64,000 nucleotides of DNA, from positions 1 to 64,000 of the forward strand of contig NZ_QUZK01000042.1 of assembly GCF_003410055.1 (NCBI RefSeq), read 5' to 3'. Source of the stretch: Wenzhouxiangella sediminis (GTDB taxonomy: Bacteria; Pseudomonadota; Gammaproteobacteria; Xanthomonadales; Wenzhouxiangellaceae). Shown piece by piece: positions 1-64,000 of this stretch (positions are counted from its first letter, which is position 1; each line of letters begins with the position of its first letter). The position numbers and the translations under genes are program-made. A model generated the notes under the pieces. It was not told the DNA's origin. It ran no database searches and was given only the letters and a program-made list of their open reading frames with translations.

Positions 1-73
1 CTCAAGAACGTTCCGGCCCTTCGGGCTTCACCGGACGCGGCTAAACCCGCGCGGCTTAGCTCAAACGTTAGCT
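1..73 (+). other. attC-like 3' half of an integron cassette recombination site (partial)
   Basis: The stretch at 50-73 reads GCGGCTTAGCTCAAACGTTAGC plus T split over the L'/R' boxes, with a GTTAGCT core at 67-73. This closely resembles the right-hand end of integron attC sites (consensus GTTRRRY, one mismatch here). A GC-rich stem-loop (CCGG-CCCTTCGGG-CCGG) lies just before it at about 13-37. The left R''/L'' boxes cannot be defined, so the site is either cut by the window edge or degenerate. The next gene starts only about 17 bp downstream, the short leader typical of cassettes. No integrase gene is in the window. Confidence 0.5.
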
Positions 74-89
74 GTACTGGGAGATCAAA

Positions 90-1055
90 TTGTACGAGGG
101 AGTGAAAAACGGTTGGGGGCTTATTAAGGAGTCTTTGAGTGCGCTCGGTCGATATCCGAGGATGCTGCTGCCCCTTCTTATGTGCTGGATGGTCTATGCC
201 CCGTTGCTCATCGTCCTCAAGTTCTATATTCCCTGGGAGCAGTATGATTTTGCCGAGAGTTCGGTCATCGTTTTCTGCGCGATTCTCGTTCTTTCAATAA
301 TTTTTTCCTGGTCTGCATTTGTTCTGCTGGAGTTGATTCGGCAGATCGAGAGTGGCGAGCGGCCTCGAATCGCCCTAGCAATCGCCAAGAGTATCAAGAA
401 TACGATACTGGCCCTACCGATTGCCGTAGCATGGGCCGTCATCTGGTTTCTGCTCAGTCTTCTGGAAGCCCTGTTCAGCCGTGCTAGTCATGATGAGGGT
501 GAAGAGCTCACTGCGGAGAGTGCAGCAAGAACCGTAGCTGGGTATGAGTCGTTTTCCTTGTCCGGCGCTTTCTTCCAAGCGCTCAAAAAAGGCGTTCGGA
601 TGGCGGCCTTTTTGATTTACCCTGCCGTTGCATGGGAGGGGCTGGGTACGTCGAAGTCGATCAAGAAGGGCCTGGGCGTCGCAAAGACGCACAAAGCGGA
701 ATTTGCGACGGGCTTTGTGTTGACCGAACTGGCAGCGCTGGTCGTCTTCCTGCCTCCGGCGGTACTGTTTTTGCTGTCAGGCAAGTTCGGTATCAGCTTT
801 CCGGACTGGGTCTGGTTTTCCACCATGGTCTACTGCGCCTTCGCGTGGAGCTTTTCGCTTTTCCTGGAGCAGATGTTCGTCGCGGAACTGTATCTATGGC
901 ACATGATCTGGGAGAAGGAATCGTGCCTGGCCAAGCGTGAGGGCAGGCCGGAGCCCGCGCTTGGGGATGTGAAGCGCCCATCCGTAAGAGATGACGTGGA
1001 CGATTTGTTGCTTGCCGGATCCTCAAATTCAGCTGACAAGCCCGGCAAAAAGTGA
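90..1055 (+). CDS. Hypothetical polytopic membrane protein, DUF6159-like
   Basis: This 321-residue protein has about six hydrophobic segments (roughly residues 25-45, 60-80, 105-130, 155-185, 205-235, 245-270) and a polar C-terminal tail, so it should sit in the inner membrane. It resembles uncharacterised DUF6159-type membrane proteins, but I cannot assign a function. The start is a TTG at 90 preceded by GGAGA. Base composition looks lower in GC than the rest of the window. Together with the attC-like sequence 17 bp upstream, this suggests an integron cassette gene or other acquired DNA. No second attC was found after its stop, so the cassette reading is unproven. Confidence 0.75.
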   Translation: MYEGVKNGWGLIKESLSALGRYPRMLLPLLMCWMVYAPLLIVLKFYIPWEQYDFAESSVIVFCAILVLSIIFSWSAFVLLELIRQIESGERPRIALAIAKSIKNTILALPIAVAWAVIWFLLSLLEALFSRASHDEGEELTAESAARTVAGYESFSLSGAFFQALKKGVRMAAFLIYPAVAWEGLGTSKSIKKGLGVAKTHKAEFATGFVLTELAALVVFLPPAVLFLLSGKFGISFPDWVWFSTMVYCAFAWSFSLFLEQMFVAELYLWHMIWEKESCLAKREGRPEPALGDVKRPSVRDDVDDLLLAGSSNSADKPGKK

Positions 1056-1094
1056 CGCATCCCAGGCCGCGCTCCTGCCCGTCGCGTCATTGAG

Positions 1095-1298
1095 TCAAGG
1101 AGAAAAGTAATCGGCGTCGGCGTAGTGCTCGAAGGGCTCGTCTGGTTCCGTCTTTTTCGGAAAAGCTCGACTAGCCAGGGTCAACCAGCTGAGATCGACA
1201 CCTTTGAAGTGCTTAATCTGAAACGGCTTGATGTTCTCGACATCGGGTGCATCATCGACTTTGGCTAGTGGTTGCGTCGTTGCGCGCCGAAGCCCCAC
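1095..1298 (-). CDS. Small hypothetical ORF (67 aa), possibly a gene fragment
   Basis: A GTG-started frame begins 3 bp after the stop of the PPK2 gene on the same strand and encodes 67 residues, with a patterned stretch rich in aromatic residues (FQIKHFKGVDLSWLTLASRA). It has no signal peptide or membrane segment. It may be a real small gene co-transcribed with ppk2, a C-terminal fragment of a decayed gene, or chance. I do not recognise a family. Confidence 0.3.
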   Translation of the reverse strand: MGLRRATTQPLAKVDDAPDVENIKPFQIKHFKGVDLSWLTLASRAFPKKTEPDEPFEHYADADYFSP

Positions 1299-1301
1299 CT
1301 C

Positions 1302-2054
1302 TCAAAACTCCGGCATATGCAGGCGCGCGGGCCGCTGGTCGGGGTCGGCTGCTTCCACTAGTGCATTGGTCACTGCCCTGATCGCCGCCAGGCGGGCGTA
1401 TCGCTTTTCGTTGGCATTGATGATGCTCCATGGGCCGTGGTTCGTGTCGGTTTGTTCGAACATGTCTTCGGCGGCCTGGATGTAGTCGTCCCAGCGTGAT
1501 CGGTTGCGCCAGTCTTCGTCGGTCATCTTCCAGGCCTTGAAGGGGTCGGCGAGGCGGCTTTCAAAGCGGCGGAGCTGTTCGTCCGGGTTGATGTGGAACC
1601 ACAGCGATTTCAGGATCACGCCGTCGTCGACGAGCATGCGTTCGAATTCGTTGATTTCGCGGTAGGCGCGCTGCCATTCCTCTTTGCTGGCGAAGCCCTC
1701 GACGCGCTCGACCAGGACGCGTCCGTACCAGGAGCGGTCGAAGATGACCAACTCGCCCGGGCGCGGCAGGCGCGTCCAGAATCGGTAGAGGTAGTGACGC
1801 TCGTCTTCCCAGGGCTCGGGGGCGCCGATGCGGTAGACCTTGTAGCCCCTCGGGTCCAGGCGGGCCACCATGCGCCGGATGGCGCCGCCCTTGCCGGCGG
1901 CGTCCATGCCCTCGATGTTGACGATCATGCGCGCGCCGGCGCGCAGGGCGGTCTGCTGCAGGCTCAGCAGGTCGTGCTGCCATTGGCGCAGGAGCTGCTT
2001 GTACTCGGCGTGTTCGAGCTTCGGGGCGGGCTCGAGGTCCTGGAGTCTTGGCAT
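1302..2054 (-). CDS. ppk2: Polyphosphate kinase 2 family protein
   Basis: PPK2 enzymes move the terminal phosphate between polyphosphate and nucleotides in the cytoplasm, usually making NTPs from polyP. This 250-residue protein has the P-loop GMDAAGKGG at residues 49-57, the Walker B-like DRSWYGR motif from D106 and the lid-region arginines that follow. Length fits single-domain PPK2 (about 230-300 aa). The class (ADP-, GDP- or AMP-preferring) cannot be fixed by eye. Its start lies 43 bp after the stop of the cytochrome b561 gene on the same strand, so the two may be co-transcribed. Confidence 0.92.
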   Translation of the reverse strand: MPRLQDLEPAPKLEHAEYKQLLRQWQHDLLSLQQTALRAGARMIVNIEGMDAAGKGGAIRRMVARLDPRGYKVYRIGAPEPWEDERHYLYRFWTRLPRPGELVIFDRSWYGRVLVERVEGFASKEEWQRAYREINEFERMLVDDGVILKSLWFHINPDEQLRRFESRLADPFKAWKMTDEDWRNRSRWDDYIQAAEDMFEQTDTNHGPWSIINANEKRYARLAAIRAVTNALVEAADPDQRPARLHMPEF

Positions 2055-2097
2055 GATGTCGTCCTGCGCTCCTGTTGCCGCGCCCGCCGGGGTCGCG

Positions 2098-2619
2098 TCA
2101 GAGCTCGCGGGGCGATGCCTCGCGGTCGAACAGCCAGTGCTTGGCCGCGGCCAGGATGTGGAGGCCGACCAGGATGGGCAGCAGATACTGCCCCGAGAAT
2201 TTGTGGACCGTCTCCGCGGCCTCGTGCACGCCTTCGCCGAGCGGGGCCGGGATGTAGAACGTGAACCAGCCGAAGACGTTCATGCCCTCGCCCTCGGTGA
2301 AGAGATAGAGCGGGCCGGTCAGCACCATGGCCAGCAGCACCAGGAGCATCAGGCGGTGCACGAGGCTGGCGGCCATGCTCTCGAACCGGTTGGCCGCGGC
2401 CGGCTCCGGAAAGCCCTCGTAGAGCCGGAAGCCGATCCGCCAGAGGACGAATAGCAGGACGAAGAAACCCAGCCCGATGTGGATGGACATGATGTAGCCC
2501 TCCGCCGCCTCGGGCGCGCTGCCGCCGGCCAGGCCCAGCGTCCACATCACGAAGGCGAGGATGGCGGTGATCCAGTGGTTCAGGGTCGAAATTCCGGAAT
2601 AGCGGGCGGATTCACTCAT
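2098..2619 (-). CDS. Cytochrome b561 family protein
   Basis: This is a 173-residue, four-helix inner-membrane di-haem b protein of the bacterial b561 type, which passes electrons between quinol and periplasmic acceptors. Candidate haem-ligand histidines lie in the helices at about residues 15, 47, 139 and 154. The start at 2619 (MSESARYSG) is chosen over an upstream in-frame ATG because AAGGAG lies about 8 bp before it and because the homologous N-terminus begins there. No YceI-type partner is adjacent. A CxxCH-bearing mini-frame lies just upstream (2687-2785). Confidence 0.88.
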   Translation of the reverse strand: MSESARYSGISTLNHWITAILAFVMWTLGLAGGSAPEAAEGYIMSIHIGLGFFVLLFVLWRIGFRLYEGFPEPAAANRFESMAASLVHRLMLLVLLAMVLTGPLYLFTEGEGMNVFGWFTFYIPAPLGEGVHEAAETVHKFSGQYLLPILVGLHILAAAKHWLFDREASPREL

Positions 2620-2686
2620 GGCTGTACTCCTTGCGTGCTTGAAAGGCGGGATTTTGCCTTCCGGTTTCGGTACGCTCAATTGCATT

Positions 2687-2785
2687 CTACAACGAGATCA
2701 GTTGGCCGTATCCTGACGGGGCTGGACGTCGGGGAAAACGGTTGGAAAGGTATTTGCCGTGGCACTGGATACAGTTGCGGGTCAT
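2687..2785 (-). other. Mini-frame with a CxxCH haem-binding motif
   Basis: Between the RND gene and cytochrome b561, the minus strand has a 32-codon ATG frame containing NCIQCHGKYL, a perfect c-type haem motif. There is no signal peptide and no convincing ribosome binding site, and a competing 44-codon frame (2676-2810) overlaps it. It could be the remnant of a c-type cytochrome once paired with the b561 gene, or coincidence. Confidence 0.15.
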
Positions 2786-2819
2786 CGAGTCGAAAATCGT
2801 GCGTTGTCATTGGGAGTCT

Positions 2820-5800
2820 TTATTTCGCCCAGCCCAGATCCTCGAGAATGGCATAGAGTGCCGGCAGCGCGAGCAGGATTACAAACGTGGATACGATCAG
2901 TCCGAAGACCACTGAGATGACCAGGGGGATGACCGCCATGGCCTGGGTGCTCGTTTCGGTAAGCAGGGGCAGCAGGCCGGCTACCGTGGTGCTGGTTGTG
3001 ATGAGGATGGCGCGAAAGCGTGCTCGGCTGGCCGCGCCGGCGGCTTCCTGCGCATTCATGCCCTGTTCCCGATAGTGCTTGATGAACTGCACCAGCAAGA
3101 TGGCGTTATTGACCACGATGCCGGCCAGTGATGCGGCGCCGATCAAGGACGGCATGGACAGGTTGTAGCCCATCAGCAGGTGCCCCCAGACGGCGCCCAT
3201 GAAGGCCACCGGGATGGACAGCATGACAATGGTTGGTTCCAGGTAGCTGCGGAACTGGAAAGACAGGATGAGGAAGATCCCGAGCAGGCCGATCAGCAAT
3301 CCCCGGGCGATGGACTGGCCGGTTTCCCGCGATCGTGCGGTCTGGCCTTCCACCTGGATGTCGATGTCGGGCCATTGTTCGCGCAGTTCGGGAAAGACGC
3401 GTTTCGCGACGTCCGCGACGATGGCGTCGGCGTTGGCTTTCCGTGTGTCGACGTCGGCCGAGACGGTGACCGTGCGGCGGCCGTCGATGCGCGTGACCTG
3501 GGCCCACTGCCGGTCCTCAATGATGGAGGCGACTTCGCCCAGGGGGACCATCTGGCCGTTGGCCGTAGTGATGACGGTGTCTTCCAGAAACTGGCGCGTG
3601 TTGCGTTCTGCGCTGGACTGCCGCACCAGGATTTCGATGTGCTGGTCGCCGATCTGTACGGTGTCCACGATATCGCCGAGCAAGCCGCTGCGGATCTGGC
3701 TGGCCACTTCCGCGGCGTTCAGGCCCAGGGACAGGGCGCTTTCCTGCAGTGCGAGTATTCGCTGGGGCTTGCCGGGGCGAAGGTCATCGAGGACGTTGAA
3801 GGTGCCGTCGTATTCGGAGATTGCTTCGCCGAGATAGCGTGAAGCGGCTTTCAGTTCGTCCAGATCCGAGCCCTGGAGTCGGGTTTCGATGGGGATGCCG
3901 GCCGGGCCGAAGCCCGGCTCCTGAATGTTGAGGGCGATCAGGCCGGGAATCTCGCCGACTTCCTCGTACCAGCGATGGGTGAGCGTGGTCAGGTCCACCG
4001 TTCGCGTCTCGGCCGTCAGCAGGTCCGTTTTCACCGTCGCGACATGGGCCCCTTTCTCGCCGGCCCCGGCGTGTTCGTTAAAGCGGGTCTGGATGTTTCG
4101 CACCAGGGCTTGCCGGCCCGGCTGTCGCGGGCTGTATTCCTCGTCGAGCCGGTGCATGGCGTCTATTATGCGCTCGGTGATGGCTTGCGTTTGATGCAGC
4201 GGCGTGCCCTGCGGCATCAATAGCCGGGCTTCCAGCACGTCGCCCTCGATTTCCGGCATGGCCTCCATGCGCACATAACCACCGGCCATCAGGCCCACGG
4301 AACCGAGAATGACTAGCAGCATGGCCGCTAATACCCCGTAGCGCAGGCGGATGGCATAGTCGGCCACTTGCCCGGCTTTCTCCCGGGCTTTCTCGAAGCC
4401 GTTGTTGAAGGCGGTGCGAAAGCGCGATGCTGGCTCTTGTTGCTTGTCTGCGAGGCCGCTCTTGAGGTGGTGCGGCAGTATCCAGAACGCTTCGATGAGC
4501 GAAGCGGCCAGCGCGGCAATCAATACCACCGGCAGCACTTCCAGTACCGAGCCGAGCTCGCCCGAAAGGAAGGCCAGGGGAATGAACACCGAGACCGTGG
4601 TCAGGAACGACGAGAGAACGCCCGGAAGGATCTGCCTGGTTCCCTCGGTTGCGGCCTCCAGCGGACTGCAGCCCTCGGATGCCCGCTTTGCGATGTTGTC
4701 GGTGATCACCACGGAGTCGTCCATGACGATGCCGATGGCCATCAGCAGGGCCACCAGGGTGATCATGTTCAGCGAAAGGCCGGTCAGGGCCATCATCACG
4801 AACGCACCGGCAAAAGCGGCCGGCAGGCCGAACAGTGCCCAGAAGGCGAGCCTCGGGCGAAAGAACAGGGACATGACCAGCCCCACCAGAATCAGCCCGG
4901 TAATCCCGTTGCCTACCAGCATTTGCAGGCGGTCCTCGACGATGGAGGTCATGTCCTGGGTGATTCTCAGTTCGACGGTGTCGTTCTGGCGGGCTTTCTC
5001 CTCCTCGACGAAGGCCTGTAGCGCGTCCATGACCCGCAGGGCATCGTCGTGGCGGTTCTTGTGCACCTGGAGAACGACGGCGCGATGGCCGTTGAAATCG
5101 ACGCGTTCTTCTTCCCGTTCATGAATTCGGGTCAGGGTGGCGATATCGCCCAGTTTCAGTACGGTGCCGCTTTGCGTTCCGAGCACCGGCAGGTCGGCCA
5201 CGGCCTGCAGCGATCGTCTTTCGTCGACAAAGCGCAGCTGGATGTCGCGACTGTCGGTCTCCAGGGTGCCCAGCGGCATGTCGACGTTCTGGCCGGTGAT
5301 GGCGCGTGCGATGTCCTGGACGCCGAGGCCGTACTGACGCAGCCGATCGCGGGATGCCTCGACTTGCCACTGGCGCTGCGACAGGCCGTCGACGATGACA
5401 TTGGCGACGCCTTCCAGGGCAAAGAGGCGGTCTTCCAGTTCGTTGGCATAGCTTTCCAGGTGACCGAAGCTCATTGGGCCGTACGCGGCGACGGCGGCGA
5501 CCAGGTCGGTCCGGTAAAGCTCCCGGATGATCGGATCTTCGGCGCTTTCGGGTAGGTCGGTCAGGGCTTCGATTTCGGTGCGGATGTCATCGAGAAACCG
5601 GCCGATGTCACCCTCGGGGGCCATGCTCGCTATGGTCTGGGCCTGATTGTCCCGGGCGGTGCAGGAGATTTCTTCCATGTAGTCCACGCGCTGCAGGGCT
5701 TCGCCGAGGCGCTGGCAGATGGCTTCCTCCACGTCGGCGGCGGTGGCACCGCGGTATTCCATGGTGATGCTGACTTCCGGCGGCAGGTAGTCCGGGAAGG

Positions 5801-5900
5801 TTTCCCTCGTAAGGTTGGGCGCGGCAAACAGGCCCGCGGCCAGAATGAGTATGAGCAGCAGGTTGCCTGCGGTGGGGTGACCGGCAAACCAGCGGATCAT
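2820..5900 (-). CDS. RND efflux transporter permease (AcrB-like)
   Basis: This 1026-residue protein has the RND layout: an N-terminal helix, a large periplasmic domain, six helices with the TM4 acidic pair in GIVMDDSVV, then a second copy of helix-periplasmic loop-helices. It should be the inner-membrane, proton-driven pump of a tripartite exporter for hydrophobic or amphiphilic compounds. Its start overlaps the last 4 bp of the membrane fusion protein gene, giving translational coupling. The operon has no TolC-like outer-membrane factor, so one must be supplied from elsewhere. The substrate is unknown. Confidence 0.95.
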   Translation of the reverse strand: MIRWFAGHPTAGNLLLILILAAGLFAAPNLTRETFPDYLPPEVSITMEYRGATAADVEEAICQRLGEALQRVDYMEEISCTARDNQAQTIASMAPEGDIGRFLDDIRTEIEALTDLPESAEDPIIRELYRTDLVAAVAAYGPMSFGHLESYANELEDRLFALEGVANVIVDGLSQRQWQVEASRDRLRQYGLGVQDIARAITGQNVDMPLGTLETDSRDIQLRFVDERRSLQAVADLPVLGTQSGTVLKLGDIATLTRIHEREEERVDFNGHRAVVLQVHKNRHDDALRVMDALQAFVEEEKARQNDTVELRITQDMTSIVEDRLQMLVGNGITGLILVGLVMSLFFRPRLAFWALFGLPAAFAGAFVMMALTGLSLNMITLVALLMAIGIVMDDSVVITDNIAKRASEGCSPLEAATEGTRQILPGVLSSFLTTVSVFIPLAFLSGELGSVLEVLPVVLIAALAASLIEAFWILPHHLKSGLADKQQEPASRFRTAFNNGFEKAREKAGQVADYAIRLRYGVLAAMLLVILGSVGLMAGGYVRMEAMPEIEGDVLEARLLMPQGTPLHQTQAITERIIDAMHRLDEEYSPRQPGRQALVRNIQTRFNEHAGAGEKGAHVATVKTDLLTAETRTVDLTTLTHRWYEEVGEIPGLIALNIQEPGFGPAGIPIETRLQGSDLDELKAASRYLGEAISEYDGTFNVLDDLRPGKPQRILALQESALSLGLNAAEVASQIRSGLLGDIVDTVQIGDQHIEILVRQSSAERNTRQFLEDTVITTANGQMVPLGEVASIIEDRQWAQVTRIDGRRTVTVSADVDTRKANADAIVADVAKRVFPELREQWPDIDIQVEGQTARSRETGQSIARGLLIGLLGIFLILSFQFRSYLEPTIVMLSIPVAFMGAVWGHLLMGYNLSMPSLIGAASLAGIVVNNAILLVQFIKHYREQGMNAQEAAGAASRARFRAILITTSTTVAGLLPLLTETSTQAMAVIPLVISVVFGLIVSTFVILLALPALYAILEDLGWAK

Positions 5901-7270
5901 CGGCTTTCTCCGGCGGTCATGGTTCGCAGCTTGTTCATGGCTTCATCATCGCGCCGCGGGCTCAGGGGCATGCCTTCGATGGCGGGCACCAGGTCGTCGA
6001 GTATCACGCGATCACCCGCTTGCAGGCCCGAGTCGATCACGGCCAGTTCGCCCTGCTGCCAGGCCACTGTTACCGGCTGGCGCTTGAGGCGGTCATCGGC
6101 ATCGACTAGATAAGTTGTTCCCTGATGAACGGCGCTGGCGGGTATGGCGATGACCGGATCCGGTGTGGGGGCGCTGATGCTGGCCTGAACGAACATGTTG
6201 CGAACCAGGGGAGGCCGGGCCGGCGGGTTGGCCCGGCGGTAAGGCTCTTCAACGGTGACGACCGCTTGGACGGTGCGCGTGGCCGGGTCGAGGCTGCTGG
6301 TGATCCGGGTCAGCTTGCCGGGCCATCGACTGTCGGGCGCACTGGTCGCTTCTACCCATGCCGTCAGCAACTCGAGCGGCAGTTGCTCGTGAAGGTCGGT
6401 AAATCCCTGGGGGTTCTCGACGCTGTTTGTCGAGTCGGGATTGGCCGATATCTGCGCAAGGACCTTTCGAAGCTCCGAAACCTGCAGCTGGATTGTGGCT
6501 TCTGCCGCGGCAATGTCGTCTGCGACGAACAGCGTCTGGCGGGGACTGACTTGCTGCCCGGTTTCGATTTCGGACTGGTGAACCCGCAGGTCCCAAGGCG
6601 CTTCGAAGTGTGTGTCGGCGAGATCCTCCCGGGCACCGGCCAGGGCAGACTGGCTCCGGGCGAGTCGGGCATCGAGCGCCTCGCGCCTTGCCGGAATCAG
6701 GTTGAGTTGATTCTTCAGCGACTGCACTGCCTGCTCTTGCTGCAAGGTGGCCCGCTGTTGTTCATCGCGTCGAGTCTCTGATAGGGAACCGCGATCTGCC
6801 AGGGTTTGCGCCCGCTCCAGTTCCCGCTGAGCCAGGGTCAGGCGACGTTCCTCGAGTTCCAGTAGCGCTCGGGTGTTCTGCGCTTCCTGATCCAGGCGTC
6901 GCAGCTCGGCCTCCAGGCCCGCGATATCGGCATTGGCCGAGGCTTCCGCCAGTTCGTAGCGGGTTGGATCAATCTGCAGCAGGCGGGTGCCTTTCGGGAT
7001 CAGGTTGCCGCTTTCCAGGTCCGGATGCCGCCAGACGATCCGGCCGCCCACATTGGCCACGGCTTCCCAGCTTCGTGAGGGCAGCACCTGACCAAAGCCC
7101 CGTGCTTCAGTGCGAACGGTAAGCGAGGTCACTTCGATGAATCTGGCGGGGGGTGCGGCGGTTTGTCCGGCCTCGCGCTCGGGCGGCTGCTTCAGTGCCA
7201 CCATCAGCAGCACGAAGGCGATGCCGGCAACCAGCGTCAGAAGGAGGACGAGTCTATTCTTACGAGTCAT
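5897..7270 (-). CDS. RND efflux periplasmic adaptor (HlyD/AcrA family)
   Basis: This is the membrane fusion protein that links the RND pump to an outer-membrane channel. The 457-residue product starts MTRKNRLVLLL with an uncleaved-type hydrophobic anchor, followed by a lipoyl-like segment, a long coiled-coil hairpin rich in Glu/Arg/Gln (about residues 115-215), and beta-barrel and membrane-proximal domains. The start at 7270 replaces a much longer open frame whose first 78 codons overlap the tetR gene out of frame. It overlaps tetR upstream by 11 bp and the pump gene downstream by 4 bp. Confidence 0.93.
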   Translation of the reverse strand: MTRKNRLVLLLTLVAGIAFVLLMVALKQPPEREAGQTAAPPARFIEVTSLTVRTEARGFGQVLPSRSWEAVANVGGRIVWRHPDLESGNLIPKGTRLLQIDPTRYELAEASANADIAGLEAELRRLDQEAQNTRALLELEERRLTLAQRELERAQTLADRGSLSETRRDEQQRATLQQEQAVQSLKNQLNLIPARREALDARLARSQSALAGAREDLADTHFEAPWDLRVHQSEIETGQQVSPRQTLFVADDIAAAEATIQLQVSELRKVLAQISANPDSTNSVENPQGFTDLHEQLPLELLTAWVEATSAPDSRWPGKLTRITSSLDPATRTVQAVVTVEEPYRRANPPARPPLVRNMFVQASISAPTPDPVIAIPASAVHQGTTYLVDADDRLKRQPVTVAWQQGELAVIDSGLQAGDRVILDDLVPAIEGMPLSPRRDDEAMNKLRTMTAGESR

Positions 7271-7892
7271 TGGGGGGCTCCTGGAAACTGGCGCTGAACA
7301 GGCGGAATATGCGGGGGGCGGCTTTTTCGAGGGCCTTGATGTCACCGTCCACCAAGCCCTGAACCACCAGGCCCTGAATGGCCCCCAGGTAGAGAATGGC
7401 GGCGGCCTGCGTATCGATGGTCGGCGTAATGACCTGCTGTTCGATGCCGCGATCGAGCAAGGCCACGACCTTCTTTCGGTAGGTCGCCAGGGTCCGGCGA
7501 ACAATGCGTTTTGCCGGCTGGTTGCCGGGCTTCTGGAGCTCGCCCAGCATCAGTCGTGGAATGCCCGGACGGCGGGCAATGAACCCGACGTGCGCCAGGA
7601 ACATGGCTTCCAGCGCCTGATCGGCGCGCTCATGTTGATCGGCGGCACTGAATACTTTTCGAGTCAGCTGTTCCGCCACCCAGCCGGCCACCGACTCCCA
7701 CAGGCTGCTCTTGTTGGGAAAGTGCTTGAACAGGGCACCCTGGGACAGCCCGATTTCCTCGGCGATGCGAGCCGTGGTCAGGGTAGAAGGGTCCTGCTCG
7801 CCGCACAGGTGGACCACGGCTTCAACGGTGGCGGACTGGCGTTGCTCGGTGCTTTGATAGCTGCGCTTGGCGGGAGATCGGTTGGTTGGCAT
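7260..7892 (-). CDS. TetR family regulator, probable repressor of the RND operon
   Basis: The N-terminal helix-turn-helix (TARIAEEIGLSQGALFKHFP) is typical of TetR proteins; the C-terminal part is the variable ligand pocket. At 210 residues from the ATG at 7892 it has normal length; a TTG at 7916 is an alternative start. It is the first gene of the operon with the adaptor and pump, which suggests it senses a pump substrate and represses its own operon. A dyad at 7906-7923 lies next to the start and could be its operator. Confidence 0.92.
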   Translation of the reverse strand: MPTNRSPAKRSYQSTEQRQSATVEAVVHLCGEQDPSTLTTARIAEEIGLSQGALFKHFPNKSSLWESVAGWVAEQLTRKVFSAADQHERADQALEAMFLAHVGFIARRPGIPRLMLGELQKPGNQPAKRIVRRTLATYRKKVVALLDRGIEQQVITPTIDTQAAAILYLGAIQGLVVQGLVDGDIKALEKAAPRIFRLFSASFQEPPNDS

Positions 7893-7905
7893 GGCCGCAC
7901 GAAAG

Positions 7906-7923
7906 AAAGTGAGCAATTACTTT
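7906..7923 (-). promoter_or_regulatory. Candidate TetR operator (imperfect dyad)
   Basis: An 18-bp imperfect inverted repeat, AAAGT and ACTTT arms around an AT-rich centre, lies 14 bp upstream of the chosen tetR start and overlaps the alternative TTG start. Position and size suit autoregulation of the efflux operon. Only the outer five pairs are perfectly symmetric. Confidence 0.35.
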
Positions 7924-8012
7924 ATTCTGGGCCATGTTCTTCTAATGTGCAAGCCCGGAGTCAGTCATGCGGGTGGCTGTCCCCGCCCGTGCAACAGCCT
8001 GAGAGATGGTTG

Positions 8013-10790
8013 CTAACGAGAGACCGGGGAGCGCTTTATGACGCCATCAAAACGCTCGCGCAGCGTTTCGAGCTCCTCGCTGCCGGCCTGGAGCCAGCTT
8101 TCGATGTTTCGGGCAAGCATCTCGGCTTGCTGGGTCTCGCCCTTCTCGCGATACAGTTCGAGCAGCCGGATGGCTGACTCCACGCCGTCTGAACCGGGTG
8201 CGTCATCCATCTGGACGAGTTGGTCGACTTCTTCTTGTCGATGGGCCGCTTCGGCTTGCCGGTTACCGGCCTGTTGGTGGATGTCGGCGGCGAGGCGCAA
8301 CGTTTCCAGCCACGCGGGATCATTCGGTTCGAGGCTGTCGCGGCGGATGTCGAGCGCTGGCTGGAGAAGTTCCAGGGCCTTGTCGGGCTGGTCGGCTGCC
8401 AGGGCGGCCTCGGCGGCCATGTAGCGGGCGTTGAGTACGTCGCCGTGTTCCTCGCCGAGCAGGCGTTCGCGCCAGACGACGACCGGCTCCAGTTGCTCGA
8501 GCGCCTGTTGCGGCCGGTCGGTGCGCAGGTACAGGTCGGCCAGGTTCTGCATGGAGCTCAGGGTGAGCGGGCTGTGCGGTCCCCAGGCCTCGCGGGTGAA
8601 GCGCAGGATGTCTTGCATCATGGCGGTGGCTTCGTCGAAGCGTTCGACGTCCATGAGCGTGACGGCCATGTTGTTCATGACCTTGAGCGTTGAATCGTGG
8701 CGGCGGCCGTAGTGGCCGGCGAGGATGTCGTAGACCTCGCGCTGGACTTCCAGGGCTTCTTCCGAGCGGCCCAGGTAGCTCAGCGCCGCGCCGACGTTGA
8801 GCTGGGCGCTGTAGTAGGAGTCTTCCCAGGGTTCGAAGTGGCCGCGGGCGCGTTCGACGGCGGCGCGGAAGTGGGGCAGGGATTCCTCGATGCGCCCGGA
8901 CAGGGCGTGGACGTAGCCCAGGGTGTTGATGGCGCGCACGGTGTCGGCGTGGTGCGGGCCCAGTTCTTCTTCGGCGCGCTCGATGTTCTCTTGCGCGATT
9001 TCGAGTGCGCGCTCGTTCTCGCCGGTTCGCACCAGGTGGTTGGCCAGGCTGTCGAAGGCGGCGTGGCGTACGCGCAGCTGGTCGGGGTTGTCGGGGTCGA
9101 GGTTGTCCAGGATGGCGTCGAGCTGGGCGCGGGCGGCCTCGTTTTCGGCCTGGCGCGAGAGCAGGCGGTAGTACTGGCGGCGTGCTTCCAGCGTGTCGGT
9201 GGCGCCGGGGCCCAAGGCCTCGACGCGCAGGTCGACGACGCGCTCGGCCAGGGGCAGGGCGTTTTCGACCATGCCGGCGTTGAAGTAGATGTCGCGCAGG
9301 GTCTCGAACAGGGCGGCCTGCAGGCGCGGCTCGTCGGCAAAGTCGGCTTCGATGTTGTCGATGGCGCGCTGCATCATGAATTCGTCGAGCAGGTCCTGCG
9401 CCAGGTCGGTGGGGTTGATCTGGCCGACGGCGACTTCGAAGGCCTCGATACCGGCTTCGACCGTTGCCTCGTCGGCATCGTGGGCGAAGGACTGCGCGTG
9501 CTGCTCCCGCAGGCGGTCGACGAAGCTCTGGCCGAGCTCGCGCGGCTGCAGGTCGCCGAGCATGGATTGCTGGAAATCGACCATACGTTCGAGTTGGGCC
9601 GACCGGGCCTCGGCAATCTGTTGTTGTTCGCGCGCTTCAGTCATGCCCCGGATGGCCAGGGTGAGCCCGGCGGCCAGGGAGACGGCGACCAGGCTGGCGG
9701 CGGTGACCGTCAGGGCGTTGCGCTGGACGAAACGGTGCGCAAAGTACCAACGCCCGCCTTCGACCGCGCGCACCGGCTGGCGGTCGAGATGGCGACGCAC
9801 GTCGTCGGCCAGTTCCGGCACGCTCGCGTAGCGCTGGTCGGGATCATGGGCCACGGCCCGGGCCGTGATGGCATCGAGGTCGCCCTTGAGCCGGCGCAGC
9901 AGCTGTGCCGGGGTGGTGCGGCGTCGCTCGGCCGCGCGCTCGAGATCGGCCCGGTCGGACTCGAGCAGCCGCGAGGGGACGGGCGCGGGGTGCAATTGAG
10001 CCAGCTGCTCGCGGATGACGCGGGTGTCGGTCTTGTCGAACAGGCGCGATGGATAGGGCCGGCAGTCGGTGAGCAGTTCGCACAGGATCACGCCCAGGGA
10101 GTAGACGTCAGCGCGCATGTCGATGCCGGCGGTCTCGTCGAACAGCTCGGGGCTCATGTAGTGCGGCGTGCCGGTGGTGCCCTGGTGGCGGCGCTCGCTG
10201 GCCGAGCTCTCGGTCACTGCAATACCGAAATCGATGATTTTCGGCCGCGGCACGTCGTCGACCAGCGAGACGAGGATGTTGGCCGGTTTGAGGTCGCGGT
10301 GGACCAGGCCCTTCTGATGGGCGTGCGACACGCCCCGGCAGATGCGCACGAACAGTTCGAGGCGTTCGCGCAGGTCCAGGCGGTGCTTGGTGCAGAACTC
10401 GGTCAGCGTTTCCCCGGGCACGTACTCCATGGCGAAGTAGGGATAGCCGTCGGGGTTGGTGCCGGCCTCGAAGATCTGCGCGATGGCGGGGTGGTTCATC
10501 TGCGCCATGGCCTGGCGCTCGACCAGGAAGCGGACCTCGCTCGTCGCGCTGCGGATCTTCTGCTGGATCAGCTTGACGGCGACCATTCGCTCGACCGGCT
10601 CGAGCTGCTGGGCGAGGAAGACCTGGCCCATGCCGCCGCTGCCGAGTTTCTCGACCACGCGATAGCCGGGCAGCTTCAGTTCGTCGTCGGGGGCGACGGA
10701 TCGGGACGAGTGGGGTGACTTCTCGTCGAGGGCGCGCGTGGCGTCGTCGTCGACCCGGGTACGATCATCGTTGCGTCGATCTTCGCTCAT
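8013..10790 (-). CDS. Membrane-anchored Ser/Thr protein kinase with C-terminal TPR-like repeats
   Basis: From the ATG at 10790 this is a 925-residue Hanks-type kinase. The glycine loop GSGGMGQV is at 50-57, the beta-3 lysine is K73, the catalytic loop HRDLKPAN starts at 164, DFG is at 187-189 and the APE-like SPE is near 213. A transmembrane helix lies at about 359-380. The rest is helical repeats of TPR type, presumably periplasmic and used to bind ligands or partners. All catalytic residues are present. It is divergent from the 11020 gene, with 229 bp between them. A start 64 codons upstream is possible but has no kinase-family sequence. Confidence 0.93.
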   Translation of the reverse strand: MSEDRRNDDRTRVDDDATRALDEKSPHSSRSVAPDDELKLPGYRVVEKLGSGGMGQVFLAQQLEPVERMVAVKLIQQKIRSATSEVRFLVERQAMAQMNHPAIAQIFEAGTNPDGYPYFAMEYVPGETLTEFCTKHRLDLRERLELFVRICRGVSHAHQKGLVHRDLKPANILVSLVDDVPRPKIIDFGIAVTESSASERRHQGTTGTPHYMSPELFDETAGIDMRADVYSLGVILCELLTDCRPYPSRLFDKTDTRVIREQLAQLHPAPVPSRLLESDRADLERAAERRRTTPAQLLRRLKGDLDAITARAVAHDPDQRYASVPELADDVRRHLDRQPVRAVEGGRWYFAHRFVQRNALTVTAASLVAVSLAAGLTLAIRGMTEAREQQQIAEARSAQLERMVDFQQSMLGDLQPRELGQSFVDRLREQHAQSFAHDADEATVEAGIEAFEVAVGQINPTDLAQDLLDEFMMQRAIDNIEADFADEPRLQAALFETLRDIYFNAGMVENALPLAERVVDLRVEALGPGATDTLEARRQYYRLLSRQAENEAARAQLDAILDNLDPDNPDQLRVRHAAFDSLANHLVRTGENERALEIAQENIERAEEELGPHHADTVRAINTLGYVHALSGRIEESLPHFRAAVERARGHFEPWEDSYYSAQLNVGAALSYLGRSEEALEVQREVYDILAGHYGRRHDSTLKVMNNMAVTLMDVERFDEATAMMQDILRFTREAWGPHSPLTLSSMQNLADLYLRTDRPQQALEQLEPVVVWRERLLGEEHGDVLNARYMAAEAALAADQPDKALELLQPALDIRRDSLEPNDPAWLETLRLAADIHQQAGNRQAEAAHRQEEVDQLVQMDDAPGSDGVESAIRLLELYREKGETQQAEMLARNIESWLQAGSEELETLRERFDGVIKRSPVSR

Positions 10791-11019
10791 CGCGATGCCT
10801 TGTTCGGGGCGCTGTCGGTCGTCGTGCGTGCGACCATTATGCAACAGCGGCTTGCCACGGCCGAAGCCCCGAGAATCCCGCGACGCCGGGTTCGACGCGG
10901 CCACTGTCGCATTGCTGTCTGGTGCCAGGATTGCGTCATGGCGGCTTTCTGACGTCGCGGGAGCGCCTGCGCGGCGTTTCAATGGGCCTCGTTGTCAATC
11001 ATGGAATGAGAGGCAGAAC

Positions 11020-11484
11020 ATGAGCCAGCAAGACACCGACACCGACGCGCCCAACGGCGGCGAGCGAATCGAGACCGGATTGCGCAAGGGCATCCGCGCG
11101 TACTTCGATGTCGACGACATCACGATCGGCTTCTGGGGCTCGACCTGGAGCGGCCGGGAAATCGTCACGGTCGAAGACCGCGAGGTCTCGCGCAGTCGCA
11201 ACATGCGCTTCGTGTCCGAACACGAATTCAGCCATGCGGGCGTCGATTACCGAATCGTCTTTCGCGTGCTGTCGTTGTGGCGCGGGGAAGTGCGCATCGA
11301 GCTCTACCGCAACGGTGAGCTGATCGACAGCGACCAGGCCAGCAACAGCCAGCTGGGCATCGACCCGAAGACGGGGGAGTTCAGCTGGCGGCGCCTGGCG
11401 TGGAAGCTCGCGCCCTTCTTCTTGGTTGGTATGGTCGCCGGTGCGGCGGGCGCCTTCCTGATCGACCTGCTCACGGGGGGCTGA
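11020..11484 (+). CDS. Hypothetical protein with a C-terminal membrane anchor
   Basis: This 154-residue protein begins MSQQDTDTDAP, has a mainly beta-type soluble part, and ends in one hydrophobic helix (about residues 128-150) rich in Gly and Ala. It is probably tail-anchored with its bulk in the cytoplasm. GAGAGG lies 6-11 bp before the ATG. One base separates its stop from the start of the XRE gene, so the two are translationally coupled. I do not recognise the family. Confidence 0.75.
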   Translation: MSQQDTDTDAPNGGERIETGLRKGIRAYFDVDDITIGFWGSTWSGREIVTVEDREVSRSRNMRFVSEHEFSHAGVDYRIVFRVLSLWRGEVRIELYRNGELIDSDQASNSQLGIDPKTGEFSWRRLAWKLAPFFLVGMVAGAAGAFLIDLLTGG

Positions 11485-11485
11485 G

Positions 11486-11806
11486 ATGGAGATCAACGCC
11501 GATACCGTCCGCCACGAGCGCCAGCGGCGCGGCTGGACCCAGCAGCACCTGGCCGACGCGGCCGGCTGCAGCCTGCGCACGGTGCAGCGCATTGAAAAGC
11601 AGGGCCTGGCGTCGAACGAAAGCGTCAGCGCCCTGTGCGCGGTCTTCGAGATCGAGCGCGAGCGCTTGCTGGCCGGCGCCGGTCGGTCTTCGTCGAGCGG
11701 CGGCGAGCGCCGGGTGGGCCCGCTGATCGCCGCGGCGGCCGCCGCCGGCGCCGGGATCGGCGCGGCGATCACCTGGCTGGCCATGAGCCTGGGCGGTGCC
11801 GCATGA
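11486..11806 (+). CDS. XRE-family HTH regulator with C-terminal membrane segment
   Basis: Residues 8-60 form a lambda-repressor-type helix-turn-helix (RQRRGWTQQHLADAAGCSLR and following). After a Ser/Gly linker, residues 78-100 form a Gly/Ala-rich hydrophobic helix, so this 106-residue regulator is probably tethered to the inner membrane. It sits between two membrane-protein genes: 1 bp after the first and overlapping a possible ATGATG start of the DUF2207 gene. This suggests a small membrane-associated regulatory unit. The target is unknown. Confidence 0.85.
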   Translation: MEINADTVRHERQRRGWTQQHLADAAGCSLRTVQRIEKQGLASNESVSALCAVFEIERERLLAGAGRSSSSGGERRVGPLIAAAAAAGAGIGAAITWLAMSLGGAA

Positions 11807-11844
11807 TGGGTCCGGACAACGGAGTTGTATCGGGAGGTATTCGA

Positions 11845-13464
11845 ATGGTAGCCATTCATCGCGCTTTGGGCATCGGATTGATCGGCTGCGCCCTGGTCGT
11901 GGGCCTGCTGGCCGCCCCGGCCGTGCTGGGCCACGAATCCGGGCCGGAGTTCATCGACTCGTTCGACACGACGCTCGAGGTTCGCGAGGGCGGCGCGCTG
12001 GCGGTGAACCATGTCATCGACGTGCATCCGCACGGCGAGGAGATTCGCCGCGGCGTGTTCTTCGAGTTGCCGGAGGATGTCGGCCCCCTGACGGAGTTTT
12101 CGGCGACGCTCGGCGGCGAGCCCATCGAGCTCGAGTTCGACGACGGCGCGGTCATCGTGGCTGCCGCCGAGCCGCTGGCGACCCATCAATCCCATCGCTT
12201 CGTGCTGCGCTACCGGGCCGACGCGCCCTGGTGGCGCCAATCCTCCGGCACGGCGCGTTTGCGCTGGGAGCCGGTGATCGAGCAGTTCGAGCTGGCCTGG
12301 CGCGATGCGGAGGTGCGCATCGCATGGGCCGAGAGCCTCGGCGAGCCGCAGTGGCCGGCCGGCGGTGCGGTCGACGGCGGGACCTGGACGCGCACGCTGC
12401 GCGGCCCGCTCCACGGCGAAGACGCCGATGCCGCCATCGAGCGCATCGAGCTGCGCGCACAGGCTTCTGAGATTGAGTCCGGGGCGCTGCGCTACTACGG
12501 CACGGACTGGCCCTGGCGGCTGCTGCTGGCGGTCGGCATCCTGGGCCTGCTGGGCTTCCTGCACACGGCCTGGCGGGCGGTCGGCCGCGATCCCGATCTG
12601 GGCACGATCGCCTCGCGCAACGCCGCGCCGGAAGGCCTTTCGCCGGCGGCGGCGCGCTTCGTCGAGCGCATGGGTTTCGACGAAACAAATTTCGTCGCCG
12701 CGCTGGTTTCCCTGCGCGTCAAGCAGGCGGTCGAGCTGACCGTCGACGAGGACAACGATCGCCTGCTGCTGGACAAGCGGCCCCGTCCTGCTTCCGATCT
12801 GTCGCCCGGCGAGCGCGCCATGATGGCGGCCTTGTTCGAGGGCGAGGAGCACGTCGAATTCGGCCCCGGCGACAAGCGCGCCATGCAGGCCTCGTCCGCC
12901 CTGAAGAAGACCCTGGGCGAGGAGCATCGCGGCCGGCACTTCGTGACCAACGCTTCCCAGCGGGCCTGGGGCATCGCGCTGGGGGTGATGCTGCTCTGCT
13001 TCGCCGTCGTGGCGGTCGTGGTTCAGGCAAGCGACGCGATCACGCCCGATCCCTGGGTGATTGCCCTGGGCATTGCCGCGGCGGCGGCCGGCCTGTTTGC
13101 GCCGCTGATCTACTTCGAGCTGTTCAAGGCACCGACGAGAGCGGGCGCCGAGGCCAAGCGCCAGATCGCCGGTCTCAAGCGCTATTTCGAAGACGACCGC
13201 GCGCCGGTGAGCGACGCCAGGCATTTCATTGCCTTGTTGCCCTACGCCGTCGCCCTCGACTGCGAGGAAGCCTGGCGCGATCGCTTCGAAGGCGAGGACG
13301 AGTCCGGCCTGGATGCCGACACCGCCGAGGTGCTGGCCTGGTACCGCGAGTTCCAGCGCCGCCACGAGCAGATCGGCGCCATCATTCCGATCATCGCCGG
13401 GGCGACGGCGGCCAACACGGCCGCCACCGCGAGTGCCGGCGGGGCCTCGGCCGGCGGCGTCTGA
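11845..13464 (+). CDS. DUF2207 domain membrane protein
   Basis: This 539-residue protein has a signal peptide (about 1-31, hydrophobic run GLIGCALVVGLLAAPAV), a periplasmic beta-rich DUF2207 domain that includes the family's early DVHPHGEEIRRG region, a TM helix at about 220-240, a cytoplasmic region, two TM helices at about 375-430, and a short tail ending in Gly/Ala repeats. DUF2207 proteins (such as YciQ) have no settled function. The start at 11845 is chosen because GGGAGG precedes it by 8 bp and gives a good signal peptide. An ATG pair at 11803/11806 overlaps the XRE stop and would add 13-14 residues. Confidence 0.88.
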   Translation: MVAIHRALGIGLIGCALVVGLLAAPAVLGHESGPEFIDSFDTTLEVREGGALAVNHVIDVHPHGEEIRRGVFFELPEDVGPLTEFSATLGGEPIELEFDDGAVIVAAAEPLATHQSHRFVLRYRADAPWWRQSSGTARLRWEPVIEQFELAWRDAEVRIAWAESLGEPQWPAGGAVDGGTWTRTLRGPLHGEDADAAIERIELRAQASEIESGALRYYGTDWPWRLLLAVGILGLLGFLHTAWRAVGRDPDLGTIASRNAAPEGLSPAAARFVERMGFDETNFVAALVSLRVKQAVELTVDEDNDRLLLDKRPRPASDLSPGERAMMAALFEGEEHVEFGPGDKRAMQASSALKKTLGEEHRGRHFVTNASQRAWGIALGVMLLCFAVVAVVVQASDAITPDPWVIALGIAAAAAGLFAPLIYFELFKAPTRAGAEAKRQIAGLKRYFEDDRAPVSDARHFIALLPYAVALDCEEAWRDRFEGEDESGLDADTAEVLAWYREFQRRHEQIGAIIPIIAGATAANTAATASAGGASAGGV

Positions 13465-13473
13465 TCGCTGCGC

Positions 13474-15423
13474 TCAGTCGCGGCTTTCCGGTCGCCTGGG
13501 ATCGGGAATCACGGCGAGCATCAGCGCCATCGCGAGGATGGCGAAAACCAGCACGGCTCTGCCGACGGCGTTCATGGTGGGCACGGCAACCGGCGAGACG
13601 CTGCCGCGAATGCAGGCCGCGGCGCTGGCTGCCTGATCCAGGAAACCCGTAAAGTCCACCGATCCCGCGCCGCCGTTGGCCGAGTCGATCACCGCATCGC
13701 CGGTTCCGCCGCTGTTGCCGGGATGCGTCGGGCCGGAGGCATCGCCCCAGTAATTGTTCCGGGCCGACAGGGCCGTGCCCTGCGCGAGCTCCGCACCGGT
13801 CGTGGTGTTGCCGGTGAAGTCGGAGCAGGTCAGTCGCGCCTGCGCGCCGCTTTCGACGATGAATCGCGCTCCGGTGCCGTTGCCGTCGAACCGGGCGGTC
13901 TCGACCACGAGCTGGTTGACGACCGTGGGCGCCAGGCCGACCGGGCTGCCGCTGACTTCCAGGTCCCGAAACGTGCCGAAGCCGAGCTGCGGCAGCGCGA
14001 GCCCGGTGCCGGTGTTGTTGGTCACGAAGGCTTCGTTGATGTCCAGGTCGACCGGGCTGGCGGCGTCGATGCGGATGCCGTCGAGGTTGCCGTCGAACTG
14101 GCTGCCGATCAGCTCATACTGGCTGGCGCCGCCGTTCTGAGCGTTGGTCAGCAGCAGCCCCGCCGCCGGATTGTCGTCGGCCTGCAGGTCGTCGAGCACG
14201 GCCGCGTTGGCGCTTACCAGGATGCCCGAGCCCTGCAGGGGAGGATTCGGCGGAATGGGCAGGCTCTGGCTTCCGACCACGCGTTGCAGGTCGGCGGTAT
14301 CGGCGATGACGATCACCCCGTTGAGGTTGTCGAGGGCCTCGGCGTCGTCGAGATCGACGGAGACGGCCTGGAGCACGATGCCGGGGCCGGCGTTGTCGTA
14401 GGCGTTCACGCCGTCGAGCTGCGCACTGCCGGTCGACGAGGCAACGCCGATACCGGCCAGGCCGTTGTTGATGGCCTCGAGATTCTGCGCGAACAGCGTC
14501 CCGACGGCGCCGCCTCGCGGCGAGGGCGGCGGGAGTTCTTCGAACGGTGAGGTCGCCTGCCATGCCAGTCCTTCGAGCCCGAACCGGCGGGTGACCAGCA
14601 TGCAGTCGTCGGGGCCGAAAAAGATCGTCAGGCCGTTGGAGAAATTGTTGACGGCGGATGCATTGCGAACGTCGGCGTGGGTGCAGGCGTAGAGCTGCGC
14701 GCCGGTGTCGTTGTTCGGTGCCGACAGGCCGTCGAGCGTCAGCTCACCGGTGACGTAGAGTGCGACGCCGACGTCGTTGTTTCGGAGTCCGGTCAGGTCG
14801 ATCCCCACGAGGTTGCCGTCCACGGCCAGCGAGATCCCCGAGGCGTCGTTGGTGACCGCCTCGACGCGCGCCAGGTCGGCATCGCCCGTCACTTGCCCGA
14901 CCAGGCCAGACGAGGCCGCGCCGCTCGCCCTGATGTCCTCGGTAATGAGGTCTCCGACGATCGACACGCCGACGGCGGCGCTGTCGGGGGACGTGACGGT
15001 CAGGCCGCGCAGCGCCACGTCGCCGGTGAACGGACCCATCAGGCCGCTGTTGATTCCCGTGCCGGTGCCCGGGCCGCCGGATGCGGCCGGGTCGATGTTC
15101 ACGCCCGAAGTGGCCGGCTGGCCCGCCGCGTCGACGGCCTGCAGCGCGATGTCGCCCGGACTGCCGGCGATGGCCGAGCCCATGGTGCCCAGGGTGACGC
15201 TTTCGGCATACAGGCCCGGGAAGATCAGCACCTCGGCGGGTGCCGGACCGGCGTTGTCGACGGCTTCCTGGATGGTGGCGAAGCAGGGCGAGTTGCCGGC
15301 GCAGTTGAGGTTGGGGTCGGCGTGGACGGGGCTTGCCGCGAGGCTGCTCGCCGCCGGCCAGGCCGAAAGAACCAGCATGGCGGCGGCGGAAATCGAGCGA
15401 ATACGGGGCATGAGTTCGGGCAT
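13474..15423 (-). CDS. Secreted right-handed beta-helix protein with IPTL-CTERM-like sorting tail
   Basis: The product (about 649 residues) has a signal peptide (SISAAAMLVLSAWPAASSLA), then NosD/PbH1-type parallel beta-helix coils, seen as recurring short G-x-x-V/L and NN.GTG patterns. The C-terminus reads VPTMNAVGRA, then a hydrophobic helix and a basic RR cluster, the layout of IPTL-CTERM sorting signals. It is therefore probably exported and then processed or anchored at the envelope by a dedicated sorting system, whose enzyme is not in the window. The start could be 15423 or 15411; neither has a strong ribosome binding site. It is convergent with the DUF2207 gene 9 bp away. Confidence 0.8.
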   Translation of the reverse strand: MPELMPRIRSISAAAMLVLSAWPAASSLAASPVHADPNLNCAGNSPCFATIQEAVDNAGPAPAEVLIFPGLYAESVTLGTMGSAIAGSPGDIALQAVDAAGQPATSGVNIDPAASGGPGTGTGINSGLMGPFTGDVALRGLTVTSPDSAAVGVSIVGDLITEDIRASGAASSGLVGQVTGDADLARVEAVTNDASGISLAVDGNLVGIDLTGLRNNDVGVALYVTGELTLDGLSAPNNDTGAQLYACTHADVRNASAVNNFSNGLTIFFGPDDCMLVTRRFGLEGLAWQATSPFEELPPPSPRGGAVGTLFAQNLEAINNGLAGIGVASSTGSAQLDGVNAYDNAGPGIVLQAVSVDLDDAEALDNLNGVIVIADTADLQRVVGSQSLPIPPNPPLQGSGILVSANAAVLDDLQADDNPAAGLLLTNAQNGGASQYELIGSQFDGNLDGIRIDAASPVDLDINEAFVTNNTGTGLALPQLGFGTFRDLEVSGSPVGLAPTVVNQLVVETARFDGNGTGARFIVESGAQARLTCSDFTGNTTTGAELAQGTALSARNNYWGDASGPTHPGNSGGTGDAVIDSANGGAGSVDFTGFLDQAASAAACIRGSVSPVAVPTMNAVGRAVLVFAILAMALMLAVIPDPRRPESRD

Positions 15424-15587
15424 GATGGCAGGCAATCGTGTGTCGACTACTGCATCAATGCCGAAGGACGGCACGAGCGCACACTGCAGCGGGATCGCCC
15501 GCGGCGATGTCTCGATTCCGGCCCGAAACACGTTAGATCAACAGAAAAACCTGCCGAGTATCCACGCAACCCGACTACGGAGCTGAC

Positions 15588-18083
15588 ATGTCGTTTTCAA
15601 TTCGCAACAAGGGCTGGCTCGCCGGCCTGTTCGCGCTGGCCGGTCTGTGCTCGAACGCGAGCGCCGACACGGTCATCGTCTACGACGCCTCGAACTCGAT
15701 GTGGGGCCAGATCGAGGGTGAGGCCAAGGTCACCATCGCGCGGCGGGTGCTGGGCGACCTGGTGCGCGACTGGGACGAGTCCGAGCCGCTGGGCCTGGTT
15801 GCCTACGGGCATCGGCGCGAGGGCGACTGCAACGACATCGAGACGGTCGTCGCCCCGGGGCCGATCGACCGCGATGCGCTGCTCGCGCAGATCGAGGCTA
15901 TCTCGCCCAAGGGCAAGACGCCGTTGACCGCCGCCGTTCGCCACGCCGCCGAAGAACTGAAGTACCGCGACGCGCCGGCCAACGTGATCCTGATTTCCGA
16001 CGGCATCGAGACCTGCAACGCCGATCCCTGCGCGGCGGCCAGCGAACTCAGCGAGGCGGGCATCAATTTCACCGCGCACGTCATCGGCTTCGACGTGGGC
16101 GACGCCGACCAGGCGCAGCTGGCCTGCATCGCCGAGAACACCGGCGGGCAGTTCTTCGCCGCGCGCGATGCCGAAGGACTCCAGGCCGCACTGGACGAGG
16201 CCAGCCAGATGGCCACCGAGGAGGTACCCGAGCCCGAGGTGACGATCACTGCGCCCGAAACGGCGGTGGCGGGCTCGAACGTCGAAGTCAGCTGGCAGGG
16301 CGAGAAGATCCAGCCGCGCGACCTGGTCACGATCGTGCCCGCCGACGCCGAGCCGGACGCGCGCGGCCACTACCAGCGCGTGGGCGAGGAAAGCTCGGCG
16401 GTGCTGCGGGCGCCGGGCGAGCCGGGTCCGTACGAGGCGCGCTACGTCGCCAGCGCGACGGGCCAGGCGGTGGCCCGCGCACCGATCGAACTGACCGAGC
16501 CGCAGGTCACCGTCACGGCGCCGGAGACGGCGGCCGCCGGATCGGATTTCGACGTCGAGTGGACGGGTACCGTGCATCCGCGAGACAAGGTCACCATCGT
16601 CAAGGCCGACGCAGCCGACGACGCCTACGGTGACTACCTGCGCACCGGAAATGCCGAGTCGGGCACCCTGCAGGCGCCTTCCGACCCGGGTGCCTACGAG
16701 GTGCGCTACCTGCTCGAGACCGACGGTCTGGCCGTGGCTCGCACGCCGATCGAGATCGTCGAGAAGGCGGTGAGCGTGTCGGGGCCGGAGTCGGTGACGG
16801 CCGGCTCGGATTTCTCGGTGGAATGGAGCGACGTAGTCCATCCGCGCGACAAGGTCACCATCGTCGCGGCCGGTTCGGCCGAGGACGCCTACGGCGAGTA
16901 TCTCCGGGTGGGTGAGGCGCGTAGCGGCACCCTGCAGGCGCCTTCCGAAGCCGGCGATTACGAGATCAGATACCTGCTGGAAGAAAACGGCCGATCGGTT
17001 GCTGCCGCGCCGGTGACGGTCACCGGGGCGGAAACCAGCGTTTCGGGGCCCGAGTCGGTAGTGGCCGGCAGCAATTTCACGGTCGAGTGGACGAACACGA
17101 TCCATCCGCGCGACAAGGTCACCGTCGTCGGCGCCGGGGCGCCGGGCGACGCCTACGGCGAATACCTGCGCACCGGCAACGCGGCCTCGGGCAGCCTGCA
17201 GGCGCCGTCCGAGGCGGGTGACTACGAGATCCGCTACCTGCTCGAGGAAGACGGGCGCGCCATCGCCTCGGCGCCGCTGACCGTGACCGCCGCCGAGACG
17301 AGCGTTTCGGGCCCCGACAGCGCGGTCGCCGGCAGCACCGTGACCGTGTCGTGGACGAACACCATCCACCCCCGCGACAAGGTCACCATCGTGCGAGCAG
17401 GTGCTCCGGCGGATAACTACGGCGAGTACCTGCGCACCGGCAACGCTTCGGAAGGCAGGCTGCAGGTGCCGGCCGAACCGGGCGATTACGAAGTGCGCTA
17501 CCTGCTGGAGAAGGACGGCCGGTCGATCGCTTCGGCGCCGATCGCGATCACGGCGCCGGAAACGAGCGTGTCCGGGCCGCAGAGTGCCGTGGCCGGCAGC
17601 AAGGTTTCGGTTTCCTGGACCGAGACCATTCATTCGCGCGACAAGGTCACCATCGTTGCCGCCGGTGCGCCAGCCGACAGCTATTCGGATTACCTGCGAA
17701 CCGGCGGCGGCAGCTCGGGCACGCTGGACACGCCGGCCGAACCCGGCGAGTACGAGATCCGCTACCTGCTGGAGGCCAACGGCCGCTCGATCGCCAGCGC
17801 GCCGATCACCCTGACCGAGCCGGACGTCACGGTCTCGGCGCCGGAGTCCGTTGCGGCGGGCACGCGCTTCGAAGTGAGCTGGACCAACACGGTGCACCCG
17901 CGCGACAAGGTGGCCATCGTGCCGGCCGACGCGCCGGCGGATGCCGACGACGAGTACACCCGAACGGGCAATGCCACCTCGGGCACGCTGGATGCGCCCG
18001 ACTCGCCCGGCGACTACGAAGTGCGCTACCTGCTCAATGCCAGCGGCCGCGCGATCGCGAGTTCGCCGATCCGGGTCGAATGA
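15588..18083 (+). CDS. Secreted VWA-domain protein with seven tandem ~88-aa repeats
   Basis: The 831-residue protein has a signal peptide (1-26), a von Willebrand A domain (about 27-210) with a complete MIDAS (D33, S35, S37 in DASNSMWG; Thr at 111/114; D138 in ISDG) and two Cys pairs, then seven tandem Ig-like repeats (about 216-831). Each repeat carries a near-invariant HPRDKVTIV core, a YLRTGN..SG.L.AP segment and a YEVRYLLE..GR strand. It is probably an extracytoplasmic adhesion or ligand-binding protein. The repeat family is not one I can name. CTACGGAG precedes the ATG at 15588. Confidence 0.87.
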   Translation: MSFSIRNKGWLAGLFALAGLCSNASADTVIVYDASNSMWGQIEGEAKVTIARRVLGDLVRDWDESEPLGLVAYGHRREGDCNDIETVVAPGPIDRDALLAQIEAISPKGKTPLTAAVRHAAEELKYRDAPANVILISDGIETCNADPCAAASELSEAGINFTAHVIGFDVGDADQAQLACIAENTGGQFFAARDAEGLQAALDEASQMATEEVPEPEVTITAPETAVAGSNVEVSWQGEKIQPRDLVTIVPADAEPDARGHYQRVGEESSAVLRAPGEPGPYEARYVASATGQAVARAPIELTEPQVTVTAPETAAAGSDFDVEWTGTVHPRDKVTIVKADAADDAYGDYLRTGNAESGTLQAPSDPGAYEVRYLLETDGLAVARTPIEIVEKAVSVSGPESVTAGSDFSVEWSDVVHPRDKVTIVAAGSAEDAYGEYLRVGEARSGTLQAPSEAGDYEIRYLLEENGRSVAAAPVTVTGAETSVSGPESVVAGSNFTVEWTNTIHPRDKVTVVGAGAPGDAYGEYLRTGNAASGSLQAPSEAGDYEIRYLLEEDGRAIASAPLTVTAAETSVSGPDSAVAGSTVTVSWTNTIHPRDKVTIVRAGAPADNYGEYLRTGNASEGRLQVPAEPGDYEVRYLLEKDGRSIASAPIAITAPETSVSGPQSAVAGSKVSVSWTETIHSRDKVTIVAAGAPADSYSDYLRTGGGSSGTLDTPAEPGEYEIRYLLEANGRSIASAPITLTEPDVTVSAPESVAAGTRFEVSWTNTVHPRDKVAIVPADAPADADDEYTRTGNATSGTLDAPDSPGDYEVRYLLNASGRAIASSPIRVE
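16233..18080 (+). repeat. Seven in-frame tandem repeats of about 264 bp
   Basis: These are the DNA copies behind the seven protein repeats of the VWA gene. Repeats 3-6, which share SVSGP-type openings, are most alike, while the first and last are most diverged; this pattern suggests internal duplication and recombination within the array. No spacer DNA lies between units, so this is a coding repeat and not a CRISPR. Confidence 0.85.
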
Positions 18084-18092
18084 GGGAGGGAA

Positions 18093-18125
18093 TCGAACCT
18101 GCCCGGCGGTGCCGGGCAGGCTCGA
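18093..18125. terminator. Strong hairpin between convergent genes
   Basis: A 15-bp stem with a single mismatch (TCGAACCTGCCCGGC pairing with its near-complement at 18111-18125) and a 3-base loop lies in the 54-bp gap between the convergent VWA and PPC genes. There is no T-run on either side, so it may act as a bidirectional transcript end or an RNA-stabilising structure. Confidence 0.6.
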
Positions 18126-18137
18126 TGACAAGCGGTC

Positions 18138-19121
18138 TTACTTGAAGACCGTCAGTTCGAAGTCGCCCGTGCTGTCGCCCAGGGCGGTGACGTAGATCGT
18201 GTAGGTGCCGGTTTCCGGCAAGGTGGTCACGGCCATGCTGTTGGTGCCGTCGCCGCCGTCGTCGTCGCTGACCAGGTTGCTGCCGTCGGGGTTGGAGACG
18301 TGCAGCATCGCATCGAATGCGCTGGAGTTGAGCTGGATGGTCAGCGTCTCGCCGGCCTGTCCCTCGATTTCGAAGCTTTCATAGCGCTTGCCGTTGTAGG
18401 CGCGCGGCGAGTCGCTGCCCACGCTGCCGCTGTGCTGGGCGGCCGCTTCGCTCGACAGTTCGGTGACGCTCAGCTCGTAGCGGCCGGTGCTCGACGACAG
18501 GCTGCTCGCCGTGATGGTCACCGTCTCGCCGTCTTCCCCGAACTGGTGGTACATGCGGCTGTTGAAGCCCTGGTCGCCGCCGTCGTCGTCGGTCTTTTCG
18601 TTGCCGTCGGCATCGACCAGGGTCAGGAAGGCGTCGAAGTCGTAGGACTTCAGGTCGATGACCACGCGCTGGTCCGCCGAGCCGGTCAGCTGGTAGCGGT
18701 CGCCGGCGCTGGAACCATCGGAAATCTGTCCCTCGACGGTCTGGCCGATTTCGATGCCGTCGGGCGAGGGCAGGCTGCGCGCGACCACGCGGTAGGTGCC
18801 GGAGCCGCCCATCAGCGGCGAGGCCACGACTTCCAGGTTGCCGCCCTGGTCGAGCGTGCGCACGAAACCGGCGTTGATTTCCTGGTAGTCGTCGTTGGTG
18901 ATCGTCTCGCCGCCGGGCAGCGTGGCGTTGACGACGGTATCCACGCCCTCGCCGATGATGATCACCTCGACCGTCATGCCGGCCTCGACCGGGATCGTGT
19001 GACGGTTGGCAGACGGGTCACCGCCTTCGGTGAACTCGCCCGACTCGGAGAAGATTTCTTCCTGGGCGGCCAGCCCGCTGCTCAGCAGCAGGGCGGAAAC
19101 CAGGGTGATTGCCTTGTTCAT
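18138..19121 (-). CDS. Secreted protein with bacterial pre-peptidase (PPC) domains
   Basis: The 327-residue product has a signal peptide (1-19, ending SGLAAQ) and two clear PPC-type beta-sandwich repeats plus a diverged N-terminal one. The signs are paired acidic loops DDDGGDQGFNS and DDDGGDGTNS and the strand motif DFDAFL/AFDAML. PPC domains are usually C-terminal appendages of secreted peptidases; here there is no catalytic domain, so it may be a stand-alone binding or calcium-binding module. GAGGGA precedes the ATG. Confidence 0.83.
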   Translation of the reverse strand: MNKAITLVSALLLSSGLAAQEEIFSESGEFTEGGDPSANRHTIPVEAGMTVEVIIIGEGVDTVVNATLPGGETITNDDYQEINAGFVRTLDQGGNLEVVASPLMGGSGTYRVVARSLPSPDGIEIGQTVEGQISDGSSAGDRYQLTGSADQRVVIDLKSYDFDAFLTLVDADGNEKTDDDGGDQGFNSRMYHQFGEDGETVTITASSLSSSTGRYELSVTELSSEAAAQHSGSVGSDSPRAYNGKRYESFEIEGQAGETLTIQLNSSAFDAMLHVSNPDGSNLVSDDDGGDGTNSMAVTTLPETGTYTIYVTALGDSTGDFELTVFK

Positions 19122-19267
19122 GATTGGGGATCCCTCTGAAATGTGAAGACCGACCGATTATACGGCGACGGTCAAACCACATTGGACTGTTTCCGGACGT
19201 GGCTGGGGAAGCCAGGCTCGGCCCAGGCTCCAGTCAATGGCTGCTTGCATTCGCGCTGTCTCGTCAA

Positions 19268-20785
19268 TCAGGATGATTCAGCGCAACTTTCATGCGCTTG
19301 CAGCCAGGTTCTTGCCGCATCCAGCGCGGTGTCGGCCGGGACCTCCTCGTCGGGCTGAACGCCCGGGAAGTGAACCTGGCCATGGCGGTCGGCCATGTAG
19401 CCGATGGGGAGCACGATGCGCGTGCCATCCGACAGCGCATAGCCGTTGTTGGCGGTGGCGAGGCCACCGGTTTCCGATCCGAACAGGCGGGTGTTGTCGC
19501 GACCGATGAACGCGATGGCGGTCGCCTCGCCGGAGCTCGACGTGTTTGTGGAGATCAGCACGGCCACGGGCAGGTCGGGATTCGTCGGACGGAACGGCTC
19601 GACGGACACTGCGATGCGCTCGGATTTGTCCGAGTCGCCCGAAACCCATGCCGCACCCTCGCGGTATCCCCAATCGGTGACTTCGCCACCTTCGGGGCCG
19701 ACGAACCGGCCGAGGATGCCGGGGCCGGCGATGGGTCCGATTGCCGCGAGCATCGGCCACATATTGCCGCCGGTGTTGTCGCGCAAGTCGACGACCCAGC
19801 CGCACAGGTCGGGTGAGTCGATCGATTTCATTGTCCGGTGCGCGTTCTCCGCGAACTTCACTTGCGCTTGTTCTGGTGTGCCGCCCGATACTCGGGGAAC
19901 CCGGATGAGCCCGATTCGCCCACCGATTAGCTCGGCAGACAAGGGCTCGGCGGATAAGGGTTCGGCAGACTCGGCTTCTTGTTGATTCGAAGGCTCGGCT
20001 TCGCGAGGCATGGCCAGCATGGTGTGCGGGTCGTCCAGCTGTTGGACCATCATGGAGACCGCCGCACGAGCCTGTTCCCGGGTGGCCCCGTCCGGCAGCG
20101 CCGCAAGACCCGCCTGCCGGACTGCTTCCCAGTCAACGTCGTCGGCGTGCAGGTAGTTTGCGCGCAGAATCGAAATTGCTTCGAGCAGGTAAGCACGGGC
20201 ATCCGGATCTGCCGCCTGTTTGGCATCGTCAATCAACGCCAGGTCGTCGAACCAGGCCGTTCCGGAGCCGATGACGAGGGCGCCAACCGTCAGTTTTCGG
20301 GCCTCGCTCGAGGGCGGAATGTGGATACGGTATTCCTGCCATTCGGAATCGCCGCTGACGACGCGATCGCGCATGTCGTCCATGAAGATCCGGCCGTCTG
20401 GTCCCTCGAGGATGGCCACCAGGGTGGCGCTTGGCGATACATCCCGAGTGCGGATCCTCCCGCGCAAGGTTGCACCCGGGAAGCCAGACTTACCGAGCTC
20501 GATTTCCTGTGTGACGAGTGCCGATCCACCGGATGCGGAATCGGAGATTCTCAACGCTCGGGAGCCGCCAACGCTTGCCGAATCGTCGAGATCGACGGTG
20601 AGCCCACGGACCTGCAACAGCCAGGACTGCGGGTCGCCCTCCGCGTTGCTTCGCTCGAATGAACCGTTGTCGACTTGCTGTGCCGCAATCGAATGGCTGG
20701 CCGCGACTGCAGCGAGAAGCACCAACGCCAGAATGAATCGCGGGCCGACCAACTCTGGTCGGCTCCGCTTTCCCGAAAGAAGCAT
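19268..20785 (-). CDS. S41 family peptidase with N-terminal beta-sandwich domain
   Basis: The 505-residue protein has a signal peptide (about 1-35), a carbohydrate-binding-like beta domain (about 37-185), a helical linker (195-260) and an S41 C-terminal-processing-peptidase domain. Core motifs are VVDLRDNTGGNMWP (332-345) and TNTSSSGEATA, with the probable nucleophile S418 and E420, followed by GSETGG. It should act in the periplasm or outside the cell. A near-perfect small duplication (AEPLS, twice, at 274-283) sits in the linker. It lies downstream of the ggt-like gene on the same strand. Confidence 0.85.
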   Translation of the reverse strand: MLLSGKRSRPELVGPRFILALVLLAAVAASHSIAAQQVDNGSFERSNAEGDPQSWLLQVRGLTVDLDDSASVGGSRALRISDSASGGSALVTQEIELGKSGFPGATLRGRIRTRDVSPSATLVAILEGPDGRIFMDDMRDRVVSGDSEWQEYRIHIPPSSEARKLTVGALVIGSGTAWFDDLALIDDAKQAADPDARAYLLEAISILRANYLHADDVDWEAVRQAGLAALPDGATREQARAAVSMMVQQLDDPHTMLAMPREAEPSNQQEAESAEPLSAEPLSAELIGGRIGLIRVPRVSGGTPEQAQVKFAENAHRTMKSIDSPDLCGWVVDLRDNTGGNMWPMLAAIGPIAGPGILGRFVGPEGGEVTDWGYREGAAWVSGDSDKSERIAVSVEPFRPTNPDLPVAVLISTNTSSSGEATAIAFIGRDNTRLFGSETGGLATANNGYALSDGTRIVLPIGYMADRHGQVHFPGVQPDEEVPADTALDAARTWLQAHESCAESS

Positions 20786-20876
20786 TGCAAACCCCGTTCT
20801 CGATATCAGCCAGACTCGAGTCTAAGCGAAGGGCTGCCCGGGCTTCCAGGGCTGGCTCATTCGTTTCAGGGTTTGG

Positions 20877-22775
20877 CTACCAGGCGATGCCGTAGTCTTC
20901 GCCGTAGTCGCTGGCGCCGCCCTGCATGGTGCCGTTTTCCCAGTCGAACCAGATGGCCTGGGTGGGGTTGTAGACGCGGTCGACGAGATCGACGTCGTAG
21001 CCCATCTCGCGCAGCTGGTCGACGGTGTAGGGCGACAGCGAGCGCGGCACCTCGATGCGGCCGGGTTCGGCCTGGTGGGCGCCGAAGCTGCTCTGCATCT
21101 GGTAGCTCATGATGTTGTGCCGGCCTTCGGCGGCCTGCTGCACGTTCATGCCCCACTCGACCATGCCCAGGAAGAATTGCAGCAGGTTCTGGTCCTGCGT
21201 GTCGCCGCCCTGCACCGAGAAGGCCATCAGCGGCTTGCCGTCCTTCAGCGCCATCGACGGCGTGAGGGTCACGCGCGGGCGCTTGCCGGGGGCGACCACG
21301 TTGTAGGGATTGAGCGCTTCGTCGAGCACGAAGCTTTGCATGCGCTGGCTCAGGCCGATGCCGGTATTGCCCGCGATGAAGGCCGGCACCCACCCGCCCG
21401 AGGGCGTGACCGAGACCACCCAGCCGTCGGCGTCGGCGGCCTGGATAGCGGTGGTGCCGGCGCGGAAGCCTTCCTCGAAGGACATGAGGTTGGCCTGCTG
21501 GAAGCCTTCCTCGCCTTCGGCCTCGGCCTCGGGCGGGACGAGCTGCCAGCTTTGCCGCAGCTCTTCGAAGGGATTGTCGCCGGCCTGGAACTCGTACGGG
21601 TCGCCGGGCAGGTAGTCGGTCAGGTTGCGGTCCGGGTCGATGAGCTTGCGGCGCTCGGCCGCGTACTCCTTCGAAAGCAGGCCTTCGACGGGTTCTTCCG
21701 GCGGCGTGTAGGGGTCGCCGTAGTAGAAGTCGCGGTCGGCGTAGGCCAGGTTCATGGCCTGGTAGAGCGTGTGGATGTAGCGCTGCGAGTTGTAGCCCAT
21801 GGCCTTGAGGTCGAAGCCCTCGAGGATATTGAGTGCCTGCAGCATCACCGGTCCCTGCGTCCAGGTGGTGAGCTTGTGGACGTCGATGCCGCGGTAGTTG
21901 GTGGTCACCGGCTCTTCGAGCTTGACCTCCCATTCGGCCAGGTCGTCCATGGTGAACAGGCCGCCGGCCTCGCGCGTGGCGCGCACGATCTCCTCGGCGA
22001 TGTCGCCGCTGTAGAAGCGGTCGTAGGCGGCGTAGATGGCTTCCTTGCGGCTCTTGCCCTCGTCCAGCGCCTGTCGCTCGGTTTCCACCAGCTTCTTGAG
22101 CGTATTGGCCAGGTCTTCCTGCACGAAGACCTCGCCGCCGCGCGGGGCAGCGCGCTTGTCCGGGTCATCCGGGTCGTAGTGCGGCAGGAAGACATCGCGC
22201 GAAGACGGCCACCGCTCGATGACCTCGCGGCGGCGCTCCATGTTGTCGGCCTGGGCGGCTTCGATGGGGTAGCCCTCGGCCATTTCGATGGCCGGCGCGA
22301 GCACCTCGGCCAGGCTCAGCTCGCCGTACTCGGCCACCATCGTCATGAGCGAACCCGGGGTGCCCGGGGTGACGGCGGCCAGCGGGCCGTATTCGGGCGG
22401 GTACATCATGCCCCGCTCGCGGAAGAACTCCGGCGTGGCGCCGGAGGGGGCGACGCCCACGCCGTTGACGCCGATGACCTCGCCGGTGTTCGGGTTGTAG
22501 ATCAGCGCCTGGGTCTCGCCGCCCCAGCCGAGGGTGTCCCACATGGTGGCCGTGGCCGCCAGCATGGCCGCGGCGGCGTCGACGGCGTTGCCGCCGCGCT
22601 CGAACATCTTCGCCCCGGCGGTCGCGCCCAGGGGCTTGCCGGTGATCGCCACCCAGTGCTTGCCGTGCAGGATGGGCTTGGCCGTGTCCTGGGCCAGGGC
22701 GGCCGGGGCGCTTGCGCCGAGCACCAGCGCGGCCGCCAGCAGTTTGCGAATCGGGCTTGCGAACTTCGAGGACAT
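20877..22775 (-). CDS. ggt: Gamma-glutamyltransferase family Ntn hydrolase
   Basis: This 632-residue exported protein (signal peptide 1-29, APAALAQ) has the GGT fold order and the self-cleavage site FRAGTTAIQAAD, where T441 would be the N-terminal nucleophile of the small subunit. It departs from true GGTs at the glutamate-binding FRExAP segment, which here reads GVNGVGVAP, so the Arg that binds the gamma-glutamyl carboxylate appears missing. Also atypical is TTA in place of TTH at the nucleophile. It may hydrolyse another amide. The start at 22775 has GGAGA upstream. Confidence 0.85.
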   Translation of the reverse strand: MSSKFASPIRKLLAAALVLGASAPAALAQDTAKPILHGKHWVAITGKPLGATAGAKMFERGGNAVDAAAAMLAATATMWDTLGWGGETQALIYNPNTGEVIGVNGVGVAPSGATPEFFRERGMMYPPEYGPLAAVTPGTPGSLMTMVAEYGELSLAEVLAPAIEMAEGYPIEAAQADNMERRREVIERWPSSRDVFLPHYDPDDPDKRAAPRGGEVFVQEDLANTLKKLVETERQALDEGKSRKEAIYAAYDRFYSGDIAEEIVRATREAGGLFTMDDLAEWEVKLEEPVTTNYRGIDVHKLTTWTQGPVMLQALNILEGFDLKAMGYNSQRYIHTLYQAMNLAYADRDFYYGDPYTPPEEPVEGLLSKEYAAERRKLIDPDRNLTDYLPGDPYEFQAGDNPFEELRQSWQLVPPEAEAEGEEGFQQANLMSFEEGFRAGTTAIQAADADGWVVSVTPSGGWVPAFIAGNTGIGLSQRMQSFVLDEALNPYNVVAPGKRPRVTLTPSMALKDGKPLMAFSVQGGDTQDQNLLQFFLGMVEWGMNVQQAAEGRHNIMSYQMQSSFGAHQAEPGRIEVPRSLSPYTVDQLREMGYDVDLVDRVYNPTQAIWFDWENGTMQGGASDYGEDYGIAW

Positions 22776-22838
22776 GGTCGTCTCCGCTGGAAGAATCGAC
22801 CCGGATGATAGCAAGGGGGCCGAGCGAGGGCCTCGACG

Positions 22839-24083
22839 CTACTCGCGGCAGTCCTGAAGACGCCTTTCGAGATAGCGTCTTTCGGCGCCGTTCCTGGCCG
22901 CCTGGAGCGCCGAACGGTAGCTGGTGGCAGCCTCTTTGCCCCGGCCGAGCCGCCGGAGCAGGTCGGCGCGCGCGGCGTGCAGCAGGTGGTGATGGCCCAG
23001 GGCGCCGCCGGACTCGATCTCGTCCAGCCAGGCCAGCCCGGCTTCGGGGCCGTCGATCATCGCGCGGGCGACGGCGGCATTCAGGGCCACGACCGGGCTG
23101 GGCTGCATGGAAAGCAGCCGCCGGTAGAGCAGCAGGATCTGTCGCCAGTCGGTTTCCTGCGCCGACCGGGCCTGGCCGTGCAGGGCCGCGATGGCAGCTT
23201 GCACCTGATAAGGGCCGGGCGCGCGAAAGGCCATGGCGCGGTCGAGCAGGGCGTTGCCCTCATCAATCAGATCCCGGTTCCAGCGGCGCCGATCCTGCTT
23301 CTCCAGCGGGACCAGGGCGCCGGTGGCGTCGACACGGGCAGGCCGCCGCGCCTCGGTCAGCAGCAGGAGCGCCAGCAGGCCGAGCGCCTCGGTGCGGTCG
23401 GGCATCAGTTCCGCCGCCAGTCGCGCCAGCCGAATGGCCTCCGCGCAGAGGTCGTCCCGCGTGAGGGTCTCTGCTTCGGTCGCTGCGTAGCCTTCGTTGA
23501 ACACCAGGTAGATGACCGACAGCACGGCGCCGAGCCGTTCGGGCAGCATTTCCTGCCGCGGTAGCTCGAAAGCAATGCCGGCCGTCCGGATCTTGCGTTT
23601 GGCCCGCACGATGCGCTGCGCCACGGCCGATTCCTTCACCACGAAGGCGCGCGCGATCTCTCGCGTGGTCAGGCCGCACAAGCTGCGAAGGGCCAGCGGC
23701 ACGCTGTGTTCGGGCGCGATGGCCGGGTGGCAGCAGGTGAACAGCAGCCGCAGGCGATCGTCTTCGACCGCGGCGGATTCCTCGTCGATGCCGCGATCCG
23801 ATTCCGGCTCGAAGCCTGGGGGAAACGAGCAGTGGCGGTTGCGGCGCATTCCATCGAGCGCGATCCGGCGCGACACGGTGTTGAGCCAGGCGCCGGCGTT
23901 GGCGGGCAGGCCGTCGCGCGGCCAGGCGACGAGAGCCCTGGCGCAGGCTTCCTGCAGGGCATCCTCGGCTGCATCGAAATCGCCCGTCAGCCGGATCAGG
24001 CCGGCGCGCAGCCCCGCGCCGTCGCGGCGAAGCGTCGTGGCCAGGATTCGGCCCAGGGGCATGGCTGGCTTGTCGAGGGACAT
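22839..24083 (-). CDS. ECF sigma factor, ECF42-like, with C-terminal TPR/DUF6596 extension
   Basis: The 414-residue protein begins with sigma-70 region 2 ([17 protein letters not shown], about 35-51) and region 4 ([20 protein letters not shown], about 138-157), followed by about 230 residues of helical repeat sequence. This is the layout of the ECF42 group, in which the C-terminal extension replaces an anti-sigma factor in control. The gene directly upstream on the same strand encodes a DGPF/YCII protein, the characteristic ECF42 partner. No anti-sigma gene is present. Confidence 0.9.
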
Positions 24084-24133
24084 CGCACGTCACCGGGCAC
24101 GGTGCGGCACGGGCCGTGCCGCACCCGCCGGAC

Positions 24134-24487
24134 TCAGGTCTCGCCCATTCCCAGGGGTCGGATTTCGACGGCGCCGCTGGTCATGGCGGGCATGCGCCGG
24201 GCCCATTCCAGCGCCTCGTCCAGGTCGGCCACGTCGATCAGGTAGAAGCCGCCGAGCTGTTCCCGGGTTTCGGCGAAGGGGCCGTCGCTGAGGCTGTGCT
24301 TGCCGTTGGCGAATCGCACGGTCGTGGCCTGGTCCGATGGCGCCAGTTCCGAGCCCCCGCACAGGGCGCCGGCCTCGGTAAGCGCCTTGCCGAAGGCCTC
24401 GTGTTCGGCGTAGACGCGGCGCATGTCCGCTTCGGACATTTCCGCCCAGGTGGATTCCTCGCCGTAGATCAGCAGTGCATATTTCAT
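24134..24487 (-). CDS. YCII/DGPF family protein, ECF42 partner
   Basis: This 117-residue dimeric alpha/beta-barrel type protein carries the DGPF signature (LSDGPFAETREQLGG) and starts MKYALLIY. The family is defined by sequence and by genomic link to ECF42 sigma factors; biochemical roles are mostly unknown. It lies 50 bp upstream of the sigma gene and should be transcribed with it, and may be both a target and a modulator. Confidence 0.92.
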   Translation of the reverse strand: MKYALLIYGEESTWAEMSEADMRRVYAEHEAFGKALTEAGALCGGSELAPSDQATTVRFANGKHSLSDGPFAETREQLGGFYLIDVADLDEALEWARRMPAMTSGAVEIRPLGMGET

Positions 24488-24663
24488 GTCGGTTTCTCCG
24501 TAGTTGGATTGTTGTCGCCGCAGTGGGCAAGGGACCGACGCCGCAGGCGGTCGGATTTCGACAGCGATTCGGTAGGTCGATTATCCACCCCGTGGCCGTA
24601 AAGATCGCATTCGGCGCGTATCGGGCGTCGTTTCCTCACGACCGACGTGGTAGCTTTTGCATC

Positions 24664-25020
24664 ATGCAGATGATCGCCAAGTACGCCACGCGCTCGGAAG
24701 CCGAGGAGCGTGCCGCTTTCCTGCGTTCGCGCGGGATTGCCGTTCACGTCTCGGACATGACCTCGCTGCGCCTGAACCTGGCCCACCAGGGTCGGTTCCG
24801 GGCGGCGCTGTGGGCCGTGCTGCCCGAGCAGGCCGAAGACGCCGTCGCGCTGCTCGAGGATCCGGATCACCGCGCCGCCACGGCGCTCAACGAGCACGAG
24901 TTCCAGCGCCTGGAAGGCGAGGGCGCCGACGCCGCCCGGCGCACCATGATCCGCTGGCTGACGATCACCGCGCTGGTCCTGGCCGGACTGGCTGCCCTGA
25001 TTGCGGCGCTGGGCCTGTAG
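24664..25020 (+). CDS. Small DUF2007-like protein with C-terminal membrane helix
   Basis: The 118-residue protein starts MQMIAKYATRSEAEERAAFL, a ferredoxin-like alpha/beta segment as in DUF2007 putative signal-transducing proteins, and ends in a hydrophobic helix (about 94-117). The start at 24664 is picked over a longer open frame because conserved sequence begins there; ATG at 24670 is a close alternative. It ends 4 bp before nei. Confidence 0.72.
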   Translation: MQMIAKYATRSEAEERAAFLRSRGIAVHVSDMTSLRLNLAHQGRFRAALWAVLPEQAEDAVALLEDPDHRAATALNEHEFQRLEGEGADAARRTMIRWLTITALVLAGLAALIAALGL

Positions 25021-25024
25021 CGCC

Positions 25025-25846
25025 ATGCCCGAAGGGCCGGAGATGTACCGAACCGCCCGGCAGGTGGCCGGTGCCCTCGGCGATCGGCCGCTGGCTGAAG
25101 TCTGGTTCGCATTCGATCACCTGCAAGCCTGGTCGAGGTGCCTGTCCGGCCAGACGCTCGAGCGCGTCGAGACGCTGGGCAAGGCCCTGCTGCTGCGATT
25201 TGCCGATGGCACGACGATCTACACCCACAACCAGCTCTACGGGCGCTGGATGTTCGCCGAGGCGGGCCGGCGGCCCGACACCAACCGGCAACCGCGACTG
25301 GCGCTGTCCACCGACGAGCGCTCGGCGCTGCTCTACAGCGCGTCCGAAATCCAGGTGATCGAGCCTGGCAAGCTGGATGAACACCCGTTCATCGCACGCG
25401 CGGGCCTGGACATTCTCTCCAGCGGCGCCGACGTCGACCGGATCACCGATTGGATTCGGCTCGAGCGGTTCGCCCGCAAGCGTCTCGGCCACCTCTTGCT
25501 GGACCAGGGCTTCCTGGCCGGCGTGGGCAACTACCTGCGCTCGGAAATCCTGCACGTCTCGGGCCTGCACTGGCAGCTTCGACCCGGCGACCTGGATGAC
25601 GATACGATCCGGCGGCTGGCCTGCACGGCCCACACCGTGATGTGGCGCTCGGCCGAGACCGGCGGGCTGACCAACGACCCCGACCGGGTGGTCGAACTCA
25701 AGCGCGCCGGCTGGCCTCGCCGTGACTACAGGCACTATGTCTTCGGCCGCGACGGCCAGGTCTGCCACGCCTGCGATACGCCGATCGAGCGGACGACCGT
25801 CAGCGGCCGGCGTCTGTACCACTGTCCGAGTTGCCAGGCTCGGTAG
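25025..25846 (+). CDS. nei: Endonuclease VIII / Nei-type DNA glycosylase
   Basis: This base-excision repair glycosylase/AP lyase of 273 residues has the invariant PEGPE N-terminus (Pro2 nucleophile after Met removal, Glu3), the conserved lysine K53 in LGKALLLRF, the helix-two-turn-helix with GVGNYLRSEIL, and a C-terminal zinc finger with C247, C250, C267 and C270. It acts on oxidised pyrimidines in the cytoplasm. Its last 47 bp overlap the 3' end of the convergent SulP gene. Confidence 0.93.
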   Translation: MPEGPEMYRTARQVAGALGDRPLAEVWFAFDHLQAWSRCLSGQTLERVETLGKALLLRFADGTTIYTHNQLYGRWMFAEAGRRPDTNRQPRLALSTDERSALLYSASEIQVIEPGKLDEHPFIARAGLDILSSGADVDRITDWIRLERFARKRLGHLLLDQGFLAGVGNYLRSEILHVSGLHWQLRPGDLDDDTIRRLACTAHTVMWRSAETGGLTNDPDRVVELKRAGWPRRDYRHYVFGRDGQVCHACDTPIERTTVSGRRLYHCPSCQAR

Positions 25847-27587
25847 GAATCGGCGACCCGCTTCGCCAGCTTTCAGCCAGGCGAAGCGCGTGCGGGATGT
25901 CGCGGCAGTAGGCGAGCCGGCCACTGGCCCGGCGGATCCCCACGCGTCTGAGTTTGACCACGATGCGGGGCTCGGCGTTGACGACGATGAGTCCGACGCC
26001 GCTGCGGTGGAGTTGCTCGAGCATGGACTGGAAGACCACGATCGCCGACATGTCCATGCTGGGCACTTCGCCCATGTCGAGGATCACGATCTTCACGTCA
26101 GGCTCCAGGCGATGCAGCGTGGCCAGGGCGCGTTCGGCCGCGCCGAAGAACATCGGCCCGCGGAGGCGGAAGGCCGCGATGTCGGTGGGCAGGTCACGGG
26201 GCAGACCGGCTTCCCTGCCGGATATCGGTTGCGAGGAGGTCACGTCGGCCATGCGCTGGATGAAGAGCATCGCCGCCAGCCCCACGCCGACGGCCACCGC
26301 GACGACCATGTCGAACACCACCGTCAGGCCGAAACAGGTCAACAAGACCGCCACGTCACCGCGCGGCGCGGATTTGAGGATGCGGATGAAGTGCCCGGCT
26401 TCGCTCATGTTCCAGGCGACGACCAGCAGCAGGGCGGCCAGCGCCGCCATGGGCAGTTGCGACAAGGCGCCGGCCATGAAAAGCATGGCCAGCAGGACGA
26501 CGAGCGCGTGGACCATGCTCGCAACCGGCGAAGCTGCCCCGAAGCGGACACTGGTGGCGGTTCGTGCGATAGCGGCGGTTGCCGTAATGCCGCCGAAGAA
26601 CGGGGCGACCACGTTGCCGATGCCCTGGCCGACCAGCTCGGAATTGGGCCGGTGTCGCGTGCCGGTCATGCCGTCGGCGATGACGCCGCACAGCAGGGAC
26701 TCGATCGCGCCCAGCATGGCGATGGCCATGGCCGGCCCGAGCAGATCGCGCAGCAGCCCGAAACTCAGTTGCAGTGGTGCGCCGTCGGGTCCGGGAAGAT
26801 GCCACGGCAGGCTGAACTGCGGCAGGCCGGGTGGAATGCCCTGACCGGCCACGCCGTCGAGTTCGTAACTGAAGCGGCTGGCGATGGTGGCCACCTCGAA
26901 GCCCGGCCAGAAGCGGGCCGCCAGCCAGGCGCCCAGGCCGGCCACCAACAGCGCGATCAGCGGGGCGGGGATGGCGCTCTTCAGGCGTGGCCAGGCCAGC
27001 AGGATGCCCAGGGTCAATAGTCCGACCGACAGGTCTTGCCAGTTGGTGCTCGGTAACGCCATGACAATGCCGTGGAGCTGTTCCAGGAAGTGCCCGCCCG
27101 ATCCGGCGGAAGCCAGCCCGAGGAGATCGCGAATCTGCAGCGTCGCGATGACCACCGCGATCCCGGCGGTGAATCCCACGACGACGGGATAGGGGATGAA
27201 CCGGATGAGCCGGCCCAGCCCGGTCAAACCCATCAGCACGAGCAGCAACCCGGCCATGACCGTGGCCAGCAGCAGCCCGCCGATACCGTGTTCGGCGACG
27301 ACCGGCATCAGGACCACGACGAAGGCGGCGGTCGGCCCGGAAACATTGAAGCGCGATCCGCCCGACAGGGCGATGATGAACCCCGCCACGATCGAGGTGT
27401 AGAGACCGTGCTGGGGCGGCACGCCGACGGCGATTGCCAGGGCCATGCCCAGGGGGATGGCCACGACGCCAACCGTCAGTCCGGCCAGGATGTCGCGCTT
27501 GAACTCGCTTGGGCCGTAGCCGGCGCGCAGGGTGTCGACCAGGGCCGAAAAGGGCAACCGGTCGCTCGGGGAGGGCATTGCGCGCAT
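25800..27587 (-). CDS. SulP family anion transporter with STAS domain
   Basis: The 595-residue protein has the SulP core: 10-14 TM segments with AIPLGMALAIAVGVPPQHGLYTS split over TM1-2, the SGPTAAF motif on TM3, and a C-terminal STAS domain (about 460-560) with ILDMGEVPSMDMSAI. Members carry sulfate, bicarbonate or dicarboxylates; the substrate is not decided by sequence alone. The start is ATG 27587 or 27578. The tail overlaps nei by 47 bp, convergently. It shares a 152-bp divergent promoter region with the 926-aa kinase-like gene. Confidence 0.92.
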   Translation of the reverse strand: MRAMPSPSDRLPFSALVDTLRAGYGPSEFKRDILAGLTVGVVAIPLGMALAIAVGVPPQHGLYTSIVAGFIIALSGGSRFNVSGPTAAFVVVLMPVVAEHGIGGLLLATVMAGLLLVLMGLTGLGRLIRFIPYPVVVGFTAGIAVVIATLQIRDLLGLASAGSGGHFLEQLHGIVMALPSTNWQDLSVGLLTLGILLAWPRLKSAIPAPLIALLVAGLGAWLAARFWPGFEVATIASRFSYELDGVAGQGIPPGLPQFSLPWHLPGPDGAPLQLSFGLLRDLLGPAMAIAMLGAIESLLCGVIADGMTGTRHRPNSELVGQGIGNVVAPFFGGITATAAIARTATSVRFGAASPVASMVHALVVLLAMLFMAGALSQLPMAALAALLLVVAWNMSEAGHFIRILKSAPRGDVAVLLTCFGLTVVFDMVVAVAVGVGLAAMLFIQRMADVTSSQPISGREAGLPRDLPTDIAAFRLRGPMFFGAAERALATLHRLEPDVKIVILDMGEVPSMDMSAIVVFQSMLEQLHRSGVGLIVVNAEPRIVVKLRRVGIRRASGRLAYCRDIPHALRLAESWRSGSPIPTEPGNSDSGTDAGR

Positions 27588-27739
27588 CCATGGATTATAG
27601 CGCCGGAGCGGGGCAATCCCCAGTATCGGAGGGTGTTTCTCCGTACGGCGACGTACAGGATTTCCCGACTTGCCGCGGTCGGGTCCCTCCAGTAAAGTGC
27701 CTCGGGCTGATCCCGGTCCGATAACGACGACAGAATCCC

Positions 27740-30520
27740 TTGACCGCCCAATTGTTCGCACGCTTTTTTGCCGCCGACCGCAAGGATCGGGAGATTCCCG
27801 AAGCGGCGCTGCAGCGAACCCTTCGGCGCGAACACGGGCTGGTCGAGGACTTCGCGAGACGCATTCCCCACATCCCGTTGGTGCAGCACCGCACCGGTGA
27901 GGACGACTCGGCCCTGGGAACGGTACGGTTCGCCGACCTGGAAGCGCGACCCCGGCGGATCTTCGCCACCGATGATCCGGCGGTCGTCTACGTCGAGGTC
28001 GTGTTTCGCTATACCTCGCGCGAGCACGTCGTTCACGAGGCGAACCTCGGTGACACGCGTGTGTATGTGCGCATCGAGGATCCGCTGTACCTGGAAGGCC
28101 GGGCCCACACCGTCGAGCAGGTGCGCGGCCGCAGGAAGCTGCGCGAGGCGTACTTCCGGCGGGTCTTCTCGCTGATGGCGGTGCAGAGTGACTGCAATGC
28201 CTCGCTCGGGGAGTGGATGAAGGGCCTGCTGTTTCCCGACACCGGGGCCAGCGAGCTCGACCTGCTCGCCACCATCCAGAACTTCAATCACAACATCGTC
28301 ACGCGGCCGCGACCGCAGGGTGCCGGGCGCGACGCTTTCCGCGGGGCCATGCAGGATATCGATTTCGCCACCCTGGCGCCGGCGGAAGGACCGGTTTCGG
28401 TGCGGCTCTCGGTGCGGCCGCACCGTCGCGCGGACGGGAGCTATTCGCAGTCGGTGACCGGCGTGTTCCTGGGCAACGCCCGCGGCCTCGCTTTCCGGAG
28501 GCCCAACGGCAAGCTGGAGTTCCTGACCCCGGGCAGCGCTTTCGAACGGCGCTTCCGGGCCTTCGTGGAGGCGCGTGCGGGCGATCGCCTGAAAAGCCTC
28601 GATCGCAACTCCTGGCGTCGCAACGCCGAGGAGCGCATCTGGGGCGGGCCGGGCGAGTGCGAGGCCTATTTCCACAACCACGAGCGCTTCGTGATGCAGG
28701 GCCTGGAGTGGACCCTCGAGCGCGACGACAACGATGTGCCGCGCGTGATGGGCAGCCACTGCAACGTGGCCGCTTACCGTAGCGGCCCTCGCCGCGTGGC
28801 CGTCAAGGCCGTCCCCTTTGAGTCCGTGGGCGACCTCGTCCGGCTGATGCAGGCTCACCAGTACGTGCATGGCGTGCAGGCGCCGGCGCTGGTCGCCCAG
28901 GCCAGTGCCTACCCCGCCCTCGCTGCAAGGATCATCACCGCCGTCACCAGCCTGCTGAGCGATCGGGACGAAGCGGATCAAGACACGCAGCAAGCGCCGG
29001 AAACGTTCTTCGAGCGGGACTGGAGCAGCCTGTTCAGCCGCAATATCGGCCCACTCCTGCACCAGGTGACCGTCGACTACGAACACAAGCTGCTGCTCGC
29101 GGTGCTGGACTGGAGCGCGGAGGGCATGCTGTCGGATTTCGGCGCCCGCAAACGGCTGATGGAGGATTGCTCGCTCAGCCATCGCCTCCGCATGGCGGCC
29201 AATCTGTTCCGCAATGGCCACCAGATGCTCGAAGACGATGTCACGCACACCGATCTCAAGCCCGAGAACATCCTGAACAAGCCCGGTGCCGCCTTCAGTG
29301 CCTTGCAGAAAGCTCGCAGGGAGGGCTGGGACAGCCTGGACGACCGCGAGCTCGAGCGCCTCGTCGCCGGTGAGTCGACCTTCGAGGGCGACTTCTCCGG
29401 CATTCACTTCGGGCGGGAGGGCGCCGTCGACAACCTGGCGCACGGCGAGGGGCTGCCGACCTCGATTCGCTACTCGAGCTGGAAATTCACCAGCCTGGGA
29501 CTGAGCGAAGGCACCCAGCCGACGGTGTTGAGAAAGCAGGGCGGGGAATTGCCCCGCATCGATGCGCTGCTGCTCGAGCAGGACATCGCCAACCGTGGCA
29601 CCACGGCCTGGGAAATCGTCTACGGCTCCCTCGTCGACTGCATTCCGCCCGCCGAGGAAGCCCGACGGCTGGCGGGTCGCAAGCTGGCCCAGGAGCGCGT
29701 TGGCAAGCACCTGGCCGAAGCCATTCGACGCAAGCGCGAGGGCAAGCCGGAGGACCCGCGCGTCATGCGGGAGTTGGAGTCGGCCATGCAGCAATGCGAC
29801 AGCCGGCTGCTGGACGTGGTCAGCCTGCGCTCGGAGACAATCGAAAACAAGACGCGTCTGACGCCCCTTTTCCAGCACCCCGGGGATAACGCCGGCGGCC
29901 TGGCCGCGTGGCTCGATCCGCGCGTTATCGAAATGCTCGACCACCTGGCCTGCGATTTTCGGCGCCAGGACATCACGCGTCACCAGGTGGCCAAGCTCTA
30001 CCGCACGGCCGAGGCCTTGTTGCGGGCCGAGGCGACTCGGCTCGAAGGCGCGGACCGGCGCACTGTCCACAACCGCCGCCAGCGCATGGTGACCTACATG
30101 CACGCCAACGGTCTGCACTTCAATCCGGACTGCGGCCTGCTGGGCCTGGCTGAGCTGCCGCGGCAGCTGGAGGAATTCGCCGAGTTGGTGGAACGTCTAC
30201 CCGATCCTCGCAGGGCGCTGGCCGAGTTCACCACCACCTGGTCCAACCTGCGGCTGTGGGGCGCAAGCGTCCTCGATGCGCTGGGTGACCTCCAGTCGTC
30301 GGGCCAGGCGCCCACCCAAGCCAGCGACAAGGGCAGGGAAGAGCTGTACCAGTTGGTGCGCTCGACCTTGCTGAAGGAACACGAGAGCCTTGCCCGGGAA
30401 GAATCGCGGGCGAACGAGGAGCGGATGCAGCCGCCCTTCCTGGGCCTTTTCGAGCGGCGCAGGGTGCGTGTCTACCGCGAAAACGGCGGGTTGCGGTTCA
30501 GCCACACGGTGGAGACCTGA
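27740..30520 (+). CDS. Unfamiliar 926-aa protein with an atypical protein-kinase core
   Basis: I do not recognise the family. Kinase landmarks are spaced across the middle: a beta-3-like RRVAVKAVPF (K356), a hinge-like LLLAVLDWSAEGMLSD (451-466), the catalytic loop THTDLKPENIL (502-512, HTD in place of HRD), a possible metal-site Asp in EGDFSG (D551), and an alpha-F motif D615...G620...WE...G629. About 335 unknown residues precede and about 290 helical, charged residues follow. An insert of nearly 40 residues separates the catalytic loop from the DFG-like site. It is soluble, with no signal peptide or TM segment. The start is TTG 27740; an in-frame stop at 27722 prevents extension. It ends 3 bp before a convergent gene. 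Confidence 0.85.
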   Translation: MTAQLFARFFAADRKDREIPEAALQRTLRREHGLVEDFARRIPHIPLVQHRTGEDDSALGTVRFADLEARPRRIFATDDPAVVYVEVVFRYTSREHVVHEANLGDTRVYVRIEDPLYLEGRAHTVEQVRGRRKLREAYFRRVFSLMAVQSDCNASLGEWMKGLLFPDTGASELDLLATIQNFNHNIVTRPRPQGAGRDAFRGAMQDIDFATLAPAEGPVSVRLSVRPHRRADGSYSQSVTGVFLGNARGLAFRRPNGKLEFLTPGSAFERRFRAFVEARAGDRLKSLDRNSWRRNAEERIWGGPGECEAYFHNHERFVMQGLEWTLERDDNDVPRVMGSHCNVAAYRSGPRRVAVKAVPFESVGDLVRLMQAHQYVHGVQAPALVAQASAYPALAARIITAVTSLLSDRDEADQDTQQAPETFFERDWSSLFSRNIGPLLHQVTVDYEHKLLLAVLDWSAEGMLSDFGARKRLMEDCSLSHRLRMAANLFRNGHQMLEDDVTHTDLKPENILNKPGAAFSALQKARREGWDSLDDRELERLVAGESTFEGDFSGIHFGREGAVDNLAHGEGLPTSIRYSSWKFTSLGLSEGTQPTVLRKQGGELPRIDALLLEQDIANRGTTAWEIVYGSLVDCIPPAEEARRLAGRKLAQERVGKHLAEAIRRKREGKPEDPRVMRELESAMQQCDSRLLDVVSLRSETIENKTRLTPLFQHPGDNAGGLAAWLDPRVIEMLDHLACDFRRQDITRHQVAKLYRTAEALLRAEATRLEGADRRTVHNRRQRMVTYMHANGLHFNPDCGLLGLAELPRQLEEFAELVERLPDPRRALAEFTTTWSNLRLWGASVLDALGDLQSSGQAPTQASDKGREELYQLVRSTLLKEHESLAREESRANEERMQPPFLGLFERRRVRVYRENGGLRFSHTVET

Positions 30521-30523
30521 CGG

Positions 30524-31243
30524 CTACCAGCCTTCGGGAAGTTCTCCCTGGCGCCGCACCTCGCCGCGTTCGGCGAGGAAGCCGCTGACAAAGCGCATGG
30601 CCACGGCATTGCCGTGCTCGTCGGTCTCGAACTCCACGACCAGGGGCTCGGCGCCCGGGTTGGTCCACTGCTGCTCGAAGCGATGTTCGCCGACGGACTT
30701 CATGTACCACGGCGCGACATCACCCCACATGGCCCCGATCATCAGGTAGCCCGGCGGGATTTCGCGGCCTTCCATCGCGCGGTTTTGCGCCTGCGTGACG
30801 AAGAAATTGCGGTTTGGTTCGTCCGGGCTGCCGTAGACGCCGTGGAATCGCTCGAGGTCCTGTCGTGGTTCGCCGAGCGCGAAAGGCGTTCGTTCCGAAC
30901 CGGGCACTCGCTCCTCGCGTTGGGGTGTGCCGGGTCGATCCTGACTCGCGACCGGCCCGCGTTTGCCGCGTTGGGGCGTCTGGCATTGGCTCCATGCCAT
31001 GGCGCATTCACCGGCGCAGGCGGCCAGCCTGCTGACTGCCGCCGTAGGCATGGCCGGCTCGCCGTCCTCGCCGCGTTCCTGCATCTCCTGCATTGCCGCC
31101 TGCAATCGATTGTAGGCCTGGCAGCTGCAGTCGCATTGGGCGTCTTCCCGGGCATGCGTGCTCACGGAAAGGGAAAGCGACAGCAGGATGGCGACACCCG
31201 AAAGAACATGGGCGCGAATCATGGGATGGATCGAACAAGGCAT
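30524..31243 (-). CDS. Secreted hypothetical protein
   Basis: The 239-residue product has a signal peptide (hydrophobic LSGVAILLSLSLSVS, cleavage near THA-RE), a Cys-rich N-terminal helix region (CDCSCQAY; CAGECAMAWSQC), a low-complexity basic/Gly linker and a C-terminal globular part. GGAGA lies 7 bp before ATG 31243; a second ATG at 31222 is possible. The Cys pattern suggests disulfides in the periplasm or outside the cell. Function unknown. Confidence 0.7.
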   Translation of the reverse strand: MPCSIHPMIRAHVLSGVAILLSLSLSVSTHAREDAQCDCSCQAYNRLQAAMQEMQERGEDGEPAMPTAAVSRLAACAGECAMAWSQCQTPQRGKRGPVASQDRPGTPQREERVPGSERTPFALGEPRQDLERFHGVYGSPDEPNRNFFVTQAQNRAMEGREIPPGYLMIGAMWGDVAPWYMKSVGEHRFEQQWTNPGAEPLVVEFETDEHGNAVAMRFVSGFLAERGEVRRQGELPEGW

Positions 31244-31304
31244 GGCAATCTCCGGCTATATGAGCCTGTCTTAATGTACGTAAACGGAGACCGATTCGTG
31301 TCAG

Positions 31305-31323
31305 GTATCTGCAGGTAAGATAC
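31305..31323. promoter_or_regulatory. Inverted repeat upstream of the GST gene
   Basis: A perfect 6-bp dyad, GTATCT and AGATAC, spaced by 7 bp, lies 33 bp upstream of the GST start in a 112-bp divergent intergenic region. It could be a regulator site for either gene; no matching regulator is adjacent. Confidence 0.25.
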
Positions 31324-31355
31324 GGTTTCGCCAGTGCCATGCGGAGAGTCGAAGA

Positions 31356-31991
31356 ATGAAGCTCTACACCTTCCCCGAAGCGCCGAGCCCACGGCGGGTT
31401 CACCTGTTCCTGGCCGAGAAGGGCTTGTCGCCCGAACAGGTATTCGTGGACATGCGCAAGGGTGAACATCTCACTGATGACTTCGCCGCAATCCACGCCG
31501 ACTGTACCTTGCCCGTCCTGGAGCTCGACGACGGCACACGCCTGAGTTCCTGCGCCGCCATCTGCCGTCACCTCGAAAGCGTCCAGCCCGAGCCGGCGCT
31601 GCTGGGAGCGACGCCGGAGGCGCGAGCCCGCATCGACGACCGCGATCGCTGGGTGGAGATGAACGGCATGCTCGCGGTCATGGAAGGGTTTCGTAATTCG
31701 CTAAAGGGCTTCAAGGACCACGCATTGCCCGGTCGCCGCCCGGTGGCGCAGATTCCGGAACTGGCCGAGCGCGGTCGGCGCCGGTTCGACTGGTTCATGC
31801 AGGATCTCGACGGTATGTTGGCCGATCACGACCATGTCGCCGGTGACGGTTTCAGCGTGGCCGACATTACCGCTCTTGTGACCATCGATTTCGGTCTGCG
31901 CGGCATGAAGATGCAGATGCCGGACAACGCGGGCGCGCTCCGGGCCTGGCACGAGCGCGTCAGCACGCGGCCTTCAGTCCGCCAGGGCTAA
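31356..31991 (+). CDS. Glutathione S-transferase family protein
   Basis: The 211-residue cytoplasmic protein has the thioredoxin-like N-terminal domain (MKLYTFPEAPSPRRVHLFLA; cis-Pro region TLPVLELDDG; SSCAAICRHLE) and the helical C-terminal GST domain with the capping motif VADITALVTIDF. There is no N-terminal active-site Cys; Ser11 is the likely catalytic residue. The substrate is unknown. Confidence 0.9.
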   Translation: MKLYTFPEAPSPRRVHLFLAEKGLSPEQVFVDMRKGEHLTDDFAAIHADCTLPVLELDDGTRLSSCAAICRHLESVQPEPALLGATPEARARIDDRDRWVEMNGMLAVMEGFRNSLKGFKDHALPGRRPVAQIPELAERGRRRFDWFMQDLDGMLADHDHVAGDGFSVADITALVTIDFGLRGMKMQMPDNAGALRAWHERVSTRPSVRQG

Positions 31992-32028
31992 ACTCGACAA
32001 CATACTGAACCCACGCGGAGACCCGTTC

Positions 32029-33009
32029 ATGCCCGACACCCGCCAGCGCGACGAAGCGCTTCTGACCATTGCCCTCTTTGCTGCCTTCGCCGACGGTTCC
32101 AAGCACGAGGACGAGCGCGAGGAAATCCGCAACATTGCTGAATCACTCTCGGGCGATGGCGGCCCGGACCTGCGGACGCTTTACCAGGATGTGCTGCTCA
32201 AGCGCGTGTCGCTGGCCGATGCCGCCGGCAGGCTCCAGGACGCGGGCGAGAAGCACCTGGCCTATGAAATGGCGGTGGGCGTGTGCGACGCCGACGGCCG
32301 CATGACCGAGGAGGAACGGCGCTTCCTGGACGAGCTGCGCGGACTGCTGGACATGGGCAGCGACGAATCGGGCGAGATCGAGCAGGAGGCCGAACAGGTC
32401 GTGGCCATGGCCGAGGCCGCCGCTCCGTCGATGGTTTCGAAGGCGGATGCCACCCAGCCGCCGATCGGTAGCGCAACGGCCGTCGACGAAGTGGCCATGG
32501 ACAAGACCATCCTCAACTACTCGATTCTCAACGGTGCGCTTGAATTGCTGCCGCAGTCCTGGGCGTCGATGGCCATCATTCCCCTGCAGATCCGCATGGT
32601 CTACGGCATCGGCAAGGAATACGGCGTCGAGCTCGACCGGGGCCACATCAAGGAATTCCTGGCGACGCTCGGCGTGGGCATGACCTCGCAGTACCTGGAG
32701 CAGTTCGGCCGCAAGCTCATCGGCGGCCTGCTGGGTGGTATGGCCGGCCGCGGCGTCGGCCGCGTGGGCCGTGCCGCAACCGGCATGGCGTTTTCGTTCG
32801 CCACGACCTATGCCCTGGGCCACGTGGCCCGGCGCTACTACGCCGGCGGCCGCCAGATGAGCACCGAGCTGCTCAAGTCGACCTTCAACGAGATGCTGGG
32901 CTCGGCCAAGCAGAAGCAGGGCGAGTTCATGCCGCAGATCGAACAGAAGGCACAGAACCTCGACATGAGCCAGGTGATGGGCCTGGTCAAGGGCGGCGGC
33001 CGGGTCTGA
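32029..33009 (+). CDS. TerB-like / DUF697 domain protein
   Basis: Residues 1-115 are a TerB-type helical domain with two acidic motifs (FADGSKHEDEREE; CDADGRMTEEERRFL) that may bind metal. Residues 155-265 are a DUF697/YcjF-like membrane-associated region with a Gly-rich hydrophobic segment (GGLLGGMAGRGVGRVGRAAT). The combination suggests an inner-membrane stress-associated protein. It lies 37 bp after the GST gene on the same strand and is convergent with the LuxR gene, 9 bp apart. Confidence 0.82.
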   Translation: MPDTRQRDEALLTIALFAAFADGSKHEDEREEIRNIAESLSGDGGPDLRTLYQDVLLKRVSLADAAGRLQDAGEKHLAYEMAVGVCDADGRMTEEERRFLDELRGLLDMGSDESGEIEQEAEQVVAMAEAAAPSMVSKADATQPPIGSATAVDEVAMDKTILNYSILNGALELLPQSWASMAIIPLQIRMVYGIGKEYGVELDRGHIKEFLATLGVGMTSQYLEQFGRKLIGGLLGGMAGRGVGRVGRAATGMAFSFATTYALGHVARRYYAGGRQMSTELLKSTFNEMLGSAKQKQGEFMPQIEQKAQNLDMSQVMGLVKGGGRV

Positions 33010-33018
33010 GGGTCCTCC

Positions 33019-33564
33019 CTACTCGTCTGCCGGCATCGCCGCCGGCTCGGGTAGCAGCAGGTCCTCGAGGAAGAAGGCCGAAAGTTCCGAGCGGCCGGAC
33101 AGGCCAGCCTTGCGATAGACAGCGCGGGCCTGTTCGCGCACCGTCCGCTCGCCGGTTTCCCGAACACCCGCGATCTCCTTCAGGCTCAATCCCTTGAGCA
33201 GCAGCAGGGCGATTTCCGCCTCTGCCTTGCTGAGTTGCCAGGTTTCGAACTGCTCCTGGATGGCGGCGCCGAGGCCTCGGATCGTGGACTGATAGCGCTC
33301 CCGCCACTGTCTCGATTCCGCCCGGGCGGAGTGCAGGCGCGAGTGCATCTGCCTGAGCTGGCGTCTGCCGCGGATGACCTGCGTGAGCACGTAGCCGAAC
33401 ATGGCCGCCGCGGTCATCAGCAAGGCGAGCTCCACGACTACGTGCAGCGGTTCGACGCCCTCGGCGTAGTCGGACATCAGGTCCCAGCCGATCAGGATGG
33501 CGATGATGCCGAAGGTCACCAGCAGTATGGGATTGCCGGGTGTGCGGGCTCGGTTATTCGACAT
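33019..33564 (-). CDS. Membrane-tethered LuxR-type regulator
   Basis: The 181-residue protein has two N-terminal TM helices (about 12-29 and 40-62), a charged coiled-coil linker (68-105) and a C-terminal LuxR/GerE helix-turn-helix (LSKAEAEIALLLLKGLSLKE onward, to about 165). The DNA-binding domain therefore stays at the inner membrane. There is no receiver or ligand domain, so the signal may come through the membrane helices. Target unknown; the cytochrome gene at 33660 is divergent from it, 95 bp away. Confidence 0.87.
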   Translation of the reverse strand: MSNNRARTPGNPILLVTFGIIAILIGWDLMSDYAEGVEPLHVVVELALLMTAAAMFGYVLTQVIRGRRQLRQMHSRLHSARAESRQWRERYQSTIRGLGAAIQEQFETWQLSKAEAEIALLLLKGLSLKEIAGVRETGERTVREQARAVYRKAGLSGRSELSAFFLEDLLLPEPAAMPADE

Positions 33565-33659
33565 AGTCAGGGGGTTTCCGGGGAACAGGTCATATGCCGG
33601 ATTCTACCCAATGGCGCTCTCGCGCATGCTTGGCCCCAGCTTCGAACAGGAACATCGAC

Positions 33660-34265
33660 ATGAGCGCTGAACGCAACATGACATCGGTCAAGGTCTGGGA
33701 TCCCATTGTCCGCTTCGGCCATTGGCTGCTGGTCGCCGGGTTCTTCACCAACTACATCATGGAAGACGAGGTGATGACCCTGCACGTGTGGATCGGCTAC
33801 ACCCTGCTGGCCATCGTGCTGTTCCGGGTGCTGTGGGGTTTCGTCGGAACCGAGCACGCCCGCTTCGGCGATTTCGTCCGATCCCCTGCGGCAGTCGTTT
33901 ACTACCTGCGCAATCTCTTCACCGGGCTTGCGAAGCACTACCTGGGTCACAATCCCGCCGGCGGCATCATGATCCTGCTGCTGATTGCCTGCATGATCGC
34001 GCTGGCCTTCAGCGGGCTGGTGCTCTATGCGGTGGAAGAGAATGCAGGCCCGCTGGCCGGCTGGGTGGTCGAGGCCGGGGAGGGTGTCTCCGGAGCTTTG
34101 TGGGCGGCCGACGAGCATTTCTGGGAAGAAACCCACGAAGTGCTGGTCAACGTGATGCTCGGCCTGGTCATCATCCACGTTCTGGGCGTGGTGGTCTCCA
34201 GCCGCCTGCACCGCGAGAACCTGGTGCGGGCCATGGTGACCGGTCGCAAGCCTCTGAAGGACTGA
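33660..34265 (+). CDS. Cytochrome b561-type membrane haem protein
   Basis: The 201-residue inner-membrane protein has four TM helices with candidate haem histidines H21 (VRFGHWLL) and H42 (TLHVWIGY) and further His residues in helices 3-4 (ETHEVLVN; IIHVLGVV). It fits the cytochrome b/b6-like family that reduces or oxidises small c-type cytochromes, but none is adjacent. The start at 33660 follows CAGGAA; the long frame before it is not family sequence. A terminator follows at 34301. Confidence 0.88.
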   Translation: MSAERNMTSVKVWDPIVRFGHWLLVAGFFTNYIMEDEVMTLHVWIGYTLLAIVLFRVLWGFVGTEHARFGDFVRSPAAVVYYLRNLFTGLAKHYLGHNPAGGIMILLLIACMIALAFSGLVLYAVEENAGPLAGWVVEAGEGVSGALWAADEHFWEETHEVLVNVMLGLVIIHVLGVVVSSRLHRENLVRAMVTGRKPLKD

Positions 34266-34300
34266 GCTCTTCGGCAGCAATCTGCACCGGCACCCTGAAG

Positions 34301-34337
34301 CAGGCCGGGTCGGAAACCAATCCGCCCGGCCTGTTTT
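34301..34337 (+). terminator. Rho-independent terminator after the b-type cytochrome gene
   Basis: Perfect 9-bp arms (CAGGCCGGG / CCCGGCCTG) around a 15-base loop with further internal pairing, followed at once by TTTT. It ends the cytochrome transcript and separates it from the tetR promoter that begins 3 bp later. Confidence 0.8.
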
Positions 34338-34339
34338 GC

Positions 34340-34369
34340 TTGACGATATTAATTAAATAGTTTATTAAT
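34340..34369 (+). promoter_or_regulatory. Promoter of the TetR-ABC exporter operon with overlapping TetR-type operator
   Basis: A TTGACG -35 box (34340-34345) and a TATTAA -10 box (34363-34368) are 17 bp apart. The spacer and -10 are covered by a 22-bp AT-rich dyad at 34348-34369 with outer arms ATTAAT/ATTAAT and 18 of 22 positions symmetric. Size and place suit autorepression by the TetR protein whose ATG follows at 34377. Confidence 0.65.
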
Positions 34370-34376
34370 ATTGCCC

Positions 34377-35036
34377 ATGAGCAAGAAAACGAGGAGAACC
34401 AGACAGGTCGAACGGACGCCGGGCCGCCCCTCGGGCGACTCGGATATCCGCGATCGTCTTCTGGAAATCGCCCTGCGGGAGTTTTCGACCCACGGCTTCC
34501 GCGGGGTGTCAGTGACGACCATCGCGAAGGAGGCCGGAGCCACGCCGGCCATGATCCACTATTACTTCGCCAACAAGCAGGGCCTTTACGAGGCCGTCCT
34601 GCAGCACGCCCTGGGACCGATCCTGTCCAGGCTGGAGGCCGTGAGGTCCGCGCCGCCGGAGGGCGAGGATCTGTTGCCCCGGTTCGTGCGGGGCTACATG
34701 CAACTGCTGGCCGAGAACCCCGCCGTTCCCTCGTTGATCGTGCGCGACGTGCTCTCGCCCGGCGGGCAGATGCGCGAGACCTTCCTGAACGGCTTCGCCA
34801 GCCGCGGCGGCAGCGGCGTGCGCGACCTGGTCAAGCGGGCCCAGGCGCTCGGCAGGCTCCGCGATGACCTCGATCCCGATCTCGCCGCGCTGTCGCTGCT
34901 GAGCATGGCCGTGTTTCCCTTCGTCGGCCGTCCGGTGGCGGGGCAGGTGCTCGACTACAGCCTGGCGCCGGAACACATCGACGTGCTGGCCGAACACACC
35001 CTCAACCTTTTCTACAACGGAGCGAGCGCGTCATGA
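34377..35036 (+). CDS. TetR family regulator of an ABC exporter operon (YbiH/CecR-like)
   Basis: The 219-residue protein has an N-terminal HTH (VSVTTIAKEAGATPAMIHYY) and a C-terminal dimerisation domain like that of YbiH/CecR. Gene order tetR-hlyD-ATPase-ABC2 permease matches the E. coli ybiH-ybhGFSR locus, with one permease instead of two. Its stop overlaps the hlyD start (ATGA). The ATG at 34377 is preferred to a TTG 6 bp earlier. The dyad on its promoter supports autoregulation. Confidence 0.92.
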   Translation: MSKKTRRTRQVERTPGRPSGDSDIRDRLLEIALREFSTHGFRGVSVTTIAKEAGATPAMIHYYFANKQGLYEAVLQHALGPILSRLEAVRSAPPEGEDLLPRFVRGYMQLLAENPAVPSLIVRDVLSPGGQMRETFLNGFASRGGSGVRDLVKRAQALGRLRDDLDPDLAALSLLSMAVFPFVGRPVAGQVLDYSLAPEHIDVLAEHTLNLFYNGASAS

Positions 35037-36007
35037 TCTTTCGAAACTGCGCACAGGCTGTGCTGACGCTGCTGGTGCTGGCCGGCTGCAACGGCGATCC
35101 CGAGTATCCCGTGGTCGGCACGCTCGAGCGCGACCGCATCGCGCTGGCCGCGGAAATGGCCGAGCCGGTCGTGGAAATCCACGTGCGCGAGGGACAGCAG
35201 GTGGCGGCCGGCGCCGTCCTGGTCGAGCTCGATACCCGAAGAGCCGAAGCCGACCTGGACCGAGTGGAGGCCGTGGCCGACCGGGCGCGCCGCCGGCTCG
35301 ATGAATTGCTTCGTGGTCCCCGGCAGGAGGCCATCGACGAGGCCCGAGCCCGCCTGGCCGCCGCCGAGTCCGGCCTGGCAACCGCCCGACACGAACTGCA
35401 GCGCGTCGAGCGCCTCGAGCAGCGCAACCTGGCCAGCGAGAGCCAGCTCGACAATTCGGCCAACGCCCGCGACCAGGCGCTGGGTGAATACGACGCTGCC
35501 CGCGCCGCGCTGGCGGCCCTGGTCGAGGGCACGACCGTCGAGGAACTCGACCAGGCACGTGCGGCCGTGCGCGAGGCCGAGGCGGCGGTCCGGCGCCAGC
35601 AGCTCAGCCTGGAGCGCTTGACCGTGACGGCGCCGCGCGCCGCCCGCGTGGAGGACCTGCCTTTCGAGCTGGGCGAAACCCCGCGCGTGGGCGAATCCCT
35701 GGCTTTGCTGCGTGCCGTCGACCAGCCACCGTACGCGCGAGTGTACGTTCCCGCCGAACTTCATGGCCGGTTTCGGGCGGGCGAGACCGTGCGGGTCCTT
35801 ATTGACGGCCACGGCCACCGGACCGGCCGGGTTCGCTACGTCGCCACGGATGCGGCCTACACCCCGTACTACGCCCTGACCGAGCACGATGCCGGCCGGC
35901 TGAGCTATCTGGCCGAAATCGACCTGGAGAATGCGGCCGACCTGCCCAGTGGCGTCCCGGTGCGCGCCGTGGCGCCGACCGGTCCCTCCGGAGGCGACGA
36001 TGAATGA
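35033..36007 (+). CDS. HlyD-type adaptor lipoprotein of the ABC exporter (YbhG-like)
   Basis: The 324-residue protein has a lipoprotein signal with lipobox LAGC (C19), a biotinyl-lipoyl-like half motif (VREGQQVAAGAVLVELD), a long coiled-coil hairpin (about 70-195) and a second lipoyl half plus beta domain. As a periplasmic adaptor it would join the ABC transporter to an outer-membrane channel. It overlaps tetR by 4 bp and the ATPase gene by 8 bp. Confidence 0.92.
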   Translation: MIFRNCAQAVLTLLVLAGCNGDPEYPVVGTLERDRIALAAEMAEPVVEIHVREGQQVAAGAVLVELDTRRAEADLDRVEAVADRARRRLDELLRGPRQEAIDEARARLAAAESGLATARHELQRVERLEQRNLASESQLDNSANARDQALGEYDAARAALAALVEGTTVEELDQARAAVREAEAAVRRQQLSLERLTVTAPRAARVEDLPFELGETPRVGESLALLRAVDQPPYARVYVPAELHGRFRAGETVRVLIDGHGHRTGRVRYVATDAAYTPYYALTEHDAGRLSYLAEIDLENAADLPSGVPVRAVAPTGPSGGDDE

Positions 36008-36956
36008 CGCCATTGCCATCGACGCAAAGGGTCTGACCAAGCGCTTCGGTTCGCTGACCGCGGTCGACGACGTCAAGCTGCAGATTCCAGAGGCCGCCAT
36101 CTACGGCTTTCTCGGGCCCAACGGCTCGGGCAAGTCCACGACCATCCGCATGCTCTGCGGCCTGCTCACGCCCAGCGCCGGCGAAGTCGAGGTGCTGGGT
36201 TTTCGCGTGCCCGGCCAGGCCGAGGAAGTGAAGCTGCACATCGGTTACATGACGCAGAAGTTCTCGCTCTACGAAGACCTCACCGTCGAGGAGAACCTCC
36301 GCTTCCTCGCTGCCGTTTACGACCTGCCGCGAAGCGATCTCAAGCAGCGCATCGACCGGGCCCTGGAACAGTACTGGTTGACCGAGCAGCGCAAGCAGTT
36401 CGCCGGCACCATGAGCGGCGGGCAGAAGCAGCGCCTGGCGCTGGCGGGCGCCACCCTGCACCGTCCGCGCTTGCTCATCCTTGACGAACCGACCTCGGCC
36501 GTCGACCCGCAGAGCCGTCGGGATTTCTGGGACATCCTGTTCGAACTGGTCGAGCAGGGGACGACGGTGCTGGTGTCCACGCACTACATGGACGAGGCCG
36601 AGCGTTGCCACAATCTGGCCATTCTCGATCGCGGTCGGCTGGTGGCGGAGGGCCGGCCGCGCGACCTGGTGCGCGACATCGCCGCCGGCGTCGTGGAAAT
36701 CGAGACCGACTCGCCCAAGCAGGCCCGGGAACGCCTGGAAGCCACCGAAGGCGTCCACAGCGTCGCCCAACTGGGCACGCGCCTGCATGCGCTCACCGAC
36801 AAGACAATCGCCGACCCCGCCGAGCTGATCCGGCAAGCCTTGAAGGACGCAGACATCGACAGCGAGGTGGAAAACGTCGTGGCCAATCTCGAGGACGTCT
36901 TCGTCGCCGCCACGCGTCTCAATGATCAAGAAGGGAGCCGGGCCGATGCTGCGTAG
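36000..36956 (+). CDS. ABC exporter ATP-binding protein (YbhF-like)
   Basis: The 318-residue single ABC domain has Walker A GPNGSGKST (39-47), the signature MSGGQ in place of LSGGQ, Walker B LLILDEPTSAVDP, and the H-loop STHYMDEAERC. The C-terminal 90 residues are the usual extension of ABC-2 exporter ATPases. E. coli YbhF has two fused ABC domains; this protein has one and would act as a homodimer. The start at 36000 overlaps hlyD; the longer frame upstream is not family sequence. Confidence 0.95.
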   Translation: MNDAIAIDAKGLTKRFGSLTAVDDVKLQIPEAAIYGFLGPNGSGKSTTIRMLCGLLTPSAGEVEVLGFRVPGQAEEVKLHIGYMTQKFSLYEDLTVEENLRFLAAVYDLPRSDLKQRIDRALEQYWLTEQRKQFAGTMSGGQKQRLALAGATLHRPRLLILDEPTSAVDPQSRRDFWDILFELVEQGTTVLVSTHYMDEAERCHNLAILDRGRLVAEGRPRDLVRDIAAGVVEIETDSPKQARERLEATEGVHSVAQLGTRLHALTDKTIADPAELIRQALKDADIDSEVENVVANLEDVFVAATRLNDQEGSRADAA

Positions 36957-38025
36957 GCTGCTCGCCATCGCCGGCAAGGAAGTGCGCCAGCTCAAGCGCG
37001 ACCGACTGACCTTCGGCATGATCATCGGTGTCCCCTTGCTGCAGATCCTGTTGTTCGGCTACGCCATCGACCTGGACGTGCGCAACGTCAACGCGGCCGT
37101 GGCCGACCACGCCAACACCAGCTTGTCCCGGCAGGTCGTTGCGGCTGCCGAGGCCAGCCAGATCGTGACCGTCACGCGATCGGCGGCCGGACCGGAAGCG
37201 CTGGAAGCCCTGCTCGATGCCGGCGAAATCGACGCCGGCATCTATATCCCCCACGACTTTGAAAGACGGCTGATCGACGCCGATCGACCGGCCGGGCAGC
37301 TGTTGATCAACGGCTCCGACCCCACGGTCGAGGGCATTGTGCGCCGCCTGTCCAGCATGCCCTTGCCAGGGCAGCAACAACCATCCAAGCTGTTCGAGGC
37401 GCGGACCTACTACAATCCCGAAGGCCGCTCTCCGGTCAACATCGTGCCGGCCCTGATCGGCGTGATCCTTCACCTGACGATGGTGTTGTTCACCGCGATT
37501 GCCATCGTGCGCGAGCGCGAGCGCGGCAACCTGGAGCTGCTCATCACCACGCCTGTGAAATCGGCCGAACTGATGCTCGGCAAGATCATCCCCTACGTGC
37601 TGATCGGCCTTATCCAGGTTTCGCTGATCCTGTGGGTCAGCCAGGCCCTGTTTCAGGTTCCGATACGCGGCAACATCATCGACCTCTACCTGGCTTCGGT
37701 TGTATTCATACTGGCCGCGCTGGCTCTGGGGCTGCTTGTTTCCACCCTGGCGAAGACCCAGTTCCAGGCCACGCAGTTGACGATCTTCACCTTTTTGCCG
37801 TCGATTCTGTTGTCGGGCTTCATGTTCCCCTTCGAAGGCATGCCGCGTATCGCGCAGTGGATCGGCGAGATCATTCCCCTGACGCACTTTGTTCGCCTGT
37901 CTCGGGGCATCCTGGTGCGGGGCGCCGACTTGGGCGAATTGCACACGGAAGTCTGGCCGCTGCTGGCCTTCTTCGGGGTGTTCCTGGTGCTGGCGACGCT
38001 TCGCTTCAACAAGCGGCTGGATTAG
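36946..38025 (+). CDS. ABC-2 type permease (YbhS/YbhR-like)
   Basis: The 359-residue protein has an N-terminal TM helix (GMIIGVPLLQILLFGYAI), a periplasmic domain of about 150 residues, then five TM helices with the ABC-2 signature region (RERERGNLELLITTPV) and a final PLTHFVRLSRGI segment. It forms the membrane channel with the upstream ATPase, probably as a homodimer because no second permease is present. Start 36946 has GGGAG upstream; ATG 36922 is an in-frame alternative. Confidence 0.93.
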   Translation: MLRRLLAIAGKEVRQLKRDRLTFGMIIGVPLLQILLFGYAIDLDVRNVNAAVADHANTSLSRQVVAAAEASQIVTVTRSAAGPEALEALLDAGEIDAGIYIPHDFERRLIDADRPAGQLLINGSDPTVEGIVRRLSSMPLPGQQQPSKLFEARTYYNPEGRSPVNIVPALIGVILHLTMVLFTAIAIVRERERGNLELLITTPVKSAELMLGKIIPYVLIGLIQVSLILWVSQALFQVPIRGNIIDLYLASVVFILAALALGLLVSTLAKTQFQATQLTIFTFLPSILLSGFMFPFEGMPRIAQWIGEIIPLTHFVRLSRGILVRGADLGELHTEVWPLLAFFGVFLVLATLRFNKRLD

Positions 38026-38032
38026 TGGCGCG

Positions 38033-38806
38033 CTAGTTTGACGGCCAGTAGTGGCTATCCGGCAGCTCTCTCGGCCCGAATATGGCCTGGCCGATGCGCA
38101 CGATGGTCGCGCCTTCGATCACTGCCAGTTCGTAGTCGCCGGACATGCCCATCGAGAGTTCTTCGAAACGCATGCCCTGCGGCCCGTCCTGACGCATTCG
38201 TTCGCGCAGCCGGACCATCCGGCGGAAGCAGTCACGAACCCGAGCCTGGTCGGCGGTGAACTCGGCCAGGGTCATCAGGCCGCGTACGTTCAGCGCGGGA
38301 TAGGCCGTCAACTTGCGCGCGAAGTCCGGTACCTGCTCGGGTTCCAGCCCGTACTTGCTCGCTTCTCCCGAGCTGTTGACCTGGATGAACACATCCAGGC
38401 TGCGGCCTTCGATGTTGAGTCGCCGATCCAGTATGGCCGCGGTCTTGATTCGGTCGAGCGCCTGGAACTCGTCGGCGAAGCGCGCCACGTACTTGGCCTT
38501 GTTGGTTTGCAGATGACCGATGATCGACCAGCGAATATCCAGGTCGGACAGGCTTTCGACCTTGCCCCGGGCTTCCTGGACCTTGTTTTCTCCGAAGCTC
38601 GTGCAGCCGGCCTGCCAGGCCAGCCGCATTCGCTGCTCATCGACCGTCTTGCTCACCGGGAGCAGGGTCACTTCGGCCAGGTTTCGACCGGCGATTTCGC
38701 AGGCCGATGCAATGCGGCTTTTCACGAACGCCAGGTTTCGGGCGAGGTCCGCAGCGGTTCTGGGTATCGACACCGGTGGTGCCGCGCGTTCTACGCCCTC
38801 GCTCAT
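38033..38806 (-). CDS. yggS: YggS/PLPBP family PLP homeostasis protein
   Basis: This 257-residue single-domain alanine-racemase-fold protein binds pyridoxal phosphate through K53 (LLPVSKTV). Further family motifs are GENKVQEA, WSIIGHLQTNKAKY and LSMGMSGDYELAVIEGAT. It controls vitamin B6 and amino-acid pools and has no known catalytic turnover. It overlaps the glutamine amidotransferase gene upstream by 4 bp. Confidence 0.95.
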   Translation of the reverse strand: MSEGVERAAPPVSIPRTAADLARNLAFVKSRIASACEIAGRNLAEVTLLPVSKTVDEQRMRLAWQAGCTSFGENKVQEARGKVESLSDLDIRWSIIGHLQTNKAKYVARFADEFQALDRIKTAAILDRRLNIEGRSLDVFIQVNSSGEASKYGLEPEQVPDFARKLTAYPALNVRGLMTLAEFTADQARVRDCFRRMVRLRERMRQDGPQGMRFEELSMGMSGDYELAVIEGATIVRIGQAIFGPRELPDSHYWPSN

Positions 38807-39513
38807 GGGATCTCCGGGAACAACGTCTCGAGCCAGGTTTGTATGACGCGCCGGGCCTTGTCGGCGAGTTCATCACTCAGGCGTCCGGCCTGTGATCGAA
38901 TTCGGCCCACGTCGATCCCCTCGGCAGCGAGTTCCGCGGCGTGACCGATCAGCCATTGCTCGATATGCCGGGCGTCGGTCTCCGGATGAAACTGAAACCC
39001 GATGGCGGTCGTTCCAAGCTGGAAGGCCTGGTTTTCGCAATGCTGGCTGAAGGCCAGGCGTGTGGCGCCCGCGGGGAGGTCGAAGGTGTCGCCGTGCCAG
39101 TGGAGCGTCATGGGCAAGTCGCGGAACGGGGCCAGGCAGGAGGCCTTGCCGGCCTGCGTCAGCTCGATGGGCGCGAAACCGATCTCCTTGTACTTGCCCG
39201 GGTAGACTCGCGCCCCGGCTGCTCGTGCGAGCAACTGTGCACCAAGGCAGATGCCCAGCGTGGGTCGCCCGTGTTCGAGGCGGCGCTCCATTGCGCGTCG
39301 TTCGTGTTTAAGGAACGGGTAGGCCTGCTCGTCCCCGGCACTGATCGGTCCACCGAGTACGACGAACAGGTCGGGCGCCAAAGGATCCAGCGCCGCCAGA
39401 TTGGCGACGCCGGCATCCACGGTGACGGTCTCGAATCCGGCCGTCTCGAGGACCGGCGCGAATGCGCCGAGATCCTCGAAGGCGACGTGCCGGATGGCAA
39501 GACAAGTCCTCAT
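38803..39513 (-). CDS. Class I glutamine amidotransferase
   Basis: The 236-residue stand-alone GATase-1 protein has the nucleophile C89 in GICLGAQ and the His-Glu pair H176/E178 in GFQFHPE, so the hydrolytic triad is complete. It resembles GuaA-N-like proteins annotated as glutamine amidotransferases; the acceptor is unknown. The start MRTCLAIRH at 39513 was chosen because upstream in-frame codons overlap the preceding gene and lack family sequence. Confidence 0.9.
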   Translation of the reverse strand: MRTCLAIRHVAFEDLGAFAPVLETAGFETVTVDAGVANLAALDPLAPDLFVVLGGPISAGDEQAYPFLKHERRAMERRLEHGRPTLGICLGAQLLARAAGARVYPGKYKEIGFAPIELTQAGKASCLAPFRDLPMTLHWHGDTFDLPAGATRLAFSQHCENQAFQLGTTAIGFQFHPETDARHIEQWLIGHAAELAAEGIDVGRIRSQAGRLSDELADKARRVIQTWLETLFPEIP

Positions 39514-39523
39514 ACCTGTTGGG

Positions 39524-40294
39524 CTATTGGTTGGTTCGCGCCGGCAGGCTGAGATCGCCGGAGGCGATGTCGAAGACATCCACCACGCACAGCAGCGGCG
39601 CGTGCACGCTTGCGTTCACGCGCAGCCCGGCGGTGACGCCGTCGAAGCTGGCCTCGTCGACCACGGCGATGTCGTCGAACGGCACCCGGACCTCGACCGT
39701 ATCGTCGCCGATCGACGGATCCCAGCCGGGGCTGTCGATCAGGATGGGCAGGCCGGGCCAGGTCTTGGGCAAGCGGGGCTTGCTGCCTTCCGGAATGTCG
39801 ATCACCTTCAGGGCGCCTTCACCGCAGGCGTCGTCCGGGCCCAGCACCACCCAGTGGCTGTGCCAGACGTTGCCGTCGTTGTCGAACGTGCCGTCGCCGT
39901 TTTCGTCGTACAGCGGCGTGTCGTCGAAGTCCGGATGGGCGGTCACGGCCAGCGCCAGAATCCCGGCCCCGTGTTCGAAGCCGACCTCGTAGGGATCGAC
40001 CGACGTCGGCCACACGTAGGAAAACACGTCGCTTCCGGCGAGCTTGCCCGACGGGGCGGGGCGGTTGCTGCCCGCCTCGCCCGAAACGCCCATGTGGAAA
40101 GTGGCCACGTTGCCTTCGGTGGCGATCTTCGCGTGCACGATGTCGAACGTCGCGGTCACCGACTCCGAGGCTTCCGCCTGGATGCCCCCTTCGTGTCCGT
40201 TATGGGCGCGGGCCGGGTCGGCTGAGTGAAGGCCGGCGAGGGCCAGGGCGACGGCAGCCCAAAGGGTGTGCCGCGAGGGTTGGTATGTCATCAT
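39524..40294 (-). CDS. Secreted hypothetical protein with His-rich mature N-terminus
   Basis: The 256-residue product has a signal peptide (about 1-30, ending DPARA), then HNGHEGG at the mature N-terminus, which could bind a metal ion. The body is beta-rich and contains an EF-hand-like loop DENGDGTFDNDG and WHSHW. AGGAGA precedes the ATG pair. It follows the marR gene by 66 bp and precedes the amidotransferase by 10 bp on the same strand, so MarR may control it. Function unknown. Confidence 0.78.
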   Translation of the reverse strand: MMTYQPSRHTLWAAVALALAGLHSADPARAHNGHEGGIQAEASESVTATFDIVHAKIATEGNVATFHMGVSGEAGSNRPAPSGKLAGSDVFSYVWPTSVDPYEVGFEHGAGILALAVTAHPDFDDTPLYDENGDGTFDNDGNVWHSHWVVLGPDDACGEGALKVIDIPEGSKPRLPKTWPGLPILIDSPGWDPSIGDDTVEVRVPFDDIAVVDEASFDGVTAGLRVNASVHAPLLCVVDVFDIASGDLSLPARTNQ

Positions 40295-40360
40295 TGTGTT
40301 GTCTCCTGTCTTTGCTGAGGCGGGTTGACATGTGGTCCGGCACCCAAGGGTTCCGGGTCA

Positions 40361-41029
40361 TCAGGACGCCTCATCCGTTGCCGCGGATGGGGCGTCCGTC
40401 TCGTTGGCACTCCCGGCATCCACGAACCGCCGCCAGGTGGCGACGGCCCGCTCGTCCGGGAGTGCTTCGTGATCGCCGCAGTCGAGACGCAGTTTCGCGT
40501 CCCCGAATGCGGCGTCGACGAAGGCGCAGTGATGGGGGGCATCGGCGTCGTCGTGGACGTTCGGCCGAAAATGCACGCAGGTCGCGCACATGCGTTGTAC
40601 GGGAATCGCGCGCTGGCGCTGCAGCGAGCGGATCATCTTGGTCAGGCTGCGAAGAAAGGCGGCCCGCTCGCTCTCGTCGAGCTCGTCCACTGCTGCCAGC
40701 AAGGCTTCCGGCACGCCCTCGAAGGCCTGCGCCTTGCGCCGCCCGGCGCGAGTGAGGTGGAGCAGCGAAGCGCGCGCATCGGCCGGATCGGCGCGCTTCT
40801 CGACCAGACCTTTCCGCACTAGCGCACCAACGGCAGTCGTGGCCGTCGGCTGCGCCACGCCCAGCGCTTCCGCGATCGCACCGACGCGCGCCGGGCCGCG
40901 GGTGTGCAGCTGCGACAGGATCTGGCCCTGCGTGGCCGTCAGGTCCGCACGCTCGGCCTTCTGCCAGTCCTGCGAGCGCAGCAAGATACTGATTCGGTTC
41001 AATCCGGATATGAGTTGCTCGGAATTCAT
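40361..41029 (-). CDS. MarR family regulator with a C-terminal Cys cluster
   Basis: Residues 1-140 are a MarR winged helix (HTRGPARVGAIAEALGVAQP; wing DPADARASLLHLT). The extra 80-residue tail holds C148, C151, H153, C168 and C184 in MCATCVHF, HHCAFVDAAFGD and LRLDCGDH, which looks like a metal or redox centre. It may sense metal or oxidants. A perfect palindrome covers its own -10 box, so it probably represses itself and the genes downstream of it on the minus strand. Confidence 0.92.
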   Translation of the reverse strand: MNSEQLISGLNRISILLRSQDWQKAERADLTATQGQILSQLHTRGPARVGAIAEALGVAQPTATTAVGALVRKGLVEKRADPADARASLLHLTRAGRRKAQAFEGVPEALLAAVDELDESERAAFLRSLTKMIRSLQRQRAIPVQRMCATCVHFRPNVHDDADAPHHCAFVDAAFGDAKLRLDCGDHEALPDERAVATWRRFVDAGSANETDAPSAATDEAS

Positions 41030-41052
41030 TTCGTTGGGAAGCGCGCCATTAG

Positions 41053-41067
41053 TATAGTATTACTATA
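41053..41067. promoter_or_regulatory. MarR-type operator (perfect palindrome)
   Basis: TATAGTA-T-TACTATA, a perfect 15-bp palindrome around one central base, lies 24 bp upstream of the marR start. Size and AT-rich symmetry are typical of MarR sites, and it covers the predicted -10 box. Confidence 0.65.
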
Positions 41068-41091
41068 TATTAAGCTCTTGCGGGATTGCAA
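41062..41091 (-). promoter_or_regulatory. Predicted promoter of the marR operon
   Basis: On the minus strand TTGCAA (41086-41091) and TATAGT (41062-41067) are spaced by 18 bp, a sigma-70-like arrangement. The -10 lies inside the palindrome at 41053-41067. Confidence 0.5.
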
Positions 41092-41131
41092 GTGAACTTC
41101 ACTTGGCCAGCTTCGAGAATTCGAGGCGTCG

Positions 41132-41407
41132 GTACGCTCGAAGAAGGCTCTTGGCGAAGGAACTCGAATCCGCTGGGTCTATGCGGGCAGGGGGCCGCCC
41201 ATACCCCGAAGCTTGGTCGCGTCCACCCGCGTGGCAATAGCATGGCGCGCCATCAGCGACATGCTTGACGCCCAGCGCGGCCTGATGTCGATTCAGCGCT
41301 ACGGCGACGCCGAAGACGTGGCCAGCCTGGTGACCTGGCTGGCCGGGCCGAGTGCAAGCACCGTGACCGGTGCGGAGTTCACCATCGATAGCGGGACGAA
41401 TGCTTGA
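41132..41407 (+). pseudogene. Remnant of a short-chain dehydrogenase/reductase gene
   Basis: Only the 3' part of an SDR gene remains. From about 41255 one frame reads RYGDAEDVASLVTWLAG and ends TVTGAEFTIDSGTNA, the normal SDR C-terminus with the TGA...DSG motif. Upstream, LLAKELESAG (SDR alpha-F) lies in a different frame, so at least one frameshift occurred near 41190-41215. The Rossmann N-terminus and the YxxxK catalytic region are absent. Confidence 0.75.
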
Positions 41408-41474
41408 ATTCCTCGGCAACCCCGTGCCAGGAATGGGGATATATTGCTGACAGGCTTCAAAGGAGGGGTGCACA

Positions 41475-42170
41475 GTGAACCTTCGTATCAACGACGTGGG
41501 TTTCTGGTCGGGGGTTGCCGCCGCGGCGGCAACCCTGGCCTTTCTTTTCGTCCAAATCCTGCAGTTGATGGGGATGACCGGATTTCCACTGGACGCCGTT
41601 CTCATCTACGCCACCTCGTTGTGCATCACGGTGCCGTTCTTGCTCATGATGCTGGCGCTGCACCACCTGACCGAACCGGGCAGGCGATTCTGGACGCATG
41701 CCGCCGTGGTCTTCAGCGTCATCTACGCAATATTCGTGATCGCCAACTACGTGGTGCAGCTGGCGACCGTGATTCCGGCTCAGGTGGCAGGCGACGCCTC
41801 GGCGATCCGGTTGCTGGAGCAGTATCCGCACTCGATGTTCTGGAATTACGATGCCGTGGGCTATATCGCCATGGGGCTGGCCGCGCTACTGGCGATTCCC
41901 GCGTTCGAAAGCGCCGGCATCGAGCGCTGGGCGCGAGTGGCATTGATTGCGCACTTTCTGACCACACCGCTGATCGGCATTGTTTACTTCTATCCCGTCT
42001 ATTCGCACACCCTGTTGGTGCTGGGTTATCCGTGGGGAGTTACGGCGCCGTCGTTCATGATTCTAGTCGCGTTATCTCTGCGAAGCCGGGTGTCGCCAAC
42101 AAGTAATGCTAGGGAACCTCAATCAGGCAACGCTGCCGGTCGAAAAAATGGAACGGGCACTGGCTGCTGA
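41475..42170 (+). CDS. Hypothetical six-TM membrane protein
   Basis: The 231-residue protein has about six hydrophobic helices (10-30, 40-62, 72-95, 123-145, 150-172, 178-200) and a polar tail. The GTG start at 41475 follows a strong AGGAGGGG. The family is not recognised. It lies just after the SDR remnant and is convergent with the START-like gene, 15 bp apart. Confidence 0.78.
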   Translation: MNLRINDVGFWSGVAAAAATLAFLFVQILQLMGMTGFPLDAVLIYATSLCITVPFLLMMLALHHLTEPGRRFWTHAAVVFSVIYAIFVIANYVVQLATVIPAQVAGDASAIRLLEQYPHSMFWNYDAVGYIAMGLAALLAIPAFESAGIERWARVALIAHFLTTPLIGIVYFYPVYSHTLLVLGYPWGVTAPSFMILVALSLRSRVSPTSNAREPQSGNAAGRKNGTGTGC

Positions 42171-42185
42171 TTCCTCTCAGGGGTT

Positions 42186-42650
42186 TCAGCCGAGGTAATC
42201 GTTGAGAAGAGCTTCCAGCTTGGCGACGGTCTGGGCAAAATCTTCTTCACGGAGCGCGTCCACGTGACGATCGCCGCGTTCGTCGAGAGCAGTGACGGTC
42301 TGGCGCCAGGTCAGGCGTGACGCGTCTTCGCCCAGTGGCTCCAGTTCGATCTCGTAGAGCATGACGCGTAACTTGTTGACTCGCACGAAGGCGATGGCCC
42401 GGTTCGGCTCGTGTCGGCTGATCACCCAGGTGTCGATTCCGTCGTCGGCCTCACGGTCCGTCTGGAAGATGCAACCCGACTCGGCGATTCCCGATTTCGT
42501 ATAGACCAGTCGGCATTCCCATTCGGGGATCCAGTCGTATTCACGCACCGGGCACAGCAGGGGAAAAACTGCCGCCGGTGCGGCCCGGATTCGCTGTTCG
42601 CGTTCGAAGTGTCGACGGCTGCGTTCGGTCGTTGGCTGCTTGCTGGGCAT
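42186..42650 (-). CDS. SRPBCC / START-like domain protein
   Basis: The 154-residue protein fits the polyketide-cyclase/START-like fold: an opening helix-grip pattern (REQRIRAAPAAVFPLLCPVR), central strands (GCIFQTDRE; WVISRHEPN) and a long C-terminal helix (DALREEDFAQTVAKLEALL). These proteins bind hydrophobic ligands; the ligand is unknown. The start at 42650 omits a 10-codon extension that lacks family sequence. Confidence 0.82.
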   Translation of the reverse strand: MPSKQPTTERSRRHFEREQRIRAAPAAVFPLLCPVREYDWIPEWECRLVYTKSGIAESGCIFQTDREADDGIDTWVISRHEPNRAIAFVRVNKLRVMLYEIELEPLGEDASRLTWRQTVTALDERGDRHVDALREEDFAQTVAKLEALLNDYLG

Positions 42651-42983
42651 CGATGGCGTCCTCAGTGGGATTGGAGACAAGCCTGATCGAAACTACCACC
42701 GTTTTGTGCTTCAGTTGACCAGGCCGTATTCGAAATTCCGCCCGAGGGTCCGGGCATCCCGATGAAAGCGTGTTGGGGCTGAGCCGAAACGCGACGACCG
42801 AAAAATCCGACTCGACTCCCTCGCGAAATGAGTCGACAAGATTCGAGATAGGCAAGCCACTGAGCAGCCGACCTCATGAGTTGCAGTATGGGCCGCTGGG
42901 CACAATGACTTCCGGCACGCGCGGAATAGGGACCGTTTGACCTAGCATGCCGAACCAGTGGTTCCAACCAGGGAGAAAACGGA
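42651..42983. other. 333-bp intergenic region without a supported gene
   Basis: Lies between the divergent START-like and serine-hydrolase genes and must hold both promoters. Small frames on the minus strand (such as 42711-42905) have neither a ribosome binding site nor recognisable sequence. I see no RNA gene or strong hairpin here. Confidence 0.6.
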
Positions 42984-44669
42984 ATGAATCGGATTGCCGC
43001 AGGCATTCTTGCCGTTGCTTTCATTGCTGTACCGTGCCTGGCTCAGGCCAGCGAGGGCTTCGCCGACCGGGCGCGCGAGATGCTCGAGTCGATCTATACC
43101 GACCGGACGCCCGGTGCGGTGGCGGTCGTCAGCAGAGACGGAGAGGTCGTGTTCAACGAGGCTTTCGGAATGGCCAGCCTGGAGCTGGGTGTGCCGATGG
43201 ACACGGATCACATCCTGCGCCTGGCATCGGTGACGAAACAGTACACGGCTGCCGCGATCCTGGCTCTGGTGCAGGACGGCAAGCTTGCCCTCGACGACCC
43301 CCTGTCGAAGTTCCTGCCGGACTTTCCAGTCGGCGACGTGACCGTTCACCAGTTGCTCAACCACACCTCGGGCATCAAGAGCTACACCAGCATCGAAGGC
43401 TACATGACCGACGAGCGGATTCGCCGTGACCTCAGCACCGAGGAGTTGGTCGCGGTGTTTGCCGATGAGCCCGTCGATTTTGCGCCCGGCGAGAGCTGGT
43501 CCTACAACAACTCCGGCTATGTGCTGCTCGGGGCCATCATCGAGCAGGTCACGGACAAGCCCTGGAACGAGTTCATTCGCGAACGACTGCTGGCCCCGCT
43601 GGGCATCGATTCGACCGATGCCTACGCCGACACGACCGTGCTTCCGGGGCGCGTGCCCGGCTACGCGGGGACGGCGGAGGAGCCCGAAAACGCCGGCTTC
43701 CTGTCGATGACGCAGCCGCACGCAGCCGGGTCGTTGATGTCGACCGCCATCGACGTCGATCGCTGGCAGCGTGCCCTGCACGGCGGTGAAGTGCTGGATG
43801 AGGAACTCTACGAGCGCATGATCAGCGCCGATGAGGTGGCCGCCGACGTGCGCAACGGCCAGAGCTACGGCTACGGCCTGATGATGGCCGACTGGATGGG
43901 GCATCCGGTAATCCACCACGGCGGCGGTATCAACGGCTTCACGACCTTTGCTTTCTGGTTGCCCGAGGAGGAACTCTCGATCGTCCTTCTGACCAATCGC
44001 GCCGGTCCGGGTTGGTCGACGCAGGATGTCACGCTGCGCCTGGCCGGCCTGGCCATGGACAAGGCCTATCCGGGCGAGCTGCCCGAGCTGGATCTGTCGG
44101 AGAAAGCGCTCCGGGAATTCCAGGGCACCTACCGAATCGACGACGAGACGGTTCGCACGCTGCGCGTGGACGACGGCAAGCTGATCAGCCGGCGGCAGGG
44201 CGGCGGCGAGTTTCGGGTGATTCCGGTCGAGGGTGACCGGCTCGTGTTCGACCAGTCGCTGAGCTGGTTCTCCGTCGAGCGCGACGAGGACGGCTCGATT
44301 GCGGCCGTGGCCCTGCACCAGGGCTGGGGCGGCGAACCCGAGCGTGCCGTGCGCGAAAGCGACGAGGTCTGGGAGCGTGAAACCTCCGAGGTCTCAGAGG
44401 AACACCTCCAGCGCCTGACCGGGCGCTACGAGCTGATGCCCAACTTCATCCTCGCGGTGCGCGTGGTCGACGGCGGCATGGAAATCCAGGCCACCGGCCA
44501 ACCGGCCGTGTCGATGGAAGCCGAGTCGCCGGTCAAGTTCTTCAACGACGAGATCGGCGCCGACATCGTCTTCGACCTGCCCGAGTCCGGCCACGCGACC
44601 GGCCTGACGCTATACCAGGGTGGCCAGGAGCTGCCCGCACCGAGAATCGGGGAAGAAGAGGGCGACTGA
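42984..44669 (+). CDS. Secreted serine hydrolase, class C beta-lactamase family
   Basis: The 561-residue protein has a signal peptide (1-22), a class C beta-lactamase/DD-peptidase fold with S82-V-T-K85 (SxxK), Y174-N-N176 (YxN type) and HHGGG near residue 314 (HxG type), then a C-terminal beta domain (about 375-555) of DUF3471 type. It could be an esterase, peptidase or peptidoglycan enzyme; beta-lactam resistance is not implied. A second secreted hydrolase gene follows 103 bp downstream, after a strong hairpin. Confidence 0.9.
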   Translation: MNRIAAGILAVAFIAVPCLAQASEGFADRAREMLESIYTDRTPGAVAVVSRDGEVVFNEAFGMASLELGVPMDTDHILRLASVTKQYTAAAILALVQDGKLALDDPLSKFLPDFPVGDVTVHQLLNHTSGIKSYTSIEGYMTDERIRRDLSTEELVAVFADEPVDFAPGESWSYNNSGYVLLGAIIEQVTDKPWNEFIRERLLAPLGIDSTDAYADTTVLPGRVPGYAGTAEEPENAGFLSMTQPHAAGSLMSTAIDVDRWQRALHGGEVLDEELYERMISADEVAADVRNGQSYGYGLMMADWMGHPVIHHGGGINGFTTFAFWLPEEELSIVLLTNRAGPGWSTQDVTLRLAGLAMDKAYPGELPELDLSEKALREFQGTYRIDDETVRTLRVDDGKLISRRQGGGEFRVIPVEGDRLVFDQSLSWFSVERDEDGSIAAVALHQGWGGEPERAVRESDEVWERETSEVSEEHLQRLTGRYELMPNFILAVRVVDGGMEIQATGQPAVSMEAESPVKFFNDEIGADIVFDLPESGHATGLTLYQGGQELPAPRIGEEEGD

Positions 44670-44718
44670 TTCCCGCTGTGCGGGACGTTGGGATGATTCC
44701 TCGATCGGTTGCCAGGCA

Positions 44719-44750
44719 GGCCCGGGTCGCCGGAAAATGCGACCCGGGCC
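44719..44750 (+). terminator. Strong hairpin between the two hydrolase genes
   Basis: Perfect 12-bp arms (GGCCCGGGTCGC / its complement) around an 8-base loop lie 49 bp after the serine hydrolase stop and 22 bp before the next start. There is only a weak T-rich stretch after it, so it may terminate, attenuate or stabilise the upstream message. Confidence 0.55.
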
Positions 44751-44772
44751 GTTACTTTCCGACAGGTGGATC

Positions 44773-45648
44773 ATGAACCGCACCGTTTGCACCGTCGCGC
44801 TGATCTCGCTCGCCTTTTGCTGCCTGGCGCTGGCTGGCCCGTCGACGGATGGGGAGTCCACGCCGCTCGCTCGCCTTTTCGGCATGGGCCCGGCCGAGAA
44901 CTTCACCATTCGCTCCGAGACCCTCGAGCGTGATTTCCATGTCTACATTCGGCTGCCTCGGGAATACGCCGAATCGGAATGCGACTGGCCGGTGGTCTAT
45001 ATGCTCGACGGGGGCATCCTGTTTCCGATGCTGGCGCCGCTGCATCTGATGATGGAAATCGACGATTTGGCGCCTCCCGCGGTACTGGTCGGCATTTCCT
45101 ACGGCGGCCTCGGCTATGCCAATGGCAACATGCGCTCCACCGACTACACGGCTCCGGCGCCCGAGCCGGACTACTACGGCGGGGCCGACGCCTACCAGCG
45201 TTTCCTTTCCGAGGAACTGATCCCGAAGATCAACCGCGACTACCGCGTAGACCACGATCGTAGCCTGGTGCTCGGCCAGTCCCTCGGTGGGCAATTCACC
45301 CTGTACACCGCCCTGACGCGGCCCGACCTGTTCGGTGCCTACCTGTCGATCAATCCGGCACTGCATCGCAATGTCGAGTTCTTCATCGAACTGGAGCCTG
45401 CCGCTCGACAGGATCCGACGCCGCTGTTGATCACCCGAGCGAGCGAGGACAGGGAACCGTTCCGCAACGCCCTGGATCAGTGGCTGGAGCATTGGCGGGG
45501 GCGGGAAGCCGGTTCGCTTGCATTGTCGGTGCAGGGCCTGGAGGACGAGCATCACGCGTCGTCGGCGCCGGCCGCCTATCGCCAAGCGATGGCGTGGTGG
45601 GCCGCGGCCGGCGGGGACACTTGCAGCGGCTCGCTGGGTTCGGACTAG
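44773..45648 (+). CDS. Secreted alpha/beta-hydrolase (esterase D-like)
   Basis: The 291-residue protein has a signal peptide (1-22) and an esterase-D/enterochelin-esterase-like fold: oxyanion region VVYMLDGG, the nucleophile elbow GQSLGGQ, a probable catalytic acid in LITRASEDREP, and His in the DEHHAS segment. The substrate is unknown. The start at 44773 is backed by AGGTGGA upstream. It is convergent with the lipoprotein gene, with a hairpin between. Confidence 0.9.
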   Translation: MNRTVCTVALISLAFCCLALAGPSTDGESTPLARLFGMGPAENFTIRSETLERDFHVYIRLPREYAESECDWPVVYMLDGGILFPMLAPLHLMMEIDDLAPPAVLVGISYGGLGYANGNMRSTDYTAPAPEPDYYGGADAYQRFLSEELIPKINRDYRVDHDRSLVLGQSLGGQFTLYTALTRPDLFGAYLSINPALHRNVEFFIELEPAARQDPTPLLITRASEDREPFRNALDQWLEHWRGREAGSLALSVQGLEDEHHASSAPAAYRQAMAWWAAAGGDTCSGSLGSD

Positions 45649-45649
45649 G

Positions 45650-45690
45650 GGGCCATGCGGCTCAGCGTTGCCTGATTGGCCGCACGGCCC
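45650..45690. terminator. Bidirectional terminator-like hairpin
   Basis: Twelve-bp arms, 11 of 12 paired (GGGCCATGCGGC with GCCGCACGGCCC), around a 17-base loop fill the 43-bp gap between convergent genes. No T-run follows on the plus strand. Confidence 0.55.
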
Positions 45691-45691
45691 A

Positions 45692-47344
45692 CTAGATGGT
45701 GCCGTCGTCGTCCTGATCTTCCGGCGCGGGCCTTTCGATGCGGCCGGGCGCGAAATCCTCGATCCAGGATTGACCACGGTCTTCGGAAACCATCAGGCGG
45801 CCATCGTCGCAGCGAGCAAAGACGCGCTCCGCCGTCGAAATCTGGGGGAGCATGCGTGAGCACTGTTCCTCGATTTCGACACCCCACTCGAGGATGTTCC
45901 CGTCCGGGCCCGAGACTCTCAGGCGCGGGTTGTCCTCGTACTTCCAGCGCTTCAGGAAGTCGTTGTATTCGCCCTTGTGGCTGAACGCCATGGTCTTGCC
46001 GTCGGGCAGAACGAGCACCATGGCGCCCTTGTCGAAACGATCCGATTCTCTTGGCCAGTCGTCGGGAGCTTCTTTCCAGCTCGCGCCGACGTCGTGACTG
46101 TAGAGTTGGTCGCCAACGCCCGACCAGGCGCTGCCGGGAAGGGCGAGCGTCACCCCATCGGGTTGCGTTACCAGGAAGAAGATGTGCCGGTCTTCCTGGT
46201 CCTCGAGAATGCCGCCGGAGTCATCGAGTACCAGCCTGCGGCCGTCGGCGAACGTAACGAGGCGGTCGTCCGCAAGCTTCCGGGCATGCACCTCTCCGCG
46301 CCCGGTGAAGAAGATTCCCTGTTCGTAGTGAAAGTCCAGGACGGGTTCCCACTGACGGCTTTCCGCCTCGACGTGGAAGAGCGTGGTCGTGTCGCCGGCC
46401 TGAGCGATGGCGTAGAGCGACCCGTTCTCCATGGTGCCGATCCATTCGATGGCAGCCTGGTTGCCGGGGCCGGGCGCTGCGGACCATTCTCCGTCGAGGA
46501 AATCGGCCTGCAAGACCAGGCCGCGTTCTCCGGCGGCGATGTAACCGTGTCCGGTGTCCACAAGGGTTGACAGCTGCTGGGTGAAGCCGGTGTCTATGCG
46601 GCGCCAGTCCGACAATCCCTCCCGCACGAGGATGGAGCCCATCGGACCGGTCATGGCGACGCGACCGTCATCGAGCCAGTGGTGCGAGGTGCCGACCGCG
46701 AACTCCTCGATTCGCTCGGCGAGCTCGGCCCTCTGCCCCGAATTGCTGTCGAACTCCCAGCCGTGAACGCCCTCGTCCAGATCTCCAATGAGTTCCGGCG
46801 TGGCGGTCTCGACGAAGCCGAGCAGGTCTTCCTGCTCGTCGAGGCGCGCGAAGACGTGGGCGGTACGTGATTCGCCATCGGCCTCGAACTCGCCCAGGGG
46901 CTGGAACACCACGGTGCCCAGGCTGGTCAGGTGATTGGCCTCGATCCGGAAGGTTCCGAGGCTTCTGGGAATCGGGCCGTGCATCCACACGCTGACGTCG
47001 CCCAAGACCGCTGAACTGTACATGTTGTACATGCGGTAGTGGCCGGGCGGAAGGGCGCCGACGAATACTCGGCTGCCGAGCAGGCCGGTGCCGGCCGGTT
47101 CGAGGCGAAACCTGTTTTCCGTGTTGTCCAGGTCGACGACGTGGGCGGCCGTCCATGTATCGAGGGTCGGGCTCAGGCGCTCTGCGTTGTTCGTGACCTG
47201 CACGGCGACGACGCCATAGTCCTGCGGCAGTGCAGCGAGATCGTCAGGGCGAGTGTCGATGAACGGATCGGTCACGCAGGCCGTCAGAAGCGACAGCAGG
47301 CAAGCAAGCCAGGCTGCGCGGAGCAGGGCAGTCTTGAAATTCAT
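45692..47344 (-). CDS. Hypothetical lipoprotein with BNR/sialidase-like repeats
   Basis: The 550-residue product has a lipoprotein signal (LLTAC, C23) and a large beta-rich body. Several segments look like BNR/Asp-box blades (SHDVGASWKE; SEDRGQSWIED), as in beta-propellers. The N-terminal third is a separate beta domain. It should be an envelope lipoprotein; function unknown. The start MNFKTALLRA at 47344 gives the signal peptide. Confidence 0.8.
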   Translation of the reverse strand: MNFKTALLRAAWLACLLSLLTACVTDPFIDTRPDDLAALPQDYGVVAVQVTNNAERLSPTLDTWTAAHVVDLDNTENRFRLEPAGTGLLGSRVFVGALPPGHYRMYNMYSSAVLGDVSVWMHGPIPRSLGTFRIEANHLTSLGTVVFQPLGEFEADGESRTAHVFARLDEQEDLLGFVETATPELIGDLDEGVHGWEFDSNSGQRAELAERIEEFAVGTSHHWLDDGRVAMTGPMGSILVREGLSDWRRIDTGFTQQLSTLVDTGHGYIAAGERGLVLQADFLDGEWSAAPGPGNQAAIEWIGTMENGSLYAIAQAGDTTTLFHVEAESRQWEPVLDFHYEQGIFFTGRGEVHARKLADDRLVTFADGRRLVLDDSGGILEDQEDRHIFFLVTQPDGVTLALPGSAWSGVGDQLYSHDVGASWKEAPDDWPRESDRFDKGAMVLVLPDGKTMAFSHKGEYNDFLKRWKYEDNPRLRVSGPDGNILEWGVEIEEQCSRMLPQISTAERVFARCDDGRLMVSEDRGQSWIEDFAPGRIERPAPEDQDDDGTI

Positions 47345-47415
47345 TGGTAGCCTTGTCGGTAATGATGTCCCCGGGAGCATTGTTGTTCAGCGCGACCGTG
47401 GTTTGCAACACAGGT

Positions 47416-48714
47416 TCATGCGTCTCGTCGGCGACTTCTGAGCAAGAGGGAAGCAAGGGAAACGCCGACCAGGCCGATGATCGATCCCGGAACCGCCCCC
47501 AGTGCCAGCGCGCTCATCAGTCCCGCCAGCAGGGCAGCGCCCCCGGCCAGGACGGCGGGAGCTGAATCGGTGTGCGGGACACTCGCCCGCCTTCGTGTTT
47601 CTATCCAGGCCACGACGGCCAGTACCGGCACGACCATCAGCAGGCAGAGGCCGAGCCACCACAGGCGGCCGCTCCAGAAGCCCGGATCGCCGGGTGTGCC
47701 CGCGTCGATGGGTGCGCCGATGATCTCGCCCAGCCAGGCGGCTGGCAGTTCGGCCAGCTTGTGCCACAGATACAGCGGCATGCCGAAGGCGCCTAGGAAG
47801 GCGACGATTCCGGCCAGGCGTTCGCGGTCGAGCAGCCATCTCGCCGGGCGTTCGCACAGCAGCACGAGCCCGACCTGCAGCCACATCACGCCGATCAGGG
47901 CCAGGGTCGGCGGCAACATGTTGCTGTTGCCCTCGAGGTCCTGGCCGATCATGCCGACGGGATAACCGCTCAGCATCGAGCCCAGCAGCCAGCCGGCACC
48001 CAGCATGAACAGCAGCAGGCCGGTGATTGCGCCCCGGAAGCGCCCGCGTTGCCAGGCGATGCCGAGCTGCTGCGGCAGCAACCAGACGACGAAGGCGTTG
48101 AGCCAGCCGATGCCGCCTTCCGAGCCGGTTACCCTTGCGCCCAGGGCGAGCCACTGCGTGGGCCAGAGTGCGCCCGCGCGGAAGATATCGACCAGGGCGG
48201 CCAGCACGATCAGGCCGAGCACGGCGCCCAGCCCGAACCGGCGGTCGGCCTCGACGCTCAGCGGCAGCAGGGCCTGGACGGACAGCAGCATGACCAGGAA
48301 CCACAGGTGGATGGTCAGTGAGCCTTCGAAGGTGCCCAGAAACCTTCCGCCGGTGAACTGGGCGATGCCGACCAGCAAGGTCAGCGCCGCCATGTAGGTC
48401 ACCGTGGGCCGTGCCAGTCGAAGCGCCCGTCCGCCCCACCATCGGAGTTGGGAGTGGCCCTGGTGTGCCCGGCGGGCGACGCCGCGGGTGCTGACCGCGG
48501 CGGAAACGAAGACGAACAGGGGAACGACCTGGACAGCCCAGGTCAGGAAGGCTGCCGGAATCCAGACGTCGAGCAGGTGGTCGGTGGCCGCCAGGCGCCC
48601 GGCCTCCAGCCGGGGCAGGGTGGCGAACCAATGGCCGAAGACCACGACCAACAGCGCCAGCGCGCGCAGGGCATCGGGATAGAGATCGCGTTGGTCGTGC
48701 TGCGGATGGCGCAA
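47416..48714 (-). CDS. Acyltransferase family 3 integral membrane protein
   Basis: The 432-residue protein has about 10-11 TM helices. The N-terminus (DALRALALLVVVFGHW) holds the conserved R and H of the family, and LWFLVMLL and YLWHKLAELP are further landmarks. Such enzymes add acyl groups to sugars or lipids of the envelope; the acceptor cannot be told. It is followed by the BNR lipoprotein gene 71 bp away on the same strand. Confidence 0.88.
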   Translation of the reverse strand: MRHPQHDQRDLYPDALRALALLVVVFGHWFATLPRLEAGRLAATDHLLDVWIPAAFLTWAVQVVPLFVFVSAAVSTRGVARRAHQGHSQLRWWGGRALRLARPTVTYMAALTLLVGIAQFTGGRFLGTFEGSLTIHLWFLVMLLSVQALLPLSVEADRRFGLGAVLGLIVLAALVDIFRAGALWPTQWLALGARVTGSEGGIGWLNAFVVWLLPQQLGIAWQRGRFRGAITGLLLFMLGAGWLLGSMLSGYPVGMIGQDLEGNSNMLPPTLALIGVMWLQVGLVLLCERPARWLLDRERLAGIVAFLGAFGMPLYLWHKLAELPAAWLGEIIGAPIDAGTPGDPGFWSGRLWWLGLCLLMVVPVLAVVAWIETRRRASVPHTDSAPAVLAGGAALLAGLMSALALGAVPGSIIGLVGVSLASLLLRSRRRDA

Positions 48715-48846
48715 AGCGTGCTCCGGGTCAACCTGTCGACGAGTATACGGGCCGGCCTGCGATACCGGAAACGCTTGCCATCGTGGCGAGAAGTCGCTAG
48801 AAATGAGCCTGAAACAGTGGATGGCTCACAGGTGGGGAAACGGGTC

Positions 48847-49317
48847 GTGAATGACGTCTCTTCTCTGGCGGGTCGGGAACACCCGCTGCTCGGGCGGCTG
48901 GAGTTGGCGTTCGATCCCCAGTCGCGCACCCTCGCACGCGGCGGCCGCAGGCGTCATCTCGCGCCGCGCGAATCCGAAGTGCTGGCCGCCCTTCTCCGGG
49001 CCGAGGCGGGCCGGGTCATTGCAAGAAACGACTTGCTCGATGCCGTCTGGGGGCCGGGCGACGTCTGCGAAGACGCCCTGACCGTGATCATCTCGAGATT
49101 GCGTCGTCACTTCCAGCGTCTGGGAATCGACGAACCCGTGATCGAGACCGTGCCGCGACGCGGCTATCGCATGGGGGAGTGTGAAAATGCTGCCGGCGGC
49201 TGGCGCGAGGCGCGCCGCGACGGACGACTGGGGCGCACGCTCGGTCTCGCGTCGCTCGTGTTGTCGGCCCTGGCGGTGAGCGTGTCCTGCCTTGCGCTGC
49301 TGGTGGCGATGGGCTGA
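48847..49317 (+). CDS. Short ToxR/CadC-like regulator: OmpR-type winged helix with one C-terminal TM
   Basis: The 156-residue protein has an OmpR/PhoB winged helix (LAPRESEVLAALLRAEAGRV; VWGPGDVCEDALTVIISRL; VPRRGYRM) and then one TM helix (about 130-154). It ends at the membrane, with no periplasmic sensor domain, so it may need a partner. The start is uncertain: GTG 48847 is chosen because GGTGGGG precedes it; upstream GTG or ATG codons in frame would add residues of no family likeness. It is divergent from the acyltransferase gene. Confidence 0.85.
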   Translation: MNDVSSLAGREHPLLGRLELAFDPQSRTLARGGRRRHLAPRESEVLAALLRAEAGRVIARNDLLDAVWGPGDVCEDALTVIISRLRRHFQRLGIDEPVIETVPRRGYRMGECENAAGGWREARRDGRLGRTLGLASLVLSALAVSVSCLALLVAMG

Positions 49318-49336
49318 CCGGCCCCGGGCCCCCTGC

Positions 49337-49374
49337 AAAAAAAGCCCGCCGACCCCCAAAAGGGGCCGACGGGC
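49337..49374 (-). terminator. Rho-independent terminator of the EF-hand gene
   Basis: On the minus strand a 13-bp near-perfect stem (GCCCGTCGGCCCC arm) with a TTTT loop is followed by seven T. It lies 55 bp past the EF-hand stop. The stem also lies 27 bp past the plus-strand regulator's stop and may serve it too. Confidence 0.85.
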
Positions 49375-49428
49375 AAACCGGCTTGGGACGAATCGATTTA
49401 CGTCAGGGCGCGACGGGTCGTCCTTTTC

Positions 49429-49707
49429 TTATGACTGCGGCCAGTCCGACTCGCCTCCGGACTTGCTGCAGTGCTGCTGAACCGCCGAGCCGTACTCGCT
49501 GCGGCTCAGGCCCTTCTCGCTCTGCTTGTCGATCTGGTCGAACGCATCCGACAGGCAGGGCAAGGCCCGTGCTTCGGTCTTGCTGATGTAGCCGTCGCCG
49601 TCACCGTCGAGTTCCTCGAAACGAGGGTTCTGAGCGATGGCGGCGGAAGCCGCGAACAGCAGGGCGATGGTCAGGGCCGGAATGGTTTGTTTGCTGAGGT
49701 TCATCAT
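49429..49707 (-). CDS. Secreted EF-hand protein
   Basis: The 92-residue product has a signal peptide (about 1-25, ending AAIAQ), one canonical EF-hand loop DGDGDGYISKTE and a second, degenerate one (DKQSEKGLSRSE). It probably binds calcium in the periplasm. Two Cys could form a disulfide. AGGAG lies upstream of the ATG pair. A strong terminator follows. Confidence 0.88.
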   Translation of the reverse strand: MMNLSKQTIPALTIALLFAASAAIAQNPRFEELDGDGDGYISKTEARALPCLSDAFDQIDKQSEKGLSRSEYGSAVQQHCSKSGGESDWPQS

Positions 49708-49853
49708 GGTCGACTCCTTTTTCGGGTTGTCTCCAGTGGTGAGCCTTTCCGGGCTCGCCCTGAATAAAGCAGATCCCGTGCCAGGAGTATCGAATGCCTT
49801 GAAAATCAGAGATTTGGCGTCTGTCGGCCTTTCCGCTCCCCCCCCCCGGGGGT

Positions 49854-49869
49854 GTCGCCTGCAGGCGAC
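49854..49869. repeat. Perfect 16-bp palindrome
   Basis: GTCGCCTGCAGGCGAC lies in the 267-bp gap between the EF-hand gene start and the glrR end. A related GGCGACAG-containing dyad sits 50 bp away (49918-49937). Together they look like an REP-type palindromic cluster or a terminator region for glrR. Confidence 0.5.
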
Positions 49870-49917
49870 GCTTTGGGGTCGAGAAGGCGCGAGAGCCCGC
49901 GAAACCAGGGCTTCGGG

Positions 49918-49937
49918 CTGTTGCCGTCAGGCGACAG
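49918..49937. repeat. Second palindrome of the cluster after glrR
   Basis: CTGTTGCC and GGCGACAG arms (7 of 8 paired) around a 4-base loop, sharing the CAGGCGAC core with the palindrome at 49854. It lies 38 bp beyond the glrR stop on the minus strand, where a terminator is expected. Confidence 0.45.
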
Positions 49938-49974
49938 GCCGCCTCAACTCACTGAAAGTGTGATGAAAACCGGG

Positions 49975-51348
49975 CTAATCCTTGAAGTCGCCCGGCTCGA
50001 GCTGGTGGCGGCCGAGCAGTCGGTAGAACTCGGTTCGGTTGCGTCCCGCCAGGCGTGCCGCCTCGCTGACGTTGCCGCCGGCCATGCGCATGATGCGAAC
50101 GAGATAGTCCCGTTCGAAGGCGTCGCGAGCCTCCGCCAGCGGCTGGACGCCGGTCGGGTCGCGGCGCAGGGCGCGCTGGACCAGGTTGGCCGGCACGGGA
50201 CCCTTGCGGCAGAGCACGCAGGCTTGCTCCACCACATTGGCCAGCTGTCGGACGTTGCCGGGCCAGTCGTGGCCCAGCAGGACGCGCAGGGCGTCGCGAG
50301 AAAACCCCTGGATGCGGTCGGCTTTCAGGCGATCCTTCTGGATGTCGGCCAGGAAATGCTCGGCCAGGGGCACGATGTCTTCCGGCCGGTCGCGCAGGGC
50401 GGGGACATCGAACTGCACGACGTTGAGCCGATAGAAGAGATCCTCACGAAAGTCGCCATCGCGAATGGCGCGCTCCAGGTCGCGGTGCGTGGCCGAAACG
50501 ACGCGCACATCGGTGGCGACTTCCTCGGCCGCCCCGACCGGGCGTACGCGCTTTTCCTGCAGGGCGCGGAGCAGCTTGGCCTGGAAAGCGGCCGGCATGT
50601 CGCCGATTTCGTCGAGCAGCAGGGTGCCGCCGGCGGCCGTTACGAACAGCCCGTCGCGGTCGCTGTCCGCGCCGGTGAAGGCGCCCTTGCGATAGCCGAA
50701 AAGCTCCGACTCGAGCAGCTCGGCGGGAACGGAGGCGCAGTTGATGGCCACGAAGGGGCCGTTGCGGCGCGGGCTGGCATCGTGGATGGCGCGCGCGATG
50801 ACCTCCTTGCCGGTGCCGCTCTCGCCGATCAGCAGGACGCTCGCATCGCTTTCGGCCACCATTTCCAGTTCCGACAACAGCGTTTCCATGGCATGGCTGC
50901 GCGTGACGATGCTTTCGCGCCAGCTTGCGCTGCGGCCGGCTCCGGCGCGGTTGCGGCCGGTGGCTTCGGCGATCGTCTCCAGCAACTCGGCGCTGTCGAA
51001 CGGTTTGGTGAGGAATCCGAACGCGCCTTCACGGGTGGCCGCCACGGCATCGGGAATCGTGCCGTGGGCGGTCAGGATGACAACCGGCAACGCGGGGTCG
51101 CGTTCGCGCAGTTGTCGGAACAGGGCCATGCCGTCCATGCCCTCCATGCGCAGGTCGGTGATCACCGCATCGGGCGCTTGCGCGGCCACGCGTCCCAGGG
51201 CGGCTTCGCCGCTTTCGGCCGTGTCGACGAGATACCCGTTCGACTCCAGCCTCAGGCTGATCAGGCGCAGAAGGCCCGGGTCGTCGTCGACCAGGAGGAT
51301 GCGACAGCCGTTCCGCTCCGCTTCGTCGGCTTCGAGTCGTTCCGTCAT
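49975..51348 (-). CDS. glrR: Sigma-54-dependent response regulator GlrR (QseF/YfhA)
   Basis: The 457-residue NtrC-type activator has a receiver domain with phospho-acceptor D65, an AAA+ domain (GESGTGKE Walker A; GAFTGA loop for sigma-54; DEIGDM Walker B) and a Fis-type HTH ([20 protein letters not shown]). The order glrK-glrG-glrR matches the enterobacterial locus, in which GlrR drives sRNA glmY and rpoE. Such targets cannot be seen here. It starts 1 bp after the glrG stop. Confidence 0.95.
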
Positions 51349-51349
51349 G

Positions 51350-51847
51350 TCATTCTCCTCCGTTGTCCTCGCGCTCGTCGAGCTGGTGGTCGATCTCGCG
51401 CAGGGCCTCGAGCTTGTCGAGAGTCCGGCGGTGAGCCTCGCGCTCGTGCTCCAGGGCCGAGGCTGCGCGGTCGCTTTCGCGTTGCGCGGACACCGCTCGG
51501 CGAATCAGTTCGATCACGACCGACAGGGTTTCGCGCGCTTCCTGGTCGACGTGTACCCCTTGGGGCCGCTCTTCCAGCAGACGCTCGAGGGCCTGCATGC
51601 CGGCCTGTGTGTCTTGCATGGCGGGCGGACCCAGCGTCTGCAGGAGGGCGCGTTCGAGCCGCGCCGGCCAGGTGTCGAGGTTCGCGACGCCCGCATGCCA
51701 GGTCTCCGCGGTATCGGCACTGACGCGCATGACCCGGTCGACGCGATCGATGATGTCGGCGCCCCCGATCTCGTCGGTTTCAGCCTGCAGGCAGCTGGCG
51801 GCGAGGAAGAGCGCAAAGGCGGCAAGGATTCTGGTCAGGCGCAACAT
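51350..51847 (-). CDS. glrG: GlrG/QseG-like periplasmic protein or lipoprotein
   Basis: The 165-residue product has a signal peptide with a lipobox-like AASC (C19) and a long helical, charged C-terminal half. It sits between the kinase and the regulator, where YfhG/QseG, an outer-membrane lipoprotein that modulates the kinase, is found in enterobacteria. Sequence likeness alone is weak; the call rests mainly on position. The start at 51847 has GGAGA upstream. Confidence 0.75.
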
Positions 51848-51869
51848 GAAAAAGGATCTCCGGGGAAGG

Positions 51870-53378
51870 CTAGTGGGTCCCAAGGGGCAACTCGATGACG
51901 AAGACAGCGGACCAGCCGGCTTGTTCGACCAGGTCGACGTCGCCGCGGTGAGCCCGCACGAGGTCGCGGCAGATGGCAAGCCCGAGCCCGCTGCCGGGGC
52001 GCGTTCTGTTGCTCGGGCTGCTGCCGCGGTAGAAGGGTTCGAACAGTCGGCTTCGATCCTGGGCCGGCACGCCGGGACCCCGATCGGCGACCCGGATCAG
52101 CGCTCGGTCGCCGTGGCGTTCGACTTCGACCGCCACGGTGCTGCCCGGGGGCGAGAACTTCAGCGCGTTGGTCACCAGGTTGTCGACGGCGGTACTGAGC
52201 ATGTCCGGATCGACGCTCAGCCCGACCCCGGACGGCTGTCCCCGCCGGATCCGGATTCGATTGGCCTCGATGCTGAGCCGATGGCTTTCGATCACCTGGC
52301 TGACGAGTTCATCCAGCGAGACATTGTCCCGGCGCATGGGCTCGGGCCGTGCCTGCAGCCGATTGAAGCGAAGCAGGTTCTCGATCTGTTCCTGGAGACG
52401 CGTGATGTTGGACTGGATGATGCCGACGACTTCCCGTTGCTGATTGCCCAGGCGCCCGAAGCTCTGGTCGGCGAGCAGGCTGGTGCCCTCGCGGATGGCG
52501 CTCAGGGGCGTCTTCAGCTCGTGCGACACCTGGCCGACGAGCTGTCGCCGCTCGCGTTCGGTTCGAACCAGGCGTCGACGGACCCACTCCAGTCGGGTCG
52601 ACAGTGCTCGCAGGTCGCGGGGGCTGGTCACTTGTTCGATGCGTGCGCGCTCGGGCTGGGCCAGCGCCCGCATGCCCCGGTCCAGACGGCGGATGCGCCG
52701 GTTGAGGAAGCTGGCCATCAGCAGGGCCAGCAGGATCGCGACCGGCACGGTCGAAACGAGACTCAGGAGGGAAACGTTCCGGGCCGATTCTCCCATGGCT
52801 TCCAGCCGCCGCAGCTCGCGCTCCGAAGCGTTCTCGGTCGCTACCAGCAACCGGTTCGCATCCGCGGCGAGCTCCTCGAAGGGCCCGGAAAGACGAGGCG
52901 GCCATTCGGCACCGTCGCCGAGGTCCGCGGCCAGCCGATGCAGATTCCGACTCTGTTTCTTCATGCCGTCGATTCGCTCGCGCAGGGCATCGCGCTCGAC
53001 CAGCCGGGCAAAGGCGGCCAGTTCGTCGGTCAGGACCCGGCGGCGCTCGGAGAGGTTGGACCGTGCATCCGCATCCTGCAGAATCCGGAACTGCCTGGCC
53101 GCCCGCTCGAACGCAATGACCCGGTCACCGATCTGCCGGGCCGACTGCGTGGCCGAGATCGTGCGCTCGAGCAGCTGCTCGCTCTGGCGGGTGACCCGGT
53201 CGATCTGTTGGCTCGAGACGATCAGCCCGACCAGCAGCGGAAAAGCGACCAGCGCAAAGCCGGCCAGTTGGAGCGTCAGTACCGATTGCGTGCGCAGACG
53301 TCGCCGCAAGCGGCGCCACGCGCCGCTCCGGCCTCTTCTCTCCCCCCTTGTTTCCGTCCGTGCACCATGGTCGCTCAA
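51870..53378 (-). CDS. glrK: Sensor histidine kinase GlrK (QseE)
   Basis: The 502-residue kinase has a basic N-terminus, TM1 (about 37-55), a periplasmic helical sensor region, TM2 (about 205-225), a HAMP-like segment, the H-box [15 protein letters not shown] and the ATPase N ([10 protein letters not shown]), G1 (DRGPGVP) and G2 (GSGLGLAI) boxes. The H-box sequence is close to enterobacterial GlrK. It begins the three-gene operon. Confidence 0.94.
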
Positions 53379-53448
53379 GGGGCGATTGCGCCTCTCTGGT
53401 TCCTGGTCGACAGCGACAGTATCGATGTGGGGGGTGGTCGCTTACAAG

Positions 53449-54405
53449 CTAGCTCGTCGCCCGATCGAGCCTGTCGCGTATGGCCGACCAGGCCGATTCT
53501 TCGGGGAGCCGCTGTACGAGAATCCGCCTGGCGCCCCGGTGGTCGAGTTGTCGCAAGGCCGCGTAAAGGCCTCGGGCATAGAGTTTCGGATCTTCGGGCA
53601 GCGACTGCCAGGCCCTGAAGCCGCCCGGATCGGGCGTGTCCCCCAGTGCGAGGACGGCTGCGTCGGGGTCGGGTCGAACAAGGACTTCGGCATCGACGAG
53701 CTCGACTTTCGTTTCGGGAGCGTAGTGCGACGGCAGTCGGCCCGAGGCCCTCGGGCCTTCCGACTCGCCGGCCAGGTTCGGTGTGTCACCCAGCACGCCT
53801 GCAAGCTGTTCGATGCTGATCATGCCGGGGCGAAGGACCCGGGGGTAGGGGCCGCTGCAATCGACGATGGTCGATTCGACGCCGACATTGCAGGGGCCGC
53901 CGTCGATCACGGCGGCGACGCTGTCGCGGCCCTCGAATTCGCTGACGACATGATCGGCGGCGGTCGGGCTGATGCGGCCGAAGCGGTTGGCCGAGGGGGC
54001 GGCGACGGCGCGGTCGAGGATCTTCAGCAGCCTGAGGGTGACGGGGTGGCCGGGTACGCGCAGGCCGACGGTCTGCTGTCCGCCCGTCACGATGTCGCTT
54101 ACCCGATCGGCCTTGGGCAGGATGAGGGTGAGCGGGCCGGGCCAGAAGGCGCGGGCGAGCTTGCGCGCGGTTTCGGGTACTTCGGCGGCCCAGTCGTCCA
54201 TGGCCTCGATGCCCGGCAGGTGGACGATCAGCGGATGGTCGGCCGGCCGCCCCTTGGCGGCGAAGATGGCGCGCACGGCTTCGGGTTCGTCGGCGACGCC
54301 TGCCAGCCCGTAGACGGTTTCGGTGGGTACGGCGACGAGTTCTCCGCGGCGCAGCAGGTCCGCGGCGCGTTGCAGATCCTCTTCGCTGTCGCCGAGGCGG
54401 ATCAC
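53449..54405 (-). CDS. tsaC: L-threonylcarbamoyladenylate synthase, Sua5 type
   Basis: The enzyme joins threonine, bicarbonate/CO2 and ATP to make threonylcarbamoyl-AMP for the tRNA t6A modification. The 318-residue protein has the YrdC domain (VPTETVYGLAGVA, K51 in FAAKGRP, SANRFGRISPT) and the extra C-terminal Sua5 domain after a PxxHYAP linker (LPSHYAPETKVELV). Its start overlaps the sbtB stop by 4 bp, making it the last gene of the pyrC-sbtA-sbtB run. Confidence 0.93.
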   Translation of the reverse strand: MIRLGDSEEDLQRAADLLRRGELVAVPTETVYGLAGVADEPEAVRAIFAAKGRPADHPLIVHLPGIEAMDDWAAEVPETARKLARAFWPGPLTLILPKADRVSDIVTGGQQTVGLRVPGHPVTLRLLKILDRAVAAPSANRFGRISPTAADHVVSEFEGRDSVAAVIDGGPCNVGVESTIVDCSGPYPRVLRPGMISIEQLAGVLGDTPNLAGESEGPRASGRLPSHYAPETKVELVDAEVLVRPDPDAAVLALGDTPDPGGFRAWQSLPEDPKLYARGLYAALRQLDHRGARRILVQRLPEESAWSAIRDRLDRATS

Positions 54406-54719
54406 GGCTGGAATTTCTCCGGGCGAAGCACTTCCACGTCGGACAGCGTGAGGATCATGGCGTAGTTGTCGTAGTAGTGCTGTTTGAGGTGCCGTGCGAT
54501 CCTCAGCGCCGTCTCGTCGTCGCAGATGACTTCCACGCGGATGTTGCTGTCGGCTTCCCAGCCGGCGTCGCGCACACCGCGCTGGCCGCGTCCGCGGGCG
54601 TTGGTGATCGTGTAGCCGGGCGCGCCGAGCTTGTCGAGGTCGCGCGTGAGGTGGGTCTCCAGCGCGGCTTCGGTGATGACCGTCAGGAGCTTTCGCCGGT
54701 AGTCTTCCTGGATGGGCAT
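54402..54719 (-). CDS. sbtB: PII-like regulator SbtB
   Basis: The 105-residue protein matches the SbtB class of PII-like proteins: KLLTVITEAALE, then GAPGYTITNARGRGQRGVRD (the T-loop base region) and the closing strand YAMILTLSDVEVL. It lacks the CGPxGC C-terminal loop of cyanobacterial SbtB. SbtB proteins bind adenine nucleotides and control the SbtA transporter, whose gene is 19 bp upstream. Confidence 0.87.
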   Translation of the reverse strand: MPIQEDYRRKLLTVITEAALETHLTRDLDKLGAPGYTITNARGRGQRGVRDAGWEADSNIRVEVICDDETALRIARHLKQHYYDNYAMILTLSDVEVLRPEKFQP

Positions 54720-54738
54720 GGCGTTCGTCTCCTCTTGC

Positions 54739-55674
54739 CTATAGGGTCCGGTGGATGAATTCCGACAGCTGCCAGTACAGGGGAATGCCGACCAGCACGT
54801 TGAACGGGAAGGTGATGCCCAGCGAGGCCGTCAGCGACAGCGTCGGGTTCGCTTCCGGCACCGAGATGCGCATGGCCGCGGGCACCGCGATGTAGGAGGC
54901 GCTCGCGGCCAGTACGGCCATCAGCATGGTGCCGCCTTCCGACATGCCCAGCAACCAGCCGGTGGTGGCGCCGACGACCGAGCCGAAAAGCGGCATGGCG
55001 ACGCCGAATGCGATGAGGAACAATCCGTAGCGTTTCAGGCTGCCTGCGCGCGAGGCGGCGATCAGGCCCATCTCGAGCAGGAAGATCGCCAGAATGCCCT
55101 TGAACAGGTCCATGAACAGCGGCTCGATGGCCTTCAGGCCTTCCGGATCGGACAACCAGCCGATTAACAGGCCGCCGATGAGCAGCACGATGCCCTTGCC
55201 GAGGAAGACTTCGTGGGCGACGTCGCCCCACTTGGTGTCGCTGGACAACCCGCGGGCGAGCACGATGCCGACCAGGATGGCCGGAATCTCGAGGACGACC
55301 AGCAGCAGCGGCAGGTGGGGTTCGTAGCCGATCTCGCGGGTGGCCAGCCAGGCGACCGCGACCGCGTAGGTGCCGACGCTCACCGAACCGTAGTGGGCCG
55401 CGATCGAGGCGGCGTCCGCGCGCGCGAAACGGCCCAGCTTGTGCAGCAGCGGGAAGGCGACCAGCGGCATCAGCAGGCCGATCATCAGCGTGGCCAGAAC
55501 CGACGGCGCCAGGTCGAGGAAGGGCTGCTTCTGCAGCTCGATGCCGCCCTTCAGGCCGATCGACAACAGCAGCAGGATCGAGACGAAGTCGTAGACAGCC
55601 TGCGGCAGCCTCAACTCCGATTTCAGCAGCCCGGCAGCGAGGCCGAGCAGGAAAAACAGGATGATCGGGTCCAT
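54739..55674 (-). CDS. sbtA: SbtA-type sodium-dependent bicarbonate transporter
   Basis: The 311-residue membrane protein has about ten helices in two inverted halves and family segments LLLLSIGLKGGIEL, HYGSVSVGTYAVA and SYIAVPAAMRIS. The latter match the substrate-binding GSVS and YIAVPAA motifs of SbtA. It should import HCO3- with Na+. The sbtB gene follows directly. It starts 9 bp after the pyrC stop. Confidence 0.9.
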   Translation of the reverse strand: MDPIILFFLLGLAAGLLKSELRLPQAVYDFVSILLLLSIGLKGGIELQKQPFLDLAPSVLATLMIGLLMPLVAFPLLHKLGRFARADAASIAAHYGSVSVGTYAVAVAWLATREIGYEPHLPLLLVVLEIPAILVGIVLARGLSSDTKWGDVAHEVFLGKGIVLLIGGLLIGWLSDPEGLKAIEPLFMDLFKGILAIFLLEMGLIAASRAGSLKRYGLFLIAFGVAMPLFGSVVGATTGWLLGMSEGGTMLMAVLAASASYIAVPAAMRISVPEANPTLSLTASLGITFPFNVLVGIPLYWQLSEFIHRTL

Positions 55675-55683
55675 GCGTGCTCG

Positions 55684-56748
55684 TCAGTCCTTGACCTGCC
55701 AGCCGATGCTCGCGCCGGCGCGCAGGGGGACGATGGTTTCGCCACCTGCGGCCAGTTCGGCATCCAGGGTCCACTCCCGCTTTTCCAGCGCGATGCGATC
55801 TTCGTGATGCGGCAGTCCGTAGAAGTCCGGTCCGTGCAGGCTGGCGAAGCTCTCGAGCTTGTCGAGCGCGCCGGCGGCTTCGAAGATCTCGGCATACAGT
55901 TCGATCGCCGCCGGCGCCGAGTAGATGCCGGCGCAGCCGCAGTCGGATTCCTTGGCATGCCTGGGGTGCGGGGCGCTGTCGGTGCCCAGGAAGAATCGCT
56001 CGTTGCCGCCGGTGGCCGCCGCGACCAGCGCCTGACGGTGCCGTTCGCGCTTGATCAGCGGCAGGCAGTAGTGGTGCGGCCGCAGGCCCCCTTCGAACAG
56101 GGCATTGCGGTTGTACATCAGGTGGTGGACGGTGATGGTCGCCGCGATCGGGCCCGGCGCGGATTTCACATAGTCGATCGCGTCCGCCGTGGTCGCGTGC
56201 TCGAGCACCATCTTCAGTTCGGGAAATCGCGGGCGCAGCTTCTCGAGATGACGCTCGATGAAGACCGCCTCGCGGTCGAAGACGTCGATGTCGCCGTCGG
56301 TGACCTCGCCGTGCATCAAAAGCGGCACGCCGTGCCTTTCCATGGCCTCGAGCACCGGGTAGACGCGCTCGAGATCGCGCACGCCGGAGTCGGAGTTGGT
56401 GGTCGCGCCGGCCGGGTAGTACTTGACCGCGTGCACGAAGTCGCTTTCGGCCGCCTCGCGAATGTCTTCGGGCGTGGTGGTCTCGGTGAGATACAGGGTC
56501 ATGAGCGGCTCGAAGCTGCTGCCTTCGGGCAGCGCGGCCAGGATGCGGTCGCGATAGGCGCGAGCATCTTCGAGGCTTCGCACCGGCGGCTTGAGGTTGG
56601 GCATGACGATGGCTCGGCCGAACACGCGCGCGGTAGCCGGGACCACGGCGGCCAGCATGTCGCCGTCTCTCAGGTGCAGGTGCCAGTCGTCGGGGCGTCG
56701 AATCTCGATGCGGTTCACTGCGGTGTCGTCAAATGGGTTCAGGGGCAT
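55684..56748 (-). CDS. pyrC: Dihydroorotase, PyrC type
   Basis: The third enzyme of pyrimidine synthesis, closing carbamoyl-aspartate to dihydroorotate. The 354-residue protein has the zinc motif HLHLRDG (H23, H25), the carboxylated lysine K109 in [12 protein letters not shown], later histidines in HGEVTD and EHATTADA, and the catalytic Asp in FLGTDSAPH. Length fits the class II enzyme of gammaproteobacteria. First gene of the pyrC-sbtA-sbtB-tsaC run. Confidence 0.96.
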
Positions 56749-56817
56749 TTTAGTCGCTCGATCCGGTCTGCGCTGAGCGACGCATTTCCGCTATTGACCG
56801 GATCCGCGCGGCTGAGG

Positions 56818-56840
56818 ATAATGAAAAGATATAACATTAC
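56818..56840 (+). promoter_or_regulatory. Possible Zur-like box upstream of the His-rich TonB receptor
   Basis: TATAACATTAC at 56830-56840 matches 10 of 11 bases of a Zur half-site, and AATG in the left half keeps AATG-N11-CATT symmetry. The left half is otherwise poor. It lies 37 bp upstream of the receptor start. Confidence 0.4.
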
Positions 56841-56876
56841 ATAAGCATCCCTTTAGCGGAACTCATGGAGACCCCA

Positions 56877-59087
56877 ATGATTCGATCGATCCTTCTCGCG
56901 GCCGGCCTGCTGCCCGTGGCCGCGCTGGCGCAGGAAGCGAACCAGGAACCCGAATCCCACACCGAGCGCGGCGAGCTCGAAAAAATGGTGGTCAGTGCGC
57001 TGCCGATCGCGCGCAGCAAGCTGGATTCCGCCCAGCCCATCGATGTGCTTTTCGGTGAAGAACTCGACGACCGACGCGGCATGACCCTGGGAGAGACCCT
57101 CATGCAGCAGCCCGGCGTGCATTCGACCAGTTACGGCCCCGGTGCCGGCCGCCCCGTGATTCGCGGCCTGGGCGGCGGTCGCGTGCAGGTGCTCGAAGAC
57201 AGCCTGCCGGCGGTCGACGTGTCGGCTCAGTCCGACGATCATGCGGTGAGCGTCGAACCGATGCTGATCGACCGCGTGGAGATCCTGCGCGGCCCGGCCA
57301 CGCTGTTGTTCGGTTCCGGGGCCGTCGGTGGGGTGGTCAACGTGATCAACGGACGCATTCCCGATTCCGTTCCCGATCGCGCCCTGGAAGGTCGCTTCGA
57401 ACTGCGTGGCAATACGGTTGCCGACGAACGCACCGGGGTGCTCCGCCTGGACGGCGGTTCGGGCAACTGGGCCTGGAATGTTTCGGGCTCCTGGCGCGAT
57501 GCCGACGACTACGAGATTCCCGGGGTGGCCGAGGCTGGTCATTCCGAAGACGACGGGCATGATCACGAGGACGATTCCGGCATCCTGCCCAACAGCTTCG
57601 TCGAGTCGCGGTCGGGCTCGGCCGGGTTGAGCTGGTTCGGGTCGCGTGGCTTCTTCGGCGTTTCCCTCAAGCAGTACGAGACCGAATACGGGATTCCCGC
57701 GCCCCATGCAGCTCACGGGGAAGAGGAGGAAGAGCACGGCCACGACGATCACGGTCTCGATGCCTTCCGATATGTGTTGCTGTCCGAGGACGATCACGGT
57801 GAAGAAGATCACGAAGGTGAGGACGTCTACATCGATCTCGAGCAGACGCGCTGGGATGCGAAGGGCGCGTTGAACGAGCCCCTGCCGGGCTTCACCCGTG
57901 CGACCCTGCGCGCTAGCTACAGCGAATACACGCACGCGGAGCGGGCGGTTGAATCCGGTCACTCGGAAGAGGAGCCGGATCACGCGGACGAGCATGCCCA
58001 CACCGTCTTCGATGTCGAAGCCTGGAATGCCCGCCTCGAACTCGAGCACAGGCCCGTTGCGGGCTGGCGCGGCGCGCTGGGATTCCAGTTCGAGGACGAA
58101 ACCCTGGCGGCGATGGGTGATGAAGCCTACGTGCCGGACGGGGAGTCGCTGTCCTGGGCCCTGTTCGCCCTGGAGGAAAGGGACACCGGCCCGCTCACCT
58201 GGACGCTGGGCGCGCGCCTGGAACGCAACGAGATCGAAGTCGACGAGCTGATCGAGAGTCACGGGCACGAAGACGAGCACGGGGACGAGCATGGGGAAGA
58301 CCATGACGTCCCGCTGCGGCGCACATTCACCACGGTATCGGGAAGCGCAGGTGTGCTCTGGCGGATGAACGAGCGCTGGCAGTCTTCTCTGAACTATGCC
58401 TACGCCCAGCGCGCGCCCTCCCAGGCCGACCTGTACGCCAACGGTCCGCACGCGGCCACGTTTACCTTCGAGCGCGGCGATGCCGACCTGGACGAGGAAG
58501 TGACCAACGGTATGGACTTCATCGTCCACCGGCACGGCGAAGACTTCGACCTGGAAGTCAGCCTGTTCTACAACGCCATCGACGATTTCATCTATCTGGA
58601 CGAGACCGGCGAGGAAATCGACGGCCTGCCGCTTCGACAAACGCGCCAGGAAGACGCGACCTTCTACGGCGGTGAGCTGCTGGCCGTCTGGCATCTGCCG
58701 CGAACGAGTCTGGGGCATTTCGACCTGCGCGCCGGCTACGACTGGGTGCGCGCTGAGCTCGACTCGGGCGAGAACCTGCCGCGAATCTCGCCGGCCCGCT
58801 ACATTGCCGGAATCGACTGGCACGGCGGCGACTTCCGCGGCAGCCTGAACTATCAGCACGTGACCGAGGCCGATGAGCTGGCGCCCAACGAGACGCCGAC
58901 CGACGGTTACGACATGCTCGATCTCAATCTCAGCTACTTCTTCAACCTGGGCGGCGCCGACCTGGAAGCCTTCGCCAAGCTCTCCAACCTGCTTGACGAG
59001 GAAGCCCGGGTGCACACCTCCTACCTGAAGAACTTCGCGCCGCTGCCGGGGCGCAACGTCGGGTTCGGTTTGCGCGGCCGGTTCTGA
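56877..59087 (+). CDS. TonB-dependent receptor with His-rich loops, ZnuD-like
   Basis: The 736-residue outer-membrane receptor has a signal peptide, a plug domain (VVSALPIARSKLD; GRPVIRGLGGGRVQVLED; GPATLLFGSGAVGGVVNV) and a 22-strand type barrel ending in a terminal Phe (RGRF). Four extracellular-loop stretches are rich in His/Asp/Glu (EDDGHDHEDD; EEEHGHDDH; HSEEEPDHADEHAH; HEDEHGDEHGEDHD), as in zinc receptors of the ZnuD kind. Zinc or a similar divalent metal is the likely substrate. The ATG at 56877 has GGAG 6 bp upstream; ATG 56865 is in frame and possible. Confidence 0.9.
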   Translation: MIRSILLAAGLLPVAALAQEANQEPESHTERGELEKMVVSALPIARSKLDSAQPIDVLFGEELDDRRGMTLGETLMQQPGVHSTSYGPGAGRPVIRGLGGGRVQVLEDSLPAVDVSAQSDDHAVSVEPMLIDRVEILRGPATLLFGSGAVGGVVNVINGRIPDSVPDRALEGRFELRGNTVADERTGVLRLDGGSGNWAWNVSGSWRDADDYEIPGVAEAGHSEDDGHDHEDDSGILPNSFVESRSGSAGLSWFGSRGFFGVSLKQYETEYGIPAPHAAHGEEEEEHGHDDHGLDAFRYVLLSEDDHGEEDHEGEDVYIDLEQTRWDAKGALNEPLPGFTRATLRASYSEYTHAERAVESGHSEEEPDHADEHAHTVFDVEAWNARLELEHRPVAGWRGALGFQFEDETLAAMGDEAYVPDGESLSWALFALEERDTGPLTWTLGARLERNEIEVDELIESHGHEDEHGDEHGEDHDVPLRRTFTTVSGSAGVLWRMNERWQSSLNYAYAQRAPSQADLYANGPHAATFTFERGDADLDEEVTNGMDFIVHRHGEDFDLEVSLFYNAIDDFIYLDETGEEIDGLPLRQTRQEDATFYGGELLAVWHLPRTSLGHFDLRAGYDWVRAELDSGENLPRISPARYIAGIDWHGGDFRGSLNYQHVTEADELAPNETPTDGYDMLDLNLSYFFNLGGADLEAFAKLSNLLDEEARVHTSYLKNFAPLPGRNVGFGLRGRF

Positions 59088-59103
59088 ATCGGAACGCGGC
59101 GAC

Positions 59104-60051
59104 TCAGTCGGCCGGCCAGCTCATGCCGGCCGACTGCAGTCGTTCGACCAGGCCGGCGTCGAGCGGCGGCATGGCGCGGCGCAGATGGCTGCGGAAGGCT
59201 TCGGCCGCCGGCGTCATGATCCGCGTGGACTTCTGCAGGAGGTACCAGTACACCGGCGCGGGGAAATGCGGAACGTCGAGCATGACCAGCTTGCCGGCAT
59301 CCAGCTCCAGCTTGACGGCGTGCAGGGAAATAACGGCCAGACCATAGCCGCCGCGCACGGCCTGCTTGATGGCCTCGTTGCTGCCGAGTTCGAGCTTGGG
59401 CCGAAGTTCGGCGCCGAAACGGCCCAGCCAGTCGGCGGTCCATGAACGCGTGCCCGATCCCTGTTCCCGGACCACGAAGCGCGTCTTCGCCACCTGCCGG
59501 AAACGAAGCTCCCTGGATTCCGTCCAGGGGTGGTCGGGCGCGGCGATCATCACCAGGGGGTTGATGCCGACTTGCTCGCGCTCCAGCGCTCGCCTGTCCG
59601 GCGGGCGGGTCATCAGATACCAGTCGTCGAGGCCTTCGTCGAGTCGCTCGACCAGGGCCGAGCGCGGCATGATCCGAAGGCTCAGTTCGATGCCGGGGTG
59701 TTCGCGCTGGAAGCTGCCCAGGAGCCGCGGCATGAAGTACTCGGCCGTCGATACCGCCGCGATGCTCAAATGGCCGCGCTCGACGCCCTTGCGGGCGGCG
59801 AGCTGCTGCTCGAGACGCTGCAGGGGCTCGCGCACGTCGCGCGCGGCCTGCAAGACGTCGCGGCCGGCTTCGGTAAGGCGCAGTTGCCGCCCGACCACTT
59901 CGTAGAGCGGCATGCCGGCCGATTCGCTCAACTGCTTGAGCTGGATGGAGAGGGTCGGTGCGGTGAGATGCAGCTGCTCGGCCGCGCGCGCGATCGAGCC
60001 CGCCTCGGCCACGGTGCGGAAAATGAGCAACTGGTGCAGCGTCAAGTGCAT
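59104..60051 (-). CDS. LysR family regulator
   Basis: The 315-residue protein has an N-terminal LysR HTH (LLIFRTVAEAGSIARAAEQL, then TAPTLSIQLKQL) and a two-lobe effector domain. Its N-terminus (MHLTLHQLLIF) is like that of CbbR/CysB-type members. It is divergent from the isocitrate dehydrogenase gene across a 107-bp region with two dyads, which makes that gene its most likely target. Effector unknown. Confidence 0.93.
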   Translation of the reverse strand: MHLTLHQLLIFRTVAEAGSIARAAEQLHLTAPTLSIQLKQLSESAGMPLYEVVGRQLRLTEAGRDVLQAARDVREPLQRLEQQLAARKGVERGHLSIAAVSTAEYFMPRLLGSFQREHPGIELSLRIMPRSALVERLDEGLDDWYLMTRPPDRRALEREQVGINPLVMIAAPDHPWTESRELRFRQVAKTRFVVREQGSGTRSWTADWLGRFGAELRPKLELGSNEAIKQAVRGGYGLAVISLHAVKLELDAGKLVMLDVPHFPAPVYWYLLQKSTRIMTPAAEAFRSHLRRAMPPLDAGLVERLQSAGMSWPAD

Positions 60052-60060
60052 GGGTAAAGA

Positions 60061-60076
60061 ATAGATAAAAATCTAT
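60061..60076. promoter_or_regulatory. LysR-type operator candidate 1
   Basis: ATAGAT-AAAA-ATCTAT, a perfect 16-bp dyad, begins 10 bp upstream of the lysR start in the divergent promoter. Place and symmetry suit the autoregulatory site of a LysR protein. Confidence 0.55.
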
Positions 60077-60085
60077 GCAAACGCC

Positions 60086-60105
60086 AATAAAAATTAACTT
60101 TTATT
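60086..60105. promoter_or_regulatory. LysR-type operator candidate 2
   Basis: AATAAAA and TTTTATT, perfect 7-bp arms spaced by 6 bp, lie between the first dyad and the icd start. Two adjacent AT-rich sites are usual for LysR regulators bound as tetramers. Confidence 0.5.
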
Positions 60106-60158
60106 AATTGGAATGCCTTTCTAGACTGCTCGCCATGTTCAAGCGAGGAGGTCATTGC

Positions 60159-61652
60159 ATGTCAGCAGTCATCGAGTCCGGTGAACTGGATCGGCCGCGA
60201 GCCGAAACCGCCACCGTGGTGCTGGCCCCCGGCGACGGCATCGGCCCGGAGATCACCCTGGCGACCTGTCAGATCCTGGAGGCCGCGGGTGCGGCCGTGC
60301 GATTCGAGCCGATCGAGGTGGGCGAGGCCTGCTACCGGCAGGGAGTGAGCTCGGGCATTCCCGAAGACGCCTGGTCGGCCATCCGGCAGCGGCGCGTTTT
60401 GCTCAAGGGGCCGATCACCACACCCCAGGGCGGCGGCTACAAGAGCCTCAACGTGACCCTGCGCAAGTCGCTGGGTCTGTTCGCCAACGTGCGGCCTTGC
60501 CGGTCCTGGCATCCGGTGCTGCCGTCGAGGCACCCGGAGATGGACCTGGTGGTCGTGCGGGAGAACGAGGAAGACACCTACGCCGGAATCGAACACCGGC
60601 AGACCGCGGAAGTGACGCAGTGCCTGAAGCTGATCTCGCGCCCGGCCAGCGAACGGATCGTGCGCTACGCCTTCGAGCTGGCCCGCGCCCAGGGCCGCCC
60701 GAAGGTGACCTGCATGACCAAGGACAACATCATGAAGGTCACCGACGGGCTGTTCCACCGGGTCTTCGACGAGATTGCCGGCGATTACCCGGAGATCGCT
60801 GCCGATCACCGCATCATCGACATCGGAACCGCCCTGCTCGCCGACCGGCCCGAGCAGTTCGACGTGGTGGTCACACCCAATCTCTACGGCGACATCATCT
60901 CGGACGTGGCCGCGCAGATCACCGGCTCGGTCGGCCTGGGTGGCTCGGCCAACATCGGTGACGGATTCGCCATGTTCGAGGCGGTGCACGGCTCGGCGCC
61001 GGATATCGCCGGGCAGGATATCGCCAACCCTTCGGGAATGCTGCTGGCCGCCTGCGAAATGCTGCGCTACCTCGACGACGGGGCGACGGCCGACCGGATC
61101 GAGTGCGCCTGGATGCGCACGCTCGAGGAAGGTGCCCACACCGCCGACATCTTCCGGGCCGGGCACAGCCGCGAGCGGCTGGGCACGCGCAGCTTCGCCG
61201 AGCGCGTGTGCCGGAATCTCGACACGGCGCCGCAGACGCTTGCGCCGTCCCGTGGCGGCGGGCTGCCGCGCTTTGACGGCTCCTGGAAGGCGGCTGCCGA
61301 AAAACCGCGCAAGAGCCTCGTCGGCGTCGATGTCTTCCTCGACTGGGACGAGGAAGGGCGCGATCCGGGACGCCTCGGAGACAGGCTCGTGGCGGCCGCC
61401 GGCGAGGGGTCGCTGTCGCTTCGCATGGTGACCAACCGTGGCGTCAAGGTCTGGCCCGACGGCCTGCCCGAAACCCGCTGCACCGACCACTGGCGTTGCC
61501 GCTTCCGGGTGGAAGCCGAAAGCGAGTGCTCGCATGCGGACGTGATCGGGCTGCTGCAGCGCTTGGAGGAAGCGGGCTTCGACTTCGTCAAGACCGAGCA
61601 CCTGTGCCACTTCGACGGCCAGCCGGGTTTCTCGCTGGGGCAGGGCGAGTGA
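60159..61652 (+). CDS. icd: Isocitrate dehydrogenase, long Thermus-type with C-terminal domain
   Basis: The 497-residue protein has the isocitrate/isopropylmalate dehydrogenase core (APGDGIGPEI; VVRENEEDTYAGIEH; TCMTKDNIMK; NLYGDIISD; EAVHGSAPDIAGQDIANP) and then, from about residue 385, an extra C-terminal domain (VGVDVFLDW; LSLRMVTNRGVKVWP). This matches the roughly 500-residue class first known from Thermus, in which the tail helps dimer formation. Coenzyme choice cannot be fixed by eye. GAGGAGG precedes the ATG at 60159. Confidence 0.93.
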   Translation: MSAVIESGELDRPRAETATVVLAPGDGIGPEITLATCQILEAAGAAVRFEPIEVGEACYRQGVSSGIPEDAWSAIRQRRVLLKGPITTPQGGGYKSLNVTLRKSLGLFANVRPCRSWHPVLPSRHPEMDLVVVRENEEDTYAGIEHRQTAEVTQCLKLISRPASERIVRYAFELARAQGRPKVTCMTKDNIMKVTDGLFHRVFDEIAGDYPEIAADHRIIDIGTALLADRPEQFDVVVTPNLYGDIISDVAAQITGSVGLGGSANIGDGFAMFEAVHGSAPDIAGQDIANPSGMLLAACEMLRYLDDGATADRIECAWMRTLEEGAHTADIFRAGHSRERLGTRSFAERVCRNLDTAPQTLAPSRGGGLPRFDGSWKAAAEKPRKSLVGVDVFLDWDEEGRDPGRLGDRLVAAAGEGSLSLRMVTNRGVKVWPDGLPETRCTDHWRCRFRVEAESECSHADVIGLLQRLEEAGFDFVKTEHLCHFDGQPGFSLGQGE

Positions 61653-61742
61653 GGCGGAAGCAAACACTGTAAACTTTTCATATCGTCATAAGGTAGACTG
61701 TCGCGCTTTTCGTTCACCCGCAAAAAGTAAGGAGAGAAAAGC

Positions 61743-63563
61743 GTGACGACCGCCGCCCGCATCGCGGCGGCCCTGGTGCTGGCCACCGGGGTCGCCTCCC
61801 AGCAAGCCGCCCGCGCTCAGGGCGAACCGACTGCCTCGCTCGACCCCCTGCTGGTCAGCGCCACGCCCGCCGGCGGCACGCTGTCGGAATCCTTCCAGTC
61901 GGTCACGGTCATCGACCGCCAGCAGATCGAAAGCTGGCCGGCGGCGACGCTGGCCGACCTGTTGGCCGGTGTGGCCGGGGTGGATATTCGGCGACGCGGC
62001 GAGCCGGGCGTCCAGGCCGATGTGGGTATCCGCGGCACCGGCTTCGAGCAGACCGTGATCCTGCTCGACGGCATGCCGATGGGTGATCCCCAGACCGGTC
62101 ATCACAACCTCAACCTGCCCGTTCCGATCGAGCACATCGAGCGCATCGAGGTGGTCAAGGGACCGGGCGCCATGGCCTACGGCGGCAAGGCGACCGGCGG
62201 GGTGATCAATATCGTCACGCGGAAGGGCGGAGATACCTCCCTGGCCGCGCAAGCCAGAGTCGGCAGCCACGACACCCGCTCGGGCATGCTGGCCGGCGCC
62301 GCCGCCTGGGGGCGCAGCGATCACCGCCTGAGCCTCGATCACCTGCAGACCGACGGTCACCTGCCCGAGCGGCGGGCGGACGCCGAACTCACGCGCGGCC
62401 TCTACACCGGCGGGGCGGATTTCGGCCGCACGGACCTGCGCTGGGGCCTGGGCGCCGAAAACCGCGACTTCGGCGCCTGGAAGTTCTACACCGCCGACTA
62501 TCCGGACCAGCGCGAGCGCACCCGGACCCGAACCGCCTGGCTGGCCGCCGACACCCGCGCCGGCGAGTGGACGCTGAGCCCGCAGGCCTGGCGGCGCGAG
62601 CACGACGACCGGTTCCGGACCATCGTCTTCGGTACCGCCTACATCAATCGCCACGAGACGCGGGTGCAGGGATTGCGCCTGGCCGGACGCCGTTCCTGGG
62701 GCGGGGGCGTCACGGCGCTCGGGGTATCGCACGCAAGCGAGCGCATCGACTCCAACGCGCTCGATCGCCACGACCGCGACGAGTCCCAGGCCTGGCTGGT
62801 GCACCGCCAGCCCCTGGGCCAGCGCACGGCGCTGGAGGCCGGCCTCACCCTGGTCGACTACAGCGACTACGGCAGCTACGGCCTGCCGAGCATTGCCGTC
62901 CGGCACCGCATCGGCGAGCACTGGACGGCTTTCGCTTCGGTGGCGCGATCGGCCCGTGTGCCGTCCTACACCGAACTGTTCCTGCAGACCTCGGGTAATC
63001 TGGGCAACCCGGATCTCGAGCCCGAGCGGTCCGACTACGCCGAAGCGGGCCTGCGTTTTCGCGCCGGTGCGCACCGGCTGAACCTCGCGCTGTTCGAGCG
63101 CCGTACCGATCGGTTGATCGACTGGGCCCGCTCGCCGGGCGAAGTCCAGTGGCAGGCCGACCAGTTCGAGGGGCACCGCAGTCAGGGCGGCGAGGTCGAG
63201 TGGCGGTGGTTTCCCGCTCACCGTTGGCTGGAGCGCGTCGACCTGGCCGCCACCGTGCTCGACACCGAGCTCGACGATCGCGGTCTCGAAATCAAGTACG
63301 CGCTGGATCATGTCGAGCTGGGTCTGACCGGGGGTGCCGTCTGGCGTCTGGCTGAGGCGCTGCGATTGACGACGCGTGCGCGCTACACCGACCGCAGTTC
63401 CGGCGAGTCCGGGACGCTGCTGGACCTGCGGTTGGGCTGGCAACTGTCCGGTGTCGAGCTCTTCGTCGAGGGCAACAACCTGCTCGACGAGCGCCTGGTC
63501 GAGGCGGGCTTCGCGCCGCTACCGGGGCGCTGGCTCTACGCGGGTATTCGGGCCGACTACTGA
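61743..63563 (+). CDS. TonB-dependent receptor
   Basis: The 606-residue outer-membrane receptor has a signal peptide, a plug (DPLLVSATPAGG TonB-box-like start; DIRRRGEPGVQADVGIRGTG; VKGPGAMAYGGKATGGVINI) and a barrel closing with WLYAGIRADY. Length is close to BtuB/vitamin B12-type receptors; the substrate is not decided. The GTG start at 61743 follows AAGGAGAG. It is convergent with the substrate-binding protein gene and overlaps it by 7 bp. Confidence 0.9.
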   Translation: MTTAARIAAALVLATGVASQQAARAQGEPTASLDPLLVSATPAGGTLSESFQSVTVIDRQQIESWPAATLADLLAGVAGVDIRRRGEPGVQADVGIRGTGFEQTVILLDGMPMGDPQTGHHNLNLPVPIEHIERIEVVKGPGAMAYGGKATGGVINIVTRKGGDTSLAAQARVGSHDTRSGMLAGAAAWGRSDHRLSLDHLQTDGHLPERRADAELTRGLYTGGADFGRTDLRWGLGAENRDFGAWKFYTADYPDQRERTRTRTAWLAADTRAGEWTLSPQAWRREHDDRFRTIVFGTAYINRHETRVQGLRLAGRRSWGGGVTALGVSHASERIDSNALDRHDRDESQAWLVHRQPLGQRTALEAGLTLVDYSDYGSYGLPSIAVRHRIGEHWTAFASVARSARVPSYTELFLQTSGNLGNPDLEPERSDYAEAGLRFRAGAHRLNLALFERRTDRLIDWARSPGEVQWQADQFEGHRSQGGEVEWRWFPAHRWLERVDLAATVLDTELDDRGLEIKYALDHVELGLTGGAVWRLAEALRLTTRARYTDRSSGESGTLLDLRLGWQLSGVELFVEGNNLLDERLVEAGFAPLPGRWLYAGIRADY

Positions 63564-64000
63564 GCGTCGTCCCTCGATCGTTGCAGCCAGTCGTCGAAGC
63601 GTTCGCGGATTCGATCGATGGTGTGCGAGTACCAGTCGATGTCCTTGGCGATGGCGTTGGCGCTGTTGTAGGCGTGGGTCGGAATGTGCGGGCGCATGTC
63701 GATCCCCGCTTCGGGGTGGCGGCGCACCTGCGCTTCGGCGGAGTGCCGGGCCGGCCCGTAGGCCAGCCGCTCGGCCAGTTCGGTCAGCGGGCCGGTGCGC
63801 GTGGCGAAGCGGATGAAGGCCCGCGCGGCCTCCGGCCGGCCGGCGCCGGCCGGGACGACCCAGGTCTGGTACTCCTGGATCTGGCCGTCCCAGATGATTT
63901 CGATGCTGCTTTCGGGGTCCAGGCGCGCGTTGAAGAAGCGGCCGTTGTAGCCCGAGGCCATGACCGCCCGGCCGGACTTGAGCAGGCGAACCGGTTCGTC
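63557..64000 (-). CDS. Polyamine-type ABC transporter substrate-binding protein (3' part, cut by window edge)
   Basis: The frame runs open to the window end. Its last 147 residues read DEPVRLLKSGRAVMASGYNG, then IIWDGQIQEYQTWVVPAGA, FIRFATRTGPLTELAE and YGPARHSAEA. This is the C-terminal lobe of spermidine/putrescine-type (PotD/PotF) periplasmic binding proteins. An internal ATG at 63961 is not the start, since family sequence continues upstream of it. The rest of the transporter would lie beyond the right edge. Confidence 0.85.
   Translation of the reverse strand, partial: DEPVRLLKSGRAVMASGYNGRFFNARLDPESSIEIIWDGQIQEYQTWVVPAGAGRPEAARAFIRFATRTGPLTELAERLAYGPARHSAEAQVRRHPEAGIDMRPHIPTHAYNSANAIAKDIDWYSHTIDRIRERFDDWLQRSRDDAQ

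Follow-up and report, generated by a model that had tools for sequence, protein, structure and literature searches.

The HxDxKPEN motif is the catalytic loop of the Hanks kinases, and the Hanks-type (PknB-like) Ser/Thr kinases have this loop, the order of the motifs and the alpha-F pattern in common with the protein described here, which differs from them in lacking a canonical Gly-loop, the helix-C Glu and the DFG motif, and in having two inserts and other flanks. Kannan et al. 2007 (PMC1821047), who provide 20 family models, give ten key residues for the PKL superfamily (PKA numbers), and these ten positions are the basis of our comparison. Among the CLK (LAMMER) and SRPK kinases of eukaryotes, the CLKs have a catalytic loop, THTDLKPENIL, that is identical to the one found here. 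According to PMC2667211, all CLKs and SRPK1 have HTD instead of HRD, with beta-7 and beta-8 separated by an insert; CLK domains adopt an active conformation when unphosphorylated, and CLK1 is constitutively active; CLK1 retains the helix-C Glu (Glu206), which our protein lacks. The similarity to the CLKs extends over 34-71 residues only (E 0.04-1.9) and is probably the product of convergence within the fold. The third comparison is with MAD6, of the methylation-associated defence system, where the likeness is weak and confined to the surroundings of the catalytic loop; its profile match is weaker than that of ordinary kinases, and the gene studied here has no recurrent partner. A survey of the open-access literature, judged by titles and the starts of abstracts, found no description of this kinase-like family.

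The ORF of the kinase-like protein occupies 27740..30520 on the + strand of the window, the whole 64-kb stretch of DNA that was analysed, and encodes 926 aa (TTG start and stop codon included); the protein features given below lie on the same strand. We propose, with a little better than an even chance of being right, that its product is a soluble 105-kDa protein with a divergent, active PKL kinase at about residues 306-640 and an unnamed domain on each side, and that the gene had a single origin followed by vertical descent. The best reading of its place among kinases is a new, lineage-restricted family inside the known kinase-like superfamily, unnamed in Pfam, NCBIfam, PADLOC and PHROGs.

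A minus-strand ORF of 880 aa (27476-30118) overlaps this frame. The codon-position GC of 27740-30520 is 0.70/0.46/0.85 on the + strand and 0.83/0.48/0.70 on the - strand, and third-position GC is 0.80-0.93 in six other genes of the window; the + strand is taken as the coding strand because only there does the third position match these genes. TTG stands at the aligned start in 9/9 copies with a 5' end, the window copy counted and L026 and L027 being cut by contig ends, and the frame is free of stops in ten homologues (52-94% identity) as far as their contigs reach, three of the ten being cut by contig ends. Whole-gene pN/pS was 0.098-0.244 in the five pairs computed, and in these pairs purifying selection also acts on the kinase region. 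Thus, 27740-30520 is a real gene under selection. The protein has a mass of 104.9 kDa; its highest Kyte-Doolittle 19-mer reaches only 1.33, therefore no transmembrane helix is expected, and the protein is probably soluble.

The gene was found within one genus. A single-protein search of 61 genomes recovered it in 11, its own and 10 of 29 others of the genus, and gave no copy in the 31 genomes that represent other genera of its family and order; true homologues are thus present in 11/30 Wenzhouxiangella genomes. Among the genus genomes at least 90% complete, 5/15 carry the gene, a completeness at which missing sequence is an unlikely explanation for its absence from the other 10. Profile searches returned 11 true copies in 43 genomes of the family, beside three weak matches (E up to 1) explained by ordinary kinases or by chance, and the same 11 copies in 299 genomes of the order, with two weak matches (E up to 0.01). 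Only its own copy was found in 369 genomes of the class and in 398 of the phylum, the latter with two weak matches; these two tallies test only the outside, because few or no other genomes of the genus were counted in them. The wide searches scored the best 2 (class, phylum) or best 5 (order) candidates per genome. Rejected candidates include G032 and G429, ordinary kinases matched at the catalytic loop; G017, which falls in an ORF on the strand opposite one that by eye resembles glutamine synthetase; and G693 and G725, which were taken as chance. No homologue was found outside Wenzhouxiangella in the genomes searched to phylum level, and none among the plasmids, phages and viral contigs searched; all six named loci with a homologue (6/6) are from Wenzhouxiangella. 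In the AB-CW3 paper (PMC7691419), the word 'kinase' is absent from the main text.

In an rpoB tree of 26 genomes of the genus, rooted at the midpoint only, a branch with 100/100 support separates the nine carriers from the rest, no non-carrier falling among them, and none of 500 label shuffles was as compact; the four of 30 genomes without rpoB, which were left out, are the carriers G008 and G021 and the non-carriers G003 and G015. One origin and vertical descent are proposed because the nine carriers with rpoB group together at this support. Given the midpoint root, the plainest reading of the tree is a single origin with vertical inheritance, none of the sampled members showing a loss: the gene would have originated or been gained a single time, in the ancestor of one Wenzhouxiangella branch, and been passed on vertically thereafter together with its own promoter. 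With carriers on one branch and no loss among sampled members, the gene would offer a clean case of a new kinase fixed in a lineage.

The sequence libraries recognise the protein poorly. The Pfam Pkinase model (PF00069) scored 12.4 bits at residues 449-513, below its cut-off of 31.7, and a bDLD2 match lay just as far under its own cut-off; when the 11 homologues were scanned with Pfam at a limit of E 1, Pkinase appeared for 8/11, with a best E of 0.008. The sole NCBIfam match, to MAD6 (NF047741), scored 12.8 bits at residues 441-525 against a cut-off of 460, PADLOC gave no match, and PHROGs gave one weak match spanning 18 residues. None of the four libraries therefore holds a clear match to a described family, the outcome that would have contradicted the claim, made from the letters alone, of a new kinase-fold family; the part of that claim that stands is a kinase-like core unnamed in these libraries, and of the bilobal fold only the N-lobe has support from the models. 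A single-sequence search of the PDB produced five matches, all of them CLK kinases at the catalytic loop (E 1.4-1.9), and a profile search produced 18, of which 17 were CLK kinases (E 0.04-0.12). The eighteenth is an Mce/MlaD chain that matches residues 725-827 (E 0.49). The libraries used here miss the protein despite 19 ordinary kinases above the Pfam cut-off in the same genome, and bacterial kinomes may therefore be undercounted.

These resident kinases provided the reference for a profile comparison, in which 17 of the 19 were aligned (L044 and L049 were missed by the catalytic-loop expression and left out). When residues 320-660 were compared with the 17 by hhalign, the catalytic loop was matched at 91.7% probability and a score of 54.6, against at most 24.5 in 60 column shuffles and 17.7 for the reversed alignment; the probability was 93.3% with residues 440-660 as the query and 86.7% with the full-length alignment. 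The catalytic loop is the only motif that is significantly kinase-like by profile. The best profile match of residues 320-440 sets VAVK on the kinase VAvK at beta-3, and that of 515-660 sets D-x4-G on the kinase alpha-F pattern 'sDvysLGalLy'; these scores were reached by 10/150 and 76/150 shuffles, so that neither is significant alone, and at that same place by 1/150 and 6/150. The three motifs are collinear and each falls where the kinases have the corresponding motif, which bears out the protein kinase order read from the sequence. A global alignment of 315-775 with the kinases of the genome set nothing sensible together, and past helix F (600-800, 690-790) there was no profile match to protein kinases. 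The separate searches proposed at the outset thus succeeded for the core, through its catalytic loop, and gave no kinase match for the flanking pieces 1-330 and 650-926.

The motifs named by the sequence-only reading, RRVAVKAV with K356, THTDLKPENIL at 502-512 and D615-x4-G620-x3-W624-E625-x3-G629, agree with the sequence letter by letter. Conservation was counted over 11 sequences, down to 52% identity, and the residues invariant in 11/11 are G338, H340, N342, K356, D365, Q371, Q374, P438, H503, T504, D505, K507, N510, D551, S553, G554, D564, D615, G620 and E625. A degenerate glycine-loop candidate, GxHxNVA (residues 338-344, 28751..28771), is placed by position and contains the invariant G338, H340 and N342. 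It is followed by the putative beta-3 lysine K356 in VAVKAV (28805..28807) and by helix C (residues 363-378, 28826..28873), a helix in both structural models that holds the invariant Q371 and Q374 and has no Glu. The catalytic loop THTDLKPENILN (residues 502-513, 29243..29278), with H503, D505, K507 and N510, is assigned from its profile match and invariance; its P508 is A in one of 11. The putative DFG-like site is G-D551-x-S-G (residues 550-554, 29387..29401), where D551, S553 and G554 are invariant and residue 552 varies (F, C, H or L). The alpha-F motif D615-x4-G-x3-WE-x3-G (29582..29626) is supported by the kinase alpha-F alignment and by the invariance of D615, G620 and E625.

Of the PKL key residues, K72, H164, D166, N171 and D220 correspond to K356, H503, D505, N510 and D615, all invariant, with H503, D505 and N510 placed by a significant profile match and K356 and D615 by collinear matches that are not significant alone. 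The key residue E91 is absent, as the predicted helix 363-378 contains no Glu; Q371 lies at K+15 and Q374 at K+18, and E361, ahead of the helix, is replaced by D in one of 11. Two PKL families with Phe at the place of E91 are described in PMC1821047. By position, the putative counterpart of G52 is the invariant H340, and H158 falls on L497 or on H494 (L in one of 11). P104 and D184 probably have counterparts in P438, just ahead of the predicted beta-4, and in D551, 46 residues after D505; D564 is also invariant.

Two AlphaFold models were built, of the full length and of residues 306-775, each from only 7 sequences, and both are of low confidence (pLDDT 43.6 and 45.6, respectively; pTM 0.32). 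Both show, over residues ~306-460, the succession of a kinase N-lobe: strands, then a helix that follows the lysine, then two further strands. Foldseek gave no match at E 0.001 for either model; its non-significant rows included CDK8, ACVR1, Nek2, VRK3, an APH and a choline kinase, scattered among unrelated rows. The top PDB chains from Foldseek were re-aligned with VIA, with 50 rows listed per model. For the 306-775 model, seven of the 50 are kinase N-lobes (GAK twice, STK16, BMP2K and AAK1 three times; Z 6.4-7.3, rmsd 3.4-3.8, 81-89 aligned), and for the full-length model six of 50 (five ASK1, one GAK; Z 5.8-6.1, rmsd 2.7-4.0, 59-92 aligned); these Z values of 5.8-7.3 lie in a range that VIA itself calls common. 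Among the matches listed, only kinases fall on residues 306-462 in either model. The top VIA rows are helical bundles on ~633-716 (ion channels, MazG-like, 14-3-3 and others), which are unrelated and were given no weight. Because the Z range may be common and the top rows are unrelated, the N-lobe matches support, and do not prove, a kinase-like N-lobe at ~306-460, predicted more closely at residues 307-458 (28658..29113) from the low-confidence AlphaFold secondary structure and the VIA rows. We infer a full bilobal kinase fold at 306-640. The earlier proposal of such a fold around 340-640 is supported for the N-lobe in both models, whose quality is too low for a judgement on the C-lobe or the flanks; the core begins near 306-320 rather than at 340, and its kinase-like nature holds, on the evidence of the loop profile and the invariant residues.

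Since the core begins near 306-320, the N-terminal flank comprises ~305 residues (1-305, 27740..28654) instead of the 335 first assigned to it, and, as first noted, it is without a match, here in the family libraries. The C-terminal part (residues 637-926, 29648..30517) is mostly helical in the low-confidence secondary structure and may include the last part of the kinase C-lobe; that these ~290 residues match no family was borne out in Pfam. The core contains two inserts, a variable stretch after helix C (~385-432) and a segment between beta-7 and the DxSG site. The latter, the long insert noticed ahead of the DFG-like site, can now be placed at residues 514-549 (29279..29386); its length is read from the sequence, and two helices are predicted within it at low confidence.

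In the model that we propose, the ATP phosphates would be held by K356 and metal ions coordinated by N510 and D551, D505 would serve as the catalytic base, and D615, in helix F, would anchor the catalytic loop, while substrate choice or the gating of activity would fall to the flanking domains. The Thr that replaces the HRD Arg, on which an earlier suggestion of no activation-loop phosphorylation control was built, is present as the invariant T504 and is not odd, since the HTD form is that of all CLKs and SRPK1 (PMC2667211). The HTD and the beta-7/beta-8 insert do not imply inactivity, because the active CLK and SRPK kinases share both; by the same analogy of HTD and pre-DFG insert, the protein is probably an active kinase that would need no activation-loop phosphorylation, and a lack of activation-loop control is plausible. 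Activity, if borne out, would show that phosphotransfer can survive replacement of the K72-E91 ion pair and of DFG. A more far-reaching form of this reading, in which an active family that originated within this one genus has a re-engineered ATP site (Gln, GxHxNVA, DxSG) and two new domains and serves as a lineage-specific signalling device, we regard as possible rather than probable. The same features could also mark a pseudokinase, a scaffold or switch that keeps the fold and binds a nucleotide or a partner with no phosphotransfer: helix C is devoid of Glu, with Gln at both of the likeliest sites, His stands where the Gly-loop would have its second Gly, and DFG is replaced by DxSG with residue 552 free to vary. 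A dead kinase, however, need not retain K356, D505, N510 and D551, which are invariant in 11/11, and we consider a pseudokinase somewhat unlikely; on its residues, the protein is more likely active than dead.

The lack of any profile match to protein kinases past helix F and the presence, among the non-significant Foldseek rows, of the aminoglycoside phosphotransferase 4h05 and the choline kinase LicA 4r77 would suit a kinase of this fold that phosphorylates small molecules or other non-protein substrates, as the aminoglycoside, choline and lipid kinases do, and whose flanks bind a small substrate. Yet the loop, HxDLKPENI, has the form seen in protein kinases, CLK kinases are what the PDB sequence searches match at that site and no recurrent neighbour hints at a pathway, so that we hold this to be improbable. 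It is highly improbable that chance or convergence placed these motifs in a protein of unrelated fold: two of the three fall short of significance by themselves and the structure prediction is poor, as this view would have it, but the collinearity of the three motifs, the kinase-like N-lobe in both models and an invariant candidate for most key residues argue against it. A MAD6-type kinase in anti-phage defence is suggested by the only NCBIfam match, of 12.8 bits, for which the cut-off is 460 bits. With the same query, an alignment of seven of the eight MAD6-like loci (L077, missed by the catalytic-loop expression, was left out) gave 14.8% probability at the catalytic loop, compared with 86.7% for ordinary kinases; PADLOC finds nothing, no partner is common to all loci, the plasmids, phages and viral contigs yielded no homologue and the carriers cluster on the rpoB tree. 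We find this explanation scarcely credible.

Returning to the divergent kinase that we favour, its gene looks stand-alone, because no neighbour recurs in all 11 loci, where neighbouring genes were called by a crude script and several loci are truncated by contig ends. No defence context or conserved partner was found around it. In six loci one of the first two genes downstream encodes a glutathione-S-transferase, and the other five have different contexts, with some genes common to three or four of them. The surroundings of a glutathione-S-transferase homologue in six non-carriers have little else in common with the neighbourhood in the carriers and show no empty site.

What does recur lies upstream, where a promoter-like 31-bp element, CTTGCCGC-N10-CTCCAGTAAAGTG (27669..27699, + strand), is aligned in 9/9 copies with 5' sequence, the window copy among them, and is kept although the genes beyond it differ. 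Its hexamers, TTGCCG (27670-27675) and TAAAGT (27693-27698), are separated by a 17-nt spacer and end 41 nt ahead of the start codon, and the element reads as a candidate sigma-70-like promoter. The hexamers match 8/12 consensus letters, the limit of the standard promoter scan being 9, and that scan listed nothing at 27669-27699. In the window the element has one match, compared with none in 100 shuffles. Allowing up to 3 mismatches, a scan of the 30 genomes of the genus gave 10 matches (4 for the reversed pattern), of which eight lie before the kinase-like gene, seven of them perfect, and two lie elsewhere at 3 mismatches; the ninth copy (G027) is not among them. The idea of the element as a regulon mark was set aside, the own genome having one match at up to 3 mismatches. 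We infer a promoter function for the element and a role in signalling for the gene. Conservation extends beyond the two hexamers, which suggests an overlapping binding site, and this candidate site perhaps serves autoregulation.

The promoter-like element that precedes the kinase-like gene (window 27669-27699) has a single match in its own genome, as judged from a genome scan, and the gene contexts that surround it vary among the carriers. Its conservation extends past the -35 and -10 hexamers in all nine copies that retain the 5' end of the gene. The start codon of the kinase-like gene, a TTG at window position 27740, is likewise kept in place in each of these nine copies; inspection of the window sequence by eye revealed no clear ribosome-binding site ahead of it, which may point to low or regulated translation.

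The genome encodes 19 kinases that score above the Pfam cut-off, a large number for a 3.5-Mb gammaproteobacterial genome. The window itself contains an ordinary kinase of the Hanks type (8013-10982, minus strand; Pkinase, 150 bits), which carries TPR repeats at its C-terminal end.

The rpoB search returned two matches on separate contigs in one Wenzhouxiangella genome, G009, which may therefore be a mixed assembly.

Downstream of the kinase-like gene, window 32029-33009 (plus strand) encodes a TerB/DUF533-like protein that matches DUF697 weakly towards its C-terminus. Both in the window and in L027, a homologous locus cut by a contig end, its gene adjoins that for the glutathione-S-transferase; in L026, which is similarly truncated, the two lie farther apart.
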